From a virus: DNA of 64,000 nucleotides. The stretch lies in IMG/VR virus record IMGVR_UViG_3300019888_000002, positions 62,001 to 126,000 of that record; one strand, given 5' to 3'. A program made the translations under genes and the position numbers. Below are positions 1 to 64,000 of this stretch, one piece after another. Each line of letters opens with the position of its first letter. Within the stretch, counting starts at the first letter, position 1. A model generated the notes under the pieces. The model was not told where the DNA came from, searched no databases, and was given only the letters and a program-made list of their open reading frames with translations.

Positions 1-29
1 GCGAGGCCCGGTGCCTTGCTCGTAATAGA

Positions 30-60
30 ACTGTACCACAGATGTACCTAGGGTTGTCAA
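30..60 (-). promoter_or_regulatory. Leftward promoter, twin-GTAC type, reading out of the window
   Basis: On the minus strand: TTGACA (55-60), a 19-bp spacer and an extended -10 TGGTACAGT (hexamer at 30-35). GTAC at 33-36 (in the -10) and at 44-47 (in the spacer) are 11 bp apart, the arrangement seen at most promoters of this window. It would drive a gene left of base 1. No transcript data; the call rests on the box match and the repeated design. Confidence 0.7.
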
Positions 61-76
61 CCCCCGAACCGAAAGC

Positions 77-110
77 AAAAATCCCCTCTCCCGCGAGGGG
101 AGAGGGGATT
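77..110 (-). terminator. Rho-independent terminator
   Basis: A 13-bp perfect GC-rich stem (81-110 region, loop GCGAG) is followed on the minus strand by a run of five T. It sits just after the stop of the 64-aa gene at 119-313, so it ends that leftward transcript before the next promoter at 30-60. Confidence 0.9.
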
Positions 111-118
111 CCGGGGAA

Positions 119-313
119 TCAGGCGTTGATCAGGAACTTCACGCCGTTACGGTCCTGGCGGAAGTCGCGACGGTCACGACGGTGGCTGGAAGCCTTGACG
201 ACCTTGCGAACGCGAGCAACCTTGCGGCTCTGCACGATGTGATCACAATGACCGTCGCACTTGCCGTGGAAGATGTCCAGCTCGTCGGCGGTGGTGTTGT
301 GAAGGGCTCGCAT
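119..313 (-). CDS. Small basic protein of unknown function
   Basis: 64 aa. The N-terminal half holds a C-x3-C-x-H cluster (CDGHCDH) that could bind a metal; the middle is rich in Arg and Lys, which suggests contact with nucleic acid. The start is fixed by the leader GAAAGGAACCCCC directly before ATG. It is a single-gene unit with its own promoter (343-378) and terminator (77-110). No family recognised. Confidence 0.8.
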   Translation of the reverse strand: MRALHNTTADELDIFHGKCDGHCDHIVQSRKVARVRKVVKASSHRRDRRDFRQDRNGVKFLINA

Positions 314-342
314 CGGGGGTTCCTTTCGTTGTTCTTGCTTGT

Positions 343-378
343 GTACTCATACTGTACCACAGATTTAGGAAGCCGCAA
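343..378 (-). promoter_or_regulatory. Promoter of the 64-aa basic protein gene, twin-GTAC type
   Basis: Minus strand: TTGCGG (373-378), 16-bp spacer, extended -10 TGGTACAGT (hexamer 351-356). The second GTAC box lies 11 bp downstream (343-346), near the expected start of transcription. The start codon at 313 is about 30 nt further on. Confidence 0.65.
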
Positions 379-580
379 CGGTCGATTCCTGGAGGGCTCG
401 CTGAATCGTCGCGGCGATCATCTCCTCGGTGGCCCCGGCCGACCGGGCCTCGTTGGCCCAGCTGATCTGAGCGGCTCTTCGAGTCCGGATCAGGTCCCGA
501 TCAGCGTTCTCCAGCGCGGCCTGATAGAGACGCTGGGTGGAGTCGTGAACGCGCCCCAGGGACTGGTCGAGAGACGACAT
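365..580 (-). CDS. Small alpha-helical protein of unknown function
   Basis: 71 aa, Ala/Arg/Glu-rich and predicted mainly helical. The ATG at 580 was chosen over an upstream in-frame ATG because GGAAGGAAACCAC lies just before it and the promoter -10 at 618-623 overlaps the longer version. The 3' end overlaps the -35 region of the next promoter. No domain recognised. Confidence 0.75.
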   Translation of the reverse strand: MSSLDQSLGRVHDSTQRLYQAALENADRDLIRTRRAAQISWANEARSAGATEEMIAATIQRALQESTVAAS

Positions 581-609
581 GTGGTTTCCTTCCGAGAGGT
601 TCTTGCCTG

Positions 610-624
610 TACCCATACAGTACC
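610..624 (-). promoter_or_regulatory. Promoter -10 region with twin GTAC boxes
   Basis: Minus strand TGGTACTGT (hexamer 618-623) with GTAC boxes at 621-624 and 610-613, 11 bp apart. No good -35 is visible. It precedes the 71-aa gene by about 40 nt. Confidence 0.55.
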
Positions 625-662
625 ACAAATGAACTACATGCACGCCCGAACGGACCGGGGTT

Positions 663-743
663 TTACATCTCGTACCAGTGCGAATCCAACTGACCTGTTG
701 CCCGCCCGAACTCCAGAATTCTTTCCAGTTCCTCGTTGCTCAT
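663..743 (-). CDS. 26-aa microprotein
   Basis: A 26-codon frame starting MSNEELERIL and ending in TAA. GAGAGGACACGACG precedes the ATG, a reasonable ribosome binding site. It is acidic and probably one amphipathic helix. It lies between the 247-aa gene upstream and the promoter at 610-624. Short length makes this tentative, but it fills the only gap here. Confidence 0.5.
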   Translation of the reverse strand: MSNEELERILEFGRATGQLDSHWYEM

Positions 744-782
744 CGTCGTGTCCTCTCGTGTGAAGTAGAGCGTGAAGTGGCC

Positions 783-803
783 GGGGAGGTTGCCCCCCTC
801 CCC
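783..803 (-). other. GC-rich hairpin after the 247-aa gene
   Basis: GGGGAGG and CCTCCCC (783-789, 797-803) form a 7-bp stem just past the stop at 813. There is no T-tract, so it is either a weak terminator or an RNA-stabilising hairpin. Confidence 0.35.
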
Positions 804-812
804 GACATCCGA

Positions 813-1556
813 TCAGGAGAACTGTACGTAGAAGGCGGGACGGTCCCGACGATCCTTCTCGACTGCCTTCAGGTCTCGCTTGTTCTTCGCGGCTGCCTTG
901 TCCTCGAATCCCTTGAGCACCTCGATGAAGTCCCTCCCATGCTTGGCAGCAACGGCCCGAGCGATCCGGTCTGCTGTATTGATCCACTCGGCAGCGTCGG
1001 GGTGCGTCTGGCCGTACCAGAGAAGACTGGCCAGACCGGACACTGCTTCGAGTTCCGCGCCCCGCTCGGTCTTGAACATCATCTCGCCGGTCGTCGGATC
1101 GTTGAGCTGCTTGGCGTTCTTCTCGATGTTCTTGGCTGCCCGCTCCGCACGAACCTGCTCCAGGCGACGGTCCTCGTCGGTCTTGATCGTCCCCGGACGG
1201 CTGGTCATCTCGACCGGAGCGTCCGGGTAGCACCAGGTGCACGCCTTGTTGCCTGCGGCGGCGATGATCTCGTCCTGAGCCTGCCCGCTGAATTCGGTGA
1301 GCCACACGTACTCGGTGGTAATGAAGCACGATCCGCAATGAGTGCTGGTGTGCACGTGCCCCCCGGTGTTGTTGACCAGGAAGGCCCGCTCCCATCCGCC
1401 CCGCGCCGCGAAGACCTCGTTGAGGTAGTCCTGACGCTTGCGAACCTCGGCCAGCTTGGCTGCCAACACGGCCTCTTCGCCACCGAGCTTGGACAACTCG
1501 CGATCGATGTCTGCTGGGGTGCGAACCTGGTCTGTGTGGCGGATCGTGGTGGTCAT
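813..1556 (-). CDS. Cys-motif protein of unknown function
   Basis: 247 aa. Residues about 10-50 look like a coiled coil; two CxxC pairs follow (CGSC and CTWC), consistent with a zinc ribbon, then a long charged helical C-terminus rich in Lys, Arg and Asp. The ATG at 1556 follows the leader GAAAGGAACCCCC; the longer in-frame start would overlap the promoter at 1596-1625. It is transcribed alone. No family recognised. Confidence 0.8.
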   Translation of the reverse strand: MTTTIRHTDQVRTPADIDRELSKLGGEEAVLAAKLAEVRKRQDYLNEVFAARGGWERAFLVNNTGGHVHTSTHCGSCFITTEYVWLTEFSGQAQDEIIAAAGNKACTWCYPDAPVEMTSRPGTIKTDEDRRLEQVRAERAAKNIEKNAKQLNDPTTGEMMFKTERGAELEAVSGLASLLWYGQTHPDAAEWINTADRIARAVAAKHGRDFIEVLKGFEDKAAAKNKRDLKAVEKDRRDRPAFYVQFS

Positions 1557-1595
1557 CGCGGGGGTTCCTTTCAAGTGGTCTTGCTTACAACTCCT

Positions 1596-1625
1596 ATAGT
1601 ACAGGAGTGGTACAGCACCTGTCAA
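1596..1625 (-). promoter_or_regulatory. Promoter of the 247-aa gene, twin-GTAC type
   Basis: Minus strand: TTGACA (1620-1625), 18-bp spacer, TACTAT (1596-1601). GTAC boxes at 1599-1602 and 1610-1613 are 11 bp apart. One of the best sigma70-like matches in the window. Confidence 0.8.
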
Positions 1626-1665
1626 CACATGTACCCAAACTGACCCAAGCCTGTGCTTATCGAAA

Positions 1666-1860
1666 CTAACGATCCGCCTGACCTGGGGAAACAGGAACCG
1701 ATACCTCGATCTCGTCGGCCAACTCCCGCAACCACCGAGCTACTCGGGCTGGAGTGTGATTGACCCCGGTCATCTTGGACTCGGGATTCTCCGGCCCACC
1801 ACCGATGTAGACCGAGACATGAATGTTCCCGAATCGATCGACCTTGTGCTGAAAACTCAT
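1666..1860 (-). CDS. Small protein of unknown function
   Basis: 64 aa. Its ATG overlaps the stop of the upstream gene (ATGA at 1860), so translation is probably coupled. The C-terminal half (ARVARWLRELADEIEV) reads as one amphipathic helix; the N-terminal half is probably a small beta hairpin. No family recognised. Confidence 0.75.
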   Translation of the reverse strand: MSFQHKVDRFGNIHVSVYIGGGPENPESKMTGVNHTPARVARWLRELADEIEVSVPVSPGQADR

Positions 1861-2177
1861 CAGACCTCGGCTCCCGAGGTCACCAGCCTGCGCAGGGCAG
1901 TCTTGATGCTGGTCTCCCCGACCACGGTCAGGACCCGCTCGTCACGGCCCTCGAGCACGACGATCTCCTTGGTCGTGTTCGGCACGGCCTCGATGAAGAA
2001 GCGCGTCGGCAGCCAGGTCGGCCGGGAGGTCTGCGGGCTACCGGTACCGGACTGCGTGGTGTCACGACGGACTCCTCCACCGACGGCCTGCTCGATCCGG
2101 TAGGTCCCGTCCATCAGCTCCACTGCGCGGAGCCTGAGATCGGTGAGGGTGTCGGTATGGTAGACGGTCTTGCTCAT
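1860..2177 (-). CDS. Protein of unknown function
   Basis: 105 aa, mostly beta-strand character, no cysteines or membrane segment. The start follows AAAGGAACCCCC. First gene of a two-gene unit with the 64-aa gene. No domain recognised. Confidence 0.75.
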   Translation of the reverse strand: MSKTVYHTDTLTDLRLRAVELMDGTYRIEQAVGGGVRRDTTQSGTGSPQTSRPTWLPTRFFIEAVPNTTKEIVVLEGRDERVLTVVGETSIKTALRRLVTSGAEV

Positions 2178-2221
2178 AGCGGGGGTTCCTTTGCTGGGGA
2201 GTGAAAGTGTCGGCGCGCGTG

Positions 2222-2497
2222 TCAGCGGGCGAGGTACCGGGTCCAGGCCCCGTTACCGGTGGCGAGCACGAACTGGTGGCGCACCATCCATCGGATGACC
2301 ACCGAGGTGTCCTGGTAGTCGGCCTTGACCTTGCGTGCCAGCTCCGAGATCGTCCAGGTCTTGGCCGGATCGGCCCGGAGCACGGCCTCGATCGGATCGG
2401 CGAGGTCCCACTGGGTGTCGGTCATCTCCCCGGCGAGGTACGCGGCGAGGCCGTCGTTGGCGGAGTCTCGGACATCTTGGTCGGCTGCACAGATCAT
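2222..2497 (-). CDS. Possible winged-helix DNA-binding protein
   Basis: 91 aa. The part from about residue 45 (TWTISELARKV... VVIRWMVRH ... WTRYLAR) has the helix-turn-helix plus wing pattern of small regulators; this is inference from pattern only. The ATG at 2497 follows GAAAGGAACCG. Own promoter at 2534-2569. Confidence 0.7.
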   Translation of the reverse strand: MICAADQDVRDSANDGLAAYLAGEMTDTQWDLADPIEAVLRADPAKTWTISELARKVKADYQDTSVVIRWMVRHQFVLATGNGAWTRYLAR

Positions 2498-2533
2498 GAT
2501 GCGGTTCCTTTCGATGGGTCCTGCTCTTTGTGT

Positions 2534-2569
2534 GTACTGTTACTGTACCACAATTGAGCTAGTGTGCAA
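2534..2569 (-). promoter_or_regulatory. Promoter of the winged-helix-like gene, twin-GTAC type
   Basis: Minus strand: TTGCAC (2564-2569), 16-bp spacer, TGGTACAGT (hexamer 2542-2547), second GTAC 11 bp downstream (2534-2537). Confidence 0.65.
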
Positions 2570-2575
2570 CCCCTT

Positions 2576-2893
2576 TTACGAGACTCTCTGGAAACACTCC
2601 AGGACGGCCTTGGTGACGGCCTTCTCGATATCGTCGTGCCCGAGCGCGGGGAAGCGCTTGAGCAACTCCCCCATCCGCTGCGCCAGGGCCTGACCCTCTT
2701 CGGTCTCGTAGAGGAACTCCTGGACCACGAAGGTGGCCACCTCGGTGACCCCCCGATCCAGCGCCTCGGCAATCTTCTCGGCGAGCGCGTTCTCCACGCT
2801 GTCCGAAGCCACCGAAAAGGTGAAGGCGGCCGGGGTCGGCTCCTGCTGCTCGGTGAAGTACTTGCGAAGTCGTTCCCGCAGATTCATGTTCAT
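2576..2893 (-). CDS. Helical protein with KRFPAL motif
   Basis: 105 aa. Starts MNMNLRERLRKYF after AAAGGATCGTCCG. The middle is a helical bundle-like region; the C-terminus carries LLKRFPALGHDD, a motif shared with the neighbouring 67-aa protein and encoded by a near-identical 26-bp sequence. Its start overlaps the stop of the 115-aa gene (ATGA). Function unknown. Confidence 0.75.
   Translation of the reverse strand: MNMNLRERLRKYFTEQQEPTPAAFTFSVASDSVENALAEKIAEALDRGVTEVATFVVQEFLYETEEGQALAQRMGELLKRFPALGHDDIEKAVTKAVLECFQRVS
2641..2659. repeat. Direct repeat copy 1 (KRFPAL-coding)
   Basis: CGAGCGCGGGGAAGCGCTT here and at 3257-3275 is identical; with the flank TCGTGC the match runs to 26 bases with one difference. 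Both copies encode the KRFPAL motif in the same frame. Confidence 0.7.
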
Positions 2894-3237
2894 CGGACGA
2901 TCCTTTGAGGGGAGAGTTTGTCTCGGAGAATCGGAATCAGCTCCCCAAGATGTTTCCGGGTCGACGGCCACGGGACCACGTTGGCCGGGATCGTCGGGTC
3001 CGGGTAGTAGGGGGCAGGCAGATAGACCGAGTACGCCTCGAAGGAGACCGCGATCGAGAGCACATGATCCCCGGCGTAGCTCCCCTGCGTGACCCTGGTC
3101 AGGCCCAGAAGATACCGGGTCCCGTCCCCCGGCTGCCACACGGTGCCGATCTCGCCCAGGGTCTCGATCAGGTGCTGCGCCACGGCCGCGAGGTCCCGGG
3201 AGGGGTCGGTTGCCTCGTTCTCGAAAGACCGAGTCAT
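2890..3237 (-). CDS. Protein of unknown function
   Basis: 115 aa. Begins MTRSFENEATDPSRD; the ATG at 3237 overlaps the upstream stop (ATGA), so a longer in-frame start was not used. It has a mixed alpha/beta look with a Pro/Tyr-rich stretch (YLPAPYYPDPTIP). No domain recognised. Confidence 0.75.
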   Translation of the reverse strand: MTRSFENEATDPSRDLAAVAQHLIETLGEIGTVWQPGDGTRYLLGLTRVTQGSYAGDHVLSIAVSFEAYSVYLPAPYYPDPTIPANVVPWPSTRKHLGELIPILRDKLSPQRIVR

Positions 3238-3437
3238 CGTGTGCGCTCGTCGTGCTCGAGCGCGGGGAAGCGCTTCCACTCCTCGGGCAGGAAACCACCC
3301 TTGGACAACCATTCGTCCAGGGCCGAGACGGCCTCGGACATGTCCTGTGCGGCATCGAGCGCGGTCTCGTCGTTCTCAGCGTTCGAGAACGTCTCCCGAG
3401 CTTCTCGCAGAGTGCTCAGGGCTGTATTCGGGTCCAT
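3234..3437 (-). CDS. Small acidic protein with KRFPAL motif
   Basis: 67 aa, acidic and helical, with EEWKRFPALEHDERTR at the C-terminus, matching the motif of the 105-aa protein two genes away. GAGGAGAACCCCCACG precedes the ATG. It starts 62 nt inside the 3' end of the upstream gene. Confidence 0.7.
   Translation of the reverse strand: MDPNTALSTLREARETFSNAENDETALDAAQDMSEAVSALDEWLSKGGFLPEEWKRFPALEHDERTR
3257..3275. repeat. Direct repeat copy 2 (KRFPAL-coding)
   Basis: Second copy of the 19-bp identical sequence also found at 2641-2659. Confidence 0.7.
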
Positions 3438-3597
3438 CGTGGGGGTTCTCCTCTAGGTCTTCGGTCTCGATGAAGCGGGCACCGCATTCGATGCACACCG
3501 ACAATATGGGGGTTCCGTCGTCCCCGGTCTCGGAGACCGTGACGTAGTGGGTGTAATGCCGGTTCGGTGTCATTCCCACGAGCGAAATCACGATCAT
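3376..3597 (-). CDS. Small CxxC protein
   Basis: 73 aa. MIVISLVGMTPNRHYTHYVT forms the N-terminus; CIEC lies in the middle and could be half of a metal site. A GGAGGAACCTGCC site precedes ATG 3597. The last 62 nt overlap the start of the next gene in another frame. Function unknown. Confidence 0.65.
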   Translation of the reverse strand: MIVISLVGMTPNRHYTHYVTVSETGDDGTPILSVCIECGARFIETEDLEENPHDGPEYSPEHSARSSGDVLER

Positions 3598-3682
3598 GGC
3601 AGGTTCCTCCGAATGAAACATCTGTGGGGGTGGAGAGGAATGTACCGAACCCGGGAAGAGCTGTGTGAGGATTCGCCGAGAC

Positions 3683-3703
3683 GGGGCTCCGTGTCGGAGC
3701 CCC
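3683..3703 (-). terminator. Perfect hairpin after the 111-aa gene
   Basis: GGGGCTCCG / CGGAGCCCC, 9-bp perfect stem with a 3-nt loop, 8 nt after the stop at 3711. No T-tract follows, so this is a probable but not certain terminator. Confidence 0.55.
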
Positions 3704-3710
3704 GCCGATC

Positions 3711-4046
3711 TCAGACGTACTTGCGGGCGATCTCGACCATCGTCTCGGCGTAGATGTCCTTGGCGTCTTCGAGGGACTCCCACTCGAAGGTGCGCTTGTT
3801 CAGGAACCCGATCGACATGTCGTAGAGGTCGAACGGGGTGAGTGTGATCGTGACCCGCATGATGCGGACCTGACGGGTGCCCGGCTTGACGATCCGGGCG
3901 TCGAAGGTGAGCGCGTCCCGGTAGTAGGCGAGGTTGTGTGCTCCCATTCCCATCAGGGTGGCCACACCGAGCTGACGCTTGATCTCGAGCGGAACACGGG
4001 CCGAGGACTCGGTGGCGGCGATGTTGGCGGGGATGAAGGAGGACAT
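3711..4046 (-). CDS. Protein of unknown function
   Basis: 111 aa. Start ATG 4046 follows GAAAGGAACCCCCC. Central beta strands (TRQVRIMRVTITLTPFDLYDM) followed by a C-terminal helix. A single-gene unit bounded by a promoter (4071-4086) and a hairpin (3683-3703). No family recognised. Confidence 0.8.
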   Translation of the reverse strand: MSSFIPANIAATESSARVPLEIKRQLGVATLMGMGAHNLAYYRDALTFDARIVKPGTRQVRIMRVTITLTPFDLYDMSIGFLNKRTFEWESLEDAKDIYAETMVEIARKYV

Positions 4047-4070
4047 TGTGGGGGGTTCCTTTCGCTTGGT

Positions 4071-4086
4071 GTACCACCACTGTACC
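4071..4086 (-). promoter_or_regulatory. Promoter -10 region with twin GTAC boxes
   Basis: Minus strand TGGTACAGT (hexamer 4079-4084) with GTAC at 4082-4085 and at 4071-4074, 11 bp apart. No clear -35. Serves the 111-aa gene. Confidence 0.6.
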
Positions 4087-4133
4087 ATAGATATCTCGGG
4101 AGGAGAACCCCCCCCCACAATGTCAGGGATCGA

Positions 4134-4583
4134 TCAGGACCCGAACGACCCGGTCGGGATCATGCCACCCAGCCCGGTCGACGGATCAGACTGCCGCTGA
4201 GGTGGTGTCTTCTGATACGCCGGACCCTGGTGTGGCTTGGACCCCGGCAACGATCCACCGGGCACCACGACCCATTGCTTGCCCATCGAGAAGCTCTGGC
4301 AGCCCCACGACACGCTGTAACCACCTCCGGGGACATCGGTATAGGTCACCGTCGCCGTGCTCCGTGGCGGGACCCGCAGAGTGATGGTGTCGAAGTACAC
4401 CGGCCCCGAAGCCTGAGCCGCACAAGAGGTGGCATCGTAATCGTTGTTCGTGAACGTGAACGTGAGAGCGTTGAGACTCGGTGTCGCGGTGAGAGGAACG
4501 ACAGCGGCATCGGCTGCCCCCACCCCCAGCACCAACGCCGACACCAACGCGCCCATCGAGACCAGCAGAGTGCGAACCTTCAT
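4134..4583 (-). CDS. Exported protein with signal peptide
   Basis: 149 aa. MKVRTLL then a hydrophobic stretch (VSMGALVSALVLGVGAADA) is a typical Sec signal peptide, cut probably after ADA near residue 27. The mature part is beta-rich with two cysteines (SCAAQ, WGCQS) that could pair outside the cell, and ends in a Pro/Gly/Ser-rich tail. An AGAGGA site precedes ATG. Likely secreted or surface-located in the infected cell; the role is unknown. Confidence 0.8.
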   Translation of the reverse strand: MKVRTLLVSMGALVSALVLGVGAADAAVVPLTATPSLNALTFTFTNNDYDATSCAAQASGPVYFDTITLRVPPRSTATVTYTDVPGGGYSVSWGCQSFSMGKQWVVVPGGSLPGSKPHQGPAYQKTPPQRQSDPSTGLGGMIPTGSFGS

Positions 4584-4657
4584 GAATCGAATCCTCTTCT
4601 TCTAGGTCCCCGACCCATAGGCACAAGATGTGTCCAAGCTGATCAGTGTGCCCGGTT

Positions 4658-4975
4658 TCACGATTTCTCGTGCTTGTACTGCTTGATCTTCTGAAGAACG
4701 AACGCAACATCGTCCGAACCACTGACCAAATTGTCACGAAGCCATACCTGGAACCCGTCGAGCTGGTCGAAATGATCGGTTTCGAGCACCTCGTCCCAGG
4801 TGATATGCACAGCCGTGTCATCGGCTTCGATCCTGGCCCGGTCCATGTAGGAACCCTGCGGCCCCGACACCTGGAACATTCCGATCAACTGTTCGAGGTC
4901 GCCCACGACTCCGGGAGTCGGGATGCTCATGTGGTGTCGAAGAATGTGCTCGACGCCGGTCGTCACGTTGGTCAT
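4658..4975 (-). CDS. Protein of unknown function
   Basis: 105 aa, acidic alpha/beta protein. ATGA overlap with the upstream 106-aa gene at 4972-4975 suggests coupled translation. No domain recognised. Confidence 0.75.
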   Translation of the reverse strand: MTNVTTGVEHILRHHMSIPTPGVVGDLEQLIGMFQVSGPQGSYMDRARIEADDTAVHITWDEVLETDHFDQLDGFQVWLRDNLVSGSDDVAFVLQKIKQYKHEKS

Positions 4976-5292
4976 CGTTCTCCTGGATGGGTTGGTTGGC
5001 TCTCGTATCGTTTCTTGAGGCGGAGATAGTCGGCGTAGTCGGGATCGTCCTCACGATTGACGTACTTGCCCTTATTCCACACGCATTCGGCCCTGCCGGT
5101 GCCGTACAGCAGGTCGTGACTGCTGATCACGTAGACGCTGCCCGGTGTGCCCTGCGTACTGGAATGGCGCGCATCGGGCATGTAGTCGGGCCATTCGCCC
5201 CTCTCCGGAACGACATGCGCCTCGTAGACCCTCTCGCCACCCTTCCCCTCGGTGAGATCCTCGTTGCCGGTGATGAACACGATCCAGCTCAT
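4972..5292 (-). CDS. Protein of unknown function
   Basis: 106 aa. Begins MSWIVFITGNEDLTEG, a beta strand and turn; ends in a charged helix (YADYLRLKKRYESQP). One of a run of coupled genes. No domain recognised. Confidence 0.75.
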   Translation of the reverse strand: MSWIVFITGNEDLTEGKGGERVYEAHVVPERGEWPDYMPDARHSSTQGTPGSVYVISSHDLLYGTGRAECVWNKGKYVNREDDPDYADYLRLKKRYESQPTHPGER

Positions 5293-5308
5293 GAGCGGTA
5301 ACTACCGT

Positions 5309-5581
5309 TCATCCGGGCGTCGGCTCGTATGCGGTGCGCTGACGTAACTCCTCGGGCTGCTCCCAGGCGTACCAGGGTTCGCTACTGGAGGTCTTGTCGA
5401 TGGGTGGCCCTTCGGTCGGCCCGCCATAGGTGTCGAATCGGTCGGTGTGCTTCTGGCACAGCGCACCCCAACCTCCACGAGTGGCGTGGCGGCGGAAGCC
5501 GCACCACCACACCGAACACAGGACATAGCCATCGGTACTCATCTTCGGTGGCCGCATGATGCTGTTCGCCCGTACCTTCAT
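5309..5581 (-). CDS. Putative zinc-finger protein
   Basis: 90 aa. C-x4-C ... C-x2-H (CSVWWC ... CQKH) near residues 22-44 is a likely zinc site. ATG 5581 has AAGGAGAG at the right distance, whereas the longer start at 5611 is a GTG inside the end of the upstream gene. C-terminus is Pro/Glu-rich. Function unknown. Confidence 0.7.
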   Translation of the reverse strand: MKVRANSIMRPPKMSTDGYVLCSVWWCGFRRHATRGGWGALCQKHTDRFDTYGGPTEGPPIDKTSSSEPWYAWEQPEELRQRTAYEPTPG

Positions 5582-5597
5582 CGAAAACTCTCCTTCT

Positions 5598-6104
5598 TCA
5601 TCGGTAGTCACCCTTCATCTCGAGGTTGCCTCCCTTGGCCTGGGCATCGACCCAGTGATCCCAGCCCGGCACGTGATAGGTGGGGATGCCGAACGACCTC
5701 CACAACTCCACGATGTGCGGGGCATCGTCCATGGCCGCCACGATCCGGAACCCGAGCTGCGTCACGAGATGGTCGTACATGTCGGTCTTGACCTCGGTGT
5801 CCGGACGGCCGTCGTCGTCGGCACGCATGATCGGCCCGTGATAAGGAACCGGCATGTGCTCGTTGAGCCAGGACACCGTGATCCCCCGGAACTTTTCCTT
5901 GCGGCCGGTGGCGACGATGACCACATGACCGTCGGCCACTGCACGCTCGCACCAATCCAGAGACTCCCGATGTGGAGGGCATCCCCTGGCCTCGAGGTGA
6001 AACAACTCGAAATCCTTGGGCTGGCTCAGCACATGATGACGAACACTGGAGACATCACAAAGGGCTCCGTCGAAATCGGCGATGACTGCCGTCTGTTCTG
6101 TCAT
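5598..6104 (-). CDS. HAD-family phosphatase, polynucleotide-kinase phosphatase-like
   Basis: 168 aa. D10-F-D12-G is HAD motif I; VIVATGR (about 62-68) is motif II; MDDAPHIVELWRS holds the late acidic motif. This layout matches the 3'-phosphatase domain of T4-type polynucleotide kinases and related phage HAD proteins. There is no kinase P-loop, so it is the phosphatase part only. Role in nucleic-acid end repair is inference; a nucleotidase is the alternative. The start overlaps the upstream stop (TGATG). Confidence 0.8.
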   Translation of the reverse strand: MTEQTAVIADFDGALCDVSSVRHHVLSQPKDFELFHLEARGCPPHRESLDWCERAVADGHVVIVATGRKEKFRGITVSWLNEHMPVPYHGPIMRADDDGRPDTEVKTDMYDHLVTQLGFRIVAAMDDAPHIVELWRSFGIPTYHVPGWDHWVDAQAKGGNLEMKGDYR

Positions 6105-6238
6105 CAGGCAGGCTGTGGAGCCAGGCCGAAACCGAACCAGGCGACTACTTGCTGCCAGGGACTGGGGCTCGGCCGAAAACTCGGGATGAAATGCTGGACG
6201 GTGTAGTGATGACGACCTTTGCCGGTTCTACGATGCAT
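6104..6238 (-). CDS. Small basic protein
   Basis: 44 aa: basic, His-rich N-terminus (MHRRTGKGRHHYT) and a hydrophobic, Trp-containing C-terminus (WQQVVAWFGFGLAP). The start is set by AAGGAACCCCC directly before ATG 6238. Its stop overlaps the HAD gene start. Function unknown. Confidence 0.65.
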   Translation of the reverse strand: MHRRTGKGRHHYTVQHFIPSFRPSPSPWQQVVAWFGFGLAPQPA

Positions 6239-6254
6239 TGGGGGTTCCTTCTGA

Positions 6255-6698
6255 CTAGTTGTGGGCGAGAAACTGGGGGCAGAGGTGGTTTGCGGCGATA
6301 CCGACGAACTTGTATGCCTGACCGAGAGAGATGCCCCCACCCGCAGCATGGCCACGGTCGCTGTTGGAGAACAGAGAATCGGCGGCCGAGCGCACGGAAA
6401 GGCCACCTTGCAGCATGTCGCACACGTCGGCGGCCGTCCCGTAGACACTGCCCCCGGGGCCGAAACCGATCCCGGCAGCGGACACCTCGAGTTCGAGAGA
6501 TTCCCGGGGGGTGAGGCTGGTGCTGTTGTTCAGGCCGAGCGAGTTGCCCCCGTTGGACTTCGGTCCGTCGGTGTGAGTGACGATGCTGAGCAGGACGACG
6601 ACGGCGATGACTCCGAGGATGATCACGAAAAGCTTGTTGTTGTTCATCTTCTTGCGGGGTCCGGCGACAAAGATCGGGGGAGCGTCGAAGTGCGACAT
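6255..6698 (-). CDS. Membrane-anchored DUF732-like protein
   Basis: 147 aa. Residues about 19-41 (NNNKLFVIILGVIAVVVLLS) form one membrane helix after a short cytoplasmic tail. The rest resembles the DUF732 domain of mycobacterial and related exported proteins: VCDMLQGGLS and the end FVGIAANHLCPQFL, two cysteines likely in a disulfide. The leader GAAAGGAACCCCC fixes ATG 6698. First gene of a unit with the 44-aa, HAD and zinc-finger genes. Possibly acts at the cell envelope; acquired-from-host origin is inference. Confidence 0.8.
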   Translation of the reverse strand: MSHFDAPPIFVAGPRKKMNNNKLFVIILGVIAVVVLLSIVTHTDGPKSNGGNSLGLNNSTSLTPRESLELEVSAAGIGFGPGGSVYGTAADVCDMLQGGLSVRSAADSLFSNSDRGHAAGGGISLGQAYKFVGIAANHLCPQFLAHN

Positions 6699-6745
6699 CG
6701 GGGGTTCCTTTCGGGGTGGGAGGCTCGGTGCCTCCTTCTACCGAA

Positions 6746-6775
6746 ACTGTACCAGAGATGTACCTACAAACACAA
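6746..6775 (-). promoter_or_regulatory. Promoter of the DUF732-like gene, twin-GTAC type
   Basis: Minus strand: TTGTGT (6770-6775), 18-bp spacer, TGGTACAGT (hexamer 6746-6751). GTAC boxes at 6749-6752 and 6760-6763 are 11 bp apart. Confidence 0.65.
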
Positions 6776-6778
6776 GGG

Positions 6779-7330
6779 CTAGGCACATCTCGTCGGGTAG
6801 TGGCACAGCTCCCCGGTGGCATACGCCCTGCGGTAACACCTCGAGCACAGGCTGCGGCTGTGCTCGGCCACCGTGTTCGGGGCTTCACAGAGCTTGATCC
6901 GGCGTGGACGCAGCGCCACCCCGCAGCACCGGCAACCCCATTCCTCGGGTCCGGCCCGGTGGGTCGGCGGATGAAGACGCTTGGGTTCGCCGGAAGCCTT
7001 GCGCTGAGACGGCCGCACCTTGCGATAGACCCGGCGCAACGACTCGTTGTAGTCACCGGAGGCCAGCTTCCGTTTGAGCTGATATCGGGCCTCGGTCGTC
7101 TCGGACCGATTGCCGGAGGAGGTTTCCGGGAGAGCCACCCCGGCCGCCACCAGACCGGACCAGTTGTCGGCCAGTGCATACCCGGCGCAGCGCTCCCAGA
7201 TCGGGCACCCCTCACAAAGCCGATGAGCACGATCCCGGCGCTTACGCGGATCTCGAGGCAGATTGTCGGTCGTGAAGGCTTCAAGCCTGCCTCCACACAA
7301 AGAACCATCCCAAAATCCAGGGTCGAGCAT
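6779..7330 (-). CDS. whiB: WhiB-family iron-sulfur regulator with Cys-rich C-terminal extension
   Basis: 183 aa. The N-terminal part has the WhiB pattern: one Cys (SLCGG), then C-x2-C-x5-C (CEGCPIWERC) and the following turn (WSGLVAAG), which together hold a 4Fe-4S cluster in the family. Usual WhiB proteins are 80-130 aa; this one continues with a basic linker and a second Cys-rich part (CRCCG ... CSRCYRRAY). AAAGGAGGAATCAGCG supports ATG 7330. WhiB proteins bind sigma factor region 4 and redirect host transcription; phage WhiB proteins can do the same. The double-Cys layout is unusual. Confidence 0.85.
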   Translation of the reverse strand: MLDPGFWDGSLCGGRLEAFTTDNLPRDPRKRRDRAHRLCEGCPIWERCAGYALADNWSGLVAAGVALPETSSGNRSETTEARYQLKRKLASGDYNESLRRVYRKVRPSQRKASGEPKRLHPPTHRAGPEEWGCRCCGVALRPRRIKLCEAPNTVAEHSRSLCSRCYRRAYATGELCHYPTRCA

Positions 7331-7366
7331 CGCTGATTCCTCCTTTGTGGGGTCAGAGGTCATCGC

Positions 7367-7597
7367 TCAGACGCGGGCTGCTGCACGTCGAGTGGATGAG
7401 CTGTACAAGAACTGCCGGTGATTCCCACGGCAGACGTGATGGAACAACAGGTCGATCAGCCAATAATGCGCCAGATCGAGCCGATCCAGCAGGGTGGGTC
7501 GAGGGACGGCGAAGACCTCGTGCGCCCAGGTCTTGTAATCCACCACCGTCGAGGAGACAGAACCGGGAACCCGCTGGTATCCACCTGGCGAGTCCAT
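7367..7597 (-). CDS. Small protein of unknown function
   Basis: 76 aa. GTGAGGAGCGCCGT precedes ATG 7597. The middle (LDLAHYWLIDLLFHHVC) is an amphipathic aromatic-rich helix resembling the short LIYDLLHFF peptide encoded at 22323-22391. Ends Arg/Ala-rich. An upstream in-frame GTG at 7636 is possible. Confidence 0.65.
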   Translation of the reverse strand: MDSPGGYQRVPGSVSSTVVDYKTWAHEVFAVPRPTLLDRLDLAHYWLIDLLFHHVCRGNHRQFLYSSSTRRAAARV

Positions 7598-7607
7598 ACG
7601 GCGCTCC

Positions 7608-7886
7608 TCACGTCGTTGAAGAGTCCTTTCCCTCACTTATTCCCGGTGAAACTTGCCCAGAGTGAAGTGCCTGCTCGCTCTGCCATTTACACCAACCACG
7701 CACATTGACATATCCGTAGGCTGCGGCCGAAATGATGAACCCCCACTGAGTCGTGCTGACGGCATAGACCACCCACAGCACCTGCACCCCCACCCCGATC
7801 ATGAAGCCATACCAATGACGATTCGTGACCAGGTACAAACCAGATACGCCGATACCGGTGAGCACGAAACTCCAGAGTGGGTTCAC
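7608..7886 (-). CDS. Small membrane protein
   Basis: 92 aa with two to three hydrophobic segments: about 5-20 (WSFVLTGIGVSGLYLV), 28-43 (FMIGVGVQVLWVVYAV) and 47-60 (WGFIISAAAYGYV). Cytoplasmic Ser/Gly-rich tail. ATGA overlap with the upstream gene. Function unknown; a holin cannot be excluded but nothing here says so. Confidence 0.75.
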   Translation of the reverse strand: MNPLWSFVLTGIGVSGLYLVTNRHWYGFMIGVGVQVLWVVYAVSTTQWGFIISAAAYGYVNVRGWCKWQSEQALHSGQVSPGISEGKDSSTT

Positions 7887-8053
7887 AGCTTCCCATTGAC
7901 GAGCCCGGGATCACAGGTGGCCAGGGTGGCATGGATCTGGGCCTGGGCCAGAAGCTGACGTATCGGTGTCTTGTCGTAATCCCGCTCGTACCAAGCGTTC
8001 ACCTCGGCAAGAAGCTTCTCGGCCGTCTCGTAATGCTGTTGTGGAGTGCTCAC
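7883..8053 (-). CDS. Small helical protein, GTG start
   Basis: 56 aa. GTG 8053 overlaps the upstream stop (GTGA) and has AGAGGAG at good spacing, so the long upstream in-frame extension is out-of-frame shadow. Helical with no recognised domain. Confidence 0.65.
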   Translation of the reverse strand: MSTPQQHYETAEKLLAEVNAWYERDYDKTPIRQLLAQAQIHATLATCDPGLVNGKL

Positions 8054-8556
8054 CACTCGACTCCTCTTTCCGCAGCGATATTGGACAGCACCCAGGTGGC
8101 GTGCCGGATTCCCTGGGCATAGCTCGAGGGATCGGAGGCCGGGTAGTTCTCCTCCAACAAGTCGAGCCGACGAAGCAGAGCCATCAGGGTGTCTCGCGTC
8201 TGTTTCTCCTGCTCCCGGGCAGAGAGCCGAGCCCTCGGAACGATCGGCCCCGTCTCGACCACCCACACGATGGCCTGCCGCCCACTACGCATGGGCCGAC
8301 GACGAGAGGTGTCTCGAACCAACCCGAGATCTCGCAGTTCGGACCGACGAGAACGCACGCTCTGCGGAGTTTGATACGGGGCATCGCTGCGGACATAGGC
8401 GGCGACCAATTCTTCGTCGGTCATCCCGTCGCTCGCGCGCAGGATCTCGAGTATCCGACGTTGCCGCTCCCGCAGCCCGGTGATCGAGGCCGCCGCCTCG
8501 TGCGAGGTCGAAGGATCGGTGGTCCGTGCGGTCGCCGTGGCACCGGACAACTCCAT
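8050..8556 (-). CDS. Winged-helix DNA-binding protein
   Basis: 168 aa. After a Thr/Ser-rich start (TDPSTSHEAAASI), residues about 25-95 have the winged-helix pattern (RILEILRASDGMTDEELVAAY ... SVRSRRSELRDLGLV ... AIVWVV in shorter pieces), common in actinophage regulators. The second half is helical (RDTLMALLRRLDLLEENY). Start overlaps the upstream stop (TGATG). Likely binds DNA; target unknown. Confidence 0.75.
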   Translation of the reverse strand: MELSGATATARTTDPSTSHEAAASITGLRERQRRILEILRASDGMTDEELVAAYVRSDAPYQTPQSVRSRRSELRDLGLVRDTSRRRPMRSGRQAIVWVVETGPIVPRARLSAREQEKQTRDTLMALLRRLDLLEENYPASDPSSYAQGIRHATWVLSNIAAERGVEW

Positions 8557-8828
8557 CAGCCGACCCGCTTCAGTCGCATCGGGACACGGCCGGTGTGCGG
8601 CATCGGATCGAACTGTCCGGCGCAACACCGAAGACACGGCTCGACACCGTGCGCGACCGCGTCCCCGATCGTGGTCCAGATGTTCTCGTGCAGAGTGCGA
8701 AGCTTGTCGATCGCTTCGTCGGTGCCCCGCACATAGCCGGTGCACTCTTCGCTCAGGTGAAACCTGCGCCCGGTGCCGGTGTAGAAACACCGGGACTCGA
8801 GCAGGTCGATCACATGAACCGGTTTCAT
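8556..8828 (-). CDS. Putative zinc-binding protein
   Basis: 90 aa. CFYTGTG ... HLSEEC and EPCLRCC supply four or more Cys/His for a metal site. ATGA overlap upstream, TGATG overlap downstream. No family recognised. Confidence 0.75.
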   Translation of the reverse strand: MKPVHVIDLLESRCFYTGTGRRFHLSEECTGYVRGTDEAIDKLRTLHENIWTTIGDAVAHGVEPCLRCCAGQFDPMPHTGRVPMRLKRVG

Positions 8829-9025
8829 ATCATGCCTTTCTTGGTGGGGGTTATGACAGTTCCGTCCTCGTTCAACGACACGACAGAGGCCGAGATCATG
8901 CGGCCGTCCTCGAGATGGACCCGGGCACGTTCACCGAGATAGTCGTCGTGATAACGCTCCACTCGGTCGATCATGTCCGGCGCGATACGACCGGTGGCAC
9001 TGATAAGCACGATCAACTCGGACAC
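8825..9025 (-). CDS. Small beta-rich protein, GTG start
   Basis: 66 aa. GTG 9025 follows CAGGAGCAGGA. Ends with a short SH3/KOW-like run of strands (ARVHLEDGRMISASVVSL). Overlaps the upstream gene by 13 nt. Function unknown. Confidence 0.65.
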   Translation of the reverse strand: MSELIVLISATGRIAPDMIDRVERYHDDYLGERARVHLEDGRMISASVVSLNEDGTVITPTKKGMI

Positions 9026-9378
9026 TCCTGCTCCTGTCGAGCCCACACCTGCTGCACGCTGTCCAGCTTCACCAGGTCGACCCTGTAGGTATCGCCCGCC
9101 TGATAATCGGCCGAATGCTTCCCGGTGCCCCGCATCCTGTGCTTCTCGCATCGTCGCTCCCCAGCGAACCCATGATTACGGCAATACGGGTCGGAGCCCT
9201 CTCGCTCACCGCAGGAACAGCAGTAACACGTGGTGCGCTCACACTCGACCCACGGTGTGGCCGTGACCGTCCGGCTGTTCTTCCAGCCGTACCAATCCTG
9301 GTACTCGGTCCAGGTCTGCACCCGGGTTTCCGGGTCGACGGTGACCGGCCCCTTGGAATAGGACTCGTAGATGCCCAT
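9013..9378 (-). CDS. Cys-rich zinc-binding protein
   Basis: 121 aa. The middle holds many Cys/His (CERTTCYCCSCGERE ... CRNHG ... CEKHR), enough for two zinc sites. Aromatic N-terminus. TGATG overlap with the upstream gene. Function unknown. Confidence 0.75.
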   Translation of the reverse strand: MGIYESYSKGPVTVDPETRVQTWTEYQDWYGWKNSRTVTATPWVECERTTCYCCSCGEREGSDPYCRNHGFAGERRCEKHRMRGTGKHSADYQAGDTYRVDLVKLDSVQQVWARQEQECPS

Positions 9379-9812
9379 CAGGCCCTCTTCAGCTCTTCGA
9401 GAGTCTTGATCTCGGTGGTCTTGCGGTCGATCCCCTCCTGGAGAAACGCGGTACGAGAAAGACTCAGCTCGGCATCGGCGACCGTGGGCTCGAAGAGGGC
9501 GTACGCCAGATGCTTGTAACGCGCAAACTCCGACGGCGGGTAAGAATCCCACTTGTCGTCGTGCAGTTCGGTCCCGTCGGCATCCTCCCCGAAAGAATCG
9601 TTCCGATCGAAGAGCCACTTCCCGTCACACTGGTACCGATATTGCAGCTCGGTCGTGAAATAGACCCGCTCGGGTCGAGGGGAGGATTCACCGAGCACCA
9701 TGACGAACTCCACGGTCACACTGGCGAATCCGGCCGAGAGCACCCGGGGAAGGTGGTACTCGATATCGGCGAAGGCGACCTCGGTTCTCTGAGGGCCAAG
9801 AATCTCGGTCAT
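9378..9812 (-). CDS. Protein of unknown function
   Basis: 144 aa, alpha/beta. N-terminal two thirds beta-rich with YFTTELQYRYQCDGKW; C-terminal helix (AELSLSRTAFLQEGIDRKTT). GTAAGGAACCCCCACCG precedes ATG. First gene of a long coupled run down to 7608. Confidence 0.75.
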   Translation of the reverse strand: MTEILGPQRTEVAFADIEYHLPRVLSAGFASVTVEFVMVLGESSPRPERVYFTTELQYRYQCDGKWLFDRNDSFGEDADGTELHDDKWDSYPPSEFARYKHLAYALFEPTVADAELSLSRTAFLQEGIDRKTTEIKTLEELKRA

Positions 9813-9839
9813 CGGTGGGGGTTCCTTACGTTGTGGGTT

Positions 9840-9875
9840 GTACCCAGAGCGTACCGGAAACGAACTAAGATTTCA
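9840..9875 (-). promoter_or_regulatory. Promoter of the 144-aa gene operon, twin-GTAC type
   Basis: Minus strand: TGAAAT (9870-9875), 16-bp spacer, TACGCT (9848-9853) in CGGTACGCT. GTAC boxes at 9851-9854 and 9840-9843 are 11 bp apart. Weak hexamers but the box spacing is exact. Confidence 0.5.
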
Positions 9876-9896
9876 TAGCGACACGCCGAGACCGAA

Positions 9897-10388
9897 TCAG
9901 ACGATCGGGTCTCCGTCACGACCCTCCAGCTCGTCGGACACGTACACGGCCAAGGCATAGCTCTGCCACACGTCGGAGCGGAAGCCGTGAAACCATCCCG
10001 GAGCGGCCTTGGTCCCCTTGCCGTGGTTGGGCTGCCCCGGAGCGAACCGATCCACCAGGGCCTGGGTGACGTTGGAGTCCTTGGCCTTGGCGCTGTGGCA
10101 GAAGTGCATCTTGACGGGGCGACGATAGACGAGCCGCGCGTCTCCCCTCACACACTCCAGGAACCGACCGACCCACACGCAGGTCTCGAACACGTCCTTG
10201 CCGACCGCCATGCCGTAGGACGCCACCATCTCGATGGCGTAATGGTCGGCTTTCACCTCACCCTGAACCATCTCGCGCAGGGTGTGGTTGTCGTGCTTCC
10301 CGAACTCCAACGGCTTTCGGGTCTCGGCGTCGATCAGCGTCCAGCCGCTCTCGGTGTTGCCTGGGTCTATGGCGAGGATCGTGGTCAC
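9897..10388 (-). CDS. RuvC-like (RNase H fold) nuclease
   Basis: 163 aa. ILAIDPGNTESGW is the first catalytic strand with its Asp; IEMV (about 55) gives the second acidic residue; the C-terminal SDVWQSYALAVY carries the last Asp, as in phage RuvC-like Holliday junction resolvases. GTG 10388 is favoured by GGAG 7 nt upstream; a GTG at 10400 is possible. It lies just after thyA. Role in junction resolution or DNA processing is from the fold. Confidence 0.75.
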   Translation of the reverse strand: MTTILAIDPGNTESGWTLIDAETRKPLEFGKHDNHTLREMVQGEVKADHYAIEMVASYGMAVGKDVFETCVWVGRFLECVRGDARLVYRRPVKMHFCHSAKAKDSNVTQALVDRFAPGQPNHGKGTKAAPGWFHGFRSDVWQSYALAVYVSDELEGRDGDPIV

Positions 10389-10403
10389 TCGTTGCTCCAC
10401 GGG

Positions 10404-11207
10404 TCACACGGCAATCGGCGCTCGGATGGCCTCGTGATGCTGGTAATCGAGAACGGCGACGTCTTCGAACCGATAATCAAAGATGCTGTTTCGCTTCGTG
10501 AGCTGGAGAGTGGGAAACGGGTACGGCTCCCGGGCGAGCTGCTCGGTCACCTGGTCGAAATGGTTGATGTAGATGTGACAGTCACCCCCGGACCAGATCA
10601 GATCGCCCACCTCGAGGTCGGTCTGCTGCGCCAGCATGTGCGTGAGTAGTGCATAACTGGCGATGTTGAACGGCACGCCGAGGAACATGTCGCAGCTGCG
10701 CTGATTGATCATCAGGTCGAGCTTGCCGTTACGCACATTGCACTGGAAGGCGTAGTGGCACGGGGCCAACGCCATCTCGGGGAGATCGGTGGGGTTCCAC
10801 GCCGTGACAAGATGCCGACGGCTCTCGGGGTTCGTGCGGAGGCCCTCGATGAGCACGGCGATCTGGTCGATCCCCTCCCAATCCGTGTCGTCCTGACCCC
10901 AATGACGCCACTGGAATCCGTACACCGGACCCAGCTCACCGTCTGGACTAGCCCACTCGTCCCAGATATGCACCCCGTTGTCGTTGAGATACCTGATATC
11001 CGTCAACCCGGACAGCAGCCAGATCAGCTCGTGAACGACGGCCTTGAACGCCACCTTCTTGGTGGTGATCAACGGAAATCCCTGGCTCAGGTCGTACCGC
11101 AGCTGCCGACCGAACACCCCGTAGGTGTCGACTCCGGTCCTGTTCGGCCGCAGCACCCCGTCGCACAGAATCTCGCGGAGCAGGTCCTCGTACTGATGTT
11201 CGGTCAC
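10404..11207 (-). CDS. thyA: Thymidylate synthase ThyA
   Basis: 267 aa, the usual ThyA length. Converts dUMP to dTMP with methylene-tetrahydrofolate. N-terminal phosphate-binding Arg (RPNRTGVDT), folate/dUMP site (PLITTKK, WDEWA), catalytic Cys150 in LAPCHYAFQ, and [18 protein letters not shown] are all intact. GTG 11207 follows AAGGAGACGAA and overlaps the upstream stop (GTGA). Supplies dTTP for phage DNA synthesis in the host cytoplasm. Confidence 0.95.
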
Positions 11208-11458
11208 TTCGTCTCCTTCGGAGGTAGTAATGCATCGATCTGAGCCATCCATTCGCCCGATGGAGCCCACCGTTCGCCCATGATGTCCTGAAGCTTGCGG
11301 GTGAGCTGATGTGCGTCCCAGTGCTTCGTGTTCTTCAGCAGCGGTAGGAACTCCTCCCGCAACCGAGCACGCTGATAGCTATCGGAATCGGCGTTGGCAG
11401 CGCCGACGAGCATCACGAACGCCATGTGCCCTGCGAGCAACTTGGGGTCGAGAGTCAC
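11204..11458 (-). CDS. Small helical protein, GTG start
   Basis: 84 aa. Starts [15 protein letters not shown] at GTG 11458, overlapping the upstream stop. All-helical pattern, no domain recognised. Sits directly before thyA and is coupled to it. Confidence 0.7.
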
Positions 11459-11703
11459 CGCAGCCCCCTCATTGCATGAAGTTTGCCGCAGGCCACGTGC
11501 ACATAGAACCCGGAATCCAGCACTCGGCCGATCATGTCTCCGGAATCGATCTCCGTTCTGCATCGGACACAGGTGCCACCGAACTCGGCCTCGAAAGGAT
11601 GCCCGATCGTCCAGTCCGGCTCGGTGTCCAGCGTCAGGCCCCGGCAATCGGCGCAATACGCCTTGGTCATGCCGTGTTTGCACTCGTCGTCATCGGCAGG
11701 CAT
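11455..11703 (-). CDS. Zinc-finger-type protein
   Basis: 82 aa. CKHG...CADC and CVRC...H..C give two probable zinc sites. The start overlaps the end of the upstream gene by 14 nt. Function unknown. Confidence 0.75.
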   Translation of the reverse strand: MPADDDECKHGMTKAYCADCRGLTLDTEPDWTIGHPFEAEFGGTCVRCRTEIDSGDMIGRVLDSGFYVHVACGKLHAMRGLR

Positions 11704-11995
11704 GGTAAGCCGCCCCTACTGGTACATATTCGCTGCATCCCTCACACACCCGATGGCCCGGACGAACACCGTTCAAGTACATCTCGTGAGTTCGAGCCAG
11801 ACTGCGAGCAGCCAGAATGCGCCCGAACGCCTGCTCCTTCTCCTCCGTGGTGGATGTCCACAGATCGAAGGACTTGTCAAGGTCCCCGGAAGCGATGAAA
11901 GGGTAAGCCCGGACCATTTCCTGCTTGTAGGCGGAATCGAAGTCGGCCGAATCGAAGTCGGCCGAATCGAAGTCAGCCGAATCGAAGTCAGCCAC
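11690..11995 (-). CDS. Protein with ADFDS tandem repeat
   Basis: 101 aa. The N-terminus is four copies of ADFDS (an acidic, repetitive tail), followed by a helical region and a CEGC...H..C cluster at the C-terminus. GTG 11995 has GAGGATCAGC before it and overlaps the upstream stop; ATG 12010 is an alternative. The repeat is a candidate for slippage changes in length. Confidence 0.7.
   Translation of the reverse strand: MADFDSADFDSADFDSADFDSAYKQEMVRAYPFIASGDLDKSFDLWTSTTEEKEQAFGRILAARSLARTHEMYLNGVRPGHRVCEGCSEYVPVGAAYHACR
11934..11993. repeat. Four tandem 15-bp repeats
   Basis: Unit GAATCGAAGTCGGCC (last two copies with A for G near the end), 11934-11948, 11949-11963, 11964-11978, 11979-11993. 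On the minus strand it encodes ADFDS in frame. The exact copies suggest recent expansion. Confidence 0.9.
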
Positions 11996-12398
11996 GCTGA
12001 TCCTCGACATACTCGGGATGCTGATTCTTCATGTGCCGGGTCACTTGGGCGAACGTGCGATGACAACAGGGGCAGATCCCGGCAGCAATACGTTTCCTCA
12101 CCTTGGTGAGCTGGCCCTTGGTGGCGGCATGAGAACGCCTCTGCGCCTCGATGGTGTTGTCCTTTTCGGCGATGATTCGATCCCGTGACTCCAGCGACCG
12201 GGACAACCGATCGGCGCGTTCACGTTCCTTCTGCGCCTGAGACTTCTCCTGATAGGACCCCACGTGACCGTTGGGACAGTAGATGTCCTGGTGATCCGCT
12301 CGACGCTTCTGCTCGTAATCGATCGGGAAAGCGTAGGCGATCCCACACTGCCAACAGGTCTCGACATGGAACGTCTCGATGCTGGTGAAGCTAGCCAC
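11988..12398 (-). CDS. Zinc-finger coiled-coil protein, GTG start
   Basis: 136 aa. N-terminal CWQCG and CPNGH, a charged coiled coil in the middle (RERADRLSRSLESRD), and a C2H2-like finger near the end (CPCCHRTFAQVTRHMKNQH). AAAAGGAGTCGAGTC supports GTG 12398. Likely binds nucleic acid; the partner is unknown. Confidence 0.75.
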   Translation of the reverse strand: MASFTSIETFHVETCWQCGIAYAFPIDYEQKRRADHQDIYCPNGHVGSYQEKSQAQKERERADRLSRSLESRDRIIAEKDNTIEAQRRSHAATKGQLTKVRKRIAAGICPCCHRTFAQVTRHMKNQHPEYVEDQRG

Positions 12399-12972
12399 GA
12401 CTCGACTCCTTTTCCTTGGTCTTCTGAGCCTCACGCTCGGCGTGATACCTGCTCAGCGGCATACGGGTCCAGATATCGGTGTCGATCTCGGAATCGACCA
12501 GGACGCTCCACGTGATTTCCAAGGTGTCCTCGTTGTCTCCGATCACATCCACCCCATAGGTGTAAACCCGGTGGGACCCGTTATCCAGGTAGTCCCCGTC
12601 GGCCGTGACCGGCATTCCCGGAAGCACCCTGCGTGGGCTCGGCTGATGACCGAAACTCCGAAGCTTCTCGTCGGCGGCGCGACCGTCGGCACTGCGTTTG
12701 TCCGGGACGATCTGCCCGGGACGGGGCTTGTTCCTGGTCTTCCTGCGCCATCCACGGGGGATGCCGTCAGCTCGGTTCGGCAATCCGAGACAGGACACAT
12801 AGGTGCTGTCGAGGAAACCGCTGAAATAAGCCATGCCTCCCTCTCCGCAGACCTCGACGGCCCAGGCGTGCACGGCGGCGATCCAATCGTTGGCAGCGGT
12901 GCGCGCCTCTCGATACGCCCGTACCAGCTCGGGATCGGAGGATCGATAGACCTCCATCGGGTTGTCGACCAT
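12391..12972 (-). CDS. Protein of unknown function with A-Y-x-x-A...ANDW helix
   Basis: 193 aa. N-terminal helix LVRAYREARTAANDWIAAV resembles helices in the 122-aa (18083-18451) and 99-aa (19045-19344) proteins. C-terminal beta-rich region. ATG 12972 follows GAGAGGATCGC and is about 20 nt from the promoter TSS. First gene of the operon running down through thyA. Confidence 0.75.
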   Translation of the reverse strand: MVDNPMEVYRSSDPELVRAYREARTAANDWIAAVHAWAVEVCGEGGMAYFSGFLDSTYVSCLGLPNRADGIPRGWRRKTRNKPRPGQIVPDKRSADGRAADEKLRSFGHQPSPRRVLPGMPVTADGDYLDNGSHRVYTYGVDVIGDNEDTLEITWSVLVDSEIDTDIWTRMPLSRYHAEREAQKTKEKESSRG

Positions 12973-12998
12973 GCGATCCTCTCGTGGGGTGTCCCCCG

Positions 12999-13028
12999 AT
13001 TGTACTGTCTCCGTACCAGTGATTACAA
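12999..13028 (-). promoter_or_regulatory. Promoter of the operon leading to thyA, twin-GTAC type
   Basis: Minus strand: TTGTAA (13023-13028), 18-bp spacer, TACAAT (12999-13004). GTAC boxes at 13002-13005 and 13013-13016 are 11 bp apart. Confidence 0.65.
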
Positions 13029-13030
13029 GG

Positions 13031-13243
13031 TCAACAGTAGTAGCACTTGGGAGTACTCTTGTCGTGCCGTACACGGCCGCAGTTGAAGCACGGGCTCGGA
13101 GGTGCCAGCGTGATCTCCAGACGTCCCGGCCACTTGTCGGAGTCACCGATACCGACGAGATCCTGACCGTTGCAGAACACCTCGCGGTCCATCCGATCGG
13201 GGCCACCGTCCTGACAGGCCCGGATCAATTCGGCCAGTGTCAT
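13031..13243 (-). CDS. Small Cys-rich protein
   Basis: 70 aa. C-terminus CFNCGRVRHD ... CYYC is a four-Cys zinc-ribbon-like site; a further Cys pair is near the start. ATGA overlap with the upstream gene. Function unknown. Confidence 0.75.
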   Translation of the reverse strand: MTLAELIRACQDGGPDRMDREVFCNGQDLVGIGDSDKWPGRLEITLAPPSPCFNCGRVRHDKSTPKCYYC

Positions 13244-13707
13244 CGGGCTTCGGCTTCCCTCGCTCGATACGCCTGCCTGAGAAATTCGGCATCCCGGCGT
13301 AACGGTGTGACGATCGATTCCTGATTGGGTCCGTTACGGTCCGAGTTCATCTCGTACCATTCGGCGGCGCGCTCGAGAACAGCCGCCTCCTCCAGCAGAC
13401 TCTCCGCACCGTCCATCCCGTACTCGAGATCCTGAGCGGCGATCAGATTGCGCTCCTCGATGGCCGTCCTCAGGTAGACACAGAGATCCAAGGACTCCTC
13501 ATAGGCATCCTGAAGCTGATCTCTCCCGTTGAACGGCTGAAGCAGGGAATTATATTTGTCGAGGCCGTACTGCTTGCGCTTGGTCTGGTCGGCGATCACC
13601 AGATCGTGCGCGGAGGGTCCCCCGTTGGAAATGGGCTCGGGCTGGACCTCGAGTCCGGCGTCGGCGAGCATCTTCTTCTCGGCCTCGGTGGGCAGGGTGT
13701 CACTCAA
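13240..13707 (-). CDS. MazG-like nucleotide pyrophosphohydrolase candidate, TTG start
   Basis: 155 aa. KYNSLLQPFNGRDQLQDAYE followed by ESLDLCVYLRTAIEER matches the all-helical MazG-like proteins common in actinophages, where acidic residues of the second helix bind metal. It would hydrolyse (d)NTPs or alarmone-type nucleotides. Start is TTG 13707 with AGAGGAG upstream. Only the N-terminal half matches; the rest is a long helix of unknown role. Confidence 0.7.
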   Translation of the reverse strand: MSDTLPTEAEKKMLADAGLEVQPEPISNGGPSAHDLVIADQTKRKQYGLDKYNSLLQPFNGRDQLQDAYEESLDLCVYLRTAIEERNLIAAQDLEYGMDGAESLLEEAAVLERAAEWYEMNSDRNGPNQESIVTPLRRDAEFLRQAYRAREAEAR

Positions 13708-13849
13708 CGGACTTGCTCCTCTGTTCTTTGAGCTGTTTGACGAACTCCTCGACGGCCTTCATGTCCGTTGTGCTCGGTTTCCCGCGTCCCCGCAACCGCA
13801 CGGTGACACCGTCGACATGAACCGAGCACCACCCGATCTTGTCGATCAT
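13700..13849 (-). CDS. 49-aa basic protein
   Basis: Frame beginning MIDKIGWCSVHVDG, a beta hairpin, then a Lys/Glu-rich helix (MKAVEEFVKQLKEQRSK). ATGA overlap with the hydrolase gene upstream and an 8-nt overlap with the MazG-like gene downstream make it a tight link in the chain. Function unknown. Confidence 0.65.
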   Translation of the reverse strand: MIDKIGWCSVHVDGVTVRLRGRGKPSTTDMKAVEEFVKQLKEQRSKSVE

Positions 13850-14643
13850 GCGGGGCTCCCATACCGGGCATTGAGCAGCTCGGCCCCATATTCGTTCCAG
13901 GTGAGCGAGGACCCCGGGAAATGATGACCCGGGTCCATGTAGGCACCGTGCTCCGTCGGTGGCGTCTTGGTGTAGTTGTAGATGTCGACCACCGCTTGGC
14001 TGTACCGCAGCCAGAACGCCGGATTCCAGAACTGATAGAGAGCCTGCTTGTTGCGTTGCACCCTGATCTGCGCGCCGAGATTGCCGATCTCCCCGCCCTC
14101 GATCAACGAGAACGGCGAAATAGCGTCGGAAATACGTCGAACAGGGCTCAACGGGTCGGCATCGGTGATCATGTCGGCGGGGTTGGCCAGCTCGTAGACC
14201 GGAATATCAGCCGGACCGAGCACCCGCTCACCGTGTAACCCGAAATTGGTCTTGTTGCAGACATCACCGATGCTTTCTCCGGCGCGGCGACCGGGATTGG
14301 CGATGTTGAAAGCGAAACGGACATCCATGTCACCCCGAACCTGCGGACTGACCAGCTCGGTGAGTATCTGATCGACCACCAACGCACCCAACGAGTACCC
14401 CAGGAAGGCGATCGGCGTCCCGGCGTACTTCTGGGCCAGCGCCAGACCGTTGCTGGCACCGATTCGCACGGCCGTGTTGAGCGAAACACCCGAAGGCTGG
14501 ATTCCCCGACCGACTGGGCCGAGCGTTGCCGGGAAATCCACGTCCTCGACCGCGAAACTCGAGTTCAGACGGTCGGTGAAGTCCTTGAGCATCCCCTCGC
14601 CCAATACCTCGCCGGTACCTCTGAAGGCAAGAACCATAATCAT
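13846..14643 (-). CDS. Alpha/beta hydrolase, LysB/PE-PPE-like esterase
   Basis: 265 aa. Serine hydrolase with nucleophile S84 in LGYSLGA, an Asp in NPADMITDADP and a His in TEHGAYMDPGHH as the likely triad. Length and topology resemble mycobacteriophage lysin B (mycolylarabinogalactan esterase) and PE-PPE-domain esterases. No signal peptide is visible, as for known LysB. It would cut mycolate esters of the host envelope at lysis. No holin or lysin A is near it; another esterase function is possible. Confidence 0.75.
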   Translation of the reverse strand: MIMVLAFRGTGEVLGEGMLKDFTDRLNSSFAVEDVDFPATLGPVGRGIQPSGVSLNTAVRIGASNGLALAQKYAGTPIAFLGYSLGALVVDQILTELVSPQVRGDMDVRFAFNIANPGRRAGESIGDVCNKTNFGLHGERVLGPADIPVYELANPADMITDADPLSPVRRISDAISPFSLIEGGEIGNLGAQIRVQRNKQALYQFWNPAFWLRYSQAVVDIYNYTKTPPTEHGAYMDPGHHFPGSSLTWNEYGAELLNARYGSPA

Positions 14644-14674
14644 CCGATCAACTCCCTGAGAGTGTGGCGGCGAC

Positions 14675-14923
14675 TCATGGTATGTCTCTCTTTCGAGTTA
14701 TTTCCTCGGTTTCGGTGATGGCACCGAGATGGTCGAGCACGATGAGCACATACGGAGGCTCATTGCGGGTCAATGCCTGTATTCGGCAATGTTGCTGGTC
14801 CGAGCACCCCTCACTGCTTCCGGCGACGATCTCACCGTGTGGGGTGGTGCGCTTCCAGCGCCAATTCTGTGCGGTGTCTCGGTGGACGAGCACCTCGGGA
14901 AGCTGTACCGGTGTCTCACCCAT
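14675..14923 (-). CDS. Small protein of unknown function
   Basis: 82 aa. Beta-rich, with CSDQQHC in the middle (possible metal site). The ATG lies 8 nt inside the 3' end of the HIT gene. Function unknown. Confidence 0.7.
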   Translation of the reverse strand: MGETPVQLPEVLVHRDTAQNWRWKRTTPHGEIVAGSSEGCSDQQHCRIQALTRNEPPYVLIVLDHLGAITETEEITRKRDIP

Positions 14924-15470
14924 GTTGCGGCCCCGTCCAGGGAAGTTTCAGCCCATCGTTCTCGGTCCGTGGGACTACGTGAATGTGAGTGTGATTCACG
15001 CTTTGACTGGCAGGCTCACCGATGCTGGTGATGATGTTGGCCGAATACCCCTGGTCCTGCACGTAGGAGGCAGCCACCCGAAACGCCTTCCCCGCCCAGC
15101 CCGGCCGGACGGCTGCCGAGGTGCTGTGCACCATCGGCACGAACAACATGTGCCCCGGTGTCACCGGATCGAGCGGGGTGAACCACACGACTCCGAGTTC
15201 CCGGTTGTACCCCTCGACCTTCTGTCTCCGCACGAGATCGCAGAACACACAGACCTCGGCCTCCGGGTCGTCCGGCACGGCCATGAACTCCCCGCACAGC
15301 GGAGCCCACTCGGCACCACCGGGGGTCCCGCACCAGGTCGAATAGAACGGTTCGTCGTTATCGTCCAACGACCCCCGGGGATGAGTCCAGAACCCTGTCG
15401 CCCCGACGATCTTGGGCTGTTCGGCCCACTCGACAGGCTCGAGACAGTTCTTACATAAATGGTCGGTCAT
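14916..15470 (-). CDS. HIT-family nucleotide hydrolase with N-terminal zinc site
   Basis: 184 aa. The HIT signature H160-T-H162-I-H164 (NHTHIHVVPR) is intact, preceded by CVFC (74-77), usual at the start of the HIT domain. The first 65 residues add C-x2-C and two further Cys (CKNC ... WCG ... LCG), a zinc ribbon not typical of plain HIT proteins. Family members hydrolyse or transfer nucleoside monophosphates. Substrate unknown. Confidence 0.85.
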   Translation of the reverse strand: MTDHLCKNCLEPVEWAEQPKIVGATGFWTHPRGSLDDNDEPFYSTWCGTPGGAEWAPLCGEFMAVPDDPEAEVCVFCDLVRRQKVEGYNRELGVVWFTPLDPVTPGHMLFVPMVHSTSAAVRPGWAGKAFRVAASYVQDQGYSANIITSIGEPASQSVNHTHIHVVPRTENDGLKLPWTGPQHG

Positions 15471-15825
15471 CCTCTTCTTTCCGATAGGGGTTGTCGAGAC
15501 GGGCACGAGCGAAATGCACGTTGTCCCGGTGGCTCTTCATGCCGTGGAAGAAACCTTCGAGCCACGCTGCCTCCCGAATCGGACGCAACCGCTCGTCCTC
15601 CTTGTCCTTCGCCTCGGCAATACGTGCCGCAGCGTCGTACCACCCGAGATGCGGGTTGTAGCTGAGACCCTTGGCCTCCTGTGCCGCATAGTCCTCCAGG
15701 AACAACCGAGCGATCTGCTCGTACTTCTGATTCTCTGGGTGAACCCGGATGATGTGCTCGGCGATTCCCTTCTCGGTGTGAGCCAGGGCTTCGCATCCCT
15801 TGACCGGACACGTCGCGTCACTCAT
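15451..15825 (-). CDS. C2H2-finger protein with NPYR tail
   Basis: 124 aa. N-terminal CPVKGC ... HIIRVH is a C2H2-like zinc finger; the second half has AWLEGFFHGMKS and later DNPYRKEED, the W-x-x-G ... NPY module shared by five proteins of this window. ATGA overlap upstream. Function unknown. Confidence 0.75.
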   Translation of the reverse strand: MSDATCPVKGCEALAHTEKGIAEHIIRVHPENQKYEQIARLFLEDYAAQEAKGLSYNPHLGWYDAAARIAEAKDKEDERLRPIREAAWLEGFFHGMKSHRDNVHFARARLDNPYRKEEDDRPFM

Positions 15826-16085
15826 GTCCTTCGCCTCCATTCGTTGTCGCGATAGTCGTCCCAGTCGTTCGCCGTGCGGTATTCCCCGGTGAGGCACTCG
15901 GTACAGCCACAGTCGGGCGGATCGACCTGACGGACGTCGATATCGTCAATGTCGAGCCCCAGCTTGCACAGAACTCCGAGAATGATCTCCGTCTCGTGAC
16001 GGCCCGGATACTTCAAGCGCGGAATCAGTCGAAGTATCTCGTCCACGAGCGCGTCGTGACCTCTGCCGTCGAACGGGTCACTCAT
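15822..16085 (-). CDS. Small protein of unknown function
   Basis: 87 aa, acidic. MSDPFDGRGHDALVDEILRL is a helix; CGCTEC at the C-terminal third could bind zinc. GGAGCC precedes ATG 16085; an ATG three bases upstream is equally possible. Confidence 0.7.
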   Translation of the reverse strand: MSDPFDGRGHDALVDEILRLIPRLKYPGRHETEIILGVLCKLGLDIDDIDVRQVDPPDCGCTECLTGEYRTANDWDDYRDNEWRRRT

Positions 16086-16374
16086 CATGGCTCCGGTCGA
16101 GGTAATCCAGCGCGTCACTCGCGACGTTGTGCCAGCTCGTAAGACTGATATCGGAACCGCCGCTCCCCCACTTACCGAAGAGATGAAACGCCAGACCTTG
16201 GACGGCAACGACCCGAACTTCGCCAGTCCCGTATTTGGTGTGTGCTGCGCAGTATCCAGTGCTGGTTCGTTTGTCGTGGTGATGGCAATCGCCCATGCCA
16301 TCGTGTTCATGTAGTGGGTGTGTGCAGATATCACATGAGATTGTGTTCACGATGTCCTCCATCGCGTCACTCAT
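16078..16374 (-). CDS. His/Cys-rich protein
   Basis: 98 aa. CDICTHPLHEHDGMGDCHHH and YCAAH form a dense metal-binding cluster in the first half. ATGA overlap with the upstream gene. Function unknown. Confidence 0.75.
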   Translation of the reverse strand: MSDAMEDIVNTISCDICTHPLHEHDGMGDCHHHDKRTSTGYCAAHTKYGTGEVRVVAVQGLAFHLFGKWGSGGSDISLTSWHNVASDALDYLDRSHDE

Positions 16375-16649
16375 TGCACCACCGCTGCCCAGAAGTACCC
16401 GAGCCAGAAGACGGCCATGGGACCCAGCTCTTTCGGGATAGCGCTGTCACCGAACATCACCACGGTGTGGTCACCCTGGAGCGTCAGATCGGACACGAGC
16501 TTGGCCACCGTCTCGTAGCTGTACTTGTCGATGCCGTTCTTCACATAGCTCAGGGTGACCACTTCCTCCTCGCCGAGGAAGTTGTCGACCAGAACGACCT
16601 GGTTCGGCTCCACGAACTGCATGACGTACCGATCGTTCAGCCTGGCCAT
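16371..16649 (-). CDS. Protein of unknown function
   Basis: 92 aa. Starts MARLNDRYVMQFVEPN after TGGAGGAACCCC; ends hydrophobic (MAVFWLGYFWAAVVQ), possibly a membrane-inserting tail. Overlaps the methyltransferase stop (TGATG). Confidence 0.7.
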   Translation of the reverse strand: MARLNDRYVMQFVEPNQVVLVDNFLGEEEVVTLSYVKNGIDKYSYETVAKLVSDLTLQGDHTVVMFGDSAIPKELGPMAVFWLGYFWAAVVQ

Positions 16650-17314
16650 CAGGGGTTCCTCCAATAGGTGAGGTGCTTCCGGTATCTCTTGTCTTCCTCG
16701 ATCAGCCGCTTGGTCGTCTTGTCACTCCAACAGCCCTGCCACTCGGCATAGCGGCCGTAGCTGCGGCGCAGTGCCTTCATGCCGTCCCAGTTGTCGGTGC
16801 ACACATCGAGCCACACATCGTGCCAGACGACGGCCCAGCGGTCGTCCTTGCCGAAGAGCGCCTTCCGGTCGTACGCATCCCCGTGATGGATAGTGAGGGT
16901 TTTGCCGTGCTCGGCCGCAAGCTTCTCGTAGTGCGGGCCGACCAGATCGATCACGTTCCGGTCGATCTCCACCACGTCGATGTGCTGCGGGTCCGGCAAC
17001 AGGATCATGGCCTGCACGACCATGCCGATCCCCAGCCCGGTGATGAGCACCCGCCGGTTGTCGGTCAACGAGCGCGCCCGCTCGACCGGACCGTAATGGT
17101 CGGCCATCTCGGCGTGAGTGTCGCTCATCCACAACTCGCCATTACGGTCGAGCCGGGTATAGGTCCCCGGTGGGGTGTAGAAACGCATTCCCCCCTTCAT
17201 CATCGCAAAGGACACGTCCTCTTTGCTGATGTCGAAGCGACTGATCGAGACGGCGTTCCTTGTGCCGACGGGCACCGAGACTGTCATCAGATCCCGGTAG
17301 TTCTGATACGTCAT
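16649..17314 (-). CDS. Spermidine-synthase-like / SAM-dependent methyltransferase fold protein
   Basis: 221 aa. ITGLGIGMVVQA (about 91-102) is the glycine-rich nucleotide loop and VVEIDRNVIDLV (114-125) holds the acidic ribose-binding residue; HHGDAYD is the following motif. This is the Rossmann pattern of spermidine synthase-like proteins. GGAGGGTCACGGC supports ATG 17314. Whether it makes polyamine or methylates something cannot be told. Confidence 0.75.
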   Translation of the reverse strand: MTYQNYRDLMTVSVPVGTRNAVSISRFDISKEDVSFAMMKGGMRFYTPPGTYTRLDRNGELWMSDTHAEMADHYGPVERARSLTDNRRVLITGLGIGMVVQAMILLPDPQHIDVVEIDRNVIDLVGPHYEKLAAEHGKTLTIHHGDAYDRKALFGKDDRWAVVWHDVWLDVCTDNWDGMKALRRSYGRYAEWQGCWSDKTTKRLIEEDKRYRKHLTYWRNP

Positions 17315-17784
17315 GCCGTGACCCTCCGAAGGCCCTGGTTCCAGCGCAACTCCTCGAGCGCGTCGAGCAGCTTGGCATAGGCCCCGGGCTCGACCGAGAC
17401 GGTAGCCCCCTGCACCCCGATGTATTCGGCTTCCCATCCGCCCATGGACCCGTCGGCCATGGTCTTCCAGACGAACGCCCGGCCGACCGGCTCCGAGTAG
17501 AACGTGATCCCCTCGAAGAAAACGGCGTGGGAACTGACGATCCGATAGTCCTTGACCTCACCGGCCTGCTCAGCGTCGAGAATTTGGTCGATCATCTCCT
17601 GGGCTGCCGCGAGATCGGCGACATAGAGCTTGACGAACTCCTTCCCACCGTCCTCGGAGAGATACTGGAGAACGAAGCTGTGCAGGGTGTCATGCGTCCC
17701 CTTGCGCCCATAACTGGCGAAGAAACGATCGTCTCGAGTGTGATAGACGCCAGGTAAGCGTTCACTTTCTCGCAGTTCTGTCAT
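17311..17784 (-). CDS. Protein of unknown function
   Basis: 157 aa. Alpha/beta, without cysteines. AAAGGAACCCCCTC precedes ATG 17784. First gene of the operon that continues with the methyltransferase. No domain recognised. Confidence 0.75.
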   Translation of the reverse strand: MTELRESERLPGVYHTRDDRFFASYGRKGTHDTLHSFVLQYLSEDGGKEFVKLYVADLAAAQEMIDQILDAEQAGEVKDYRIVSSHAVFFEGITFYSEPVGRAFVWKTMADGSMGGWEAEYIGVQGATVSVEPGAYAKLLDALEELRWNQGLRRVTA

Positions 17785-17817
17785 GAGGGGGTTCCTTTGT
17801 ATCGGCGAAGACTACTT

Positions 17818-17853
17818 GTCCCCCTACTGTACCATGAATGAACCAGTTGTCTA
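17818..17853 (-). promoter_or_regulatory. Promoter of the methyltransferase operon
   Basis: Minus strand: TAGACA (17848-17853), 16-bp spacer, TGGTACAGT (hexamer 17826-17831). The box 11 bp downstream is degenerate (GTCC on the plus strand, 17818-17821). Confidence 0.6.
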
Positions 17854-17859
17854 GCCCAA

Positions 17860-18093
17860 TCAGGTGGCCTCGAGATGCCGGGAGAACCTGTCCTTCTCCT
17901 GCGAGGCGTACAGGCACTCGGACACGATGTGGATGCCACAGACATCGGTGACGAAGGTCAGCCCCTCGTAGTGGTACTTGGCCTGCCGAGTGCACTGCTT
18001 CTCGGTGGTGGTTGCTGCCCGACACCTGCGTTCCACCGAGATCAGAGCCACCCAGGGCAAACCCAGGTATTCCGCTTCCTTCTCACTGGCCAC
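17860..18093 (-). CDS. Small Cys-containing protein, GTG start
   Basis: 77 aa. C-x10-C ... C-x2-H (CRAATTTEKQC ... CGIH) in the middle. GAGGAGTCCCCGG supports GTG 18093, which lies inside the 3' end of the upstream gene. Function unknown. Confidence 0.7.
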   Translation of the reverse strand: MASEKEAEYLGLPWVALISVERRCRAATTTEKQCTRQAKYHYEGLTFVTDVCGIHIVSECLYASQEKDRFSRHLEAT

Positions 18094-18451
18094 CCGGGGA
18101 CTCCTCACCCTGCGACGACATGCCGAGAGCCGTATAGAGTTCGGCGGCGAACGCACGAGACACCGGATGCGGGGTACCGGTCTCCGAATTGAGCGCGTCG
18201 TGCCAATCGTTGGCCAACTTCAGGGCCTTGGTGTACGCGACGACGAGCTTGTTCAGCTCCGGCAGCCGGGCGAGCACTATCTTCTTCGGGTCGAAACTCA
18301 CCGTTTCGTAGGGCTCACCCAGGCTCCGATGCCCGGACACGATGATCATGTCCGGGTCGACCGGGTGTCCGGCCTCCTCGTGCAACGCCATCAGCTCGGC
18401 CGTGGGAACCACGGTGTACGGGGCCGGGGGCCTCTGCCGGGGTTCAGCCAC
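18083..18451 (-). CDS. Protein with ANDW helix and AAELYTALG motif, GTG start
   Basis: 122 aa. LVVAYTKALKLANDWHDAL followed by SRAFAAELYTALG is matched in the 99-aa protein at 19045-19344 and, for the first helix, in the 193-aa protein at 12391-12972; these look like diverged copies. GAGGAGGTATCCG precedes GTG 18451. Function unknown. Confidence 0.75.
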   Translation of the reverse strand: MAEPRQRPPAPYTVVPTAELMALHEEAGHPVDPDMIIVSGHRSLGEPYETVSFDPKKIVLARLPELNKLVVAYTKALKLANDWHDALNSETGTPHPVSRAFAAELYTALGMSSQGEESPGGQ

Positions 18452-18662
18452 CGGATACCTCCTCGTTCTGGGGCCAGGTATCGGACGAGACCGTCGGCTG
18501 CCCCACGATCCTGGGATAGAGCACCGGAACCGCATTGGCGACCATGTCCGTCATGGCCCACCGCACCCGATCGGTAGCGTGCGCCCCGGCGTTCTCGGCG
18601 GCCTCCAAGTTCGGAGCCTCGAGCACCAGATCGACCCGGATCTCCACCTCGAACCGTGCCAT
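18444..18662 (-). CDS. Small protein of unknown function
   Basis: 72 aa. MARFEVEIRVDLVLEAPNL, then a helix: a ferredoxin-like alpha/beta start. TGATG overlap with the upstream stop sets ATG 18662. No domain recognised. Confidence 0.7.
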   Translation of the reverse strand: MARFEVEIRVDLVLEAPNLEAAENAGAHATDRVRWAMTDMVANAVPVLYPRIVGQPTVSSDTWPQNEEVSGG

Positions 18663-19048
18663 CAGAGGTCGGTCGTCACCAACGACGACCCGGCGAAGTA
18701 CCGGAAACACGCCTGCTGCTCGTGCATCGCGTGCATGGTATAGGGCAACAGGGTCTCGTAGCCGTACCGTTCCAACACGGCCTTCGGATACCCGGTGCTC
18801 ACCTCACTCGTGTTCTTGTTGACGACCAGCGACGTCAGCAACGGCTCACCGTGAGCCTTGTTCAACCGGACGACCTCCATCAGCCTGTCCGCGATCGTGT
18901 ACCGCCAGTTCGGTCGTTGCAACTCCCCCATCCGGACACTGACCGCCGCGTCCAGTGCGCTGTAACTGATCAGCTCCCGGCGCGCGGCCTGCTCGATCAG
19001 AATGATCCGGGCGTACTCGGCCCAGAGCAGGAAACTGCGGACACTCAT
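18662..19048 (-). CDS. Helical protein of unknown function
   Basis: 128 aa, mainly helical, with a basic centre (RPNWRYTIADRLMEVVRL). ATGA overlap with the upstream 99-aa gene. No domain recognised. Confidence 0.75.
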   Translation of the reverse strand: MSVRSFLLWAEYARIILIEQAARRELISYSALDAAVSVRMGELQRPNWRYTIADRLMEVVRLNKAHGEPLLTSLVVNKNTSEVSTGYPKAVLERYGYETLLPYTMHAMHEQQACFRYFAGSSLVTTDL

Positions 19049-19344
19049 TTCTCGTCCTGTTCGGTCTCGGCGTCGAGAGAGTGGATGTCAACAGTCGCGG
19101 TCCCGAGAGCGGCAGACAACTCGTCGGCGAACCTCCGATGCACCGCAGAGGGGTCCTTGGTTCTCGTGTCCAGCGTGGTGCGCCACATCTCGGCGAGCAC
19201 GGTGGCCCTTTCCACGGCACCCCGCAGGTCGGCCAGCTCCTCGTTCTTGACGACGGTGTACTTGGCCACGTCCAGAATGTCGAACGGGGCCAGGATCGGG
19301 TCGACAGCCGTGTCGGCGGTGTCCGCCACGGCCTGTTCGCTCAT
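19045..19344 (-). CDS. Protein with ADELSAALG motif
   Basis: 99 aa, acidic. LRGAVERATVLAEMWRTTL and HRRFADELSAALG parallel the two motifs of the 122-aa protein at 18083-18451. Coupled by ATGA on both sides. Function unknown. Confidence 0.75.
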   Translation of the reverse strand: MSEQAVADTADTAVDPILAPFDILDVAKYTVVKNEELADLRGAVERATVLAEMWRTTLDTRTKDPSAVHRRFADELSAALGTATVDIHSLDAETEQDEK

Positions 19345-19778
19345 TTCTCGATCCCCTTGGTCGCGGCAGCCTTGAGCTGACCTGCGCCCGCCATGTCGAT
19401 GATCGTGTCGATTCGGCTGCGGACACCTATCGCGTCGGCCAGCTCCTTCTCCTTGCGATCGATCTCCTTCTGCGACGTCTCGCGCAGGGTGTTCATGTGC
19501 GAAGTGATCTCGTCGGGAGTGGCGTGATAGAGAGCCACCTCGGAGTCTCCGGCAAAGACCTGAAGCTGCACCCTGACCGAAGAGTAGTTCTCCTCGAATT
19601 CGATGGCCGTGATTGCGGCCTCCTCGCCGTTGTGCATGATGCCGGTGACCACACCCAGATAGAGCTTGTAATCGGTCTCGTAGTTGTTCTTGTGCAGTCG
19701 CTTGTAGACATCACCCTCGGCGAGATTGGTGATAGTGACGATGTTGGCGGTGGCCTGAACGAGAGTCTTGGTCTGCAT
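19341..19778 (-). CDS. Protein of unknown function with C-terminal coiled coil
   Basis: 145 aa. N-terminal beta-rich half; C-terminal helix (SQKEIDRKEKELADA) likely coiled coil. ATG 19778 follows GAAGGAACCCCCCACC. First gene of its operon. Confidence 0.75.
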   Translation of the reverse strand: MQTKTLVQATANIVTITNLAEGDVYKRLHKNNYETDYKLYLGVVTGIMHNGEEAAITAIEFEENYSSVRVQLQVFAGDSEVALYHATPDEITSHMNTLRETSQKEIDRKEKELADAIGVRSRIDTIIDMAGAGQLKAAATKGIEK

Positions 19779-19810
19779 GGTGGGGGGTTCCTTCACGGTT
19801 GTGGGGGTTT

Positions 19811-19825
19811 GTACTCATAGCGTAC
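19811..19825 (-). promoter_or_regulatory. Promoter -10 region with twin GTAC boxes
   Basis: Minus strand TGGTACGCT (hexamer 19819-19824) with GTAC at 19822-19825 and 19811-19814, 11 bp apart; same TACGCT variant as at 9848-9853. No clear -35. Confidence 0.5.
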
Positions 19826-19845
19826 CAGTAGATAACTTCAATTAC

Positions 19846-20094
19846 TCAGTCGACCCAGCCCCTTTTAATTCGCAGCTCGTCCAGACTCAGGCCCGGGAAG
19901 CTGGTCCATCCGGCATCCGGGGTCACCCTGCGGACCAGCTCGTACTCGTTCCACGGCTGTACCGATTTGATTTCACCGGCCCGGTCCAGCACCTCCCGGA
20001 AGGTGTGGAAACCTCCCAGGACCAGGCCCGGGATCGTGGTCTCGCTGGCATGAGCGAGCAGGATTCCGTACTCGTGGGCCGGTGTTCTCGACAT
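19846..20094 (-). CDS. Small protein of unknown function
   Basis: 82 aa. GAAAGGAACCTCCCCCG precedes ATG 20094. Mixed alpha/beta; ends LSLDELRIKRGWVD. No domain recognised. Confidence 0.75.
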   Translation of the reverse strand: MSRTPAHEYGILLAHASETTIPGLVLGGFHTFREVLDRAGEIKSVQPWNEYELVRRVTPDAGWTSFPGLSLDELRIKRGWVD

Positions 20095-20138
20095 CGGGGG
20101 AGGTTCCTTTCATGGGGTCGAACACGGCATCGGAATGG

Positions 20139-20312
20139 TCATGTCCTCGCATAGAGACCGGATTCGGCCGGGATCACCGTGACGACATAATCGTGACGAC
20201 GTGACGGATGGAGGTGGTCGTAGAGCAGACACCCCACGACCACTCCCACCAAGGCGGACACGAGAAACAGGACACAGAGTTGGACGACGTACTTCGTCCT
20301 CATCCGGGGCAT
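20139..20312 (-). CDS. Small single-pass membrane protein
   Basis: 57 aa. Basic start (MPRMRTKY) then a long hydrophobic helix (VVQLCVLFLVSALVGVVVG) and a short polar tail. Positive residues at the front suggest N-terminus in the cytoplasm. ATG 20312 lies 5 nt after the upstream stop. Function unknown. Confidence 0.65.
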   Translation of the reverse strand: MPRMRTKYVVQLCVLFLVSALVGVVVGCLLYDHLHPSRRHDYVVTVIPAESGLYART

Positions 20313-20316
20313 CAGA

Positions 20317-20553
20317 TCATTCTCGATGCTCGTCATTCCTGCCTTCCGGAAACTCGACGGCGAAATGCACGTGCTCGTGGTTCGGGTCGATCCCGAGCTT
20401 CGCGCTGAGATGACGGGGCTCGAAGTAGGTGACGTCGGCCACGGTGGGATCGTATTCGTATCGCTCGCACAGCAACACCCACTTGAGCGCATTCGACTCC
20501 AACGGGATCAGCTCGTCCCGGCCGTCGAACCCGGACCCGGTGTCACCGCTCAT
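20317..20553 (-). CDS. Small acidic protein
   Basis: 78 aa. Starts MSGDTGSGFDGRDE after GAGGAACGAGC; ATGA overlap with the upstream gene. Ends HEHVHFAVEFPEGRND, a strand rich in His. Function unknown. Confidence 0.7.
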   Translation of the reverse strand: MSGDTGSGFDGRDELIPLESNALKWVLLCERYEYDPTVADVTYFEPRHLSAKLGIDPNHEHVHFAVEFPEGRNDEHRE

Positions 20554-20999
20554 GCTCGTTCCTCGTATCGGCCGACGACGGCCCAACGGTTGGCCACGTC
20601 CAAGGCCCGGGCCTTGGACGTGAGCCGGTGACGTTCGAAGAGCACCGTGCCGCCGACCCCGATCACCTCGAGCGACCACAGCATGTCGTTCTCGTGTTTG
20701 CGCACGATGTAGCGCTCGGGACGATACATCCTCGGGTCCAGCGCCTGATAGTGCCCGGATTCGACCCGATGGAACGAGAGCGCCAACGGCTTGGCCACCC
20801 GGGGCGGCCGCTGCACATGATGCAGCACCGAGAACGGGGCCAGGTCGATCAGTTGAGAGGTGGACCAGACGGTCGGGCTGTCGTCGGCGTAGTGCCAACC
20901 GTTGTCCCGTAACTGAGCGACATTGCCCTCACGATCGAGAACAGCTGAGCCGAGTCCGAGCAGATCGAGGTCCTCGACGCCTTCCGAAGAAATGGTCAT
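20550..20999 (-). CDS. Protein of unknown function
   Basis: 149 aa. Mixed alpha/beta; VIGVGGTVLFERHRL near the end is strand-rich. GTAAGGAACCCCCACC precedes ATG 20999. Own promoter with a near-perfect palindrome (21031-21049). Confidence 0.75.
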   Translation of the reverse strand: MTISSEGVEDLDLLGLGSAVLDREGNVAQLRDNGWHYADDSPTVWSTSQLIDLAPFSVLHHVQRPPRVAKPLALSFHRVESGHYQALDPRMYRPERYIVRKHENDMLWSLEVIGVGGTVLFERHRLTSKARALDVANRWAVVGRYEERA

Positions 21000-21022
21000 G
21001 GTGGGGGTTCCTTACGTTAGAT

Positions 21023-21049
21023 GTCCCTAGACTGTACCACAGGTACAGT
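21023..21049 (-). promoter_or_regulatory. Promoter with palindromic operator-like site
   Basis: ACTGTACC-ACA-GGTACAGT (21031-21049) is a perfect 8-bp inverted repeat around a 3-nt centre and contains the -10 TACAGT (21031-21036). A degenerate box (GTCC, 21023) lies 11 bp downstream. The palindrome is the best candidate binding site of the presumed regulator. Confidence 0.65.
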
Positions 21050-21054
21050 TCACG

Positions 21055-21348
21055 TCAGAATGCCTTCTTGTCGTAGCCCTCAGGCTCGCCCTGTCCGTCC
21101 CACGCAAAGGCTGCGGCGGTGGCAGCAAGCAGTGCGGTGAACATCGTGCGCGGGGTGCCTTCATTGTTCGTGCCGTGCCCGAAGTAACAGAACCCGTGCT
21201 CGGTGAGCATGTGTGGCGAATCGTCAGTGGGACGATGGCTGGTGAGCACCACCCGGTAGTTGTAGAGCATCTTGAGCACGTCGACACAATGCGTCTCATC
21301 GACCCGCTTGACGCACCAACCACCCAGAATCGGAGTGAGTTCGTCCAT
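21055..21348 (-). CDS. Protein of unknown function
   Basis: 97 aa. MDELTPILGGWCVKRVDE, beta-rich, then a helix of Ala (TALLAATAAAFAW). TGATG overlap sets ATG 21348. No domain recognised. Confidence 0.7.
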   Translation of the reverse strand: MDELTPILGGWCVKRVDETHCVDVLKMLYNYRVVLTSHRPTDDSPHMLTEHGFCYFGHGTNNEGTPRTMFTALLAATAAAFAWDGQGEPEGYDKKAF

Positions 21349-21704
21349 CAGTATCGCCGCGCGGTCTTGAGGCTGTCTTTCACGGTCATGTCGCGTACGT
21401 AATAGGTGTCGCCGAGCCACGAGCCCCGGCGAGCATCCACCCACTGATTGGCGGTCTGCTCTGTGGAGAACAACTCCACCACCCGCACCCCGTCGTCCCC
21501 GGAGTGCGAATCGGGGTCGTCACATCCGCCGTCATGTTGAGTCACGGCCCATACCTTCATCGGTCCCGCGCCGACACCCTCTCGTTCCTCGGCGTTCGCA
21601 CCGGTATCCGGATCGACAAAGGCAATACTCGACCCGATGAACTGCACCTGTGTGCCCTCCGGGTAGCGAGACAGGATCTCGATCCATTCCGTAGTGCTCT
21701 TCAT
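21348..21704 (-). CDS. Protein of unknown function
   Basis: 118 aa, acidic. VQFIGSSIAFVDPDTG and MKVWAVTQHDGG are strands; the C-terminus is helical. TGATG overlap sets ATG 21704. No domain recognised. Confidence 0.7.
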   Translation of the reverse strand: MKSTTEWIEILSRYPEGTQVQFIGSSIAFVDPDTGANAEEREGVGAGPMKVWAVTQHDGGCDDPDSHSGDDGVRVVELFSTEQTANQWVDARRGSWLGDTYYVRDMTVKDSLKTARRY

Positions 21705-21955
21705 CAGTTCGCCTCCAGCTTCGCCTCGAAGAACTCGCGGTTCATCTCGATGAGGTCGAGGGTGAGCTGGCGGAAGCGCTCGGCGTCCATGTCCCGATCC
21801 TGCTGGTACATCACTCCGAGAATCTCGGTGTCGACGCACGCCTTCTGGTGGTCGAGGGTGAGCTTCCCCCACGCCATTCCCCAACGGTCCTCGGCGTAGC
21901 CGGAAGCAATGCCGTAGAGGCGCTCGACGTTGGTCTGTGGCTTCTTCTTGGTCAT
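21704..21955 (-). CDS. Small helical protein
   Basis: 83 aa. Basic start (MTKKKPQTNVERLYG), then helices (AERFRQLTLDLIEMNREFFE). CGAGGAGAGTCCCG precedes ATG. First gene of its operon, promoter at 21990-22025. Confidence 0.75.
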   Translation of the reverse strand: MTKKKPQTNVERLYGIASGYAEDRWGMAWGKLTLDHQKACVDTEILGVMYQQDRDMDAERFRQLTLDLIEMNREFFEAKLEAN

Positions 21956-21989
21956 CGGGACTCTCCTCGTGGGGGTTTCATCTGCTCCT

Positions 21990-22025
21990 GTACCTAGACT
22001 GTACCACAGGTATTGCCCCCGTCAA
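21990..22025 (-). promoter_or_regulatory. Promoter of the 83-aa gene, twin-GTAC type
   Basis: Minus strand: TTGACG (22020-22025), 16-bp spacer, TGGTACAGT (hexamer 21998-22003); second GTAC 11 bp downstream (21990-21993). Confidence 0.7.
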
Positions 22026-22062
22026 ACCCCCACGGGTCACCGGAGCGACGTGTCCTCGGCCT

Positions 22063-22329
22063 TCACTCGTACAGCTCCCTCGTACCCCGCCGCTGATTCT
22101 CGATCAGACGCGCCTGCCGCTGCCAGTGCCGCTCCCGGAAACGCTTACGCACCCAATACGTCTCGGCCCCGGCCATGTTGTCCTCGGCCGCGATGGTCCA
22201 CACCCGTTCGCAAACAGAACACACCCAGATATCGCCGGGCTCCCCGTTGGGAAAACCGTCCTCCCGGCCGGGCACATCGCACCGATGCTGCTCACCCAGC
22301 TCCTTGGCCCGATACACCCAGGTCACCAT
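22063..22329 (-). CDS. Putative zinc-binding protein
   Basis: 88 aa. CDVPGRE ... CSVCERVW gives three Cys plus nearby His; the C-terminus is a basic Arg/Gln-rich helix (RKRFRERHWQRQARL), which suggests nucleic-acid contact. Start ATG 22329 or GTG 22326. Function unknown. Confidence 0.75.
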   Translation of the reverse strand: MVTWVYRAKELGEQHRCDVPGREDGFPNGEPGDIWVCSVCERVWTIAAEDNMAGAETYWVRKRFRERHWQRQARLIENQRRGTRELYE

Positions 22330-22391
22330 CGGCTCCGATCGAAGAAATGCAACAGATCGTAGATCAACAGATCGAGCAGGCTCGAATTCAT
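22323..22391 (-). CDS. 22-aa hydrophobic microprotein
   Basis: MNSSLLDLLIYDLLHFF then DRSRW. The ATG overlaps the upstream stop (ATGA) and its stop overlaps the next start, exactly the geometry of the accepted genes around it. It resembles the 20-aa peptide at 27403-27465 and part of the 76-aa protein at 7367-7597. Confidence 0.45.
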   Translation of the reverse strand: MNSSLLDLLIYDLLHFFDRSRW

Positions 22392-22645
22392 CGGTACGGA
22401 TTCTCGGGTTCGCTCCGGTCCCGGTCGAGCATGTCCTTGACGTCGGCGTCCTTGGTGTCGTACCCCTCGCGCCACGCCTCGGCGAGCACGGCCATCAGTG
22501 CCTCCCCGGAGATCAGGATGTTGTGTTTGTGCGACGGACCCGGGAACTCCTCGGGCTTCAGATGCGAGAACTGCTCCATCACCCGGTGCACATGTTCACA
22601 GGCCGGACAGAACGACATCCCGGTCTCGTTGGTGATTCGGCCCAT
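22388..22645 (-). CDS. CPAC protein with NPYR tail
   Basis: 85 aa. CPACEHVH near the N-terminus (possible zinc site); AEAWREGYDTKDADV and the terminal ENPYR make up the W-x-x-G ... NPY module. TGATG overlap sets ATG 22645. Function unknown. Confidence 0.7.
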   Translation of the reverse strand: MGRITNETGMSFCPACEHVHRVMEQFSHLKPEEFPGPSHKHNILISGEALMAVLAEAWREGYDTKDADVKDMLDRDRSEPENPYR

Positions 22646-22983
22646 CACGTCGTCCACAGGAGTTGCGCGGGAAGGTAACGGCGCATCGTGGATGCGGCCA
22701 ATGGTGCGGTTTCGTAGCTGCACCACAGACTGTCGCGCTTCTGATGCATGTCTCGGTCCCGGTCGATAACGACAGCAAGATCCGGCAGTGCATTCAACTG
22801 CTCGACGGTGGTGATGGTGCAGGCATCTCGGATTGCTTGCGCGATATGCCCTGCGAAGTCCAGTGCCTGTGCGCCGTGGCCTGCCGATGACTTCCAGCCA
22901 CACGAGCAATCGCGACGATGAGAGTGCGGATAGAGAATGGGGTTGTACAGGTGTGCTGCGATGACGCTCGTCAGATCGCTCAC
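22645..22983 (-). CDS. Protein of unknown function, GTG start
   Basis: 112 aa. HSHRRDCSCGWKS (about 20-32) is a likely half zinc site. GTG 22983 overlaps the upstream stop (GTGA). No domain recognised. Confidence 0.7.
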   Translation of the reverse strand: MSDLTSVIAAHLYNPILYPHSHRRDCSCGWKSSAGHGAQALDFAGHIAQAIRDACTITTVEQLNALPDLAVVIDRDRDMHQKRDSLWCSYETAPLAASTMRRYLPAQLLWTT

Positions 22984-23261
22984 GACGTCACCTCACGATA
23001 CGGATTGACGATATCGTCGTTCGAACATGCTGCCAATACGCCTTCGTCCCATGCTTCGGCGCAACGCGCCTCTGCCAACATTGCGCGCTGATGCAGTGAG
23101 ATGAGCCGCGCCGCGTCCTCGTCACCTCGGGCTGCCGCCTCTTCGAAACGTCGCTTCCACTCGTCCGCTCGGTCGCGTTCGATCCCGATCTCTGTAAACA
23201 ACTGCGGCACTGTCATGTGTGCGATCTGCTCGTCGGTGGACCGATTACTCGTGTGCGGCAT
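22980..23261 (-). CDS. Helical protein with NPYR tail
   Basis: 93 aa. Long charged helix (RADEWKRRFEEAAARGD), then CAEAWDEGVLAAC and VNPYREVTS, the shared W-x-x-G ... NPY module. GGAGGCTTTC precedes ATG 23261. Function unknown. Confidence 0.7.
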   Translation of the reverse strand: MPHTSNRSTDEQIAHMTVPQLFTEIGIERDRADEWKRRFEEAAARGDEDAARLISLHQRAMLAEARCAEAWDEGVLAACSNDDIVNPYREVTS

Positions 23262-23505
23262 GAAAGCCTCCGCAATTATGGAAGTATCGTTCCTCGTCCA
23301 ACTGCTCCTGTAGACGATCTGCTCGATCTCGTTCGGCGACAGCAAGGTTGCGCAGTTGCAGCATCGGCACGCGGTAGTCACCCTCGGGGTGAGTGCATCC
23401 CATCGGTAGACCACCGTCGCAGAGACCACAGACCGCGAGCCACGGATCGAACTCGGAAAGCTGCTCGTCCGTGGTCCGAGGCCGCTCACCGGCATCGTGG
23501 GTCAT
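23245..23505 (-). CDS. Cys-containing coiled-coil protein
   Basis: 86 aa. CGLCDGG ... CTHPEGDY is a zinc-like pattern; residues about 50-72 form a charged coiled coil (LAVAERDRADRLQEQLDEER). TGATG overlap sets the start. Function unknown. Confidence 0.7.
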   Translation of the reverse strand: MTHDAGERPRTTDEQLSEFDPWLAVCGLCDGGLPMGCTHPEGDYRVPMLQLRNLAVAERDRADRLQEQLDEERYFHNCGGFHAAHE

Positions 23506-23720
23506 CAGTCCACCTGAGTGTTCCGGTCGTCGGAGCCCTGGTACTCCCGCAGAATGTCGTCGTCGGAATAGATGTCGGCCATCCGCATGGACGACCCATC
23601 CGGCCCCGCAGCCTCCCGTTCCACCAACCCCCGCTCGTCGTCCAGCACATCGTCCAGGATGTGATCCTGCACGTACGAACTCGGTGACGGGGTCGACCCC
23701 CTACCCTCCGGACCGATCAT
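23505..23720 (-). CDS. Small acidic protein
   Basis: 71 aa, very acidic (DHILDDVLDDERGLVERE). ATGA overlap with the Acb2-like gene sets ATG 23720. Function unknown. Confidence 0.65.
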   Translation of the reverse strand: MIGPEGRGSTPSPSSYVQDHILDDVLDDERGLVEREAAGPDGSSMRMADIYSDDDILREYQGSDDRNTQVD

Positions 23721-24022
23721 CGGAACAGGTCCGGCTCTTCGAAATACCCGCTCCACGGTTCCACCGTCGGATCGAAACCCTCCGGCAGACCCTCCACCGC
23801 GATCGAAGCGTTGGACCACATGGCAGCCTGCTGAAGCGCGGTGAGCGCCAGATTCCGGTGTCGCCCGGGCCGGGTCATGTCCATCACGGTGACGGCCATG
23901 GCCTTGTACGAACGCCGGATCGTCTCGTGTGCCTTGACGCTGAGCGCGTTCGGCGGATGGTAATCGAACCGGTTGAGCACCTCGACCACCTCCTTGGCGC
24001 TGAACTCCTCCTCATTCGTCAC
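23717..24022 (-). CDS. Acb2/Tad1 hairpin-domain protein, candidate cyclic-nucleotide sponge
   Basis: 101 aa. The pattern FDYHPP ... AHETIRRSYKAMA ... PGRHRNLALTALQQ followed by AAMWSNASIA matches the short actinophage members of the Acb2/Tad1 hairpin family: two antiparallel helices, with the R-x-LALT-x-LxxAMxWxNAxIA stretch as the hallmark. Family members bind cyclic oligonucleotide signals and block CBASS and Thoeris defence. Binding and anti-defence activity here are inference from family pattern. Coupled by ATGA to the 71-aa gene. Confidence 0.75.
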   Translation of the reverse strand: MTNEEEFSAKEVVEVLNRFDYHPPNALSVKAHETIRRSYKAMAVTVMDMTRPGRHRNLALTALQQAAMWSNASIAVEGLPEGFDPTVEPWSGYFEEPDLFR

Positions 24023-24146
24023 CGTCGTCCCCCTCTTCGTCGTCGGTCTCGACCTCGGGTCCCCCGAGCAGAGCGTTACGGTGCTCCTCGGCCGTGGCGA
24101 GACGCTCCAACGCCTCGGCGATCCGGACCGCTGTCTCTTGGGTCAT
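24012..24146 (-). CDS. Small acidic protein
   Basis: 44 aa: a helix (MTQETAVRIAEALERLATAE) and an extremely acidic tail (VETDDEEGDDGDE). AGAAGGATTCGAA precedes ATG 24146, which overlaps the upstream stop. Acidic tails of this sort can mimic DNA, but nothing proves that here. Confidence 0.65.
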   Translation of the reverse strand: MTQETAVRIAEALERLATAEEHRNALLGGPEVETDDEEGDDGDE

Positions 24147-24316
24147 TTCGAATCCTTCTGCTTTGTGCACGGTTGTTGGTAGCCGTCGTCTTCGCATCCG
24201 CAATCCCGGCACCTGCGTCCGCGACCGAGCGTGGTCTTGCTCCACGGTTCCCAGTCGTGATCGCCCGAACCTTTGATCCGAGGAAGGCGTCCGTCGATAG
24301 TGAGGTGCTCGGTCAC
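24143..24316 (-). CDS. 57-aa Cys-rich protein, GTG start
   Basis: Begins VTEHLTIDGRLPRIKG and contains CRDCGCEDDGYQQPC, a four-Cys zinc-type cluster, in a basic background. GTG 24316 overlaps the stop of the 143-aa gene (GTGA) and its stop overlaps the next ATG; both overlaps support it. Confidence 0.65.
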   Translation of the reverse strand: MTEHLTIDGRLPRIKGSGDHDWEPWSKTTLGRGRRCRDCGCEDDGYQQPCTKQKDSK

Positions 24317-24744
24317 GGTGTCTTCACGTCCCCGCGAAAGGACGTGCGCCGTTCTTCGTCGGTGCTCAGTTCCCGCACGGTATAGGGATCGTGACCTGGT
24401 CCGTGATTGGGCGCAAAGGGCCTGAAATCGTCATCGAGCACGAACCACTCGCACGCCTCGTGCGTCTCCACCTCGATCACCCGGTCGAAGAGCCAGCGCC
24501 GCCACGACTGCTCGTTGTAGCTTGCGGCCGGAACGATGAAAAAGTGCAGCACACCCCGATTGATCTCGTGATGATAGGTGTCCGGCCCCACCACCTGAAT
24601 CGTGAGGGTCAAACCCTCGGACCCTTGTCCCCGATCGATCTCTCGAAGGTTGAAACACCAGTTGGCCTTGTACGTGAGCCGGGACACCAGGTCCGCCAGC
24701 GCCGTGGGGTACGGCGCGCTCTGAGTCATCGGCTGCTCCGGCAT
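24313..24744 (-). CDS. Protein of unknown function
   Basis: 143 aa. Beta-rich centre (GLTLTIQVVGPDTYHHEIN) and a C-terminal Glu/Asp-rich part. GGAGAACGGTG precedes ATG 24744, overlapping the upstream stop (TGATG). No domain recognised. Confidence 0.75.
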   Translation of the reverse strand: MPEQPMTQSAPYPTALADLVSRLTYKANWCFNLREIDRGQGSEGLTLTIQVVGPDTYHHEINRGVLHFFIVPAASYNEQSWRRWLFDRVIEVETHEACEWFVLDDDFRPFAPNHGPGHDPYTVRELSTDEERRTSFRGDVKTP

Positions 24745-25166
24745 CACCGTTCTCCTTCGGGCCGAATGTCGAAGGTCCGCTGAATCCAGCTGCCCCCCTC
24801 GTGGTCGACGGCCATCAACGCGACACCCTCCGAACTCGGCTGGAAGCCCGGAGTCAGAGACTGGGTGGAATGCCGCATCGCCTGCCGCAACGATCGCAGA
24901 TGATTGTCACAGGCCGTGTCGATGAGCGTCTCGAGATCACCCACCGGCATAGTCCCCTTCCGTTCCTCCTCGAGACTCTGGTGCAGCAGCAACGACAGCA
25001 CGGCCCGGATCAGGTCCCGCCGAGTGGACTCGGGACTCGGATAGTGCGGGAACGGACTCTTGCTCATCGGATCATCTTCCTCTCGACCCCCGACGGAAAC
25101 GACCCCCGGAACCCCCGTGCGGCCGCCCCAAACGGCCGCCCGAGCCTGTTCGGCGTCGGCGCTCAC
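24744..25166 (-). CDS. Protein of unknown function, GTG start
   Basis: 140 aa if GTG 25166 is used, which overlaps the upstream microgene stop (GTGA) and keeps the packing; ATG 25067 (MSKSPFPHYP, with GAGAGGAAGATG) would give 107 aa. The conserved-looking part is helical (RRDLIRAVLSLLLHQSLEEE). Function unknown. Confidence 0.65.
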   Translation of the reverse strand: MSADAEQARAAVWGGRTGVPGVVSVGGREEDDPMSKSPFPHYPSPESTRRDLIRAVLSLLLHQSLEEERKGTMPVGDLETLIDTACDNHLRSLRQAMRHSTQSLTPGFQPSSEGVALMAVDHEGGSWIQRTFDIRPEGER

Positions 25167-25273
25167 ATTTCCCCTGCCCGGCCGGTGTTGCGGACGCAGG
25201 AAAGCACTCCGGCGATCACCAGACCCATGTAGACCCCGACGGCGAGACCCAGCACGATCGACACGAACCTCAC
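25163..25273 (-). CDS. 36-aa membrane microprotein, GTG start
   Basis: VRFVSIVLGLAVGVYMGLVI continues as one hydrophobic helix, followed by a basic tail ending AGEM. GTG 25273 overlaps the upstream stop and its stop overlaps the next GTG. Third position of the codons is G or C nearly throughout, as in real genes here. Confidence 0.6.
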   Translation of the reverse strand: MRFVSIVLGLAVGVYMGLVIAGVLSCVRNTGRAGEM

Positions 25274-25422
25274 GGGCGTATCTGACACAACTGGTCCACC
25301 CCGAAATGACTCCAGTACCAGACCCCCACCCCGAAACCGACGGTCCCGAAGCTCAGCATCCCGACGATGCTCACGAAGAGCAGGTTCTTCGCCATCACGA
25401 CCAGAGACGAATCACCGCTCAT
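25270..25422 (-). CDS. 50-aa membrane microprotein
   Basis: MSGDSSLVVMAKN, then a hydrophobic helix (LLFVSIVGMLSFGTVGFGVG) and an aromatic end (VWYWSHFG). ATG 25422 overlaps the upstream stop (ATGA). Forms a pair with the 36-aa membrane protein. Function unknown. Confidence 0.6.
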   Translation of the reverse strand: MSGDSSLVVMAKNLLFVSIVGMLSFGTVGFGVGVWYWSHFGVDQLCQIRP

Positions 25423-25574
25423 CGGATACTCATCTCGTCGGAGATCTCATAGACGTGTGCGACGACATTGCCCGCGTAGTCGCTGGTGTCCTCGTACCAG
25501 GTATGGCCGGTGGGATCGACATGGTGTTGCCCGTCGCAGTCCTCCGCGATACAGAACAGAGCCTTGCATCTCAT
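25419..25574 (-). CDS. 51-aa Cys/His protein
   Basis: MRCKALFCIAEDCDGQHH: three Cys and two His close together at the N-terminus, a likely metal site; C-terminal part beta and acidic. CTGAGGAGAGCGGT precedes ATG 25574. First gene after the tRNA-like sequence. Confidence 0.65.
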   Translation of the reverse strand: MRCKALFCIAEDCDGQHHVDPTGHTWYEDTSDYAGNVVAHVYEISDEMSIR

Positions 25575-25608
25575 ACCGCTCTCCTCAGGTCGATTGCCGA
25601 AAATGGGG

Positions 25609-25710
25609 TGGACCAGGGAGGAATCGAACCTCCGACCACGGATAACACCGACTCTTGCCGAGTCCGCTGCGCAGCATGTGCCCCTTGCTCTACCACTGAG
25701 CTACCGGCCC
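25609..25710 (-). tRNA. tRNA-like gene, 102 nt, anticodon unclear
   Basis: Minus strand from 25710: acceptor strand GGGCCGG pairs with CTGGTCC (25610-25616) through 7 bp with two G-U; D-arm GCTC/GAGC with loop AGTGGTA; T-arm GGAGG-TTCGATT-CCTCC; discriminator A at 25609; CCA not encoded. Between D-arm and T-arm are 53 nt, against about 23 in a class I and 33-40 in a class II tRNA. No standard 5-bp anticodon stem with a 7-nt loop could be drawn; a strong hairpin GACTC-GGCAA-GAGTC lies there instead. Either an inserted, decayed or unusual tRNA. Amino acid not assigned. Confidence 0.6.
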
Positions 25711-25714
25711 CTTG

Positions 25715-25870
25715 TCATTCGACCGAACCGATCTCCAGGTCGTGCGCCATCCACCCGTTGTCGTGCACCAGATCCGACAACCGGCTCTCGGCGTCGTCCC
25801 GGGTGTCGAGACCCGCCTCGATCTCGTCCCCGGTCACGGCGTTGAAGATGACATACTCCTCGCCCGGCAT
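25715..25870 (-). CDS. 51-aa protein of unknown function
   Basis: MPGEEYVIFNAVTGDEIEAG, beta hairpin then helix (RDDAESRLSDLVHDNG). GGAGGTTCTGACG precedes ATG 25870. It ends 5 nt before the tRNA-like 5' end, so both are probably on one transcript. Confidence 0.65.
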   Translation of the reverse strand: MPGEEYVIFNAVTGDEIEAGLDTRDDAESRLSDLVHDNGWMAHDLEIGSVE

Positions 25871-25872
25871 CG

Positions 25873-26058
25873 TCAGAACCTCCGCTCGCATCGCCAGGGA
25901 CCGATCAGCCAGGTGTGGCCCCGCCAATAGATGCGCAGCCGCCTGTTCGATGTCGCCGGGTGCCCGTCGAACCACGTCGTGGTGGCGTGGTGGACGCTGA
26001 TCAGACGTTTGTCCAGCGCCGTGAAGCCCAACGAGTCCCGCACATGAACGACGTTCAT
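25873..26058 (-). CDS. 61-aa basic protein
   Basis: Starts MNVVHVRDSLGFTALDKR; Arg/Trp-rich C-terminus (RRLRIYWRGHTWLIGPW). GAGAGGATCGG precedes ATG 26058, which overlaps the upstream stop (ATGA). Function unknown. Confidence 0.65.
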   Translation of the reverse strand: MNVVHVRDSLGFTALDKRLISVHHATTTWFDGHPATSNRRLRIYWRGHTWLIGPWRCERRF

Positions 26059-26450
26059 CCGATCCTCTCTTGGGTCGCCTCGAGCACCTGCACATTGGTC
26101 TTCCCGAACTCCGTCTCCAGCCCCCGCTGCACCCGTTCGAGGAACCCGCTGCTCGAGATCGGATCGAGATCGGGGGGCACCCGCAACGCCACGGTGAGCG
26201 TGAGGAAGCGCCGCTCCCAGGGTGCGGAATCCTCCCGGGCACAGACCTCGGTCCTGGTCGAGGTGCTCACGACGTACCGCGACTGCGGGTTGCCGACGGG
26301 ATGCAACTCGACCGAGATCATCGAGCCGTCCATCCCCAGGTAAGGCCGCGACACCCCGAAGATCAAGCACTCCTCCCCGTTGTTACGGATGACGTGCCCG
26401 GGCCGAAGATCGGCCACGGGCATCTTGTCCCAGAGTGCCCGGTCGGTCAT
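26055..26450 (-). CDS. Protein of unknown function
   Basis: 131 aa, beta-rich first half (GHVIRNNGEECLIFGVSRP), then strands and a C-terminal helix. ATGA overlaps at both ends. No domain recognised. Confidence 0.75.
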   Translation of the reverse strand: MTDRALWDKMPVADLRPGHVIRNNGEECLIFGVSRPYLGMDGSMISVELHPVGNPQSRYVVSTSTRTEVCAREDSAPWERRFLTLTVALRVPPDLDPISSSGFLERVQRGLETEFGKTNVQVLEATQERIG

Positions 26451-26602
26451 CCGTCCTCCGGATCGTCGCTGTAGGGGTGCTCGGCACCCTCTTCCATCAC
26501 CGAATCCCAGTACCCCAGTGCGTCGGGGTCGATCTCGTCATTGTCCTCGAAATCGAAGTTCGGGTCCATCCGGTGAAAGCGGTCCATCGTGGTGTCGATC
26601 AT
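26447..26602 (-). CDS. 51-aa acidic protein with HPYSDDP tail
   Basis: MIDTTMDRFHRMDPNFDFED, strongly acidic throughout. EEGAEHPYSDDPEDG at the end resembles the NPY module of other small proteins here. GAAGGAACCCCC directly precedes ATG 26602. First gene of the operon that includes the tRNA-like gene. Confidence 0.7.
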   Translation of the reverse strand: MIDTTMDRFHRMDPNFDFEDNDEIDPDALGYWDSVMEEGAEHPYSDDPEDG

Positions 26603-26634
26603 GGGGGTTCCTTCCGTCGGTTGCTGCTACACCT

Positions 26635-26662
26635 ATGGTACAGCATCGGTACAGGAAGTCAA
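26635..26662 (-). promoter_or_regulatory. Promoter of the operon reading into the tRNA-like gene, twin-GTAC type
   Basis: Minus strand: TTGACT (26657-26662), 16-bp spacer, TACCAT (26635-26640). GTAC boxes at 26638-26641 and 26649-26652 are 11 bp apart. Confidence 0.7.
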
Positions 26663-26829
26663 TCCCCTCTCATCAGGGATCGCTGCTCGTGCATCTTCTC
26701 GAGCCGTCGGTTCATCTCGGCATCGACCTCCGCGACATCACGGCCGAGCTGCTTGCGCCGGGCGTCCAGCTCCGTCAGACTCATGGCCTCGAGGTTCACG
26801 GGCGGAACCAGCTCGTTCACCCTTTTCAC
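26659..26829 (-). CDS. 56-aa coiled-coil protein, GTG start
   Basis: One long charged helix (LTELDARRKQLGRDVAEVD). GTG 26829 overlaps the upstream stop (GTGA). Ribosome site is weak, so translation is probably coupled. Function unknown. Confidence 0.6.
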   Translation of the reverse strand: MKRVNELVPPVNLEAMSLTELDARRKQLGRDVAEVDAEMNRRLEKMHEQRSLMRGD

Positions 26830-27131
26830 CCGCGCCGATATTTGTTCTCGAAGATGTCGTTCTTGATGGGGTAGAAACCGTGTGAATCCTTCGCCACCCA
26901 TTCTCCGACCTCCAGGGGTAACCAGGACTCGTTCGCATCGACATAGAGGTTCGCCGTACGTCCGACGACCCCTTCACCGGGAGAAATGACCGCCCTCGAC
27001 ACAAACTTCGGTCCGCACCACTCCAGCACGGCGTCGGTACTGTCGGGCTCCCCCGTCCACTGCATGGCCACGATCTCGGTGGGAACGGAGACGTAGGTCT
27101 GCGGTTCCGTCGACGCATTCCGAAAGCTCAT
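26826..27131 (-). CDS. Widespread phage protein of unknown function (AVQWTG type)
   Basis: 101 aa. VAMQWTGEPDSTDAVLEW, then VGEWVAKDSHGFYPIKNDIF and ENKY at the end: this arrangement (x-AVQW-x-G ... G-D/E-W-I/V ... FYP-x-K-x-D-I-F-x-x-x-Y) is a very common small phage protein family whose role is not known. ATGA overlap sets ATG 27131. Confidence 0.8.
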   Translation of the reverse strand: MSFRNASTEPQTYVSVPTEIVAMQWTGEPDSTDAVLEWCGPKFVSRAVISPGEGVVGRTANLYVDANESWLPLEVGEWVAKDSHGFYPIKNDIFENKYRRG

Positions 27132-27403
27132 GACGAAGCCCCCTCTTCGTCCGCATGGTTGCAGCCGGGAGAGAGCCACCCCGGGAATATCTTGCTCCAC
27201 AGGGCCATCAGATCTCGGAGCGGCACGATGACGTCGATATCCTCGTTCTCGTTGATCACCCTGATCAGCTCGGGCTCCACGTTGTGATAGGCCAACCGGA
27301 CCCGGCGACGTTCCCCGTCGAGATAGACCACTTCGTCGGGGGTGTGCGGATCGAGAGTGTCGTACTCCATCCCGTCCACGATCATCCTGGGAGAAACAGG
27401 CAT
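27128..27403 (-). CDS. Protein of unknown function
   Basis: 91 aa from ATG 27403 (MPVSPRMIVDGMEYD). A longer frame to 27475 exists, but its first 24 codons have low G/C at the third position while the overlapping 20-aa frame has high G/C there, so the shorter start is preferred. Beta-rich, with a Trp-containing C-terminus (LWSKIFPGWL). Confidence 0.7.
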   Translation of the reverse strand: MPVSPRMIVDGMEYDTLDPHTPDEVVYLDGERRRVRLAYHNVEPELIRVINENEDIDVIVPLRDLMALWSKIFPGWLSPGCNHADEEGASS

Positions 27404-27465
27404 CACAGCGCCCACAGCCGGGTCAGCAGCAGGTAATAGATCAGGTTCCCGAGTTTGCGGATCAT
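27403..27465 (-). CDS. 20-aa hydrophobic microprotein
   Basis: MIRKLGNLIYYLLLTRLWAL: basic front, then a hydrophobic helix. GGTGAG precedes the ATG, the stop overlaps the next ATG (TGATG), and 17 of 19 codons end in G or C. Resembles the 22-aa peptide at 22323-22391. Possibly a membrane-active peptide or a coupling leader. Confidence 0.5.
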   Translation of the reverse strand: MIRKLGNLIYYLLLTRLWAL

Positions 27466-27468
27466 CAC

Positions 27469-27690
27469 TCACCATCCTGTCCCCAATCGTCGCTGTTGTC
27501 CGGACTGACTCAGGGCCAGCTGCTCCCGCAGGTACCTGATCTCCTCGACCAGAGGCTGCTCCCCGGTCACGGCGGTGTACGAACGGTGCGGGCCGGGATG
27601 GGCGTAGGTCTGCGAACACGTGACATCCGAACAGTTCCCGGTGCGGCCGTTGTCCTTGGTGAGCCCGGAGGGCATCGTCGTCTCCTTCAT
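27469..27690 (-). CDS. 73-aa protein with C..C..H pattern
   Basis: MKETTMPSGLTKDNG start; CSDVTCSQTYAHPGPH is a metal-type cluster resembling those in 28231-28659 and 28749-29330. ATG 27690 overlaps the upstream stop; ATG 27675 with AAGGAGACGACG is also good. Function unknown. Confidence 0.65.
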   Translation of the reverse strand: MKETTMPSGLTKDNGRTGNCSDVTCSQTYAHPGPHRSYTAVTGEQPLVEEIRYLREQLALSQSGQQRRLGTGW

Positions 27691-27926
27691 CGGGCATACA
27701 CCTCCGGATGTGCCAGCCACTCCGGCAGAACGGTGGGAGCGTCCTCGGGGCTCAGCTTCATGTCGTGGAACTTGGCCTGCTTGAAGACGTTCTCCCGGTC
27801 GTACATCACGATCAGCCGGATCATGCCCTTCCCGAAACTGTCGTAGGTCGGCCCGGACACTCGTTGCCAACCCTTGAGCCGGGCCTCCTTGGCCACGGCG
27901 GCACGACCCAGCTCGATCCTCTTCAT
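27687..27926 (-). CDS. Protein of unknown function
   Basis: 79 aa. Helix (KRIELGRAAVAKEARLKGW), then strands (MIRLIVMYDRENVF). ATGA overlap sets ATG 27926. No domain recognised. Confidence 0.7.
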   Translation of the reverse strand: MKRIELGRAAVAKEARLKGWQRVSGPTYDSFGKGMIRLIVMYDRENVFKQAKFHDMKLSPEDAPTVLPEWLAHPEVYAR

Positions 27927-28237
27927 GGCTTCATCCTTGGCTTCATCCACCTTCGCATCGGGTCTCTGTTCTCCGGGATCACATAGGGGTTGCTGGCCTG
28001 CTTCCCACCCTGGGGCTCGGTCCAGTTGACCTTCGGGAAATCATCGATACAGGCGTCGTAGCCGTTGTTCCAGGCTTGGTAGAGCGGATCGAGCCTCTCC
28101 CAGAGTCCGCGCTCCTTGGCCTCCAGAATCGATCCGATGATCTGCCGGGAGATCAGGCCGATTCCCAGCAGAACGAGACACAGGAGGATGACCACCGAAA
28201 GCGTGGACACCATATCGATCGCCCACCGGCTCAGCAT
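27923..28237 (-). CDS. Membrane protein with NPY module
   Basis: 104 aa. Residues about 10-32 (VSTLSVVILLCLVLLGIGLI) are one membrane helix; the tail holds YQAWNNGYDACIDDF and SNPYVIPENR, the W-x-x-G ... NPY module seen in soluble proteins of this window. ATG 28237 overlaps the upstream gene end. Function unknown. Confidence 0.75.
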   Translation of the reverse strand: MLSRWAIDMVSTLSVVILLCLVLLGIGLISRQIIGSILEAKERGLWERLDPLYQAWNNGYDACIDDFPKVNWTEPQGGKQASNPYVIPENRDPMRRWMKPRMKP

Positions 28238-28659
28238 GTGTCGCCGCTCTCTCGTAATTCCACCGGAGAGCCTTCAACCCGGCTCCAGCCCGTGTGGTCG
28301 AACAACCACACCCCGAAGTCCTGGGTACGGTGCGGGACGAAAGACGGGTCGACGTCCTCGGTCGGGAGCACCAGGGTGGGTTCGTCCTCGAGCGGTTCGG
28401 GTTCGAGGTCCTGTTTGAGCGGCACCACGAAATGACCGTGCCGAGTGCTGCGCTGAGGTTTGTGCCCCACCGGCAGACAGCACCTCCACCCGGGAACATC
28501 GGTAAATCCACACGTCTCGGCCGGACCGTCGACCGACTTCACCTTCTTCAAGTGCCTGCCCCTCTTCTCGATGGTGGCGAAGACCCGGCCACAGGAACAA
28601 TGCCAGCCGTACTTGGTCCGGGTCCCCGGAGTGTGCTCAACCATCCTCGAGTCCGTCAC
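28231..28659 (-). CDS. Zinc-type protein with GVWLFDHTGW motif
   Basis: 142 aa. N-terminus CSCGRVF ... H, then CCLPVGH, two metal-like sites; C-terminal FGVWLFDHTGWSRVEG. Both modules recur, in the opposite order, in the neighbouring 193-aa protein. GTG 28659 chosen; ATG 28644 possible. Confidence 0.7.
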   Translation of the reverse strand: MTDSRMVEHTPGTRTKYGWHCSCGRVFATIEKRGRHLKKVKSVDGPAETCGFTDVPGWRCCLPVGHKPQRSTRHGHFVVPLKQDLEPEPLEDEPTLVLPTEDVDPSFVPHRTQDFGVWLFDHTGWSRVEGSPVELRESGDTC

Positions 28660-28665
28660 GGTCCA

Positions 28666-28749
28666 TCAGATATGCAGCAGCCAGCGCACGAGGCTGACCG
28701 CCGCTCCGAGCAGCAGCAGTACGGCATGTGGGTCTATGGGGTCTCTCAT
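28666..28749 (-). CDS. 27-aa membrane microprotein
   Basis: MRDPIDPHAVLLLLGAAVSL then VRWLLHI: one short hydrophobic helix. GAGGAGCCGTG precedes ATG 28749, which overlaps the upstream stop (TGATG). Confidence 0.5.
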   Translation of the reverse strand: MRDPIDPHAVLLLLGAAVSLVRWLLHI

Positions 28750-29330
28750 CACGGCTCCTCGTGTTGTTTCGTCGCAGCTTCAACGGTATGCCGAATTGCG
28801 TTGCTCAGAGCGTCCACAGCGGCCTCGATACCGGCGTGAAAAGTGGTGTGTGTCCCGGTGTTCGCAACCAAGGCAGAACAGCGATGGCACACCCAGAGCC
28901 CATTCAGGGCGGTGTAGTCATCCGACAGCGAGTACGCCAGCCCGAAATAATGGTTCGTCTGGATGTCCGCCTGACCACGATTATGTCCAGCGGCAAGAAC
29001 GCACCGATGACCGTTGTAGGTCGCACCACATTGCCGCTCTCGGCTCGACTGTGCCGAGTCCGGGGGTGGTGTCATCTCGCTGCGAGGCACGGTCGCCGAG
29101 GGGTAGCCACCCGTGACCTCCCGGCTCATGTCTATCCGGCCCGCGTCTGTCAGGCACGGATCTGTCAAGCGCGTCCAGCCCGCATGGTTGAACAGGTAGA
29201 CGCCGTAGCTGGAGGGATTCTCGAGTTGACTCGGGTCCGTGGTGTCGGAGTCGGTGTCGAGCCGACGGCAGAGATCCCGCCACTTCTGACCGTCCGACAG
29301 CACCTCCTCACCGCTGTTCGGAGAATTCAT
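28749..29330 (-). CDS. Zinc-type protein with GVYLFNHAGW motif
   Basis: 193 aa. YGVYLFNHAGWTRLTD (about 42-57) and CGATYNGHRCVLAAGH (about 100-115) are modules shared with the 142-aa protein at 28231-28659; CHRC follows. Likely paralogues with swapped module order. Function unknown. Confidence 0.75.
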   Translation of the reverse strand: MNSPNSGEEVLSDGQKWRDLCRRLDTDSDTTDPSQLENPSSYGVYLFNHAGWTRLTDPCLTDAGRIDMSREVTGGYPSATVPRSEMTPPPDSAQSSRERQCGATYNGHRCVLAAGHNRGQADIQTNHYFGLAYSLSDDYTALNGLWVCHRCSALVANTGTHTTFHAGIEAAVDALSNAIRHTVEAATKQHEEP

Positions 29331-29333
29331 CGT

Positions 29334-29423
29334 TCATCCCTCCATGCATCTGCATACCCAACGACTGTCGATCAGCGTCCTACAGCCACCGCACCACCGG
29401 CACACGTCGGTGATCAGCTTCAT
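29334..29423 (-). CDS. 29-aa Cys-rich microprotein
   Basis: MKLITDVCRWCGGCR then a short strand and CRC near the end: five Cys in 29 residues. AAGAGGCTCGG precedes ATG 29423, overlapping the upstream stop (ATGA). Probably a tiny zinc knuckle. Confidence 0.55.
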   Translation of the reverse strand: MKLITDVCRWCGGCRTLIDSRWVCRCMEG

Positions 29424-29851
29424 CCGAGCCTCTTCCAGCAGTAGTTGCATCGCCTGCGAACGAACCCGGAGTACCCGATACGCCTCGTGGAGCGGTGCCA
29501 GCCCAGTCGGCACAGAAGCGGAACCTTGCATGGGGCAGGACCGTCGAAGTTCAGCTCAGTCCCGAGCCGATGTCTCATCAGCGCACTGCCCTCGCGCACC
29601 GCACGTGGAAGATGGAACCCGCAGCAGGATGGTTGTCGGCCAACATCCTGGGGAACGGTGAGCCGATGTATCAGCACGTCCTTGTCGGTGAGCTGTGCAG
29701 CCACCAGGGCCACCCCCATAGGACCGAACTCGTCGCCCAGCACCCGCAGCATCCATGACAGCCGGTGGTCGATGCCCGGTAAGCGCGAGCGCTCTATTTC
29801 CTTGTTCATGCGCACTCGCACGGCCTCGGCGTCGTACCGCTTCTCGGTCAT
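29420..29851 (-). CDS. Protein of unknown function with C-terminal Cys
   Basis: 143 aa. N-terminal helical region with VALVAAQLTDKDVLIHRL, then CCGFH and basic CNYCWKR at the end. Start ATG 29851 lies 3 nt from the upstream stop. No domain recognised. Confidence 0.75.
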   Translation of the reverse strand: MTEKRYDAEAVRVRMNKEIERSRLPGIDHRLSWMLRVLGDEFGPMGVALVAAQLTDKDVLIHRLTVPQDVGRQPSCCGFHLPRAVREGSALMRHRLGTELNFDGPAPCKVPLLCRLGWHRSTRRIGYSGFVRRRCNYCWKRLG

Positions 29852-29853
29852 GG

Positions 29854-30264
29854 CTACGGAAGGATGAGCTTGCTCTTAGGGTCACCCAGGGTGCCGTCGG
29901 CGCGCAGTGTGCCCTCCTTGCCGTCGGCCGCACCACTCTGAATCTCACGGGACATCTGCTCGTGATCGATGGTGTAGTCCTTGGGGTCGATGCGGGCCTC
30001 GATGGCGATCGTCGGCAAGAAGTACAGGGTGTCCGAGTTCGGGTCCCCGTCCACATCCACATCCTTCCAATAGACCTTGGCAAGCAGGCCCAGAGCGGCG
30101 AAGCGATCCGGGACCTCGGCCTCGAACGCCTTGCTCGTCGTGTCCGTGAACGGCTTGAAGCCGTACTTGTTCTGAAGGTCGGCTGCCAGCTCACGGACCG
30201 AGTTCATCTCATTGGGGTACAGATCGATGCTCTCGGGTGGACCTGCTGTAGGCATCTGGGGCAT
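29854..30264 (-). CDS. Protein of unknown function
   Basis: 136 aa, acidic, alpha/beta. NSVRELAADLQNKYGFKPF is a helix; TLYFLPTIAIEARIDPKDY is strand-rich. Lies between the DUF932-like gene and the small-gene region. No domain recognised. Confidence 0.75.
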   Translation of the reverse strand: MPQMPTAGPPESIDLYPNEMNSVRELAADLQNKYGFKPFTDTTSKAFEAEVPDRFAALGLLAKVYWKDVDVDGDPNSDTLYFLPTIAIEARIDPKDYTIDHEQMSREIQSGAADGKEGTLRADGTLGDPKSKLILP

Positions 30265-30342
30265 AAGTGACTCCTGGGATCATTAGGGTAAAACTGTTTA
30301 GGCCAGTTCGTATTCAGTTGTCGGTCACTTCGACATTGTCGT

Positions 30343-31416
30343 TCAGACCGTATTACGATCCGGGATCACCCGTTCACATGTCTGGCAACGATGCACGATG
30401 GCAGCAGTGTGATCGATCATGTGTCCGCCGAAACGCTGAAGCTTGTTGGCCTGAACGAAGCTCGCCCGGTTGGCCAGACTGGTGAAGAGATTCAGTGCGT
30501 CGTACACCGTCCACTCCGTCTGTCCGTAGGCTGCGGCCCAGTCCAGTGCCCGGTCGATCACCGTACGGCTGATGCCGTGATCCTGTCCCACCTGACGCAG
30601 GAAGGCGAGATAGTTCCCCGGGACCGCCGTCTCCGCCGTCTTACGGAAATTGTCGAGATGCTCGTCCAGGCCGGAGAGCAGCACCCCCGCCGCATTCTCC
30701 ATCTCCTCGAGAATGTCATCGATCGTCTGACCCTTGAGCTGGATCACCTGATCGGTCGACGGAAGCACCATGCCGTTGGTACATACCAGACGGTTGAGGA
30801 ACGTGGACACGACCGGCTTGTGCTCCTTGAGGTTGGTCGGCACGTAGAGCCGGATACCTCCGGAGGTGATGTCCCCGACCTCGCCGACGGCCGGACGGTC
30901 CAGCACCCCGTTGCCGGGGACGTCCACCTGCCAGCGCTCGGAGGTGATGTCCATCTGAAAGGTGCGGTCGTCGGTATGGAAGGTGTGGATGGTGTCGTCG
31001 GCCTCGAAGACACGCGGGATGATCTCGGCCACCCGGGAGGTGGGCAAAACGACCTTGTCCGGGGTGTAGACGGCATTGATGTCTCGGCCGTCGATGACCG
31101 AGAACACGGCCGAGGACTCGGCGTTGGCCTGAAGCCAGAAGTTGAGATTGATCGCCTTGAGCTGACCCGGGCAGTTCTCGATGTACTTGAACGGGACCCC
31201 GAGGAACTTGCTCAGCTCCTTCTCACTCAGCTCGTCCAGAGAGAACCGGGTGACCTTGGGGTCCTGCTCTTCGGCGAAATGATCCTCGGTCACGTTGATG
31301 AAATGCCCGGTCTCGTCCACTTCCACGTTCTCGAGACGCACCTGGACGGGGGAGGGCTCGTGCTTGGGCAGCAGCGACTCGAGTTCAGACACCTTGGTGT
31401 TGTAGACACTGGTCAT
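30343..31416 (-). CDS. DUF932-like protein (tentative)
   Basis: 357 aa. FSLDELSEKELSKFLGVP and later VSTFLNRLVCTNGMVLPSTD recall the phage/plasmid DUF932 proteins, in which a middle beta-rich domain is followed by a helical C-terminus; here FRKTAETAVPG and the helices after it fit. A CQTC pair sits near the end. AAGGAGCCCATACTCAC precedes ATG 31416. Role of this family is unknown; the assignment is from pattern only. Confidence 0.75.
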   Translation of the reverse strand: MTSVYNTKVSELESLLPKHEPSPVQVRLENVEVDETGHFINVTEDHFAEEQDPKVTRFSLDELSEKELSKFLGVPFKYIENCPGQLKAINLNFWLQANAESSAVFSVIDGRDINAVYTPDKVVLPTSRVAEIIPRVFEADDTIHTFHTDDRTFQMDITSERWQVDVPGNGVLDRPAVGEVGDITSGGIRLYVPTNLKEHKPVVSTFLNRLVCTNGMVLPSTDQVIQLKGQTIDDILEEMENAAGVLLSGLDEHLDNFRKTAETAVPGNYLAFLRQVGQDHGISRTVIDRALDWAAAYGQTEWTVYDALNLFTSLANRASFVQANKLQRFGGHMIDHTAAIVHRCQTCERVIPDRNTV

Positions 31417-31516
31417 GTGAGTATGGGCTCCTTGCTGAATGGTGAATGAACGACGTTGCAGAACGACATGGGCCTGCCGGGGGAGATGATCGTCGGAAGT
31501 GGTTCACGGACCACCC

Positions 31517-31750
31517 TCAAATCACATCCTCCTTGCGGCCGGATGCCTCCAGCCATGTCTCGATGACGGACTTACGCCAGACAGGTCGACGGCCGATCAT
31601 CTCGGGCGCAGGATCAGGAAGCAGATTGCGCTTCTTCCATTGGTACACCGTGCCGACCTTGACGCCAGCGAGTTTGGCCACGTTGTGATAGGTCAGCAAC
31701 GGGTCGGGTTGGTCGACTGGTCGTGGTTTGGAAGTGGTCTTGGCGGACAC
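31517..31750 (-). CDS. MerR/excisionase-type helix-turn-helix protein
   Basis: 77 aa. LTYHNVAKLAGVKVGTVYQW then the wing-like RRPVWRKSVIETWLEA: the pattern of AlpA/Xis-type winged helices. GTG 31750 has AAAGAGACGAGAAAC before it. Own promoter 31914-31943 with a long leader. A candidate for the regulator that reads the GTAC boxes, but that is speculation. Confidence 0.7.
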   Translation of the reverse strand: MSAKTTSKPRPVDQPDPLLTYHNVAKLAGVKVGTVYQWKKRNLLPDPAPEMIGRRPVWRKSVIETWLEASGRKEDVI

Positions 31751-31913
31751 GTTTCTCGTCTCTTTCCTGAGGATCGTTCGTTCCAGAGGACAGGGCTCCT
31801 TGTGGGGGAAGGATTGTTCTGGTGGGACTACAGATTGATGGGTGGGGTGTGCATTCCACTGCGGACGTCTCACGGCCCGGGAGGTGGGGGTTCAGTTGTG
31901 ACTCATGTCCGTA

Positions 31914-31943
31914 ACAGTACCAGAACTGTACGGTTTGTGTCCA
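31914..31943 (-). promoter_or_regulatory. Promoter of the helix-turn-helix gene, twin-GTAC type
   Basis: Minus strand: TGGACA (31938-31943), 18-bp spacer, TGGTACTGT (hexamer 31914-31919). GTAC boxes at 31917-31920 and 31928-31931 are 11 bp apart. The 31751-31913 leader holds no convincing gene; a hairpin-free stretch. Confidence 0.7.
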
Positions 31944-31992
31944 GCTTGTGAGCTACTCAGGCTCAAGAAATCTCACACTGTCATGAAGAAAA

Positions 31993-33084
31993 TCAGGATG
32001 CGATCATTTCGAGATAGGTGGTCGCCGTTCCCGCCGTCATCGTCTTCGACAGACCCGAAGTCTGCTTGGCCTGGAAGCTGACCAGGTCTCCCCAGGCCAC
32101 GGTGAACGGCGAAGTGGTGACCGTTTGCGTCGTCCCTGTCGTGGCGGCGCTCGTTGCCTGGGCAACACCGTTCTTCAGGATCTGTATTTGAAGGTTGGTC
32201 GCCGATGCCGATGTCGTGACCTTGGCATTGCATGTCACCGTTCCGGCCCCGGTGCAGAACAAGGCACCGTTACCCTCGAACGAGGTGTCGTCATAACCGG
32301 CCTTCTGGAAAACACCGTTCGCGGCAGTGGACAGAACGGCAGCGTTCCCGATGGTGACGAAGGACCCGGTAGCCAGAGAGGTGTTCGTGCTGAGATATAT
32401 GGCCTGCGAGGTAACGAGGTCGGTAGCGGCAACATCCCTCGCCCAGAAATCGTCCCAACCAGGACCATAACTCACGGCACCCGCCGGGACCGTGCGCAGC
32501 ACCGTGACATCGGCCCCCACATACAGATGGCTGGAATCTCGCGGAATGACGTTGCTGGCATCAGTGAACGAAAGTATCAGCACGCCGTTCTGATACGCCT
32601 TGAGCAATTGCCCGACAGCTCGGACCTTCATCCTGCTACCCGCCGGAACAGCAGTAGTCGACGTTGACGTAGCGAGACTGGTTTGACCACTAGCGCTGTC
32701 CTGTTTGACGAATGCTCTGGCAAATGCACCCCTAAAGCAGGTAAGTGCACCGAAAACCCCGTCTCCGATAGGCATTCGGAAGATAAGGTAAGTCGAGTAG
32801 TTGGACTGCGTAATACCCGACACCATGTCAACCAAGGTTCCCCTGACCTCGACATCACTGGTGAGTAACTGCTCATCCCTGTGCATCGAGCAGTTGGTGC
32901 CGCTGGCACCGACTGGTGGGTTGGACGACCCGGCCAACCTGTTGCTCCATATCCGTAAGGCAGCCGAAGTGTGGGTGCTCTCCATGTTTATCGGGCCGAC
33001 CCAACCGGTTATCGGCTCCTCGTCAGCACGACCGAACGCGTCGACAATCACAGGGCGACGCTGTCGCATCATCATCCGACTCAT
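31993..33084 (-). CDS. Minor tail / receptor-binding-type protein
   Basis: 363 aa. Beta-rich with Ser/Thr/Gly/Ala repeats; residues about 30-220 look like a jelly-roll (LamG-like) sugar-binding fold and the end (TTSPFTVAWGDLVSFQAKQT) like a beta-sandwich common in tail tips. Coupled by ATGA to the 71-aa gene. Last gene of the tail-fibre block; role at host recognition is inference. Confidence 0.7.
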   Translation of the reverse strand: MSRMMMRQRRPVIVDAFGRADEEPITGWVGPINMESTHTSAALRIWSNRLAGSSNPPVGASGTNCSMHRDEQLLTSDVEVRGTLVDMVSGITQSNYSTYLIFRMPIGDGVFGALTCFRGAFARAFVKQDSASGQTSLATSTSTTAVPAGSRMKVRAVGQLLKAYQNGVLILSFTDASNVIPRDSSHLYVGADVTVLRTVPAGAVSYGPGWDDFWARDVAATDLVTSQAIYLSTNTSLATGSFVTIGNAAVLSTAANGVFQKAGYDDTSFEGNGALFCTGAGTVTCNAKVTTSASATNLQIQILKNGVAQATSAATTGTTQTVTTSPFTVAWGDLVSFQAKQTSGLSKTMTAGTATTYLEMIAS

Positions 33085-33296
33085 ACGAGATCACTCTGTC
33101 CCAATACGGCAGCCTTGGTCTTGGTAGGGGTGACGTCGGCGGCATACCAGGTCACCGTGGCCCCCGACCACGAGCGCCCGAAGGCGGCAAACGTCACCGG
33201 ACCGGTATGCGGTCCCGCATGAGCAGAAGTCCCGGCGTTGGTGCATGTCACGACCACGGCGGTGCCGGGGAACGTCTTGGTTACTCCACACGCCAT
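33081..33296 (-). CDS. Small beta-sandwich-like protein downstream of tail fibre
   Basis: 71 aa: VTKTFPGTAVVVTCTNAGTS, then FGRSWSGATVTWYAADV, all strands. Start ATG 33296 overlaps the tail-fibre stop (TAATG). Possibly a tail-fibre associated or tip protein. Confidence 0.65.
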   Translation of the reverse strand: MACGVTKTFPGTAVVVTCTNAGTSAHAGPHTGPVTFAAFGRSWSGATVTWYAADVTPTKTKAAVLGQSDLV

Positions 33297-36200
33297 TATG
33301 CGTACCTGCCTCTCAGCTGGACATGAACAGGATCGGGAACCACGGCAGTGCCCTTGGTGAAGTACGCCCGGATCACCGCATTGGCCGCGCACGCCTGTGG
33401 CGTACCCAGGGTCGTGATGATGTTGTTCGAACCCACAGTGAGCGTGATGGTCGAGAGCAAGGTGCCCTGTGTGGTTGCGGTGCCGGAGTAGATGGCGATG
33501 GTCAGGTTTCCGGTGCCCACCGTCCCGGCCAGGTTGCCGATGCGCACCCAGATCGCATCCAGGATGACGCCCGCAGCGGCGATTCCCGGCTCCACCGCGA
33601 TACCACCGGGCATGTCGTTGTAGCCGTCCACGATGGAGACGGAGTTGCACACCATTTCCGGGCACCACGGAATGGTGGCATTGTCCACCTTGGCATTGAG
33701 CGCCGTCTGCTGTGCGGTACTGACCGGCTTGCCTGCATCGGAGGTGTTGTCGACACTTCCCAGACCCACATCACCCTTGACGATTCCGGTCGGTGTGACA
33801 AGAGCGGGAGATGTGGCGAAAACCGCTGCGCCGGAACCCGTTTCGTCCGACAGGACGCCTTTCAGTTGTGCCGAAGTCGTCGCGGCGAACTGTGACAACG
33901 GGTTGGCGACCAGGGCATCTCCGCCACCGGCAGGCAACGTCTGCCAGGTCTTGTCGCCACGCCAGTACTGCCCGGTGGTACCCGCCGCGATAGTCGGTTC
34001 CTTGGTCGCATCGGCCACGGTGACGTTCGCCGTGCCGTCGAAAGCAACCCCGTTGATGTTTCGAGCGGTAGCAAGTTTGGTGGCCGAGGCAGCATTGCCC
34101 GACGTGCTCTGATTCAGCGTCGGGAACGTGTTCGTACCGCTGGTGAGGTCCTTGTTCGTCAGGGCTACGGCTGCCGCGTTCTTGGTGGTGTCGCTCGTGT
34201 TATCGACATTGCCGAGGCCCACGTCACCCTTGACGATTCCGGTCGGGGTGTTGACGACAGGGCTGGTCAGGGTCTTGTTGGTGAGCGTGGCCACGGCCGC
34301 GTTCTTGACGGCATCGGAGGTGTTGTCCACATTGGCCAGACCGACGGCTGTCTTGTCCAAGGTCTGCCAGGTCTTGTCACCCCGGTAGTACTGGGCACTG
34401 GTTCCCGCCGCAAGCGTGGGTTCCTTGGTGGCGATGCTGGTGGCCTGCGCGGTGCTGACCGGCTTGTTCGCGTCGGACGTGTTGTCCACATTGGCGAGAC
34501 CGACATCGGTCTTACCGAGAACGACGGCCCCCACCTGAGAGTTGACCGAGGTGACCACATCGGTCGAAGAGGACAGGGCACGCCAGTTACCGAGCACCGA
34601 AGGATCGGCTGCCATCAGCATGAACGTGCCTGCGCCGTCGGAACGCACAGCCAGATCGCCCGGCTGGACCTGACCCGTGGTCAACGCCAACATGGCAGCC
34701 TGGGACGCCACAGCTACCGAAGTGATCAACGAGAGGGGCGGCATCTGACTCGTCGGGATGATGCCGCCCACGAGATCGGCCTTGGCTGCCAATGCAGTGG
34801 TGGTGGCAGTCGAGACGGGCTTGTTCGCATCGGAGGTGTTGTCGGCGTTGCCGAGACCGACGGCTGTCTTGTCGAGCGTGGCCCAGGTCTTGTCACCCTT
34901 GTAGTACTGCGCAGTCGTTCCGGCCGCAACAGCAGGTTCCTTGGTCGCGTCGGCGATCGTGATGGCTGCGGTGCCGTCGAAGTTCACCCCGTTGATGGCC
35001 CGCGCCGTCGCCAACTTGGTGGCGGAAGCCGCGTTGCCCGTCGTGCTCTGGTTCAGGGTCGGGAAGGTGTTCGTGCCGGAGGTCAGGTCCTTGTTCGTCA
35101 GCGCGACAGCGGCAGCGTTCTTCGTGACATCCGAGGTGTTGTCGGCCGAACCGAGACCGATCGAAGCCTTGTCGTGGGTAGCCCAGGTTTTGTCTCCCCG
35201 GTAATACTGACCTGCGGTTCCGGCCGCAAGGGTCGGTTCCTTGGTGGCGATGCTCGCAGCCTGCGCGGTAGAGACGGGCTTGTTCGCATCGGAAGTATTG
35301 TCCACATTCGAAAGACCGACAGCCGTCTTGTCCAGAGTGGCCCAGCTCTTGTCACCCTTCCAATACTGCGCGGTGGTCCCGGCCGTGATGGACGCTTCTT
35401 TACCGTTGAGCGCGGTCTGGGTTGCCGTGCTGACCGGCTTGTTGACATCGGAGGTGTTGTCCGCGTTCCCGAGGCCGACATCGGCCTTGCCGAGCACGAC
35501 AGCACCGACCATGGCATTAACGCTCGTGACGACGTCGGTCGAGCTGGAGAGCGCCCGCCAGTTTCCCAGCACCGAGGGGTCGGCTGCCATCAACATGAAC
35601 GTGCCCGCGCCGTCGCTGCGCACGGCCAAGTCGCCTGGCTGCACCTGTCCCGTCGTCAGCGCCAGCATCGCCGCCTGACTGGCGACCGGCACCGACGTGA
35701 TGAGCGAGAGCGGCGGCATCTGACTCGTGGGGATGATTCCCCCCACCAGGTCCGCCTTCGCCGCGAGCGCGGTCGTGACAGCACTCGAGACCGGCTTGTT
35801 TGCGTCACTGGTGTTGTCCACATTGCCGAGGCCGACGTCGGCCTTGACCAGAGTGACCACACCCTGTTTGCCCGCCACCGAGGTGACCAGATTGGTGGCG
35901 GGGTCACCCGCTGGTCCCTGGATACCCTGAGGACCGGTGGCCCCGGTGTTCCCGGCCGGACCCTGTGCACCGGTCGAGCCGGTAGTGCCCTGAATACCCT
36001 GGGCTCCGGTGGCCCCCGTGGTGCCGGTGGCACCGGCCGGACCGGTCGGACCGTCGGCCCCCGTCGGCCCGGTGTCCCCGATCGGGCCTTGTGCTCCGGT
36101 GGCCCCGGTCGGACCGGTGTTCCCGATCGGACCTTGTGCCCCGGTGGTGCCGGTGTCACCCTTGACACCCTGAATGCCCTGCGAGCCTGCGGGACCGGTG

Positions 36201-37702
36201 GCCCCCGTGGTACCAGTGAGACCGGTGTCTCCGGTGAGACCGATCGGACCTTGCACGCCGTCGGGACCGACAGGCCCGACATCACCCGTGTCCCCTTTGA
36301 CACCCTGAGGACCTGCTACACCTTGTGCCCCTGTAGGACCGGCCGCACCTGTCGGGCCGGTAGCTCCAATGGAACCGGTGGTGCCGGTCGGTCCGATGGT
36401 GCCTTGCGGACCTGCGGGGCCGACATCACCCTGGGCTCCGGTGACACCGATGGGACCGGTCGGACCGTCGGCTCCGACGTCACCTCTGGCTCCCGCCGTA
36501 CCTTGCGGACCGGTGAGGCCGATCGAGCCCTGGTCACCTGGGTCACCCTTGTCACCCTTGTCTCCCTTGAACGGGACACCAGCGGACTCGATGGGGAAAG
36601 AGGTACCGGACCAGACATAGAGCAGACCACTGGTGTTGACCAGATAACCCTTGCCGGAGTCGGTCGAAGTAAGAGTAGTGGGGAGGTCGGCATAGGTGTC
36701 CACGCTTCCGGCGAGGTTGATGCCGGAACCCTGGGCTCCGGTGTCTCCCTTGACACCCTGAATGCCCTGCGGCCCGATGGGACCGACATCACCCTGGGAA
36801 CCGGTAGGGCCACTCGGGCCGATGGGACCGAGGTCGCCCTGTGGGCCTGGTGATCCCGTGGCTCCGGTCAGGCCGATGGTGCCTTGAGGGCCTGTAGCGC
36901 CGATGGGACCGGTGGTGCCCTGCGGACCTGCGGCCCCGGTGTTGCCGGTGGTACCGATGGGACCCTGAGCACCGGTTGTGCCCTGTGGGCCTGACGACCC
37001 GGTGGCTCCGGTGGGGCCGACAGCGCCCTGGACTCCGGTGAGACCCTGAATGCCCTGATTGCCGGTGTCGCCCTTGTCGCCCTTGACCCCGGTAGCACCG
37101 ATAGGACCTTGCGGACCGGTGTTCCCCGTGGGTCCCTGAAGACCAGTGTCGCCCTTGGGTCCCTGGCTTCCGGTGGGGCCGGTGGTCCCGGTCGGACCGG
37201 TGGTGCCCTGGATACCCTGGGAGCCGGGGAGACCGGTGTCACCCTTGATGCCTTGCGGACCTGCGAAACCGATCGGCCCCATAGATCCTTGCGGACCGAA
37301 CGGACCTACAGCCCCCTGATCTCCGGTGTCCCCCTTGGTGCCCTGAATACCCTGGGGTCCGAGCGGACCGATGACACCCTGCGGTCCCGGTACCCCCTGA
37401 GGACCGAGTGGGCCGATCAGCCCCTGAAGTCCTTGTGGCCCCTGACTACCGACGTCACCCTGCGGCCCCTGTGCTCCGGTGTCTCCTCGAGGACCGGTGA
37501 GCCCGAGTGGTCCGACAGGACCAACATCACCCTTGACACCCTTCGGGCCTTGCGGACCGATGTATGCCTCCCCGTTGGGGAGGTACCCGAGCCGCTCCGG
37601 GTCGATCGGCACAGGGGGGTGTGTCGGTGACGGAGTCGGCGATTCGGGAGATGTGTCCCCGGGTGGGGTGGGACCCTCGCCCGTGAATTCGTTCCATCCC
37701 AC
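33296..37702 (-). CDS. Collagen-like tail fibre, GTG start
   Basis: 1468 aa. Residues about 47-590 are Gly-x-y triplets (GPQG, GDTG, GATG types), a collagen-like triple helix, interrupted once near 327-380 by a small beta region. From about 600 to 1340, nine copies of a [16 protein letters not shown]-type module alternate with [18 protein letters not shown] units, and a segment of about 130 residues ([10 protein letters not shown] to TDVVTSVN) occurs twice. The last ~130 residues are a beta-rich tip. GAGGGGAGAAACTTC precedes GTG 37702. Trimeric adhesion fibre is the expected form. Confidence 0.9.
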
Positions 37703-37771
37703 GAAGTTTCTCCCCTCGAAGAGCAGGCTGCTAACTCTTCTCTCGAGGTGACGGGCCTGTCACAGCAAAGG

Positions 37772-38827
37772 TCAGGCCCCAAGTCGCAGAACCGGCAGAA
37801 CATCCCAGGTCGTGGAGATGAGCCCGGTCGCCTGAACAGACTTGCAGAACGGGATACCGGAGAACACCAGGGTGGAGGAGAAAACCGAATGCGAGGGATT
37901 GGCGTTGAGGCTCTGCTGAAGTCGCAGACCCGAACCGAGATAGGTGCCGTTGGCGTCGTTGCCCAGGGGGTAGTTGGTGGCACTCATCGTCCAGGACCCG
38001 AACGGAGCATCCCGGGTACTCCACACGTGCCCGGTCACGTCGTTGTTCCCGGCCTTGGTGGCAGTGGTCAGCAAGAAAATGTTCTTCGAACGAGCCAGAG
38101 TCACGGTGGAATAGGAGGTGATCGGGGTGCCGTCCTTGGCTTGCAACGCAGCCAGATCGAGCCCGTTACGGGACCAGCCTCCGATTCCGGCGAACATCCA
38201 TCGGCTGGTGTCGAATGGGGCGACGACGGGGACCCCCATGATGTAGAGCGCGTTGTCACTGGCTCGGGAACCCACCAGCATCAAATAGTCACCGTCGAAG
38301 AAAATACCCCGATTCCACTGCACCAGGGTGGTGCCGTCACCGAGCAGAACCGAGGGAATCGGGAAGGCTCGCCGAAACTGCACAACCTTGTTGAGCGTCT
38401 CGTATGTGGTGATCAGGTTGTAGCCTCCACCGTTCCGCAGATAGAACACCCGGGAACCGATGGACACTCCTCCGGACAAGGTGAGCGTGGTGGGATCGGT
38501 GACAACCGAGTTCATCTCTCCTGGGACGCCCCCTCGATCGACCACCGGAACGAGTGCCCCTCCGGCCGTGGGAACCACGGTGAAGAAGGTGGGCACGGTC
38601 TTGGTGGAGTGCGAGCTGTAGACAGCGGCCCCGAGCACGGCGTTGTTCCAGATCGTGCGGTAGGCAAGCAGGAACTTACCGTCAGGCATCCGGTGCACGT
38701 GCACCAGATCACCGCAGGCAAGCTTGAGCGGGTCGTAGAGGCTTCCGGTGATACCTCGGTCCTCGGCGAACGATGTGGTGGAGACCAGGGACAGGCCGGA
38801 GTCGTCGGCACCGAGCAGATTGACCAT
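37772..38827 (-). CDS. Beta-propeller-like tail protein
   Basis: 351 aa. Repeating blade-like strands with acidic and aromatic turns (LLAYRTIWNNAVLG, VFYLRNGGGYNLITTYE, LMLVGSRASDNALYIMG, VWSTRDAPFGSWTMS) resemble five-bladed propeller proteins of the glycosyl-hydrolase 43/DUF4185 kind. Next to the tail fibre, so probably a baseplate or fibre-associated sugar-binding protein. Catalytic residues cannot be confirmed. Confidence 0.7.
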   Translation of the reverse strand: MVNLLGADDSGLSLVSTTSFAEDRGITGSLYDPLKLACGDLVHVHRMPDGKFLLAYRTIWNNAVLGAAVYSSHSTKTVPTFFTVVPTAGGALVPVVDRGGVPGEMNSVVTDPTTLTLSGGVSIGSRVFYLRNGGGYNLITTYETLNKVVQFRRAFPIPSVLLGDGTTLVQWNRGIFFDGDYLMLVGSRASDNALYIMGVPVVAPFDTSRWMFAGIGGWSRNGLDLAALQAKDGTPITSYSTVTLARSKNIFLLTTATKAGNNDVTGHVWSTRDAPFGSWTMSATNYPLGNDANGTYLGSGLRLQQSLNANPSHSVFSSTLVFSGIPFCKSVQATGLISTTWDVLPVLRLGA

Positions 38828-39502
38828 TCAGACGTCGTCCTCTCCGACGAAAACGGTCTCGACATCTTCCACATCCACATCGTCGTTCTGTTGGTGCCGG
38901 ACCTCGGCCAGGATATCCGGCCACATGGTGGCGGGCACCACTTTCTTGACAGCCTCCACGAGTTGATTGAACTGAAGCACCATCTGCTCCACGTCCTCGT
39001 TGCCCTTGGCTGCGGTGAGTGCGTTCTGAAGCTTGTCGGCCGCGCGCAACCCCACCTCGGGAGGAATCGGTTCGGCGCGTCGTTCCTGAAGATCCTGGAA
39101 CGCCTTCTGCATGACCACTTCCATGAAGGCCAATGGTGTGAGCGCGGTGCCGGTGGCGGCGACGAAGTCGAGCCCGGTCTGCTGGGCTCGGCGCTCCACG
39201 ATCTCTCGGTACAAAGCCTTGGCGGCCTCGTTGTGCGGGAAATGTGTCTTGGCGTGATGCCGGATCGACCCATAGGTGACACGCTCGATCTCGGGCATCG
39301 ACTCCTCGAGCGGAGCGATCATGCGCATGATGTGGGCATAACCGAGACCGTTGGCGAGCAGGTCGTTGACCACCCGCGAAATCGAGGGGGACTTACACAC
39401 CCGACACCGGGGCTCGAGCCGGAACTCGTAGGTATTTCCGGCGAGCTTGAGCTGCTCCAGCTCCTCGGACACCCGAAGGTCCAAGGTATTGTCCACGGTC
39501 AC
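38828..39502 (-). CDS. Protein with Cys pair and HTH, terminase-small-like (tentative)
   Basis: 224 aa. CRVCKSPSISRVVNDLLANG, then a helix-turn-helix-like stretch (YAHIMRMIAPLEESM ... RVTYGSIRHHAKTHF) and long C-terminal helices with an acidic tail. This could be a terminase small subunit or a regulator; no large subunit is in the window. Directly follows the sigma/nuclease genes in order of transcription. Confidence 0.65.
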   Translation of the reverse strand: MTVDNTLDLRVSEELEQLKLAGNTYEFRLEPRCRVCKSPSISRVVNDLLANGLGYAHIMRMIAPLEESMPEIERVTYGSIRHHAKTHFPHNEAAKALYREIVERRAQQTGLDFVAATGTALTPLAFMEVVMQKAFQDLQERRAEPIPPEVGLRAADKLQNALTAAKGNEDVEQMVLQFNQLVEAVKKVVPATMWPDILAEVRHQQNDDVDVEDVETVFVGEDDV

Positions 39503-39505
39503 GGC

Positions 39506-39874
39506 CTACTCCTGGGTGATGGCGAGGGTCTTGGTCGGCCGTTTACCTGCAAACGGGTTCCATGCCCTGCGGAACAGTCCGCAGTAGAGGTTGGCATCGG
39601 GAACCCCGTTCTGGCTGTAGACCTCACGCTCTCGGCGGCGCTCCAACTGATCGGTGGTCAGAAAATCCTGCTTGTCGCTCACCTTGGTGAGCCCTGCTCG
39701 TGACTTCTTGAGCAACTCGTCGGCCTGAGATTCGAGATCCCAGTCGACACCACATTTGATTCGTGCACCTGTCCCCGAAATAGGCAACTCCAGGGAGACC
39801 GGCACCACGTCGACCTCGCTCCAACAAGTCATACCGGAACTGTACCGCTCGATCAAAATTTTGTGCCGAAGCAT
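39506..39874 (-). CDS. Protein of unknown function
   Basis: 122 aa. MLRHKILIERYSSG, then beta-rich and a basic helical C-terminus (RRREREVYSQNGVPDA). A TACAGT -10-like box with GTAC at 39838 lies inside the first codons; ATG 39832 right after it could give a leaderless shorter product. Confidence 0.65.
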   Translation of the reverse strand: MLRHKILIERYSSGMTCWSEVDVVPVSLELPISGTGARIKCGVDWDLESQADELLKKSRAGLTKVSDKQDFLTTDQLERRREREVYSQNGVPDANLYCGLFRRAWNPFAGKRPTKTLAITQE

Positions 39875-39892
39875 CCTTTGAAAACGATCCTG

Positions 39893-40270
39893 TCACCCCG
39901 TAGCGCACTCGTTCACCGGCCCCCTGTTGGACCCGGTAGCCCGGTCGTACGCTCTCAGCATCGACTTGAGCGCGGCGCTGGCGTACTGGCCGACCAAGGT
40001 GGTGTAGTGCGAGCTGAAGTGCATCTGCTTGTGTGCTTCGGCCTCGGTGTATCCCATGAGGACGTGCAATTCGAAGGCTTGTCGTTGTCTGGGGGGAAGC
40101 TCCTCGAGCCCGACCAGCAGATCATAGAAATAGATCTGCTCCCCTTCGACGGTGATCTCCATGATCTGGTGATCCTCGACCAGGGCGGCCCAATGATAAT
40201 AATGCAAGTAGACGTTTTGAAAGATCTGTAGACGTCGCTTCTCGGGATCGTCACTAAGCGTCTTCGGCAT
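39893..40270 (-). CDS. Sigma factor region-4-like protein
   Basis: 125 aa. LEELPPRQRQAFELHVLMGY then TEAEAHKQMHFSSHYT matches sigma70-family region 4 (recognition helix of the -35 contact). Region 2 is not present as such, so this is a partial sigma or a DNA-binding transcription adapter. Starts MPKTLSDDPEKRR. Could steer RNA polymerase to phage late or middle promoters; the WhiB-family protein here is a natural partner of region 4. Function inferred. Confidence 0.7.
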   Translation of the reverse strand: MPKTLSDDPEKRRLQIFQNVYLHYYHWAALVEDHQIMEITVEGEQIYFYDLLVGLEELPPRQRQAFELHVLMGYTEAEAHKQMHFSSHYTTLVGQYASAALKSMLRAYDRATGSNRGPVNECATG

Positions 40271-40273
40271 AAA

Positions 40274-41020
40274 TCAACTCCGCTGACTGCGGACGCCCCA
40301 GTCGCGTGTCTTCTCGAGAAGTCTCTGGAGACTGTTCAATTCACGCATAAAAACATCGCCTTGCGACCATAGGTAGAACCTGAAATACGCGGCATATTTA
40401 TCTGTTCGGGCCTCACGATTGGCGCGGGCTTCCCGGTCGCCGATGGTGCCCTCTACCACTGCACTGTAGGCGTCGGAATGCACATCGTCGTACAAGTGCT
40501 TGGCGAAGATGGCCTCCATGAGCAACCCGTTCAGCTTCGGAGCGATGTGAAGCTTCAGTTCCTGGAGCTGGAACAGCACGGTCTCGAAGTCCTGACCGGT
40601 GAGCTGGCTCCAGTCCTGAACGATCATCCCGTTGTCATCGACCTCCCAGATCACCCGCTTCTGCGAATCCCGCAGAAGTTGACCGTTGCGCTTCTTCGGG
40701 ATGCGCGCCTTCTCGTACAGCGCGTCGATCAGGAAGAAAGCGTTGTCGTAGAGATCGATGAACGCAGCGTCGGCCCCGGCCTTGATCTGCTCCATGATCA
40801 CCGAGTCCTCGGGCCTCCACCCGAACCGCACCCGGTCCATGATCGAGCCCTTGGTTCTGAGCTTGGAGCCCCGGCCGGTGCTGTCCCGTTGCCCCCGGGA
40901 CTCCATGTGCATGATGTCGACGTCTTCCTGGAGCTTGATCTCTCCAGAGGCAATGCCAGCAACATGTTCGGCCTGGAGCTTCTCGGCAGCCACTGCTGCG
41001 AGGTCACCGACGGATTCCAT
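40274..41020 (-). CDS. Protein of unknown function
   Basis: 248 aa, mainly helical, with charged central part (KKRNGQLLRDSQKRVIWEV). GAAGGGCTAGAGCC precedes ATG 41020; the longer frame overlaps the upstream gene. Placed between the sigma-like and Cas4-like genes in one transcript; no domain recognised. Confidence 0.75.
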   Translation of the reverse strand: MESVGDLAAVAAEKLQAEHVAGIASGEIKLQEDVDIMHMESRGQRDSTGRGSKLRTKGSIMDRVRFGWRPEDSVIMEQIKAGADAAFIDLYDNAFFLIDALYEKARIPKKRNGQLLRDSQKRVIWEVDDNGMIVQDWSQLTGQDFETVLFQLQELKLHIAPKLNGLLMEAIFAKHLYDDVHSDAYSAVVEGTIGDREARANREARTDKYAAYFRFYLWSQGDVFMRELNSLQRLLEKTRDWGVRSQRS

Positions 41021-41024
41021 GGCT

Positions 41025-41861
41025 CTAGCCCTTCTTCCCGAGGGTCGGCATTCCCATATCGACAACCTCATCCTTGAGATGGCACAGAAAACGCGCGGGG
41101 CATTCCTTCATCTGAGCCGAGCCCGGTGCGCAGCAATAGCGCGGCGGAGTATCCAGCTCGACACTCTCGAGAACGTAGTGATACTTCTCGTAGATCTCGG
41201 ACACAAGCGCGTCATTACGCCGAACCCGGAATTCACGCATGTTGTAAGGCCACCCGGCCTCCACGAGCATGAGAATGCCGAAGTCGTAGCCTGCCTCGGT
41301 CAGAGCGATGGAAAGCTGAGCATCCCAGCTCGGTTTGATCTCCGTCAGCGCACGATAGCTGTAGGTGTTCATCGTTTTGAGTTCGACGGGAAGCCGACCA
41401 TGTACGGGGTGACCGACGATGAAATCGATCCGGCCCCGCACGTTGTGATCCTTGTTGACGTACTCGAACTCGATATCCTCCTCGACCACCAGATTCGACA
41501 TCTGCATCTGAGTCTGGAAGACACCGTGTAATGCCGAACCCATGGCCAGAGTCAGCATCGAAGTGATGGTGCGTTTCTCCCAGACGAGCTGGGAGGCAAA
41601 GACCGGATGGAACATGTACCAAAGCTGCCGGGCACCCAGCAACGGGTGTGTCGAGGGGTGGAACATACCGTCACCCGGACCGGTCTCGTGCACCTCACCC
41701 TCGGGGTCACAGAGACCGTAGTACGGGCTCGAGTCGATCTCGATGGTGTACTTCTCCGGCCAGTTGTCGGCCAGCATCGAAGATTCGAAATACGGCAGGA
41801 TCAGATCGTCGGCCTGGAGCCGAGCCAGAACCGAAGAGAACACCGGTTTGTGGATGACCAT
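41025..41861 (-). CDS. Cas4/RecB-like PD-(D/E)XK exonuclease
   Basis: 278 aa. His in GSALHGVFQ, then GRIDFIVG and PVELKTMN (D and E-x-K of the PD-(D/E)XK site) in the order of the Cas4/RecB nuclease family. The C-terminus has CC ... CPARFLC, four Cys as in the Fe-S site of Cas4 proteins. Adjacent to RecA-like and another nuclease gene, so likely DNA end processing in recombination-dependent replication. Family-level call; specificity unknown. Confidence 0.8.
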   Translation of the reverse strand: MVIHKPVFSSVLARLQADDLILPYFESSMLADNWPEKYTIEIDSSPYYGLCDPEGEVHETGPGDGMFHPSTHPLLGARQLWYMFHPVFASQLVWEKRTITSMLTLAMGSALHGVFQTQMQMSNLVVEEDIEFEYVNKDHNVRGRIDFIVGHPVHGRLPVELKTMNTYSYRALTEIKPSWDAQLSIALTEAGYDFGILMLVEAGWPYNMREFRVRRNDALVSEIYEKYHYVLESVELDTPPRYCCAPGSAQMKECPARFLCHLKDEVVDMGMPTLGKKG

Positions 41862-42329
41862 TCAGCGACCGGCTTCGATCTTGGCGACAATGGCATAGAA
41901 CTCCCGCTGCGCCTCCGGTTGGGTGAGAGCCTCGGCGATCTTCTCGAGGAACTTCATCTCCCCGTCGGTGAGCCGCTCCGGGGGGACCGGTTCCTCGGTG
42001 ATATGGCCGACCAGTTCGGCATAATCGTCGGTGGGAATCACCACATAATCGGAGGCGAACCCTCCCGGCTCCTCGAACCGAATCGGCAGAGCGAAATGTT
42101 TCCCGGCCGCGCGTGCGGTGACGACCCACTGGTCCATGAGCTTGCGGACCACCCGGTAACCCTTCTGGGTGGTGTGCTTGGCGTCGATCATCAAAGGCCA
42201 CGCGGCCTCGGTGTAGTACCCGGTGGTGACTCCGTCGGAAGGAGAATGCCATTGGTTGCCGGAACCCGGCGTGGATTCCAAGTCGAACATCTTCTGCATG
42301 TCGTTCTCCAGCCTCAGCCAAGGGAGCAT
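41862..42329 (-). CDS. PD-(D/E)XK nuclease, Holliday-junction-resolvase-like
   Basis: 155 aa. EAAWPLMIDAKHTTQKGY holds a D-x-K pair, followed by helix (LMDQWVVTARAAGKHFALPI), the order seen in Hjc/PD-(D/E)XK resolvases. C-terminus helical. The start overlaps the RecA-like stop (TGATG). Resolvase versus other nuclease cannot be decided. Confidence 0.65.
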   Translation of the reverse strand: MLPWLRLENDMQKMFDLESTPGSGNQWHSPSDGVTTGYYTEAAWPLMIDAKHTTQKGYRVVRKLMDQWVVTARAAGKHFALPIRFEEPGGFASDYVVIPTDDYAELVGHITEEPVPPERLTDGEMKFLEKIAEALTQPEAQREFYAIVAKIEAGR

Positions 42330-43522
42330 CAGTGATCCTCCGGGTCGGGGAGTCCGCGCCTCATTCCGGCACCCACAAGATCGGGTTCGGATGTGCGGTC
42401 TTGTACTGCTTGATGAGTGAGGGCCTGCTCGTCCATGTCCAGATCGATGTCTGTGATGGGAGCTATCTCGGCGATCCGAGAACTGTCGTCACTGAGCGCG
42501 GCGAGCACCTCGGAAACAATGGTGGCCTTGAGCTTCTCGTCGGCGAGAATCGCGTCTCGCAGCCTGGCCCGTCCTCGGACCCTACCGCCCTCAAGAGCGG
42601 CATGAGCATAGTATCCACCGGATTGCACGTCGACCACGCCAACCATCTCGGAGAGCCGGATGCATTCCTCGGTGGTGTCGATACCGACCGGACCGTACTG
42701 GCTTTCCAGGTTGAAGAAGTTCCACGACGCCACCCGGCCCGGGGCTGCCATCTGATTCTTGAACACCCGGGCCTTGATGTCGTAACCGACGGTCACGATC
42801 TCCCCGTTGATCTTGTCCTCGAACTTCTCCCGGCCTCGGCGCAGCATAATCCTGGCGATACAGGCATGTCGCCAGGCCATCCCCCCAGGAGAGTTGATCT
42901 TCTGCCCGGGACCACTGCTCATGTCAACACGCATCTGATTGACCCCGATGGTGAGGCACTCGTACTTGGCCGAGAAATTGGCGGCGATCCGGGAGAAACG
43001 ACTGATGGCCTTGGCGTTGCCACCGTACTCACCGACCTCGGCACTCTTCTCCATCGAGGCCAGGGTGGGAGCCCCGCCGATCGAATCGAAGATCACGGCC
43101 TGGATGGTGCCGGTGCCGACCGCCTCCACATACATATCGGTAGCCTGCTCGGCCGAGTCCGGCGAGAAATACAACAACCGCGACATCGCCTCGGAGCCGA
43201 TCAGCTTCTCCGCCCACTCGGTGGTGAGCTTGTGCTCCATGTCGATGAACACGGCATGGCGAGAGGAGTCCCCGAGCAACAACTGTCGGATGATCAGCAG
43301 AGCCAAGGTAGTTTTCCCGGAACCTTCCTCCCCGATCAACTCGATCATTCGGTTACGGGGGACGCCTCCGGCACCGAGCGCGAAATCGAGAGCCAACGAA
43401 CCGGAGTGACAGACCTTGAGCGAGGGCATGTCGGTGGCCAGCATGACGGCGTTGTCGCCGAACTTCTTGGCCATGTCGACCCTGAGCTTGTCGAGCTTGG
43501 CCATCTGAGCCTTGGTGGCCAT
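42329..43522 (-). CDS. RecA-like recombinase
   Basis: 397 aa. Walker A GEEGSGKTT (64-72); FIDMEHKL and VIFDSIGGAP (Walker B region); LTIGVNQMRVDM and SPGGMAWRHACIARIML follow as in RecA/UvsX-type proteins. Starts MATKAQMAKLDKLR at ATG 43522, overlapping the polymerase stop. Binds ssDNA and drives strand exchange with the host or phage SSB. Longer than most phage RecA; C-terminal Glu/Asp-rich tail. Confidence 0.9.
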   Translation of the reverse strand: MATKAQMAKLDKLRVDMAKKFGDNAVMLATDMPSLKVCHSGSLALDFALGAGGVPRNRMIELIGEEGSGKTTLALLIIRQLLLGDSSRHAVFIDMEHKLTTEWAEKLIGSEAMSRLLYFSPDSAEQATDMYVEAVGTGTIQAVIFDSIGGAPTLASMEKSAEVGEYGGNAKAISRFSRIAANFSAKYECLTIGVNQMRVDMSSGPGQKINSPGGMAWRHACIARIMLRRGREKFEDKINGEIVTVGYDIKARVFKNQMAAPGRVASWNFFNLESQYGPVGIDTTEECIRLSEMVGVVDVQSGGYYAHAALEGGRVRGRARLRDAILADEKLKATIVSEVLAALSDDSSRIAEIAPITDIDLDMDEQALTHQAVQDRTSEPDLVGAGMRRGLPDPEDH

Positions 43523-46500
43523 CAATTGTCCTCTCCGAATATCCAATCCAACCGCTCCACTTCGGAAGCACAACACCCCTTGAGCAACCGAGTCACCCGG
43601 ACGGCCACCGGAACTTCTTCCTTCAGGTCCAGGAACCGATACCTGGCGTACTCGTGCGGGAACACGGTCACGTTGAAGATCTGGTAGTTCCACTCGATGT
43701 CGAGGAAGGCCATCTTCTGACCGGGATTCTTACCTCGTTTAGTGACGATCTCCTTGATCCGGGTGATCTGACCACCGACGATGGCGGTCTGATTGGTGTG
43801 CAGATCCTCGAGTTCTTCCGGAGAGGACAGACAGTTCTGCTCGATGGCATGGACATAGGGAGCCATCGGGTCCTCCGTGACGAACGAGCCGGTGAGGTCT
43901 TTCTCGATCTCGTAAAGGTCGCGCCGTGATCCGAAACTCGGGATCGGATCGGCGGCCACCTTCTCCCGGGCTGCCTTGACCAGTTTCTTGTGCGTCGGGG
44001 TGCCGTGGATCAGGATGTCCCGGAAACGCATCCACAGATCGTGGCGTTTCTCGCCGAAGGAATCGAAGGCCCCGATCTTGATCATCGTGAAAATAGCGCC
44101 CCGGTTGACGTTGGTCCGCTCGAGGAAATCATCGAAACTGGTGAACGGCTGCATCGGGAGGAAACGCTTGGTGGTGGAATCACCGATACCTTTGATGAAG
44201 TTGAATCCATAACGCACACCGTTGTCGGTAGAGCGGAAATCTCCACGGGACTCGTTGATGTCGGGACCGAGGATGTCGAGTCCACGCATCCGCGCGTGAC
44301 GCATGTAGATGGCCGTCTTCGGCGGCTCATCCTTCTCCTTCTTGGCGTCGGTGGACAACAGCGCGGTGAGGAACTCCGGGTAGTAGTAGTGCCGCAGCCA
44401 CACCTCCCAGGACGAGATGATGGCGTACTCGGTAGCGTGCACGATCGAGAAGGCGTAGCTGCCACTGGCTTTGATCGAGCGCCAGATGTTCTCGGCATCG
44501 GCGCGCGGGTCACCGGTCTCGGACCCGGTACAGAAGACAGGGTTGGCCAGGCACCCGTCCACGAACTGTTCGTGAAACTTGTCCAGCTCGGCCTGCTTCT
44601 TCTTGCCGACGGCCGAACGCACCGAGTCCGCCTGACCGGGGGTGAACCCGGCCAGGTCCTTGACGATCTCCATGATCTGTTCTTGCAACACGATGATGCC
44701 GAAGGTGCGTTGGAGGTGTTTCTCGGTCATCGGGTTCTGGAAGCTGGGTGCCTCGAGGCCCTCCCGTCGAAGCAGAAACGGTTCCAGCTGCTTGGCATAG
44801 ATGACACCCGGCCGGTTGGCCGAGATCAGGTCGGCCACCTCGACCTCGTTGTTCGGCTTGAAACGCTTGGCCACCTTCGTCATGTCCGCCGTCTCCAGCT
44901 GGAAGATCCCGGTGGTGTCACCACGATGGATCTCGGTCCAGATGTCGGGGTCGGAGTACTGCTCGTCATCGAAACCGTAGAGATCGAGCGTGACCCCGTG
45001 GCGCTCCTCGATCAACTTGAGACACATCTCCACGGTGTCGAGATGCCGCAGACCGAGCACGTCGAACTTGACGAAGCCCATCTTCTCGACTTCGTTCATG
45101 GTCCACGCCGACACCAGCGCCTTGCTGTTGGCCGACCCGGTCACCCGGATCGGCAGAATCCCTTCGAGATCCTCGGTGGAGATCAGGATGCCGGAGGCGT
45201 GGCTGCTGGAACCCCGGATCATCCCGACCATCTCGGACATCTTCTGGAACAACCGTGGGTACTTGACGACATAGGGGGCCATCGGCTCGGCGAGCTGTTC
45301 CATGATCTCATCCCAGGTCATGGAGGTCTTGTCGGGATCGTTGCTCTTGGCTCTGTCGAAGATCTTCGACATCTCCGTGGAGTCGTTCCAGTCGATCTTC
45401 CAGATACGGGCGAGGTCTTTCAGAATGCCCTTGGGTCCCAGCGTGGACACGGTGCCGATGGTGACCACACGATCGTGACCGAACCGTTCCCCGAGATCGA
45501 TCTTGACCTGCGGTCGTTTGGACTGGGGGAAGTCGAGATCGATATCCGGCAAGCCCTTGCGGTCCGGATTGAGGAAACGCTCGAACGGCAACCCGTACTT
45601 GATCGGGTCGACCTCGGTGATATCCATCAACCAGGTACACAGCGAACCGCCACCGGAGCCACGGCCGGGACCGAGAAGCATGGTCGACTTGGCGTGCTTG
45701 GTGTAGTCGGCCACCACGTTGAAATACCCGGCGAAGTCCTTCTCCAAAATAAGCTTGGCCTCGTATTCGAGCCGCTCGTGATAGCGCTCGACATCGAGCC
45801 CCCGCTGCACGATCTTGCGCTCGAACCCGGCCTCCAGTTGTTTGAGGAACAATTTGTTGTCCTCCTCGGAGGACTCGGTCACCCGGGGCATCCGCAGTTT
45901 GGGTTCGATGCTGACATTGCACGCCTCGGCGATCACGGCGGTATGAGCGATGGCCTCCCGGGTGACCTTCTCGGTGACCCCATGCCTGGCCATCCAGAAG
46001 ACCAGCTCGTCGTCCCCCATCATGTGCGCGGCGCACTGGCCCCGGCCGGTCTGGTCGTCGTTCTTACCGGTCGACATCTCCCAGACGATGTTGTGGTTCT
46101 CCCACTCCTCGGGCTGGGCATAGTGCGAATCGTTGACCACCACCAGCGGGACCCCGTACTGAGTGGCCAGAGCGACCTTGCCCTGGTTGACCTTGGTCAT
46201 CTGAGCGTTGAGGTCACGCTGCTCGTTGTTCTCGGCCTCCATGAACTGGAAGGTGTGCAACTCCATGAAGAAGTTGTCACCGAACGCATTGAGATACCGA
46301 CCCATCAACTCGTGGCAACGGTCTTCGTCGTCGGCGAGAATGGCACGGGCCATCCAGGCAAGCAGGCACCCGTCGCTGGCATAGATGTCCTGGCCGTACT
46401 TGGCGATACCGTCCCAGTCCTGAAGGGCTCGGCGGTATCGCTTGTTGATGTAGGCATCCGAGGACCAGGCCCAGAGATTACGCAAGCCGTTGTTGTTCTT

Positions 46501-46782
46501 GGCCAACAGAGTGACATGGCTGAAATCCTTGGGCATGTACTTCTCGGCCACGGCCTGTTGATAACTGTCGACCAGGTAGCCTTCCATGCCCAGGATGGGC
46601 TTGATCTCGGCACGCTCACACGCCTCGAGGAACATGAGGTGAGCACCGACCTCCTGGTGATCGGTGAGAGCCACAGCCTTCTGTCCGAGTTCGACGGTGC
46701 GCTGAGCGATCTGTTCGACACTGGCATAACCGTCGAGAAACGAATGCTGACCGTGAACATGGAGTCCGACAAAGTCACTCAT
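43522..46782 (-). CDS. dnaE: DNA polymerase III alpha subunit
   Basis: 1086 aa. PHP domain at the N-terminus (GLHVHGQHSFLDGYA; a metal-site His triad), the polymerase core with GPGRGSGGGS and catalytic PDIDLDFP (about 412-419), and the C-terminal helix-hairpin and OB-like parts (DLTGSFVTEDP ... IVGGQITRIKEI). Slightly shorter than bacterial DnaE1 (about 1160-1180). AGGAGATTC precedes ATG. Main replicative polymerase of the phage; a clamp or exonuclease partner is not seen in this window. Confidence 0.95.
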   Translation of the reverse strand: MSDFVGLHVHGQHSFLDGYASVEQIAQRTVELGQKAVALTDHQEVGAHLMFLEACERAEIKPILGMEGYLVDSYQQAVAEKYMPKDFSHVTLLAKNNNGLRNLWAWSSDAYINKRYRRALQDWDGIAKYGQDIYASDGCLLAWMARAILADDEDRCHELMGRYLNAFGDNFFMELHTFQFMEAENNEQRDLNAQMTKVNQGKVALATQYGVPLVVVNDSHYAQPEEWENHNIVWEMSTGKNDDQTGRGQCAAHMMGDDELVFWMARHGVTEKVTREAIAHTAVIAEACNVSIEPKLRMPRVTESSEEDNKLFLKQLEAGFERKIVQRGLDVERYHERLEYEAKLILEKDFAGYFNVVADYTKHAKSTMLLGPGRGSGGGSLCTWLMDITEVDPIKYGLPFERFLNPDRKGLPDIDLDFPQSKRPQVKIDLGERFGHDRVVTIGTVSTLGPKGILKDLARIWKIDWNDSTEMSKIFDRAKSNDPDKTSMTWDEIMEQLAEPMAPYVVKYPRLFQKMSEMVGMIRGSSSHASGILISTEDLEGILPIRVTGSANSKALVSAWTMNEVEKMGFVKFDVLGLRHLDTVEMCLKLIEERHGVTLDLYGFDDEQYSDPDIWTEIHRGDTTGIFQLETADMTKVAKRFKPNNEVEVADLISANRPGVIYAKQLEPFLLRREGLEAPSFQNPMTEKHLQRTFGIIVLQEQIMEIVKDLAGFTPGQADSVRSAVGKKKQAELDKFHEQFVDGCLANPVFCTGSETGDPRADAENIWRSIKASGSYAFSIVHATEYAIISSWEVWLRHYYYPEFLTALLSTDAKKEKDEPPKTAIYMRHARMRGLDILGPDINESRGDFRSTDNGVRYGFNFIKGIGDSTTKRFLPMQPFTSFDDFLERTNVNRGAIFTMIKIGAFDSFGEKRHDLWMRFRDILIHGTPTHKKLVKAAREKVAADPIPSFGSRRDLYEIEKDLTGSFVTEDPMAPYVHAIEQNCLSSPEELEDLHTNQTAIVGGQITRIKEIVTKRGKNPGQKMAFLDIEWNYQIFNVTVFPHEYARYRFLDLKEEVPVAVRVTRLLKGCCASEVERLDWIFGEDN

Positions 46783-46928
46783 GAATCTCCTGTGGGGATG
46801 GACGAGAGAGATGTGGTCGTCAGGAGTCGTCTTACCCCGCCTGCCGACGGGGACCGTCCTTCAGGGCACCCCGACGGAATCTCACTGACCGTTACCGGCG
46901 CGTCGACCACATCCTCTCTTCGAAGAAT

Positions 46929-47894
46929 CTACGACGAAGCGCCCGCAGGTTCCTTGGAACCCTTCGTCATCTGATCCCGCAACGAACTCATCCGCGTGTT
47001 GGCCGAGGACTCCACAGTCTGTGCCTCGTCGGCACCTTCGTCACTGAGCGGTGTGGTGGCCACATCGTCATTCTTCTCGTCCGATGCGCCCTCCGGGCTG
47101 CCCTTGCCCTTGTACTTGCCCAGCAGCGGCTCGCAGACCTCGGCCGTGGCCAACCGGGCGATCACCCAATCCTCGAGCGAGAGCGGCTGATCGTCGTAGA
47201 CCTTGCGGACATCTTCCTCGGTGTCCAACCCGTCGATCACGTCGAGCGGCACCACCGAGTAGCTGGTCTTCTTGTCGTTGCCTTGACGCTCGATCAGGTA
47301 ATCCCGATCGAAGAGCCCGTTGTTCCGACGGTTGTGGGTCATGAACATGTTCCAGAAATTGGACAGGCCCTGCTTGATCAGGAAATACTGCCGCGCGTTC
47401 TCGACGGTCTGGGTCTTGCCTTCCTTGTCCTCGTAGGTTCGGGTGGCCGTCTTGTCCCGAACTGACATCTTGGTCCGGCCGCCCACCTTCTCCTGGGTTT
47501 CTTCCCGCAACACACACAGGCCGAGGGTGATTTCACGCCGGTACTTGGCAGGGTCGACCACCTTCTTGGCATAGTCCCGCAACTCGATCTCGGGGTGCTC
47601 CTCGAAATAGTCCGGGATGTCCAGGCCGACCGAGGCAGGAGAGACAAAGGTACGAACGGAATCATCATCACACTTGATGAAGTCGTACACCTCGCAGGTG
47701 ATCACTTCGTCGGGCATGAACCGCACCACGTGCTCGTACTGCTCACCCTTGCCGTTCCGGTCGTCCTTCCAGACGAGCATCGGCACATAGTCCTTGGAGC
47801 CGGACGCCTTCTGCCGATCGATGGCATTCTGGACTTCATCGAAGCCTGACTTGAACTTGGCCTTGGCCTTGAGGTCCTTGATATCATCGGACAT
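46929..47894 (-). CDS. gp32-like single-stranded DNA-binding protein
   Basis: 321 aa. Acidic C-terminal part (SDEKNDDVATTPLSDEGADE) after a beta-rich core with aromatic residues, in the replication block: the hallmark of a T4 gp32-type SSB. VRFMPDEVITCEVYDFIKCD and PDYFEEHPEIELRDY are in the expected place; a zinc site is not obvious. GAGAACCCCC precedes ATG. The 46783-46928 gap before it holds no gene; a short GACGG/CCGTC hairpin lies there. Confidence 0.8.
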   Translation of the reverse strand: MSDDIKDLKAKAKFKSGFDEVQNAIDRQKASGSKDYVPMLVWKDDRNGKGEQYEHVVRFMPDEVITCEVYDFIKCDDDSVRTFVSPASVGLDIPDYFEEHPEIELRDYAKKVVDPAKYRREITLGLCVLREETQEKVGGRTKMSVRDKTATRTYEDKEGKTQTVENARQYFLIKQGLSNFWNMFMTHNRRNNGLFDRDYLIERQGNDKKTSYSVVPLDVIDGLDTEEDVRKVYDDQPLSLEDWVIARLATAEVCEPLLGKYKGKGSPEGASDEKNDDVATTPLSDEGADEAQTVESSANTRMSSLRDQMTKGSKEPAGASS

Positions 47895-47990
47895 GGGGGT
47901 TCTCTACTTTCTACTCAATCGTGCTGGGATACAAAGGGTTTCATGGAATTGTCTGGGATGCGATGAGATGTCTACCGTACCACGATTGTG

Positions 47991-48779
47991 TCACCCGTGA
48001 GCGGAAACTGTCGTAGTAGTGGTCAATACTCCTTTCGCTTCGTCCGGGGTCGGACATACACCTCGAGGTATTCGTACCAGAGAGGACCGACAAGAGAATC
48101 CGTACCCGCTTCGAGTCAGCATCAGCTTGAGCGGACCCCGATAATCGATGTCGTGCGCAGCCTCCAACAGGAGGGCATACCAGATCTGCGCCCGCTCCCG
48201 GTCACCCTCGTAGGCCGGAGTCTCGAAGAGATAGTCGTAGAAGACCTCGACCTCGGCCGAGGACTGTTCTGTCGGATCGGAAGTGAGAACCTCCCCCGTG
48301 TCCACCATGTCCCTGACGGTGCGGCCCTGTGCCTGAGCCGTCGCCTTGACCTGCTCGTTGACCTCGTTGTCCACGAACTTGGAACCCGACGGACAGGAGT
48401 GATAGATCTCCCTGATCCGGGGATCGGTGAGATAACCCTTGATCTCGGTGATCTTGGCAAACAACCCGGGCTTGGGGTTGCTGCCATCGGGGTGATAAGT
48501 GGCCATCAGTTTGCGACAACGACGCTTGATCTCGGGAATGGTGGCCCAGGGGACCAAACCGAGGAGAGCGTAATAATTGTTCGGGTCGTTGAGATTGCGT
48601 GGTACCAGTGCCAACTCACGGTTGGTCGAAGGAAACCCGCAACCGGGTTCGGCCGTATCACGTGTGCAATAGCTGGTCGGCAACTGGAAAGTGGTGTTAC
48701 CGAAGTAGAGGTTCCCGGTGGTGGTGTTCGACCCCGTGGAATATACGAAACTCTGTGTTCCGTGGGAGGGGAAGGTCAT
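47991..48779 (-). CDS. J-domain (DnaJ-like) protein
   Basis: 262 aa. Residues about 67-125 form a J-domain: NYYALLGLVPWATIPEIKRR, HPD at 96-98 (ATYHPDGSN), and the last helix (EIKGYLTDPRIREIY). HPD is intact, so it should stimulate a host DnaK-type ATPase. The N-terminal 60 residues are Thr/Ser-rich and the C-terminus is basic. Sits between SSB and primase genes; a role in loading replication proteins is inference. Confidence 0.85.
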   Translation of the reverse strand: MTFPSHGTQSFVYSTGSNTTTGNLYFGNTTFQLPTSYCTRDTAEPGCGFPSTNRELALVPRNLNDPNNYYALLGLVPWATIPEIKRRCRKLMATYHPDGSNPKPGLFAKITEIKGYLTDPRIREIYHSCPSGSKFVDNEVNEQVKATAQAQGRTVRDMVDTGEVLTSDPTEQSSAEVEVFYDYLFETPAYEGDRERAQIWYALLLEAAHDIDYRGPLKLMLTRSGYGFSCRSSLVRIPRGVCPTPDEAKGVLTTTTTVSAHG

Positions 48780-48788
48780 GGACGGCTC

Positions 48789-48998
48789 TCAGAAGGGCCT
48801 CTTGTCGGCAGGAACGTCGAGCGCGTCGAGCCGGTCCCGTCGTTCTTGAATGTACTGAGCATCCCGTACCTGCCGCTGTGCCTGGTCTTCCTCATGAGCT
48901 GCGGTGATGTCGATGAGCGACTCGAGCAGTCCCGGTCCGGGCTCGAGGTACTGATGCTCGACCGTAGGGTACGGACTGTCGTCCTGGGGTGCGCTCAT
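48789..48998 (-). CDS. Small acidic protein
   Basis: 69 aa. Starts MSAPQDDSPYPTVEHQYLE after GGAAGGCAACGG; C-terminal charged helix. Its 5' part overlaps the primase 3' end by 107 nt in another frame. Function unknown. Confidence 0.6.
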   Translation of the reverse strand: MSAPQDDSPYPTVEHQYLEPGPGLLESLIDITAAHEEDQAQRQVRDAQYIQERRDRLDALDVPADKRPF

Positions 48999-50100
48999 CC
49001 GTTGCCTTCCATTCGGCCATGGCCATGTAGCCGGACCTCGCTCGAGAAATCACATCCATGAGCTGATCCCTGTCTCTGTAGTCTCCCAGGTCTTTGCCCT
49101 TCTCGGCGGGGACGACCTCGACAACGGTGTGACGGTACAACGCCTCGGTGAGTCGACGTGCCGCCAGTTGTCCGGCCGGGTCGTCGTCCATGAAGATGGT
49201 CAGCTTGGCAAACGGCCGGAGCAGAGCTACCTGCTCTTCCGGCATCTTGGCCCCGAAGGTGGCGACCACCCCCGCCAACGGGTCTCGATCATCGAGCATC
49301 AGGGTCTCGGCCATGGCCACCGACATCGGGGACTCGACCACGATCAGCTCCTCCTTGCCCCGCTCGATCACCCGCTGAAGGTTGTAGAGCGTGGAGAACT
49401 TGGGAAATCCTTTACTGTTCTTGTACTTCTCGATCCGGCCGGTCTCAGGGTTCGGCGGGGTCCGAGGCCAGCGAGGATCGGTCAGGCAACGCTTCTGCCA
49501 ACCCACCAGCTTCCCGTCCGGGGTCCAATGCGGGAAGGTGACCCGGACGGCCACCGGGTCGTACCCGATCTGGAGCCGAGACGCGGCCTCGAGCGAGATG
49601 CCCCGGTCGGCGAGGAACGGATGCATGTTGGCCCAGCCCTTGAGCACCCGATCGGAGTAGACAGGGTAGCTCTCCCGCTTCGGGGTGGCATCGGCGAAGA
49701 CATTCTTCAACTCGTCGGCGAAGGACAGCTGACGCTCCGAGGATGCCTCTCCTACCAGCTCCGAGAGCAGCGGCATGATGTCGGCGAGATGGGTCTTGTT
49801 CTCCATCCGCAGGATGAACTGAAGAATGTCGCCACCCGGCCACGTGGAGTAGGTCCGACACAAATAGAGCTTGGATTCGACATTGGCCAGCGCGCTGGGG
49901 TTTTCGTCACCGTTGGCATGATGCGGGTCCACCCCGTCCAGCAGGCAGGAGTGCACGATCTCGTCACCCTCGAGGCTCTGATTGCGGGCTCCGTAGTGAT
50001 CGAGCACGACGGCCACATCGATCTGCCGAAGGTACTGCTTGTAGAGCCTGCGCGCGTTCTCCCGCTCCTCGAGGATGCCGAGTCCCCGGATCAGTTTCAC
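48892..50100 (-). CDS. DnaG-type primase, GTG start
   Basis: 402 aa. Begins VKLIRGLGILEERENAR at GTG 50100 (GTGA overlap with the helicase stop). LCRTYSTWPGGDILQFI is the CHC2-like zinc-domain remnant; SERQLSFADELKN follows; ELIVVESPMSVAMAE and LTIFMDDDPAGQ are the TOPRIM acidic motifs of DnaG. C-terminus lacks a clear helicase-binding part. Makes RNA primers for the polymerase. Confidence 0.85.
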   Translation of the reverse strand: MKLIRGLGILEERENARRLYKQYLRQIDVAVVLDHYGARNQSLEGDEIVHSCLLDGVDPHHANGDENPSALANVESKLYLCRTYSTWPGGDILQFILRMENKTHLADIMPLLSELVGEASSERQLSFADELKNVFADATPKRESYPVYSDRVLKGWANMHPFLADRGISLEAASRLQIGYDPVAVRVTFPHWTPDGKLVGWQKRCLTDPRWPRTPPNPETGRIEKYKNSKGFPKFSTLYNLQRVIERGKEELIVVESPMSVAMAETLMLDDRDPLAGVVATFGAKMPEEQVALLRPFAKLTIFMDDDPAGQLAARRLTEALYRHTVVEVVPAEKGKDLGDYRDRDQLMDVISRARSGYMAMAEWKATDERTPGRQSVPYGRASVPRARTGTARVAHRHHRSS

Positions 50101-51371
50101 GAGACGCGCTCCTGCGTGTACTCCCGGATCACCGACAGCTCGGAGCGCTCGTTGAGATGCCACGCCAGAAGCCAGGAATTCTCGTCACTACGACGAGCCT
50201 TGAGAACATCCATGACCATCGTCCGGTTGGCACGCATTTCCTTGGTCCGGCGCAACGACAGAGCCAGGTCGACGGTGCGCTCGATATCCGCACTGTTGGC
50301 GATCTGCCACGCCCCGAGCGCTTCCCCCTTGGCCGAGGCTGCGGCGGCCGTACGGTTGAACTGGACGGCCATGAGGCAGGACAGCTTACTGGTACTGCCC
50401 CGGTCGATCTCGTCCTTCAGGTCGAAGATGATCTCGGCGTGCTTCTCGGTGGTGTCCATGCGGTACCGGGTGGGCTTGGGGTCCATGTGTGAGAGCTGAT
50501 CGATGATCAGATAATCGCCGCCGAGTTGTCGGCAGCGACCCACCAGGTCGACCACGGTGCGCTCACCCCGCTCCGGTTTCTCCACATAGATCGGACCCAA
50601 CTCACCGAGGTCCCGCTGAGCCGCCCTGTGCCGGTCGTATTCGGAGACGGAAAGCTGGCCCCGGGTGAACCGGCCGTACCCCACTCCGGAAGCGAAACAG
50701 TCGATCCGGTCCTCGAACTCCCCGATGGCCTGCTCCAGAGTGAAGATCACCGGAGTGAACCCGGCCTGGCGAGCCTTGAGCGCGGCATTGGTCAGGCTGA
50801 AACTCTTCCCCACTCCGGTGTAGGCCGCGACGATGCCCAGCTCCCCGGGCAACAACCCCCCGGTGTGCGAGTCGACCTCATCGAAACCCAGAGTCATGCC
50901 CCGGTCGAGCGCGCCGGACGCGAGACGCTGTTCGTAGCGGCGCTGCCGGTCGATCACGGTGGACGCCATGTCGGACCGATTATGCCGGGGTGAAACCGCC
51001 TCCTTGGCCTCCCAGGACCTCGAGTGCAGCTGATTGAGCGCACCGATCGGGTTGTCCTTGAGTGCCTCGGCCACCCCGATCAACATCTCCTGCGCGTTGT
51101 TGCGCACGTACCTCTTCTGAAGCTCCTCGACCAACCAGGTCAGAGCCTCCTCACCGGACTCGACCCGGTAGCCGGGGAACTCGGCGACCAGCACGGTCTC
51201 CGGTGGAACCTGTTCCATCTCGTTGCGATGCCAGTAGGCAGTGATGAACTCGAACACCTGCTGATTCATCGGGTCCTCGAAAACCTGGGCTCGCAGCCCC
51301 ATGTCCCAGACCCGAGACATGTTCTCGACGGTCGACAGGTGAGCCAACAAGGACTTCTCGAAAGATGCCAT
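50097..51371 (-). CDS. DnaB-like replicative helicase
   Basis: 424 aa. N-terminal helical domain, then RecA-like ATPase: Walker A AAYTGVGKS (182-190), LVGRCRQLGGDYLIIDQLSH (Walker B), LMAVQFNRTAA (sensor). Acts as hexameric helicase at the fork. AAAGGATAAAACCCCCAC precedes ATG 51371. Tightly followed by primase; preceded by the loader. Confidence 0.9.
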   Translation of the reverse strand: MASFEKSLLAHLSTVENMSRVWDMGLRAQVFEDPMNQQVFEFITAYWHRNEMEQVPPETVLVAEFPGYRVESGEEALTWLVEELQKRYVRNNAQEMLIGVAEALKDNPIGALNQLHSRSWEAKEAVSPRHNRSDMASTVIDRQRRYEQRLASGALDRGMTLGFDEVDSHTGGLLPGELGIVAAYTGVGKSFSLTNAALKARQAGFTPVIFTLEQAIGEFEDRIDCFASGVGYGRFTRGQLSVSEYDRHRAAQRDLGELGPIYVEKPERGERTVVDLVGRCRQLGGDYLIIDQLSHMDPKPTRYRMDTTEKHAEIIFDLKDEIDRGSTSKLSCLMAVQFNRTAAAASAKGEALGAWQIANSADIERTVDLALSLRRTKEMRANRTMVMDVLKARRSDENSWLLAWHLNERSELSVIREYTQERVS

Positions 51372-51388
51372 GTGGGGGTTTTATCCTT

Positions 51389-52183
51389 TCAGAAGATCGG
51401 GCGCACAAGCCCTTTCCTCAGCTCCACCAGAAGCCTCTCTGTGGACTGAGGACGGAAGTCCGACCCCAGCATCTCGTACCGAAGCGAGCGTTCCCACAGC
51501 AACGACAGGATGGCCCCACCGTAGCCGTTGCTCAGCTCCTTGATCGTCATGTTCGTGGTGAGGAAGGTGACCTTGCCGTCCTGCACCCGTCGCCGCAGCA
51601 CGTCATCGAAGGTGGTCTCCGACAGATTGATCTTGGTTTTCATATCCCGGCCGAGGTCGTCCAACAAGAGCACATCGGTCCCGATGATCTTGGTCTGGAA
51701 GTACCGCTGCTCCTCGGGCTCCCGCCATCCGGCCGTGAACATCTCGACCATGTGCGCAAAAGTCGTGGAATAACAGTTGTAGCCGAGCTTGATCAGGTCT
51801 TTGAGCAGCAAGGTGATCGAGAACGTCTTCCCCACCCCGTAGTCACCGTAGAGGACCAACCCGAGCCCCCTGTCGACGTAGTTCATGTGGTTCCTGAGGT
51901 AGTCGTCCATCCAGAGCCGGACCTCCGGGTCCCCCTCGAAATCATCCCAACTGAGCTGCTGGTAGGTGACCCCGATCCCGGCCGCGAGATAGTGCTTGTG
52001 CAGCTGAAGCTGAAGCTGACAGTCACACTTCTGCATGAGGCCATCCCAGAAATATGTGCGCTCGGTGTGGCAGGTGGGGCAGTACTCCCTGAAATCGGGT
52101 TTCAGCTTGGGATGCTGCCGGTAGAGCCTTTCGGCTTCTCGATCGGAAAGAAAGTGGTAACGGAGCTGTTCGGCCTCATCCAT
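51389..52183 (-). CDS. DnaC/IstB-type helicase loader
   Basis: 264 aa. CPTC ... CDC (35,38,53,55) is an N-terminal zinc site; AAA+ domain with Walker A GDYGVGKT (113-120), Walker B VLLLDDLG, and VTFLTTNMTIKELS (sensor 1). Loads DnaB-like helicase. TGA of the upstream gene overlaps its start. Confidence 0.9.
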   Translation of the reverse strand: MDEAEQLRYHFLSDREAERLYRQHPKLKPDFREYCPTCHTERTYFWDGLMQKCDCQLQLQLHKHYLAAGIGVTYQQLSWDDFEGDPEVRLWMDDYLRNHMNYVDRGLGLVLYGDYGVGKTFSITLLLKDLIKLGYNCYSTTFAHMVEMFTAGWREPEEQRYFQTKIIGTDVLLLDDLGRDMKTKINLSETTFDDVLRRRVQDGKVTFLTTNMTIKELSNGYGGAILSLLWERSLRYEMLGSDFRPQSTERLLVELRKGLVRPIF

Positions 52184-52604
52184 GGAGGAACTCGCTCAGG
52201 GAGACGAAGCCACGCATCGCCTCCTGTTCGGTCTTGACCTGGGCTCGGTCGGTGTTGACATAGTCCTGGACCTCGGAATAGAGCTGATCCGTCCACCACT
52301 TACGTTCCTTCTGGAACGAGAAGAACCCGATCGGTTTCCCGTCGTGTCGGCCCTCATACCGGAAGATCACCCACTTGAGGATCTGCCCGGCACCCTTCTG
52401 GCCGTACACCTTCTGAAGCTGAGTCATCACGGCACGTTCCCGGTGTCCGGCCCCGTCCACCCGAAGGTCGATATCGAGAACCTGATGCATGGCTTCCTTG
52501 AGATAGGACACCAGCCCCAGGGGGGTCACCTGCTCCACCCGCTGACCGATAATCTGTTCTGCCGCATCGAGTTCGGTAAAACTCACCGTCGAATCTCCTT
52601 GCAT
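52176..52604 (-). CDS. Replication-associated protein of unknown family
   Basis: 142 aa. Helical; QILKWVIFRYEGRHDGKPIG in the middle, Trp-rich (KWWTDQLYSEVQDYVN). First in the unit with the loader and helicase. Position suggests a replisome organiser or initiator; nothing proves it. Confidence 0.7.
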   Translation of the reverse strand: MQGDSTVSFTELDAAEQIIGQRVEQVTPLGLVSYLKEAMHQVLDIDLRVDGAGHRERAVMTQLQKVYGQKGAGQILKWVIFRYEGRHDGKPIGFFSFQKERKWWTDQLYSEVQDYVNTDRAQVKTEQEAMRGFVSLSEFLHG

Positions 52605-52616
52605 GGGGGTTGGTTC

Positions 52617-52644
52617 GGGACCACCGACCTCTGCCGGTGGCCCC
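52617..52644 (-). other. Strong hairpin before the replisome unit
   Basis: GGGRCCACCG / CGGTGGYCCC, 10-bp stem (one G-U) with an 8-nt loop, just upstream of ATG 52604. May be a regulatory leader or transcription terminator of upstream genes; no T-tract. The rest of 52605-52766 shows no gene. Confidence 0.5.
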
Positions 52645-52766
52645 TTCGTCCGAGCATAGGACTGATCTTGAAGATATTGGGGGATCTACGTGCGTGGCAG
52701 GTGCTTCCCGAGCCGGTCTTGCACCAGGCGAGAGGGGCTCGGCCGAGACACCCTCCCTGTCTCATA

Positions 52767-53096
52767 TCACCGGGAACCGGCGTCCTTACGGGCGGCGTCG
52801 ATCCGGTCGCACTCGGAGAGAATGCGCCCGAAACCGTCGATCACTTGCACTCTGGGTAACCAACCCCGAGCATCGGCCACCAAGAGAAGGTCTCGAAGCC
52901 CCTCCAGTGTGTAGCGGGGGTAACCATAGGTGTTCTCCGGAGAACGGGGCTCGATCGGGGTACCGTCCGGCCGGACCAGATCACTCTGCTGGTGCCGTCG
53001 CCGGAGCCATTCCCGGGAAACCCCGATCAGCCCGGCCGCTTCCCTGGTCGAGTAAGACAACTCGCTCGGCAGGGAAAGCAACACGGACCGGAGCAC
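52767..53096 (-). CDS. MerR-like helix-turn-helix protein
   Basis: 109 aa. YSTREAAGLIGVSREWLRRR, then a wing (PENTYGYPRYTLEGLRDLL): a MerR/excisionase-type domain. C-terminal helix for dimer contact. Start ATG 53096 is 4 nt from the upstream stop. DNA target unknown. Confidence 0.75.
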   Translation of the reverse strand: MLRSVLLSLPSELSYSTREAAGLIGVSREWLRRRHQQSDLVRPDGTPIEPRSPENTYGYPRYTLEGLRDLLLVADARGWLPRVQVIDGFGRILSECDRIDAARKDAGSR

Positions 53097-53099
53097 GGG

Positions 53100-53813
53100 T
53101 CAACCTTTCTTCTTGGTGTCGTCCTCGGGGTCGTAGTCCCGGGGCACGAACCTCGGTGTCTTGGGCTTACCCGGCACGATGGCCTTCTTGAGCAGTTCCA
53201 TCTTGGAGGGGTCCTCCTGGATCAGCCGCATCAACTTCTCCTCGGAGAACACGGTCTCGGTGTGCGCAGGAACAACCACCTCGGGAACGTCCACTACATC
53301 GAATACCCGGTTTGCCTCCGGCCCAAGCAGACGAACCAGTTCCTCGATGTTGAGCTGCGGGTCGGGCTGACCGGCACCCTCACGCTTGAACACTCGACGC
53401 ATCTCGGGAATCTTGAGAGCACCGTTCTCACCGGGGCCGACGGTCTTGTCGAGATGAGCGAAAACCAGAGTCTTGATCGCCTCCCGGCGAGTGTCGAGGA
53501 ACTCGGTGATGTCACGCATCCGGTCGTGCTCGGCCATCAGGGAAACAGCCTCGGAATGCTCCAGCTCCCGGGGGTCGGTCGTCTCGATCGTGACGATCTT
53601 GTCCACGTACTCGGTCATCATGGTCTCGACCTTGGTCAAGGTCTCCAGGTCGAGCGAGGCGACAGCCGTGGCCCATTCCTTCTTGCGAGCGGCAACGGTC
53701 CTACGCCGAGTGGCGTCGACCGACGCAGTAGCCACCTCGTTGATCGTGCTCTGAAGCTGAGAGGCGTACTGAGCCTCGAGATTAGCGAGGAAGGACGTGA
53801 CCAGATCGGTCAT
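53100..53813 (-). CDS. Helical protein of unknown function
   Basis: 237 aa. Long helices (RRRTVAARKKEWATAVAS, SLMAEHDRMRDITEFLD) and a charged tail (YDPEDDTKKKG). GAAAGGAACCTCCGTC precedes ATG 53813. Own promoter 53862-53891. No domain recognised. Confidence 0.8.
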   Translation of the reverse strand: MTDLVTSFLANLEAQYASQLQSTINEVATASVDATRRRTVAARKKEWATAVASLDLETLTKVETMMTEYVDKIVTIETTDPRELEHSEAVSLMAEHDRMRDITEFLDTRREAIKTLVFAHLDKTVGPGENGALKIPEMRRVFKREGAGQPDPQLNIEELVRLLGPEANRVFDVVDVPEVVVPAHTETVFSEEKLMRLIQEDPSKMELLKKAIVPGKPKTPRFVPRDYDPEDDTKKKG

Positions 53814-53861
53814 GACGGAGGTTCCTTTCGGGGTGTGGGGGTTCGGTCTTGCGATTTCCCC

Positions 53862-53891
53862 ACTGTACCAGATCTGAGCCAGAATTGTCTA
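53862..53891 (-). promoter_or_regulatory. Promoter of the 237-aa gene
   Basis: Minus strand: TAGACA (53886-53891), 18-bp spacer, TGGTACAGT (hexamer 53862-53867). Only one GTAC box (no partner at 11 bp). Good match otherwise. Confidence 0.7.
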
Positions 53892-54125
53892 GACCACACA
53901 AATATGCGAGTCGACCAGGGCCTGAGCGTCCCGACCGGAAAGTGTTGCCCCCGTATAGATCACCTCATGACACCGGAGACATTCAAGATCGGGAGAGATC
54001 TCTCCGACTTCGCCCCCGACTTCGGCCGAGGGTTCCTCATATTCTTCGGGGGTACAGGCCGGACAGGTGTGTCTGTGCAAAGAGAAATGTACTTCCTGGC
54101 CGAACACGACCACGTCCACTTGCAT
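53889..54125 (-). CDS. Putative zinc-ribbon protein
   Basis: 78 aa. CPAC and CLRCH (two Cys pairs about 28 apart) plus His: a ribbon-type zinc site. GAGGAGAGTCAG precedes ATG 54125. Start of a pair with the 130-aa gene. Function unknown. Confidence 0.7.
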   Translation of the reverse strand: MQVDVVVFGQEVHFSLHRHTCPACTPEEYEEPSAEVGGEVGEISPDLECLRCHEVIYTGATLSGRDAQALVDSHICVV

Positions 54126-54135
54126 CTGACTCTCC

Positions 54136-54528
54136 TCAGTTTGCGTCCACAGCGGCCTCGGCAAGATGCTGAAGCTCGATCTGCTTCATCCGCACAGCAT
54201 CGGCGAAGACCTTCATCTCGAGATTGGTCAGCCCCTCCGACATCTGGACTCCATGCACCCAATGCATCGAGATCAGAAGAAGAAGCTGACCGTAGTACTG
54301 CATCTCGATCCAACCGAACTCGGTTTCGACCATGGGCAGACCCAACCGAATCGCCTCGACCGGCTGAAGTTGCCTGCCATGCACGGCCTGCGCCTCCTCC
54401 ATCATCTTGTCGGCCGTCTCGCACCAGAAGACCATCACCTTGATGAAGGATTTCCCGATGTCTCCCTGTTCCTCCAGCATCCGCTGCTGTGTACTCCACG
54501 AAACATCGTCCAGAACCTGCACTGACAT
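54136..54528 (-). CDS. Helical protein of unknown function
   Basis: 130 aa, Met-rich helices (MVFWCETADKMMEEAQAV, MSEGLTNLEMKVFADAV). GAGGGAGAGG lies right before ATG 54528, 12 nt or so from the promoter. Divergent from the plus-strand helicase gene. No domain recognised. Confidence 0.75.
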   Translation of the reverse strand: MSVQVLDDVSWSTQQRMLEEQGDIGKSFIKVMVFWCETADKMMEEAQAVHGRQLQPVEAIRLGLPMVETEFGWIEMQYYGQLLLLISMHWVHGVQMSEGLTNLEMKVFADAVRMKQIELQHLAEAAVDAN

Positions 54529-54537
54529 CCTCTCCCT

Positions 54538-54552
54538 CTACCAGAACTGTAC
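54538..54552 (-). promoter_or_regulatory. Leftward promoter at the divergent junction
   Basis: Minus strand GGTACAGT (hexamer 54546-54551), GTAC at 54549-54552 with a degenerate CTAC partner 11 bp downstream (54538-54541). No good -35. Lies between two divergent genes, 54136-54528 and 54595-56466. Confidence 0.5.
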
Positions 54553-54594
54553 CCACTACTCTGAGACTAACATCGGTTCGAGCAGGGGAGTTGG

Positions 54595-56466
54595 ATGTAC
54601 CGCATTCACGAGTGGGACGACATATCGACTCGGGTGATGGCCGGGGAACGTATCGTCGTCATCGAGGAATCCCCTGAATACCCAGGTCATCTCACCTTTC
54701 AGGTGATGGATCAGGAGAGCTTCGTCCGCACATACTCCGAGTACCTCTCCCGGTACTCGTTGCTCTCGGAACTGTTCACCCTCTCGGCCTTCGTCACCAA
54801 ACTCGAGACCGACGGCTGGGAACCGGTCTTCCTGACCTCGGCCGCCGATCTCATTCTGGAATACGAGCATTACTCCCAGCCCCTGATCATCGACAACCTG
54901 AAATTGCCCCACGGTTTGTTCGGGTTCCAGCAGTATTCGCTCAACCGTGCTCTGGAACGTGCCGTCGACCAGAAGGGGAAGGTGTCGGGCTTCTTCTTCA
55001 ACTGGTCTCCGGGCTCCGGCAAGGGTTCGGTGGCGGCCGCCGGAGCACAAGAACTATGGAACAGAGGTGAGATCGATCTGGTGTTGTTCTTCACCCTGCG
55101 CCGAATGAAGATCAACATGGCCCGGCGGATGGAAGACCTGACCGAACTACGGGCCGAAATTGCGGAAGGGACCGCACTGCGCCGGAGAAAGCGTTACGCG
55201 GCGGCCGAGGCCCAGTGCTATGTCCTGAACTACGAGAAAGCGCACTTCGATCTGGAACCCCTCTCCGACCTGATCAGAGGCACACGAGTGCTGTTCGTCC
55301 TCGATGAAGTGCAGAAGGTGCTCTTCGATGAGAACGGCTCCCCGACCCGAGCCCGAGCCGGGCTCCAGAAGCTGATGCGTGAGTCGAAGAAGTCGATCGT
55401 CTGGCCCATGTCCGGCTCGGTGGTCAAGCATTCCCCCGTGCGCTATCACGATGTGTTCCGAGTGCAGGAGATGCGCGGCCGGAATCCGTTGGGCTCCAAG
55501 GAAGACTTCATCGAGAACTATTCCTTCTCCCACGAAACGGTGCCGACCTTCGGCAACGACTTCGAACTGGTGATCCGTTGGAATCAGGCGAAACTGGCCG
55601 AGGTTCCTCATCAGGTTTCGGCGCTCACTCAGTCGGTGCGCAAAACCAGTCCCGGGGTCCGGGAGTTCTTCAAGGACATGACCACCGAGGTGATTCCAGT
55701 ACAGATGTCGGTCGAGGACCGCACACTCTACGACGTGATCACCGACGATGCTCGCGGTGACCGGGAACGGATGTCGCAGTACTACCAACTGCTGCGCTAC
55801 GTCTGCAATACCCCCGAGTCACTGCGAAGATCGGCCTCGGAGCTGGCCCCGATCTATCTCGAGCGCTATCCCCAACTGATCACCTCACGCAACTGCGCCA
55901 AGCTCGACACCACGTGTGAGTTGCTGGACAACAACATCGCGGCCGGGGACAAAACGGTGGTGTTCTCACATCACACTCATCTGAGCTTGTTTCTCATTGC
56001 CGACGAGCTGACCCGTCGAGGGATCACCTATGTACTGCACTACGGAACGGGGCAGACCGACAAGCAGGGCCAACAAGCTCAGGACGACTTCATGACCGAC
56101 GACTCCATCTCGGTGTTCCTGAGTTCGGATGCCGGAGCCTACGGACTCAACCTGCAAGCCGCGCGGTACGTGATCAACTACGACATTCCTTACGATCCGG
56201 ACACCTTGACCCAGCGGAACGACCGGATCGATCGTGCAGACTCTCACCTGACCGGGCTGACGAGCTATGTGCTGATGACCGAAGACACACTCGAGGAACG
56301 CATCTGGTCGATTCAGGAGAAACGACGAGCGCTGTCGGCCACGGTGCAAGGGACGGTGGAAAATCTGAGCCGGATGGACGCACAAACCTACCGAGAAATG
56401 TCGGAGGCTCAAGCGATACCGGAGCTGATGTTCGGGGGCACACGGTCATCTCTGATGGCTCGGTAG
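54595..56466 (+). CDS. SF2/SNF2-type DNA helicase
   Basis: 623 aa, the only plus-strand gene. Walker A NWSPGSGKGS (136-145), DEVQ (237-240), and helicase C-terminal motifs (VVFSHHTHLSLFLIADEL, FLSSDAGAYGLNLQAARYVI, QRNDRIDRA). These are the SNF2/SF2 motifs I-VI. AGGGGAGTTGG precedes ATG. Its orientation opposite to all neighbours, and flanking convergent and divergent gaps, suggest it was inserted as a unit. Could remodel DNA or proteins during replication or transcription. Confidence 0.9.
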   Translation: MYRIHEWDDISTRVMAGERIVVIEESPEYPGHLTFQVMDQESFVRTYSEYLSRYSLLSELFTLSAFVTKLETDGWEPVFLTSAADLILEYEHYSQPLIIDNLKLPHGLFGFQQYSLNRALERAVDQKGKVSGFFFNWSPGSGKGSVAAAGAQELWNRGEIDLVLFFTLRRMKINMARRMEDLTELRAEIAEGTALRRRKRYAAAEAQCYVLNYEKAHFDLEPLSDLIRGTRVLFVLDEVQKVLFDENGSPTRARAGLQKLMRESKKSIVWPMSGSVVKHSPVRYHDVFRVQEMRGRNPLGSKEDFIENYSFSHETVPTFGNDFELVIRWNQAKLAEVPHQVSALTQSVRKTSPGVREFFKDMTTEVIPVQMSVEDRTLYDVITDDARGDRERMSQYYQLLRYVCNTPESLRRSASELAPIYLERYPQLITSRNCAKLDTTCELLDNNIAAGDKTVVFSHHTHLSLFLIADELTRRGITYVLHYGTGQTDKQGQQAQDDFMTDDSISVFLSSDAGAYGLNLQAARYVINYDIPYDPDTLTQRNDRIDRADSHLTGLTSYVLMTEDTLEERIWSIQEKRRALSATVQGTVENLSRMDAQTYREMSEAQAIPELMFGGTRSSLMAR

Positions 56467-56472
56467 TTATAC

Positions 56473-56501
56473 GTCCTGCCGACTTATATGTCGGTCGGGA
56501 C
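56473..56501 (+). terminator. Hairpin at the convergent junction
   Basis: GTCCTGCCGAC / GTCGGTCGGGAC, 11 bp with one bulge and loop TTATAT, 7 nt after the helicase stop and before the end of the leftward glutaredoxin gene. No T-tract; a bidirectional termination signal is likely. Confidence 0.5.
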
Positions 56502-56555
56502 GACTCTCCCCTTGCTGTATCACCGATCGTCATCAATTTGTTACAAAAAGAAACA

Positions 56556-56807
56556 TCACCCTACGGCGCAGGCTTTCTCGATCCTCTTGATCTCGTCCAG
56601 GTTCGGCCCCGACCACAAACGTGACTCTCCGTGGTCCTCCACCCGGACCAGGGGGAACGCCCGCAACCCTGCGGCGACTGCTTCCTGGAACACCTCGGGA
56701 TGATCGGCGATCTGTTCGGTGGAATACCTGATCCCCTTCTTCTCGAAGCGGCCCATCACCGTGTGGCACGCAACGCATCCTGGCTTGGTGTAGACAACAA
56801 CTTTCAC
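56556..56807 (-). CDS. Glutaredoxin/NrdH-like redoxin
   Basis: 83 aa. Active-site C11-V-A-C14 after the first strand (VVVYTKPGCVACH), cis-Pro region (RAFPLVRVED), typical length for NrdH/glutaredoxin. Likely reduces a ribonucleotide reductase; none is in the window. Ends before the convergent hairpin. Confidence 0.9.
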   Translation of the reverse strand: MKVVVYTKPGCVACHTVMGRFEKKGIRYSTEQIADHPEVFQEAVAAGLRAFPLVRVEDHGESRLWSGPNLDEIKRIEKACAVG

Positions 56808-56843
56808 GACGAAATTCTCTCTTCCGATCGGACGGGCTACGAC

Positions 56844-59800
56844 CTACTGCCGATAGTCCGGAGTTGTTCTCATGCCGTACGCATATCCTTCGTTCGACAG
56901 GATGACGGCCTGAATCAATCCCTGGGTGACAGGTTGCTGGGCCACCACATAAGCACTGTTCCGATACCTTAACTCCGTCACTTCTTGGATGGGCTGAGAA
57001 CCGTCACCGAGTCTCACGTAGTAGCGGATATGGGATAACTCCGAATACACGTCCGAGAGGTAAAGCTCGTCTTCCTGGTCCCCCGTGAGGACCAGCTCGA
57101 GATTGAAATCCATCGCCGTATCTGCGGTGGTGTTGGCCGTGGGAAGAGTCGCTGTCGTCCCTGCGCCTCCGGTGGCGGTGTAGGTCGTCACGGCTCCCAG
57201 GGTGGCGGTGAGCTTGTTCTCCGCACCCGCCGCCGTCCCGCGATAGAGCTTGTAGCCCGTTGCCCCCGGTACCGCCGTCCAGTTGAGAACCTGTGTGCCG
57301 TTGAGGACAAGGGTGGCCGAAACCTCGTTCGACCCCAACGTCTCGCCGTTGGCGTTGATGGCCGTGAGCTTCCAGTAATACGTTCCCGCCGCAAAGGTTC
57401 CACCCGAGGTATTGGTCGCACCCTTCGTGAGGACTGGAGCAGCCAGAGAGGGATTGACCGGGACCTCGATCAGATCGGTGGTGAAGTCCACCCAGCGCCC
57501 GGCCGGGGCATCCACGGGAGTCTGATAGATAACCAGGTTGTCGCTGCGCCGAACCAACCGGATCAGCAGAATGTTGTTGTTGGCGAACGGTTTGTAGAAC
57601 ACACAGCCGAGTCGGAACAGACCTCCAGGGATGTAATGGGTCTGCTGCCGCAGCCGGATACCGGCCTCTCCAGCCCCGGCAACCCGGTTGAAACGCAGAA
57701 CACGACGGCCCTGGTATCGACGGTCACCGTCGAGGTTGACCGCGACCACCCCACGTGAGGCCCCCCACGAGATCACGGCGTCGGTCCAGTCCACAAAGGA
57801 GTCCAGCCATGCAGAACCGGAAAGGTTGGCCGGAATGATCGAGGCTGCCGGGGTGAGCTGGTCACTGGAGCTACTGGCCCACAGTGCATCCGACCGGATC
57901 AAACCCGAGTCCTGGAACTCGGAGAACAGCTTGGTGAAGTTGCTGCCGGTCTGAAAGGTAAACGAAGCCACACCCTGGGTACCGGTGCCGTCCCAGGTGA
58001 TCACCCCGGTGGGCATCTGGGCGATGCCGGTATAGGTCCACTGGTCGGCGGAGTACAGCGGAAAATCGTAGACCTCACGGTCCTGGCCGAAGATGTAACT
58101 GGAGACGAACGGAATCACCTCGCGAACACCCGCGAAATACGCGATGGCGGCATCCCGACGAAGCGTCCTGATCTCGTACCGATGCACCGCTGTGGTGGTG
58201 AAGCGCAACCGGGTCTCGAGCGTGAGCCTGCGTTCGGTGACGGTGGAGGTGGAGGTGAGCCGTTCCATCACCGATGCCGGAATCCGCAGCTGTTGACCGG
58301 GGAAAATCCAATAATTGGTGCCTCGCACCGGAATTGCTCCAGCACTGCCCCTGGTCTCGATGGCTCCGGGGTTGGCGGCGTAGATCTCCTGCCAGGGGAT
58401 CGACGTATAGGGCTCCAGCTTGAACAGGCCGTCACTCTTGATCGTGGTGTAGTTCTGATCCTGAGCGAGGATGAACGGGTTCAGCACCTCACGCCGGTAG
58501 ATCTGGTTGCTGCTCAGCTCGATCTCGGTGGTCTTGCTCAGGTTCGGGTCGTTGCTGTGCGGCACCGTGGTGGTGGTATATCCCACCCCCGTGTTGATCT
58601 GCACCGGATCGTAGGAAGTACTGATCACCCGGCCGAGAGCGTCGAGAATGGAACCGAGCGAGTTGACGGAACGAACCCCGTTGAGCGAGACCCCCGCACC
58701 TCCGACCTCGGAACCGGTGAACAGCCGTGGCCCGAGAGTGGCGACCTGCTGCACACTGATGGGGAACACCTTGTAGGACACGTCGATCCCGGACTCGTAG
58801 ATCGGGTACGGCTCCTCGGTGAGATTGGTGAACTCCATCTTCAAATACTTGGCGGTAACCATCTGCGGGAAGAACATCATGCCCTTCTCGGACACGTAGT
58901 TCTTCCAGATCGGGGTCCAGGTCTTCTCCGAATATTCGGAATGGTCGACCCCGCCGACACCGAAACGCTGCTGAGTCCAGTCGGCGGAATAGACAGCGTT
59001 GTCCAGCGAACTGGAGGGGATGTTGCCGAGCGCGTCCGGCAACTGAGGGTCCGGGTTGACATAGACGATCGGGTTGACCATGAAATTCTCGAGGCTGCCC
59101 TCGTACGCCTCACCGAACTTGATGACCTGTGCCGTCATCAGACCCCGGAACCCGTACATCTCCACCAGCCCGTCGAAAGAGACGAGCGTGGGGAGGGCCG
59201 AGGTGGGGGAAATGACGGAGGCGATGATCTCGTTCCGACGGTTGCGGACCTGAAGAATGATCCTCGAGGGGTTGTAGGCCCAGCCGATGACGATCCGCAG
59301 AGGCTCGTCGGCGAGGAAGGTCTGCGTGATGCCAGCGGAGAAGGTGACCGGTGAGAATCCACTACGGAGGAAGGACAGCACGAACTGTCCGGCCCCGGGG
59401 TCATAGGTCAGTTCGGGATGATAGGCCACCTGCTGATCCGGTGGGGTGCACCGCAGCAGGACCGGCAGGACCGAGGGTCCGTTGGTGGCGGGGAAGTCCG
59501 GGGTCCATTCGAACCCGGCCCACGCAGGGATGCGGTCCTGCGGTCCCCAGTAGGCACGGAAGGCATAACGCGAAGCCAGGGTGGCTCTGGTGTCCCACCG
59601 ACCTCGGCCGGAGCGCCAGTCGGTGTTGATGTCCACCTCCGGCTGCAAGGAGATGGGGCTCAGCTTGCGTGTGCCCACGGTGTCGTCGCTGGTGTAGTAG
59701 AGGTTCAGGTGCTGACCGGTGTGCACGGGGTCGACATAGAGCCGGTCGATGGTCTGTGGTCCTGCGTTGACGTTGCGCACGTCGAGGTAGAGCGAAACCA

Positions 59801-60449
59801 CGGCTGCCGGGTCCGGCATGGGAGCCGAGCGCCAGAAGGTGGTGGTGTTGCCGTCGATGGCCTTGGCCGCGTCCCAGTCCTTGATGGTCTTGGCGATGAC
59901 GTTACCGATGGTGTCCTGCTCGTCCTCAAGGTTCTGGACACCCTGGTTGCGGTCGTAGACGTTGCGCTTGATCAGTGTGTTCCGCACCCCCACCGAATAC
60001 GGGACGGAAGGCAACTCGGGGTCGGTGGTCCGATTCAGTCTCAGTTGCACACTCTTGGCCACGATCGGATAGACGGTGGAGTGATAGGAGTACCAAGCCC
60101 GGGCAGACGAACGAGACAGGTCCAGGGACAACGGAACCCGCTGCTTGTCGAGGATCTGTCGCCAGTTGTTGGAACGGTCCTTGTACCAGACCTCGATGTG
60201 ACAGGACTCCCGCAGAAACTCGGCAGCAAACTCCGAGATCGACAACGGGATCTTGTAGTTGATCGTGACAACTTCGGTACTGGTGTCGGTACTCGGCCGT
60301 GGCTGACTGTACCACTCCCGGTTACTGGTGTCGATCGGAACAGCAGGGTTCTTGGGGTCGAAGTTCTTGTTGTTGAGCAGGTCACTGATCAACTGGATCA
60401 GCGTAAGGGGAAAGTGAAAGTCGAAATAGAGATTCAATCCGAAGGCCAC
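56844..60449 (-). CDS. Large baseplate/tail protein with LysM-like and fibronectin-III-like regions, GTG start
   Basis: 1201 aa. Starts VAFGLNLYFDFHFPLTLIQL at GTG 60449. Residues about 683-723 (WQEIYAANPG ... NYWIFPGQQLRIP) look like a LysM peptidoglycan-binding motif; 1006-1110 (GTYYWKLTAINANGETLGSN ... WTAVPGATGYKLYRG) is a fibronectin-III-like domain. The rest is beta-rich as in tail or baseplate proteins. Follows the 454-aa gene with a 2-nt gap. Likely cell-wall contact at adsorption. Confidence 0.8.
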   Translation of the reverse strand: MAFGLNLYFDFHFPLTLIQLISDLLNNKNFDPKNPAVPIDTSNREWYSQPRPSTDTSTEVVTINYKIPLSISEFAAEFLRESCHIEVWYKDRSNNWRQILDKQRVPLSLDLSRSSARAWYSYHSTVYPIVAKSVQLRLNRTTDPELPSVPYSVGVRNTLIKRNVYDRNQGVQNLEDEQDTIGNVIAKTIKDWDAAKAIDGNTTTFWRSAPMPDPAAVVSLYLDVRNVNAGPQTIDRLYVDPVHTGQHLNLYYTSDDTVGTRKLSPISLQPEVDINTDWRSGRGRWDTRATLASRYAFRAYWGPQDRIPAWAGFEWTPDFPATNGPSVLPVLLRCTPPDQQVAYHPELTYDPGAGQFVLSFLRSGFSPVTFSAGITQTFLADEPLRIVIGWAYNPSRIILQVRNRRNEIIASVISPTSALPTLVSFDGLVEMYGFRGLMTAQVIKFGEAYEGSLENFMVNPIVYVNPDPQLPDALGNIPSSSLDNAVYSADWTQQRFGVGGVDHSEYSEKTWTPIWKNYVSEKGMMFFPQMVTAKYLKMEFTNLTEEPYPIYESGIDVSYKVFPISVQQVATLGPRLFTGSEVGGAGVSLNGVRSVNSLGSILDALGRVISTSYDPVQINTGVGYTTTTVPHSNDPNLSKTTEIELSSNQIYRREVLNPFILAQDQNYTTIKSDGLFKLEPYTSIPWQEIYAANPGAIETRGSAGAIPVRGTNYWIFPGQQLRIPASVMERLTSTSTVTERRLTLETRLRFTTTAVHRYEIRTLRRDAAIAYFAGVREVIPFVSSYIFGQDREVYDFPLYSADQWTYTGIAQMPTGVITWDGTGTQGVASFTFQTGSNFTKLFSEFQDSGLIRSDALWASSSSDQLTPAASIIPANLSGSAWLDSFVDWTDAVISWGASRGVVAVNLDGDRRYQGRRVLRFNRVAGAGEAGIRLRQQTHYIPGGLFRLGCVFYKPFANNNILLIRLVRRSDNLVIYQTPVDAPAGRWVDFTTDLIEVPVNPSLAAPVLTKGATNTSGGTFAAGTYYWKLTAINANGETLGSNEVSATLVLNGTQVLNWTAVPGATGYKLYRGTAAGAENKLTATLGAVTTYTATGGAGTTATLPTANTTADTAMDFNLELVLTGDQEDELYLSDVYSELSHIRYYVRLGDGSQPIQEVTELRYRNSAYVVAQQPVTQGLIQAVILSNEGYAYGMRTTPDYRQ

Positions 60450-60451
60450 TG

Positions 60452-61816
60452 TCAGTGCACCCCACCCCAGAAGTTCTCGAGCACACCCAGAACGGAGTTC
60501 TGCCGGTTGGTCCACGGTGAAGTGACGGTGGAATCCCGCACAGGTGGGTTGTAGGCCACAGCGAAATCGGGGGAATAGGTTTTCTTGGTGGTCGACTCCG
60601 GCACGATGGGCACACGGAAATGCAGGTTGTCTGCTTGTCCCCCGGCCGCAAGGACGCTGGCCTTGGCGATATCCACATACGCCTGCTGACTGACGTAGAT
60701 GAAGATGTAGGGCGTCTTGTCGGCGTTGAGTGCCGGAGCTACTCCCGGAGTGAGACCGTACTTGCCACCGGGATAATTGTCAGGGCTGTCGGCCTTGTCG
60801 TACTCGGTCCAGGGGGAGAACTGACCGGACGTGGTGTACGCCTCGTAATTCGGCTCTCGCTTGACCGAAACGCCGTCGGCCTGGAGGGTCCCGTACTCCA
60901 CCGAGTCGATCGGGGAACGGGCTCCTCCGGAGATCAAATAGTAGTAGCCGTACTCCTGAGTGATGTTGAAGGCCCGGTAGGGCGCGACGTTGACATCTCC
61001 TTGAAGCAACCATTTCTCGGTGGGCAGCAGGTCGATCAGCAACAGGTCGGGAGCGGGAAGATCAGCGAGGATCGGTGCCCCGGTGACCTCCTTCTGCACC
61101 TCGAAATAGCTGGAATCGGCAGCGGCTGCCTTGATGATGATCGGGGTGTTGACGGCCAGCCCGTTCAGGGAGACGGTGACGATCACGTCGGCCGGGGAGA
61201 TGCGTTTGACCATCTCCCGCATGAGCCGGAACTCCTTGGGACTCAGACCAGTCTTGTGCGGGGTGAGCACGACCTCGTTCCGCGCGGTGAGCGGTGCCCG
61301 GCCGAGCGATGCCGTCAGCCCGAAGTTGTCCTTGTACCGCCACACCTCGAGAATGTCACAGTCGGCCGAGGTGGCCGCGTGCATAGCCATCCGCAGACCG
61401 GCAGGTGTGCCACCGAGCCCGCAGGCGATGAAATACTCCTTGATCCGGGCTCGGTACCAGGCATCCTTGACGCGCACCTCATCCCATTGGTCCGAGGTGA
61501 GCATGTCCTGAGAGGGGTTGTATTTGTAGGACTCCGATTCGGCTCGAATCAAGATGCCGATGTTGCCGAAGATATAATCCAGGTCCGAGAAGTAGACGGT
61601 CTCCAGTGCCGCCCCCAACCGGGTCATGAAGATGTCTTTCTTCAGCGAGCTGGCCCCGGCGTCTCCACAGAGAGCATCGACCAGCTTGTACACGACCGTG
61701 GTGGGGTCGGCAGTGAAGACGGTTTCGTCAAAATGCGCGAGACGCGACTCCGTGGAGCGCGGCGGCATGAGCGGGAAAACTGCGCTGTTCGTATCGGTGA
61801 CACCAGGTGAGGTCAT
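60452..61816 (-). CDS. Baseplate wedge-type protein
   Basis: 454 aa. First part helical with DIFMTRLGAALETVYFSDL; centre and end beta-rich (WLLQGDVNVAPYRAFNITQE). Lies between the J-like gene and the 1201-aa tail protein, the position of baseplate wedge proteins. ATG 61816 overlaps the HNH stop (TGATG). No finer family can be named. Confidence 0.75.
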   Translation of the reverse strand: MTSPGVTDTNSAVFPLMPPRSTESRLAHFDETVFTADPTTVVYKLVDALCGDAGASSLKKDIFMTRLGAALETVYFSDLDYIFGNIGILIRAESESYKYNPSQDMLTSDQWDEVRVKDAWYRARIKEYFIACGLGGTPAGLRMAMHAATSADCDILEVWRYKDNFGLTASLGRAPLTARNEVVLTPHKTGLSPKEFRLMREMVKRISPADVIVTVSLNGLAVNTPIIIKAAAADSSYFEVQKEVTGAPILADLPAPDLLLIDLLPTEKWLLQGDVNVAPYRAFNITQEYGYYYLISGGARSPIDSVEYGTLQADGVSVKREPNYEAYTTSGQFSPWTEYDKADSPDNYPGGKYGLTPGVAPALNADKTPYIFIYVSQQAYVDIAKASVLAAGGQADNLHFRVPIVPESTTKKTYSPDFAVAYNPPVRDSTVTSPWTNRQNSVLGVLENFWGGVH

Positions 61817-62259
61817 CACGCACTCACCTTCTTTCGGGCTCGTGCCTCACGCTGCATTCTCGCCTGGCAGATCTTGCAGTACCGGCGGGGACCGCTACCA
61901 GGGTAGGTGCTCTTTCGGAGGCCATCCAGCTTATGTCCCAGACTGCACTCAGTGCGTGTGGCCATTCCTCGAATCTTGTTCACCCGTGCGGTCACTGGCT
62001 CCAAATGACTTGGCCTGGAGCACTCGCGCACTCGGCACAGGTGATCTAGCTGCAATCCTTCAGGGATCGTCAGCCCGAGCAGCACGTAGATGTAGCGATG
62101 AAGAGTGACATTGCCGCCATCACGACCACCGATCCAAATCGTGCCATAACCCCTTCGAAGCTGACCAGTCCAAGCCCAGCACTCGTCAGGCACGAAGGTG
62201 CTGCGCTGTTCGATTACAAACTGAGCAGCGATCTTGGCGGGCACCTCAAGGGGGATCAT
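61816..62259 (-). CDS. HNH endonuclease
   Basis: 147 aa. N-terminal CWAWTGQLRRGYGTI, then HNH core LQLDHLCRVRECSRPSHLEP, and a C-terminal Cys pair (CKICQ) with basic tail. This is the HNH homing-endonuclease type found inserted between phage structural genes. Its base composition looks less GC-rich than its neighbours. Likely a selfish element; no intron seen. Confidence 0.9.
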   Translation of the reverse strand: MIPLEVPAKIAAQFVIEQRSTFVPDECWAWTGQLRRGYGTIWIGGRDGGNVTLHRYIYVLLGLTIPEGLQLDHLCRVRECSRPSHLEPVTARVNKIRGMATRTECSLGHKLDGLRKSTYPGSGPRRYCKICQARMQREARARKKVSA

Positions 62260-62261
62260 CA

Positions 62262-64000
62262 CTACCTCGTATTCGCTTTCCTAGTGACGACCGCATCAAG
62301 AAAGACCGGAAGCTGATTGTCGGCGAAGATGAAATCCGCGATCTGGGTAGCCAGCGGGGTGACATCGTCGGAGTAGGAATAGACCCGGACCCCGTAGTTA
62401 CTGGCATTCTCGGTACTGGTGGTGATCCACACGTTGTCCACCCCGACCACCTGATGCACGATCGAAGTGATATCACTCATCTCCACGACAGCGGCATAGC
62501 CGAAGCTGGCGAAGAAGTTCCGCAGCATGGTCTGGATATTGGTGAGCACCTGAGAGACCACCATGCCCCGGTTGAACTCGACCGAGAGGTACACCCGGAC
62601 ATAACGGTAATCGGCTTGGTGCACGAGCACATCGGTGGTGATCTGCTTGGCCTTACGCATCTGGGCGTTGAGCAGTTCGGGGACCCGGTTGTAGCTGTAG
62701 GTCAGAGTGAGCGCGGTACCGGACGCCGGTCCGGCCGGGAGCCATTCGATTCCGGCGATGTCTCGGTTGGACCCGGCGAGCAGAGTGGTGCCCCGCACCC
62801 GGTAATAGTGCACACCCTCGGTGTAGGTGGTGGAGGCAACGGTGATGGTACTGGGAAAAGCGACCACGGGCATGGACCCCAAGCGCATGAAACGGTTGGC
62901 ACTCGAGGGAGCGACGTTACCGATCACCCGGGTGAAGTTACCGGTGTACAGCTCGTTGCTCGAGGTCGTGGAGAACACCTGAGCCGAGACGACGGTGCGC
63001 TCGGACACGGTGTACGGGTCGGTGCCGTCGACAAAGATGTCGATCTTGTTCGTGAGTCCATTGACCGGATCGTTGCGAGAGGACTTGGTGGTGTACTCGA
63101 ACTCCACATCGATGATGTCCCCGGCAACCATGACACCTCCGGCATTACGCACCAGGGAGGGGACAGTTCCTCCGGTGAAGGTGTAATCCACGCTCGGAGA
63201 ATAGAACACCTCGGTGTCCTGGCCGAGATCCTTGTAGATCGACTGACTGCTGTTCCAGACATATTTCACATCGGAGGTGATCGGCACATTGACGCTGGAG
63301 GCAGGTGCTGCCACCTGAGTGCGATAGGTGGTGACCGGTCCGTAGACGACCACCTTGGAGACGAACCGATTCTGAAGACACAGCGCGTTGTAATAATCGA
63401 AGGTCCCGGCGATATTGCGCAGGAAGGTGTTCTTGAATCGGGTCCGTAATTCGTTGTCGGTCTCGGTGTCGACCCCTCCGGTCATGGAGGTGAGGTTGGT
63501 GACCGAAGCCGAACCGATGGTGGTCCCGAGCGAGGTGACGGTGCCCGGCGCGACGTTGCCGACCGAGCCCGCGATGGTGCACTCGACCGGAATGTCGGTG
63601 GAATACACACCTTGCGGGAGTACGGCCGGTGCGGTGGAGTAGAAATACAGGTCCCCTCCTCCGACACCACCCTGCGGCACATAGAACTGAACGCTCTTAG
63701 GGATCTCGGTGGCCTGGGTGGCGATGGAGGTCAGCTCCATTCGCAGGGTGCCGGTGGCCTTGCGGCCCTCCAATCGTCCGAATCCGAACAAGCCGACGAA
63801 TTGCTCCAGCTCGATACCGGACTTGGTGTCGATATCGAGGACGGTGCCGGTGGAGTACTGATCGATATACGCCTCGGAGACAGCCTCGGACACGGCGTCC
63901 ACGATCTTGCGCTCGGGGGTCCCGATCTCGAGAGACAACCCGGGCAGAGTCGTGTTCAACTTCGCACGAATATCTTGGCTGACCGCTGTTGGAGTGCGTG
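62262..64000 (-). CDS. Baseplate J-like protein (5' end beyond window)
   Basis: At least 579 aa, open to base 64000; the first in-frame start-like codon inside (TTG 63959) is internal, because RTPTAVSQDIRAKLNTTLPG continues upstream in frame. GTVTSLGTTIGSASVTNLTS and TETDNELRTRFKNTFLRNIA are typical of the baseplate J/gp47 family; beta-rich strands follow. Part of the tail baseplate assembly; supports a contractile tail. The true start lies to the right. Confidence 0.9.
   Translation of the reverse strand, partial: RTPTAVSQDIRAKLNTTLPGLSLEIGTPERKIVDAVSEAVSEAYIDQYSTGTVLDIDTKSGIELEQFVGLFGFGRLEGRKATGTLRMELTSIATQATEIPKSVQFYVPQGGVGGGDLYFYSTAPAVLPQGVYSTDIPVECTIAGSVGNVAPGTVTSLGTTIGSASVTNLTSMTGGVDTETDNELRTRFKNTFLRNIAGTFDYYNALCLQNRFVSKVVVYGPVTTYRTQVAAPASSVNVPITSDVKYVWNSSQSIYKDLGQDTEVFYSPSVDYTFTGGTVPSLVRNAGGVMVAGDIIDVEFEYTTKSSRNDPVNGLTNKIDIFVDGTDPYTVSERTVVSAQVFSTTSSNELYTGNFTRVIGNVAPSSANRFMRLGSMPVVAFPSTITVASTTYTEGVHYYRVRGTTLLAGSNRDIAGIEWLPAGPASGTALTLTYSYNRVPELLNAQMRKAKQITTDVLVHQADYRYVRVYLSVEFNRGMVVSQVLTNIQTMLRNFFASFGYAAVVEMSDITSIVHQVVGVDNVWITTSTENASNYGVRVYSYSDDVTPLATQIADFIFADNQLPVFLDAVVTRKANTR

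Follow-up and report, generated by a model that had tools for sequence, protein, structure and literature searches.

A divergent Acb2-type hairpin gene and likely cyclic-nucleotide sponge in a large actinobacterial myovirus

The locus and its virus

The locus is a run of small overlapping ORFs on the minus strand of the window, the whole stretch of 64,000 nucleotides analysed here, which corresponds to bases 62001-126000 of a virus record of 131,157 bases. Among them is an ORF of 101 amino acids, found at the place given by the initial annotation, where it had been proposed as a member of the Acb2/Tad1 family (Table 1). This ORF overlaps the preceding one by 11 bases and the following one by 4 bases, and carries a purine-rich GAAGAGGGGGAC immediately upstream of its GTG; a simple test of codon positions puts its GC3 at 0.82.

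Table 1 Features of the acb2-type locus, in window positions
Feature	Position	Strand	Details and evidence
Acb2-type hairpin protein (predicted)	23717..24022	(-)	101 aa, GTG start; PF24729 E 2.7e-13, AlphaFold2 mean pLDDT 86, 61-row alignment
Hairpin domain proper, residues 20-76, including Y21, R36, R54, T61 and N71	23795..23965	(-)	Pfam match 20-75; column counts, 151 relatives
Likely ribosome-binding stretch, purine-rich (CGACGAAGAGGGGGACGACG), within the end of the preceding ORF	24023..24042	(-)	Sequence
Following ORF, 71 aa, acidic (pI 4.05, 18 D/E); 4-base overlap with the acb2-type gene	23505..23720	(-)	
Preceding ORF, 44 aa, pI 4.05, acidic tail; weak PHROG matches	24012..24146	(-)	
57-aa ORF with four Cys, unrecognised	24143..24316	(-)	
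Peptide SYVQDHILDD inside the 23505-23720 ORF	23649..23678	(-)	L012 counterpart L012:4439-4468 (+)

The core genes of the window include a DNA polymerase, a primase, a DnaB-like helicase and a baseplate wedge, and the baseplate protein is 64% identical to that of Rhodococcus phage Finch and 63.5% identical to that of Gordonia phage Stormageddon. By these core genes and the baseplate identity, the virus is placed among the large actinobacterial myoviruses as kin of these two phages, and its host is presumably actinobacterial. A DNA-level search of a 24-kb region against phage records returned no match. The left half of the window consists of a long series of small minus-strand ORFs, mostly overlapping and of unrecognised function, similar to a series present in Finch. 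On the same strand, positions 33296-37702 encode a protein of 1468 amino acids with matches to numerous families of phage tail fibres and collagen-like minor tail proteins.

Family membership and predicted fold

The family assignment is borne out by the Pfam model PF24729 (Acb2/Tad1, hairpin domain), which matches residues 20-75 far above chance, scoring 50.3 bits where the curated cut-off is 27, and whose gene occurs as a single copy in the whole 131-kb record. When the window protein was left out of the profile and every stop-to-stop ORF in the window was scanned, 23717-24022 alone scored above threshold (E 1.9e-25). PHROG 1454, a group of unknown function, also matches the protein (E 3.5e-15), and PF24729 likewise recognises T4 Acb2 as encoded in the T4 record (Vs.4). 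Alignment-based searches were needed because neither a single-sequence search of viral contigs nor phmmer against the PDB gave a match for the 101-aa protein. With a 61-sequence profile, the solved "Acb2 homolog 43" (9PTQ) was matched at E 5e-10 and the CbTad1 hairpin at E 9e-5, while the direct profile match to T4 Acb2 was weak (E 0.042; hhalign probability 32%).

Relatives are numerous and divergent. tblastn found them in 284 phage records, mainly of Mycobacterium, Paenibacillus and Gordonia phages, all below 60% identity and, among the matches listed, nearly all annotated as hypothetical; alignment-guided scans gave 251 relatives from viral contigs, and 99 more came from bacterial genomes of Actinomycetota, Bacillota, Thermodesulfobacteriota and other groups. 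Aligned with 60 of these relatives, the window protein shows about 27-46% identity to them. The distribution is uneven: the PF24729 gene was undetected in Finch, Stormageddon, RedWattleHog and Mycobacterium phage Alice, and is present in a metagenomic viral contig (L012) whose baseplate protein is 62% identical to that of the window. The two acb2-type proteins share 46-52% identity, and in a phylogenetic tree the window protein groups with L012 (99/86) and then with L014 (99/94). Since this tree has few columns, long branches and unsettled bootstrap values, we use this grouping only, and not its placements of T4, PaP2 or 9PTQ. Another viral contig carries two different acb2-type ORFs in tandem (L054:3947-4441; tree rows L054_3920 and L054_4223), possibly a pair of sponges.

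AlphaFold2 predicts helices at residues 9-19, 26-49 and 54-77, with pLDDT above 90 across most of the hairpin and a low-confidence tail at residues 78-101. This is the helical hairpin that had been expected, with a short leading helix, and its helix plan agrees with the Acb2 protomer as described (PMC10419184, PMC12043709). In a viral structure library, the best 13 matches were Acb2/Tad1 hairpin proteins, except for one nameless entry. In the PDB library, T4 Acb2 with cGAMP (7UQ2) ranked at the top, with a weak and non-significant score (E 3.4), and the monomer fold comparison gave zero significant matches; a weak match is expected here, because a small generic hairpin is being compared as a monomer.

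Comparison with solved sponges places the protein more precisely. T4 Acb2 (7UQ2) and PaP2 Acb2 (8H2J, 8IXZ) likewise have protomers built from a short helix and two long ones, and their Tyr, Lys/Arg and Thr contact positions align with its own, although pairwise similarity is very low and their loop between the long helices is about 20 residues longer. The Acb2 homolog of 9PTQ, an entry with six chains, is likewise hairpin-only and of similar length (76 aa). Both it and the window protein carry FDxH, Lys or Arg at residue 36, GR at 53-54 and T at 61; in place of Y21, W69 and N71, the marks of the actinophage branch, 9PTQ has Thr, Phe and Thr. In the CbTad1 hairpin (7UAV, 8SMD), the motif REN.CALTHVEEALMWMN aligns with RHRNLALTALQQAAMWSN of the window protein. 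Tad1, however, has an extra N-terminal domain of four beta strands, whose loops help to form the gcADPR pocket (PMC12043709). This domain is missing from the window protein, where 19 residues, predicted as coil and one helix with zero strands, precede the hairpin. The modelled architecture is for this reason of the Acb2 type, though the hairpin sequence looks nearer to that of Tad1 than to that of T4 Acb2.

Putative ligand-contact residues and the proposed sponge function

We aligned 151 relatives with T4 Acb2, PaP2 Acb2, 9PTQ and the CbTad1 hairpin to compare individual residues. Y21 aligns with Y8 of T4 and Y11 of Pseudomonas Acb2, and Y or F occupies this position in 130 of the 151 relatives. 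R36, kept in 149, aligns with T4 K23 and with Pseudomonas K26; in the characterised proteins these Tyr and Lys residues belong to the dinucleotide pocket. R54, also kept in 149, aligns with R67 of Pseudomonas Acb2, a residue of its trinucleotide pocket, and T61, kept in 142, aligns with T4 T68. The window protein is atypical of its family at H55 (E in 139/151) and V76 (R in 134/151). In T4 Acb2, Y8A abolishes function (PMC12657218, PMC12657230), T68M lowers binding (PMC12657230), and F82 stacks on the base (PMC12657218). This aromatic stacking residue is absent from the window protein, which has A75 at the position, and the Arg of position 54, present in PaP2, is in turn missing from T4 Acb2. 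At the F82 position PaP2 Acb2, solved with 3'3'-cGAMP (8H2J), likewise has Ala; A75 does not count against Acb2 membership for this reason, and the aromatic residue is a trait of T4, not of the whole family. The residue matches thus support a working ligand site, short of proof.

From family membership and these conserved residues we infer that the gene encodes an Acb2-type sponge, with a probability of about 0.78; sequestration of cyclic nucleotides by the 101-aa protein is likely on this evidence. The small all-helical protein would probably assemble into the Acb2 hexamer, which during infection would bind cyclic di- and/or trinucleotides made by CBASS enzymes of the host, tightly and without cutting them, so that the CBASS effectors would stay off. 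As ligands, cyclic trinucleotides held through the near-invariant R54 would be our first guess, and cyclic dinucleotides held through Y21 and R36 the second. Among 101 genomes sampled from the order of Rhodococcus, 12 carry SMODS nucleotidyltransferases, signal-making enzymes of the CBASS type. A search of the same order for the Thoeris STALD domain gave no match, but its control searches were equally silent, so that this result carries no weight. Anti-CBASS action may be named as the first expectation and anti-Thoeris action as a lesser one. Of the anti-CBASS/anti-Thoeris sponge that the initial annotation had put forward, the family and the fold hold, and the lack of the Tad1 beta domain weakens the anti-Thoeris part.

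The gene is a divergent further member of a known family and reveals no new kind of system; it adds to the widespread hairpin sponges one from a large actinobacterial myovirus. Annotations as CBASS antagonists already exist for similar genes of actinophages. "Cyclic oligonucleotide sequestration proteins" are annotated in the cluster E mycobacteriophages Xandras and BigBubba (PMC11953737), and gp57 of Microbacterium phage Statler is annotated as cyclic-oligonucleotide sequestering / Acb2 (PMC13348362). These phages belong to groups other than that of the window virus, and the function is an annotation there too. Phages of the cluster E type (e.g., NelitzaMV) have detectable relatives of the window gene with the same predicted function. 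Any member of this branch could serve to test the annotation, and our alignment yields a list of residues for doing so.

A helical hairpin is a generic fold, and the protein might have kept it for another phage role, such as packaging, assembly or replication, in which no immune signal is sequestered. In several mycobacterial and Arthrobacter phages a homologue lies a few genes from the terminase, and we found published binding data for no member of the actinophage branch. Nevertheless, the positions that correspond to ligand contacts are among the most conserved of the protein, and the gene is patchy in its occurrence and varies in location from phage to phage, resembling an accessory gene and not a core structural one, all of which makes such a role unlikely. 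That the protein acts mainly on gcADPR as an anti-Thoeris sponge, in the manner of Tad1, would agree with the joining of Tad1 and Acb2 in one Pfam hairpin family, and with a family profile that is nearer to the CbTad1 hairpin than to T4 Acb2 in searches that differ in size. The missing four-stranded N-terminal domain argues against this action, which we consider very unlikely.

Neighbouring ORFs and a shared downstream peptide

The neighbours described in the initial annotation all exist: both acidic ORFs share the same pI, and "Cys-rich" is a fair but mild term for the third, with its four Cys. Their proposed role as further anti-defence factors found no backing: none of them matches a curated family above its cut-off, and relatives show no conserved operon. 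A Tse2 ADP-ribosyltransferase match to the 23505-23720 ORF (E 0.0048; 18 bits, below the cut-off of 26.6) was rejected as probably due to chance in a short, acidic and compositionally biased protein. Gene order around the acb2-type gene differs between the window and L012, where this gene follows a homologue of the window ORF 29854-30264, about 3.5 kb separate it from the homologue of 24012-24146, and homologues of the other neighbours are scattered and not grouped with it. The neighbours therefore do not form a conserved operon.

One element is nonetheless shared by the two phages, in that the ORF immediately after the acb2-type gene contains the identical peptide SYVQDHILDD in the window and in L012, whereas the remainder of these two ORFs is unrelated in protein sequence. 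In alignment, the longer PSSYVQDHILDD spans 12 codons with five base differences, all of them synonymous, which points to selection on the peptide, as a lead from two cases. The core of PSSYVQDHILDD was found in one contig only of the viral collection and had no match in phage records. In this phage lineage, the acb2-type gene might pair with the following ORF as a two-gene module, the PSSYVQDHILDD peptide of the second product cooperating with the sponge, for example by recruiting or regulating it, or by countering a sponge-sensing host guard system such as Panoptes; we regard this as a highly improbable arrangement. The same peptide, with its synonymous changes only and its place directly after the acb2-type gene, together with the series of small overlapping unrecognised ORFs, could also speak for an anti-defence island whose small neighbours are further counter-defence factors. 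Yet Pfam gave no match over cut-off for 27 neighbouring ORFs, the Tad2 family is absent from the whole record, the L012 homologues of the other neighbours are scattered, and long series of small unrecognised ORFs are the norm for this phage group, Finch being an example, leaving only a slim chance for such an island.

No link to the acb2-type gene was seen for the ORF at 24313-24747 of the window (minus strand, 144 aa), which matches PHROG 1540 (E 1.1e-20) and shares about 40-45% identity with a hypothetical protein that occurs in 174 Mycobacterium phages and adjoins lysin A in Shandong1.
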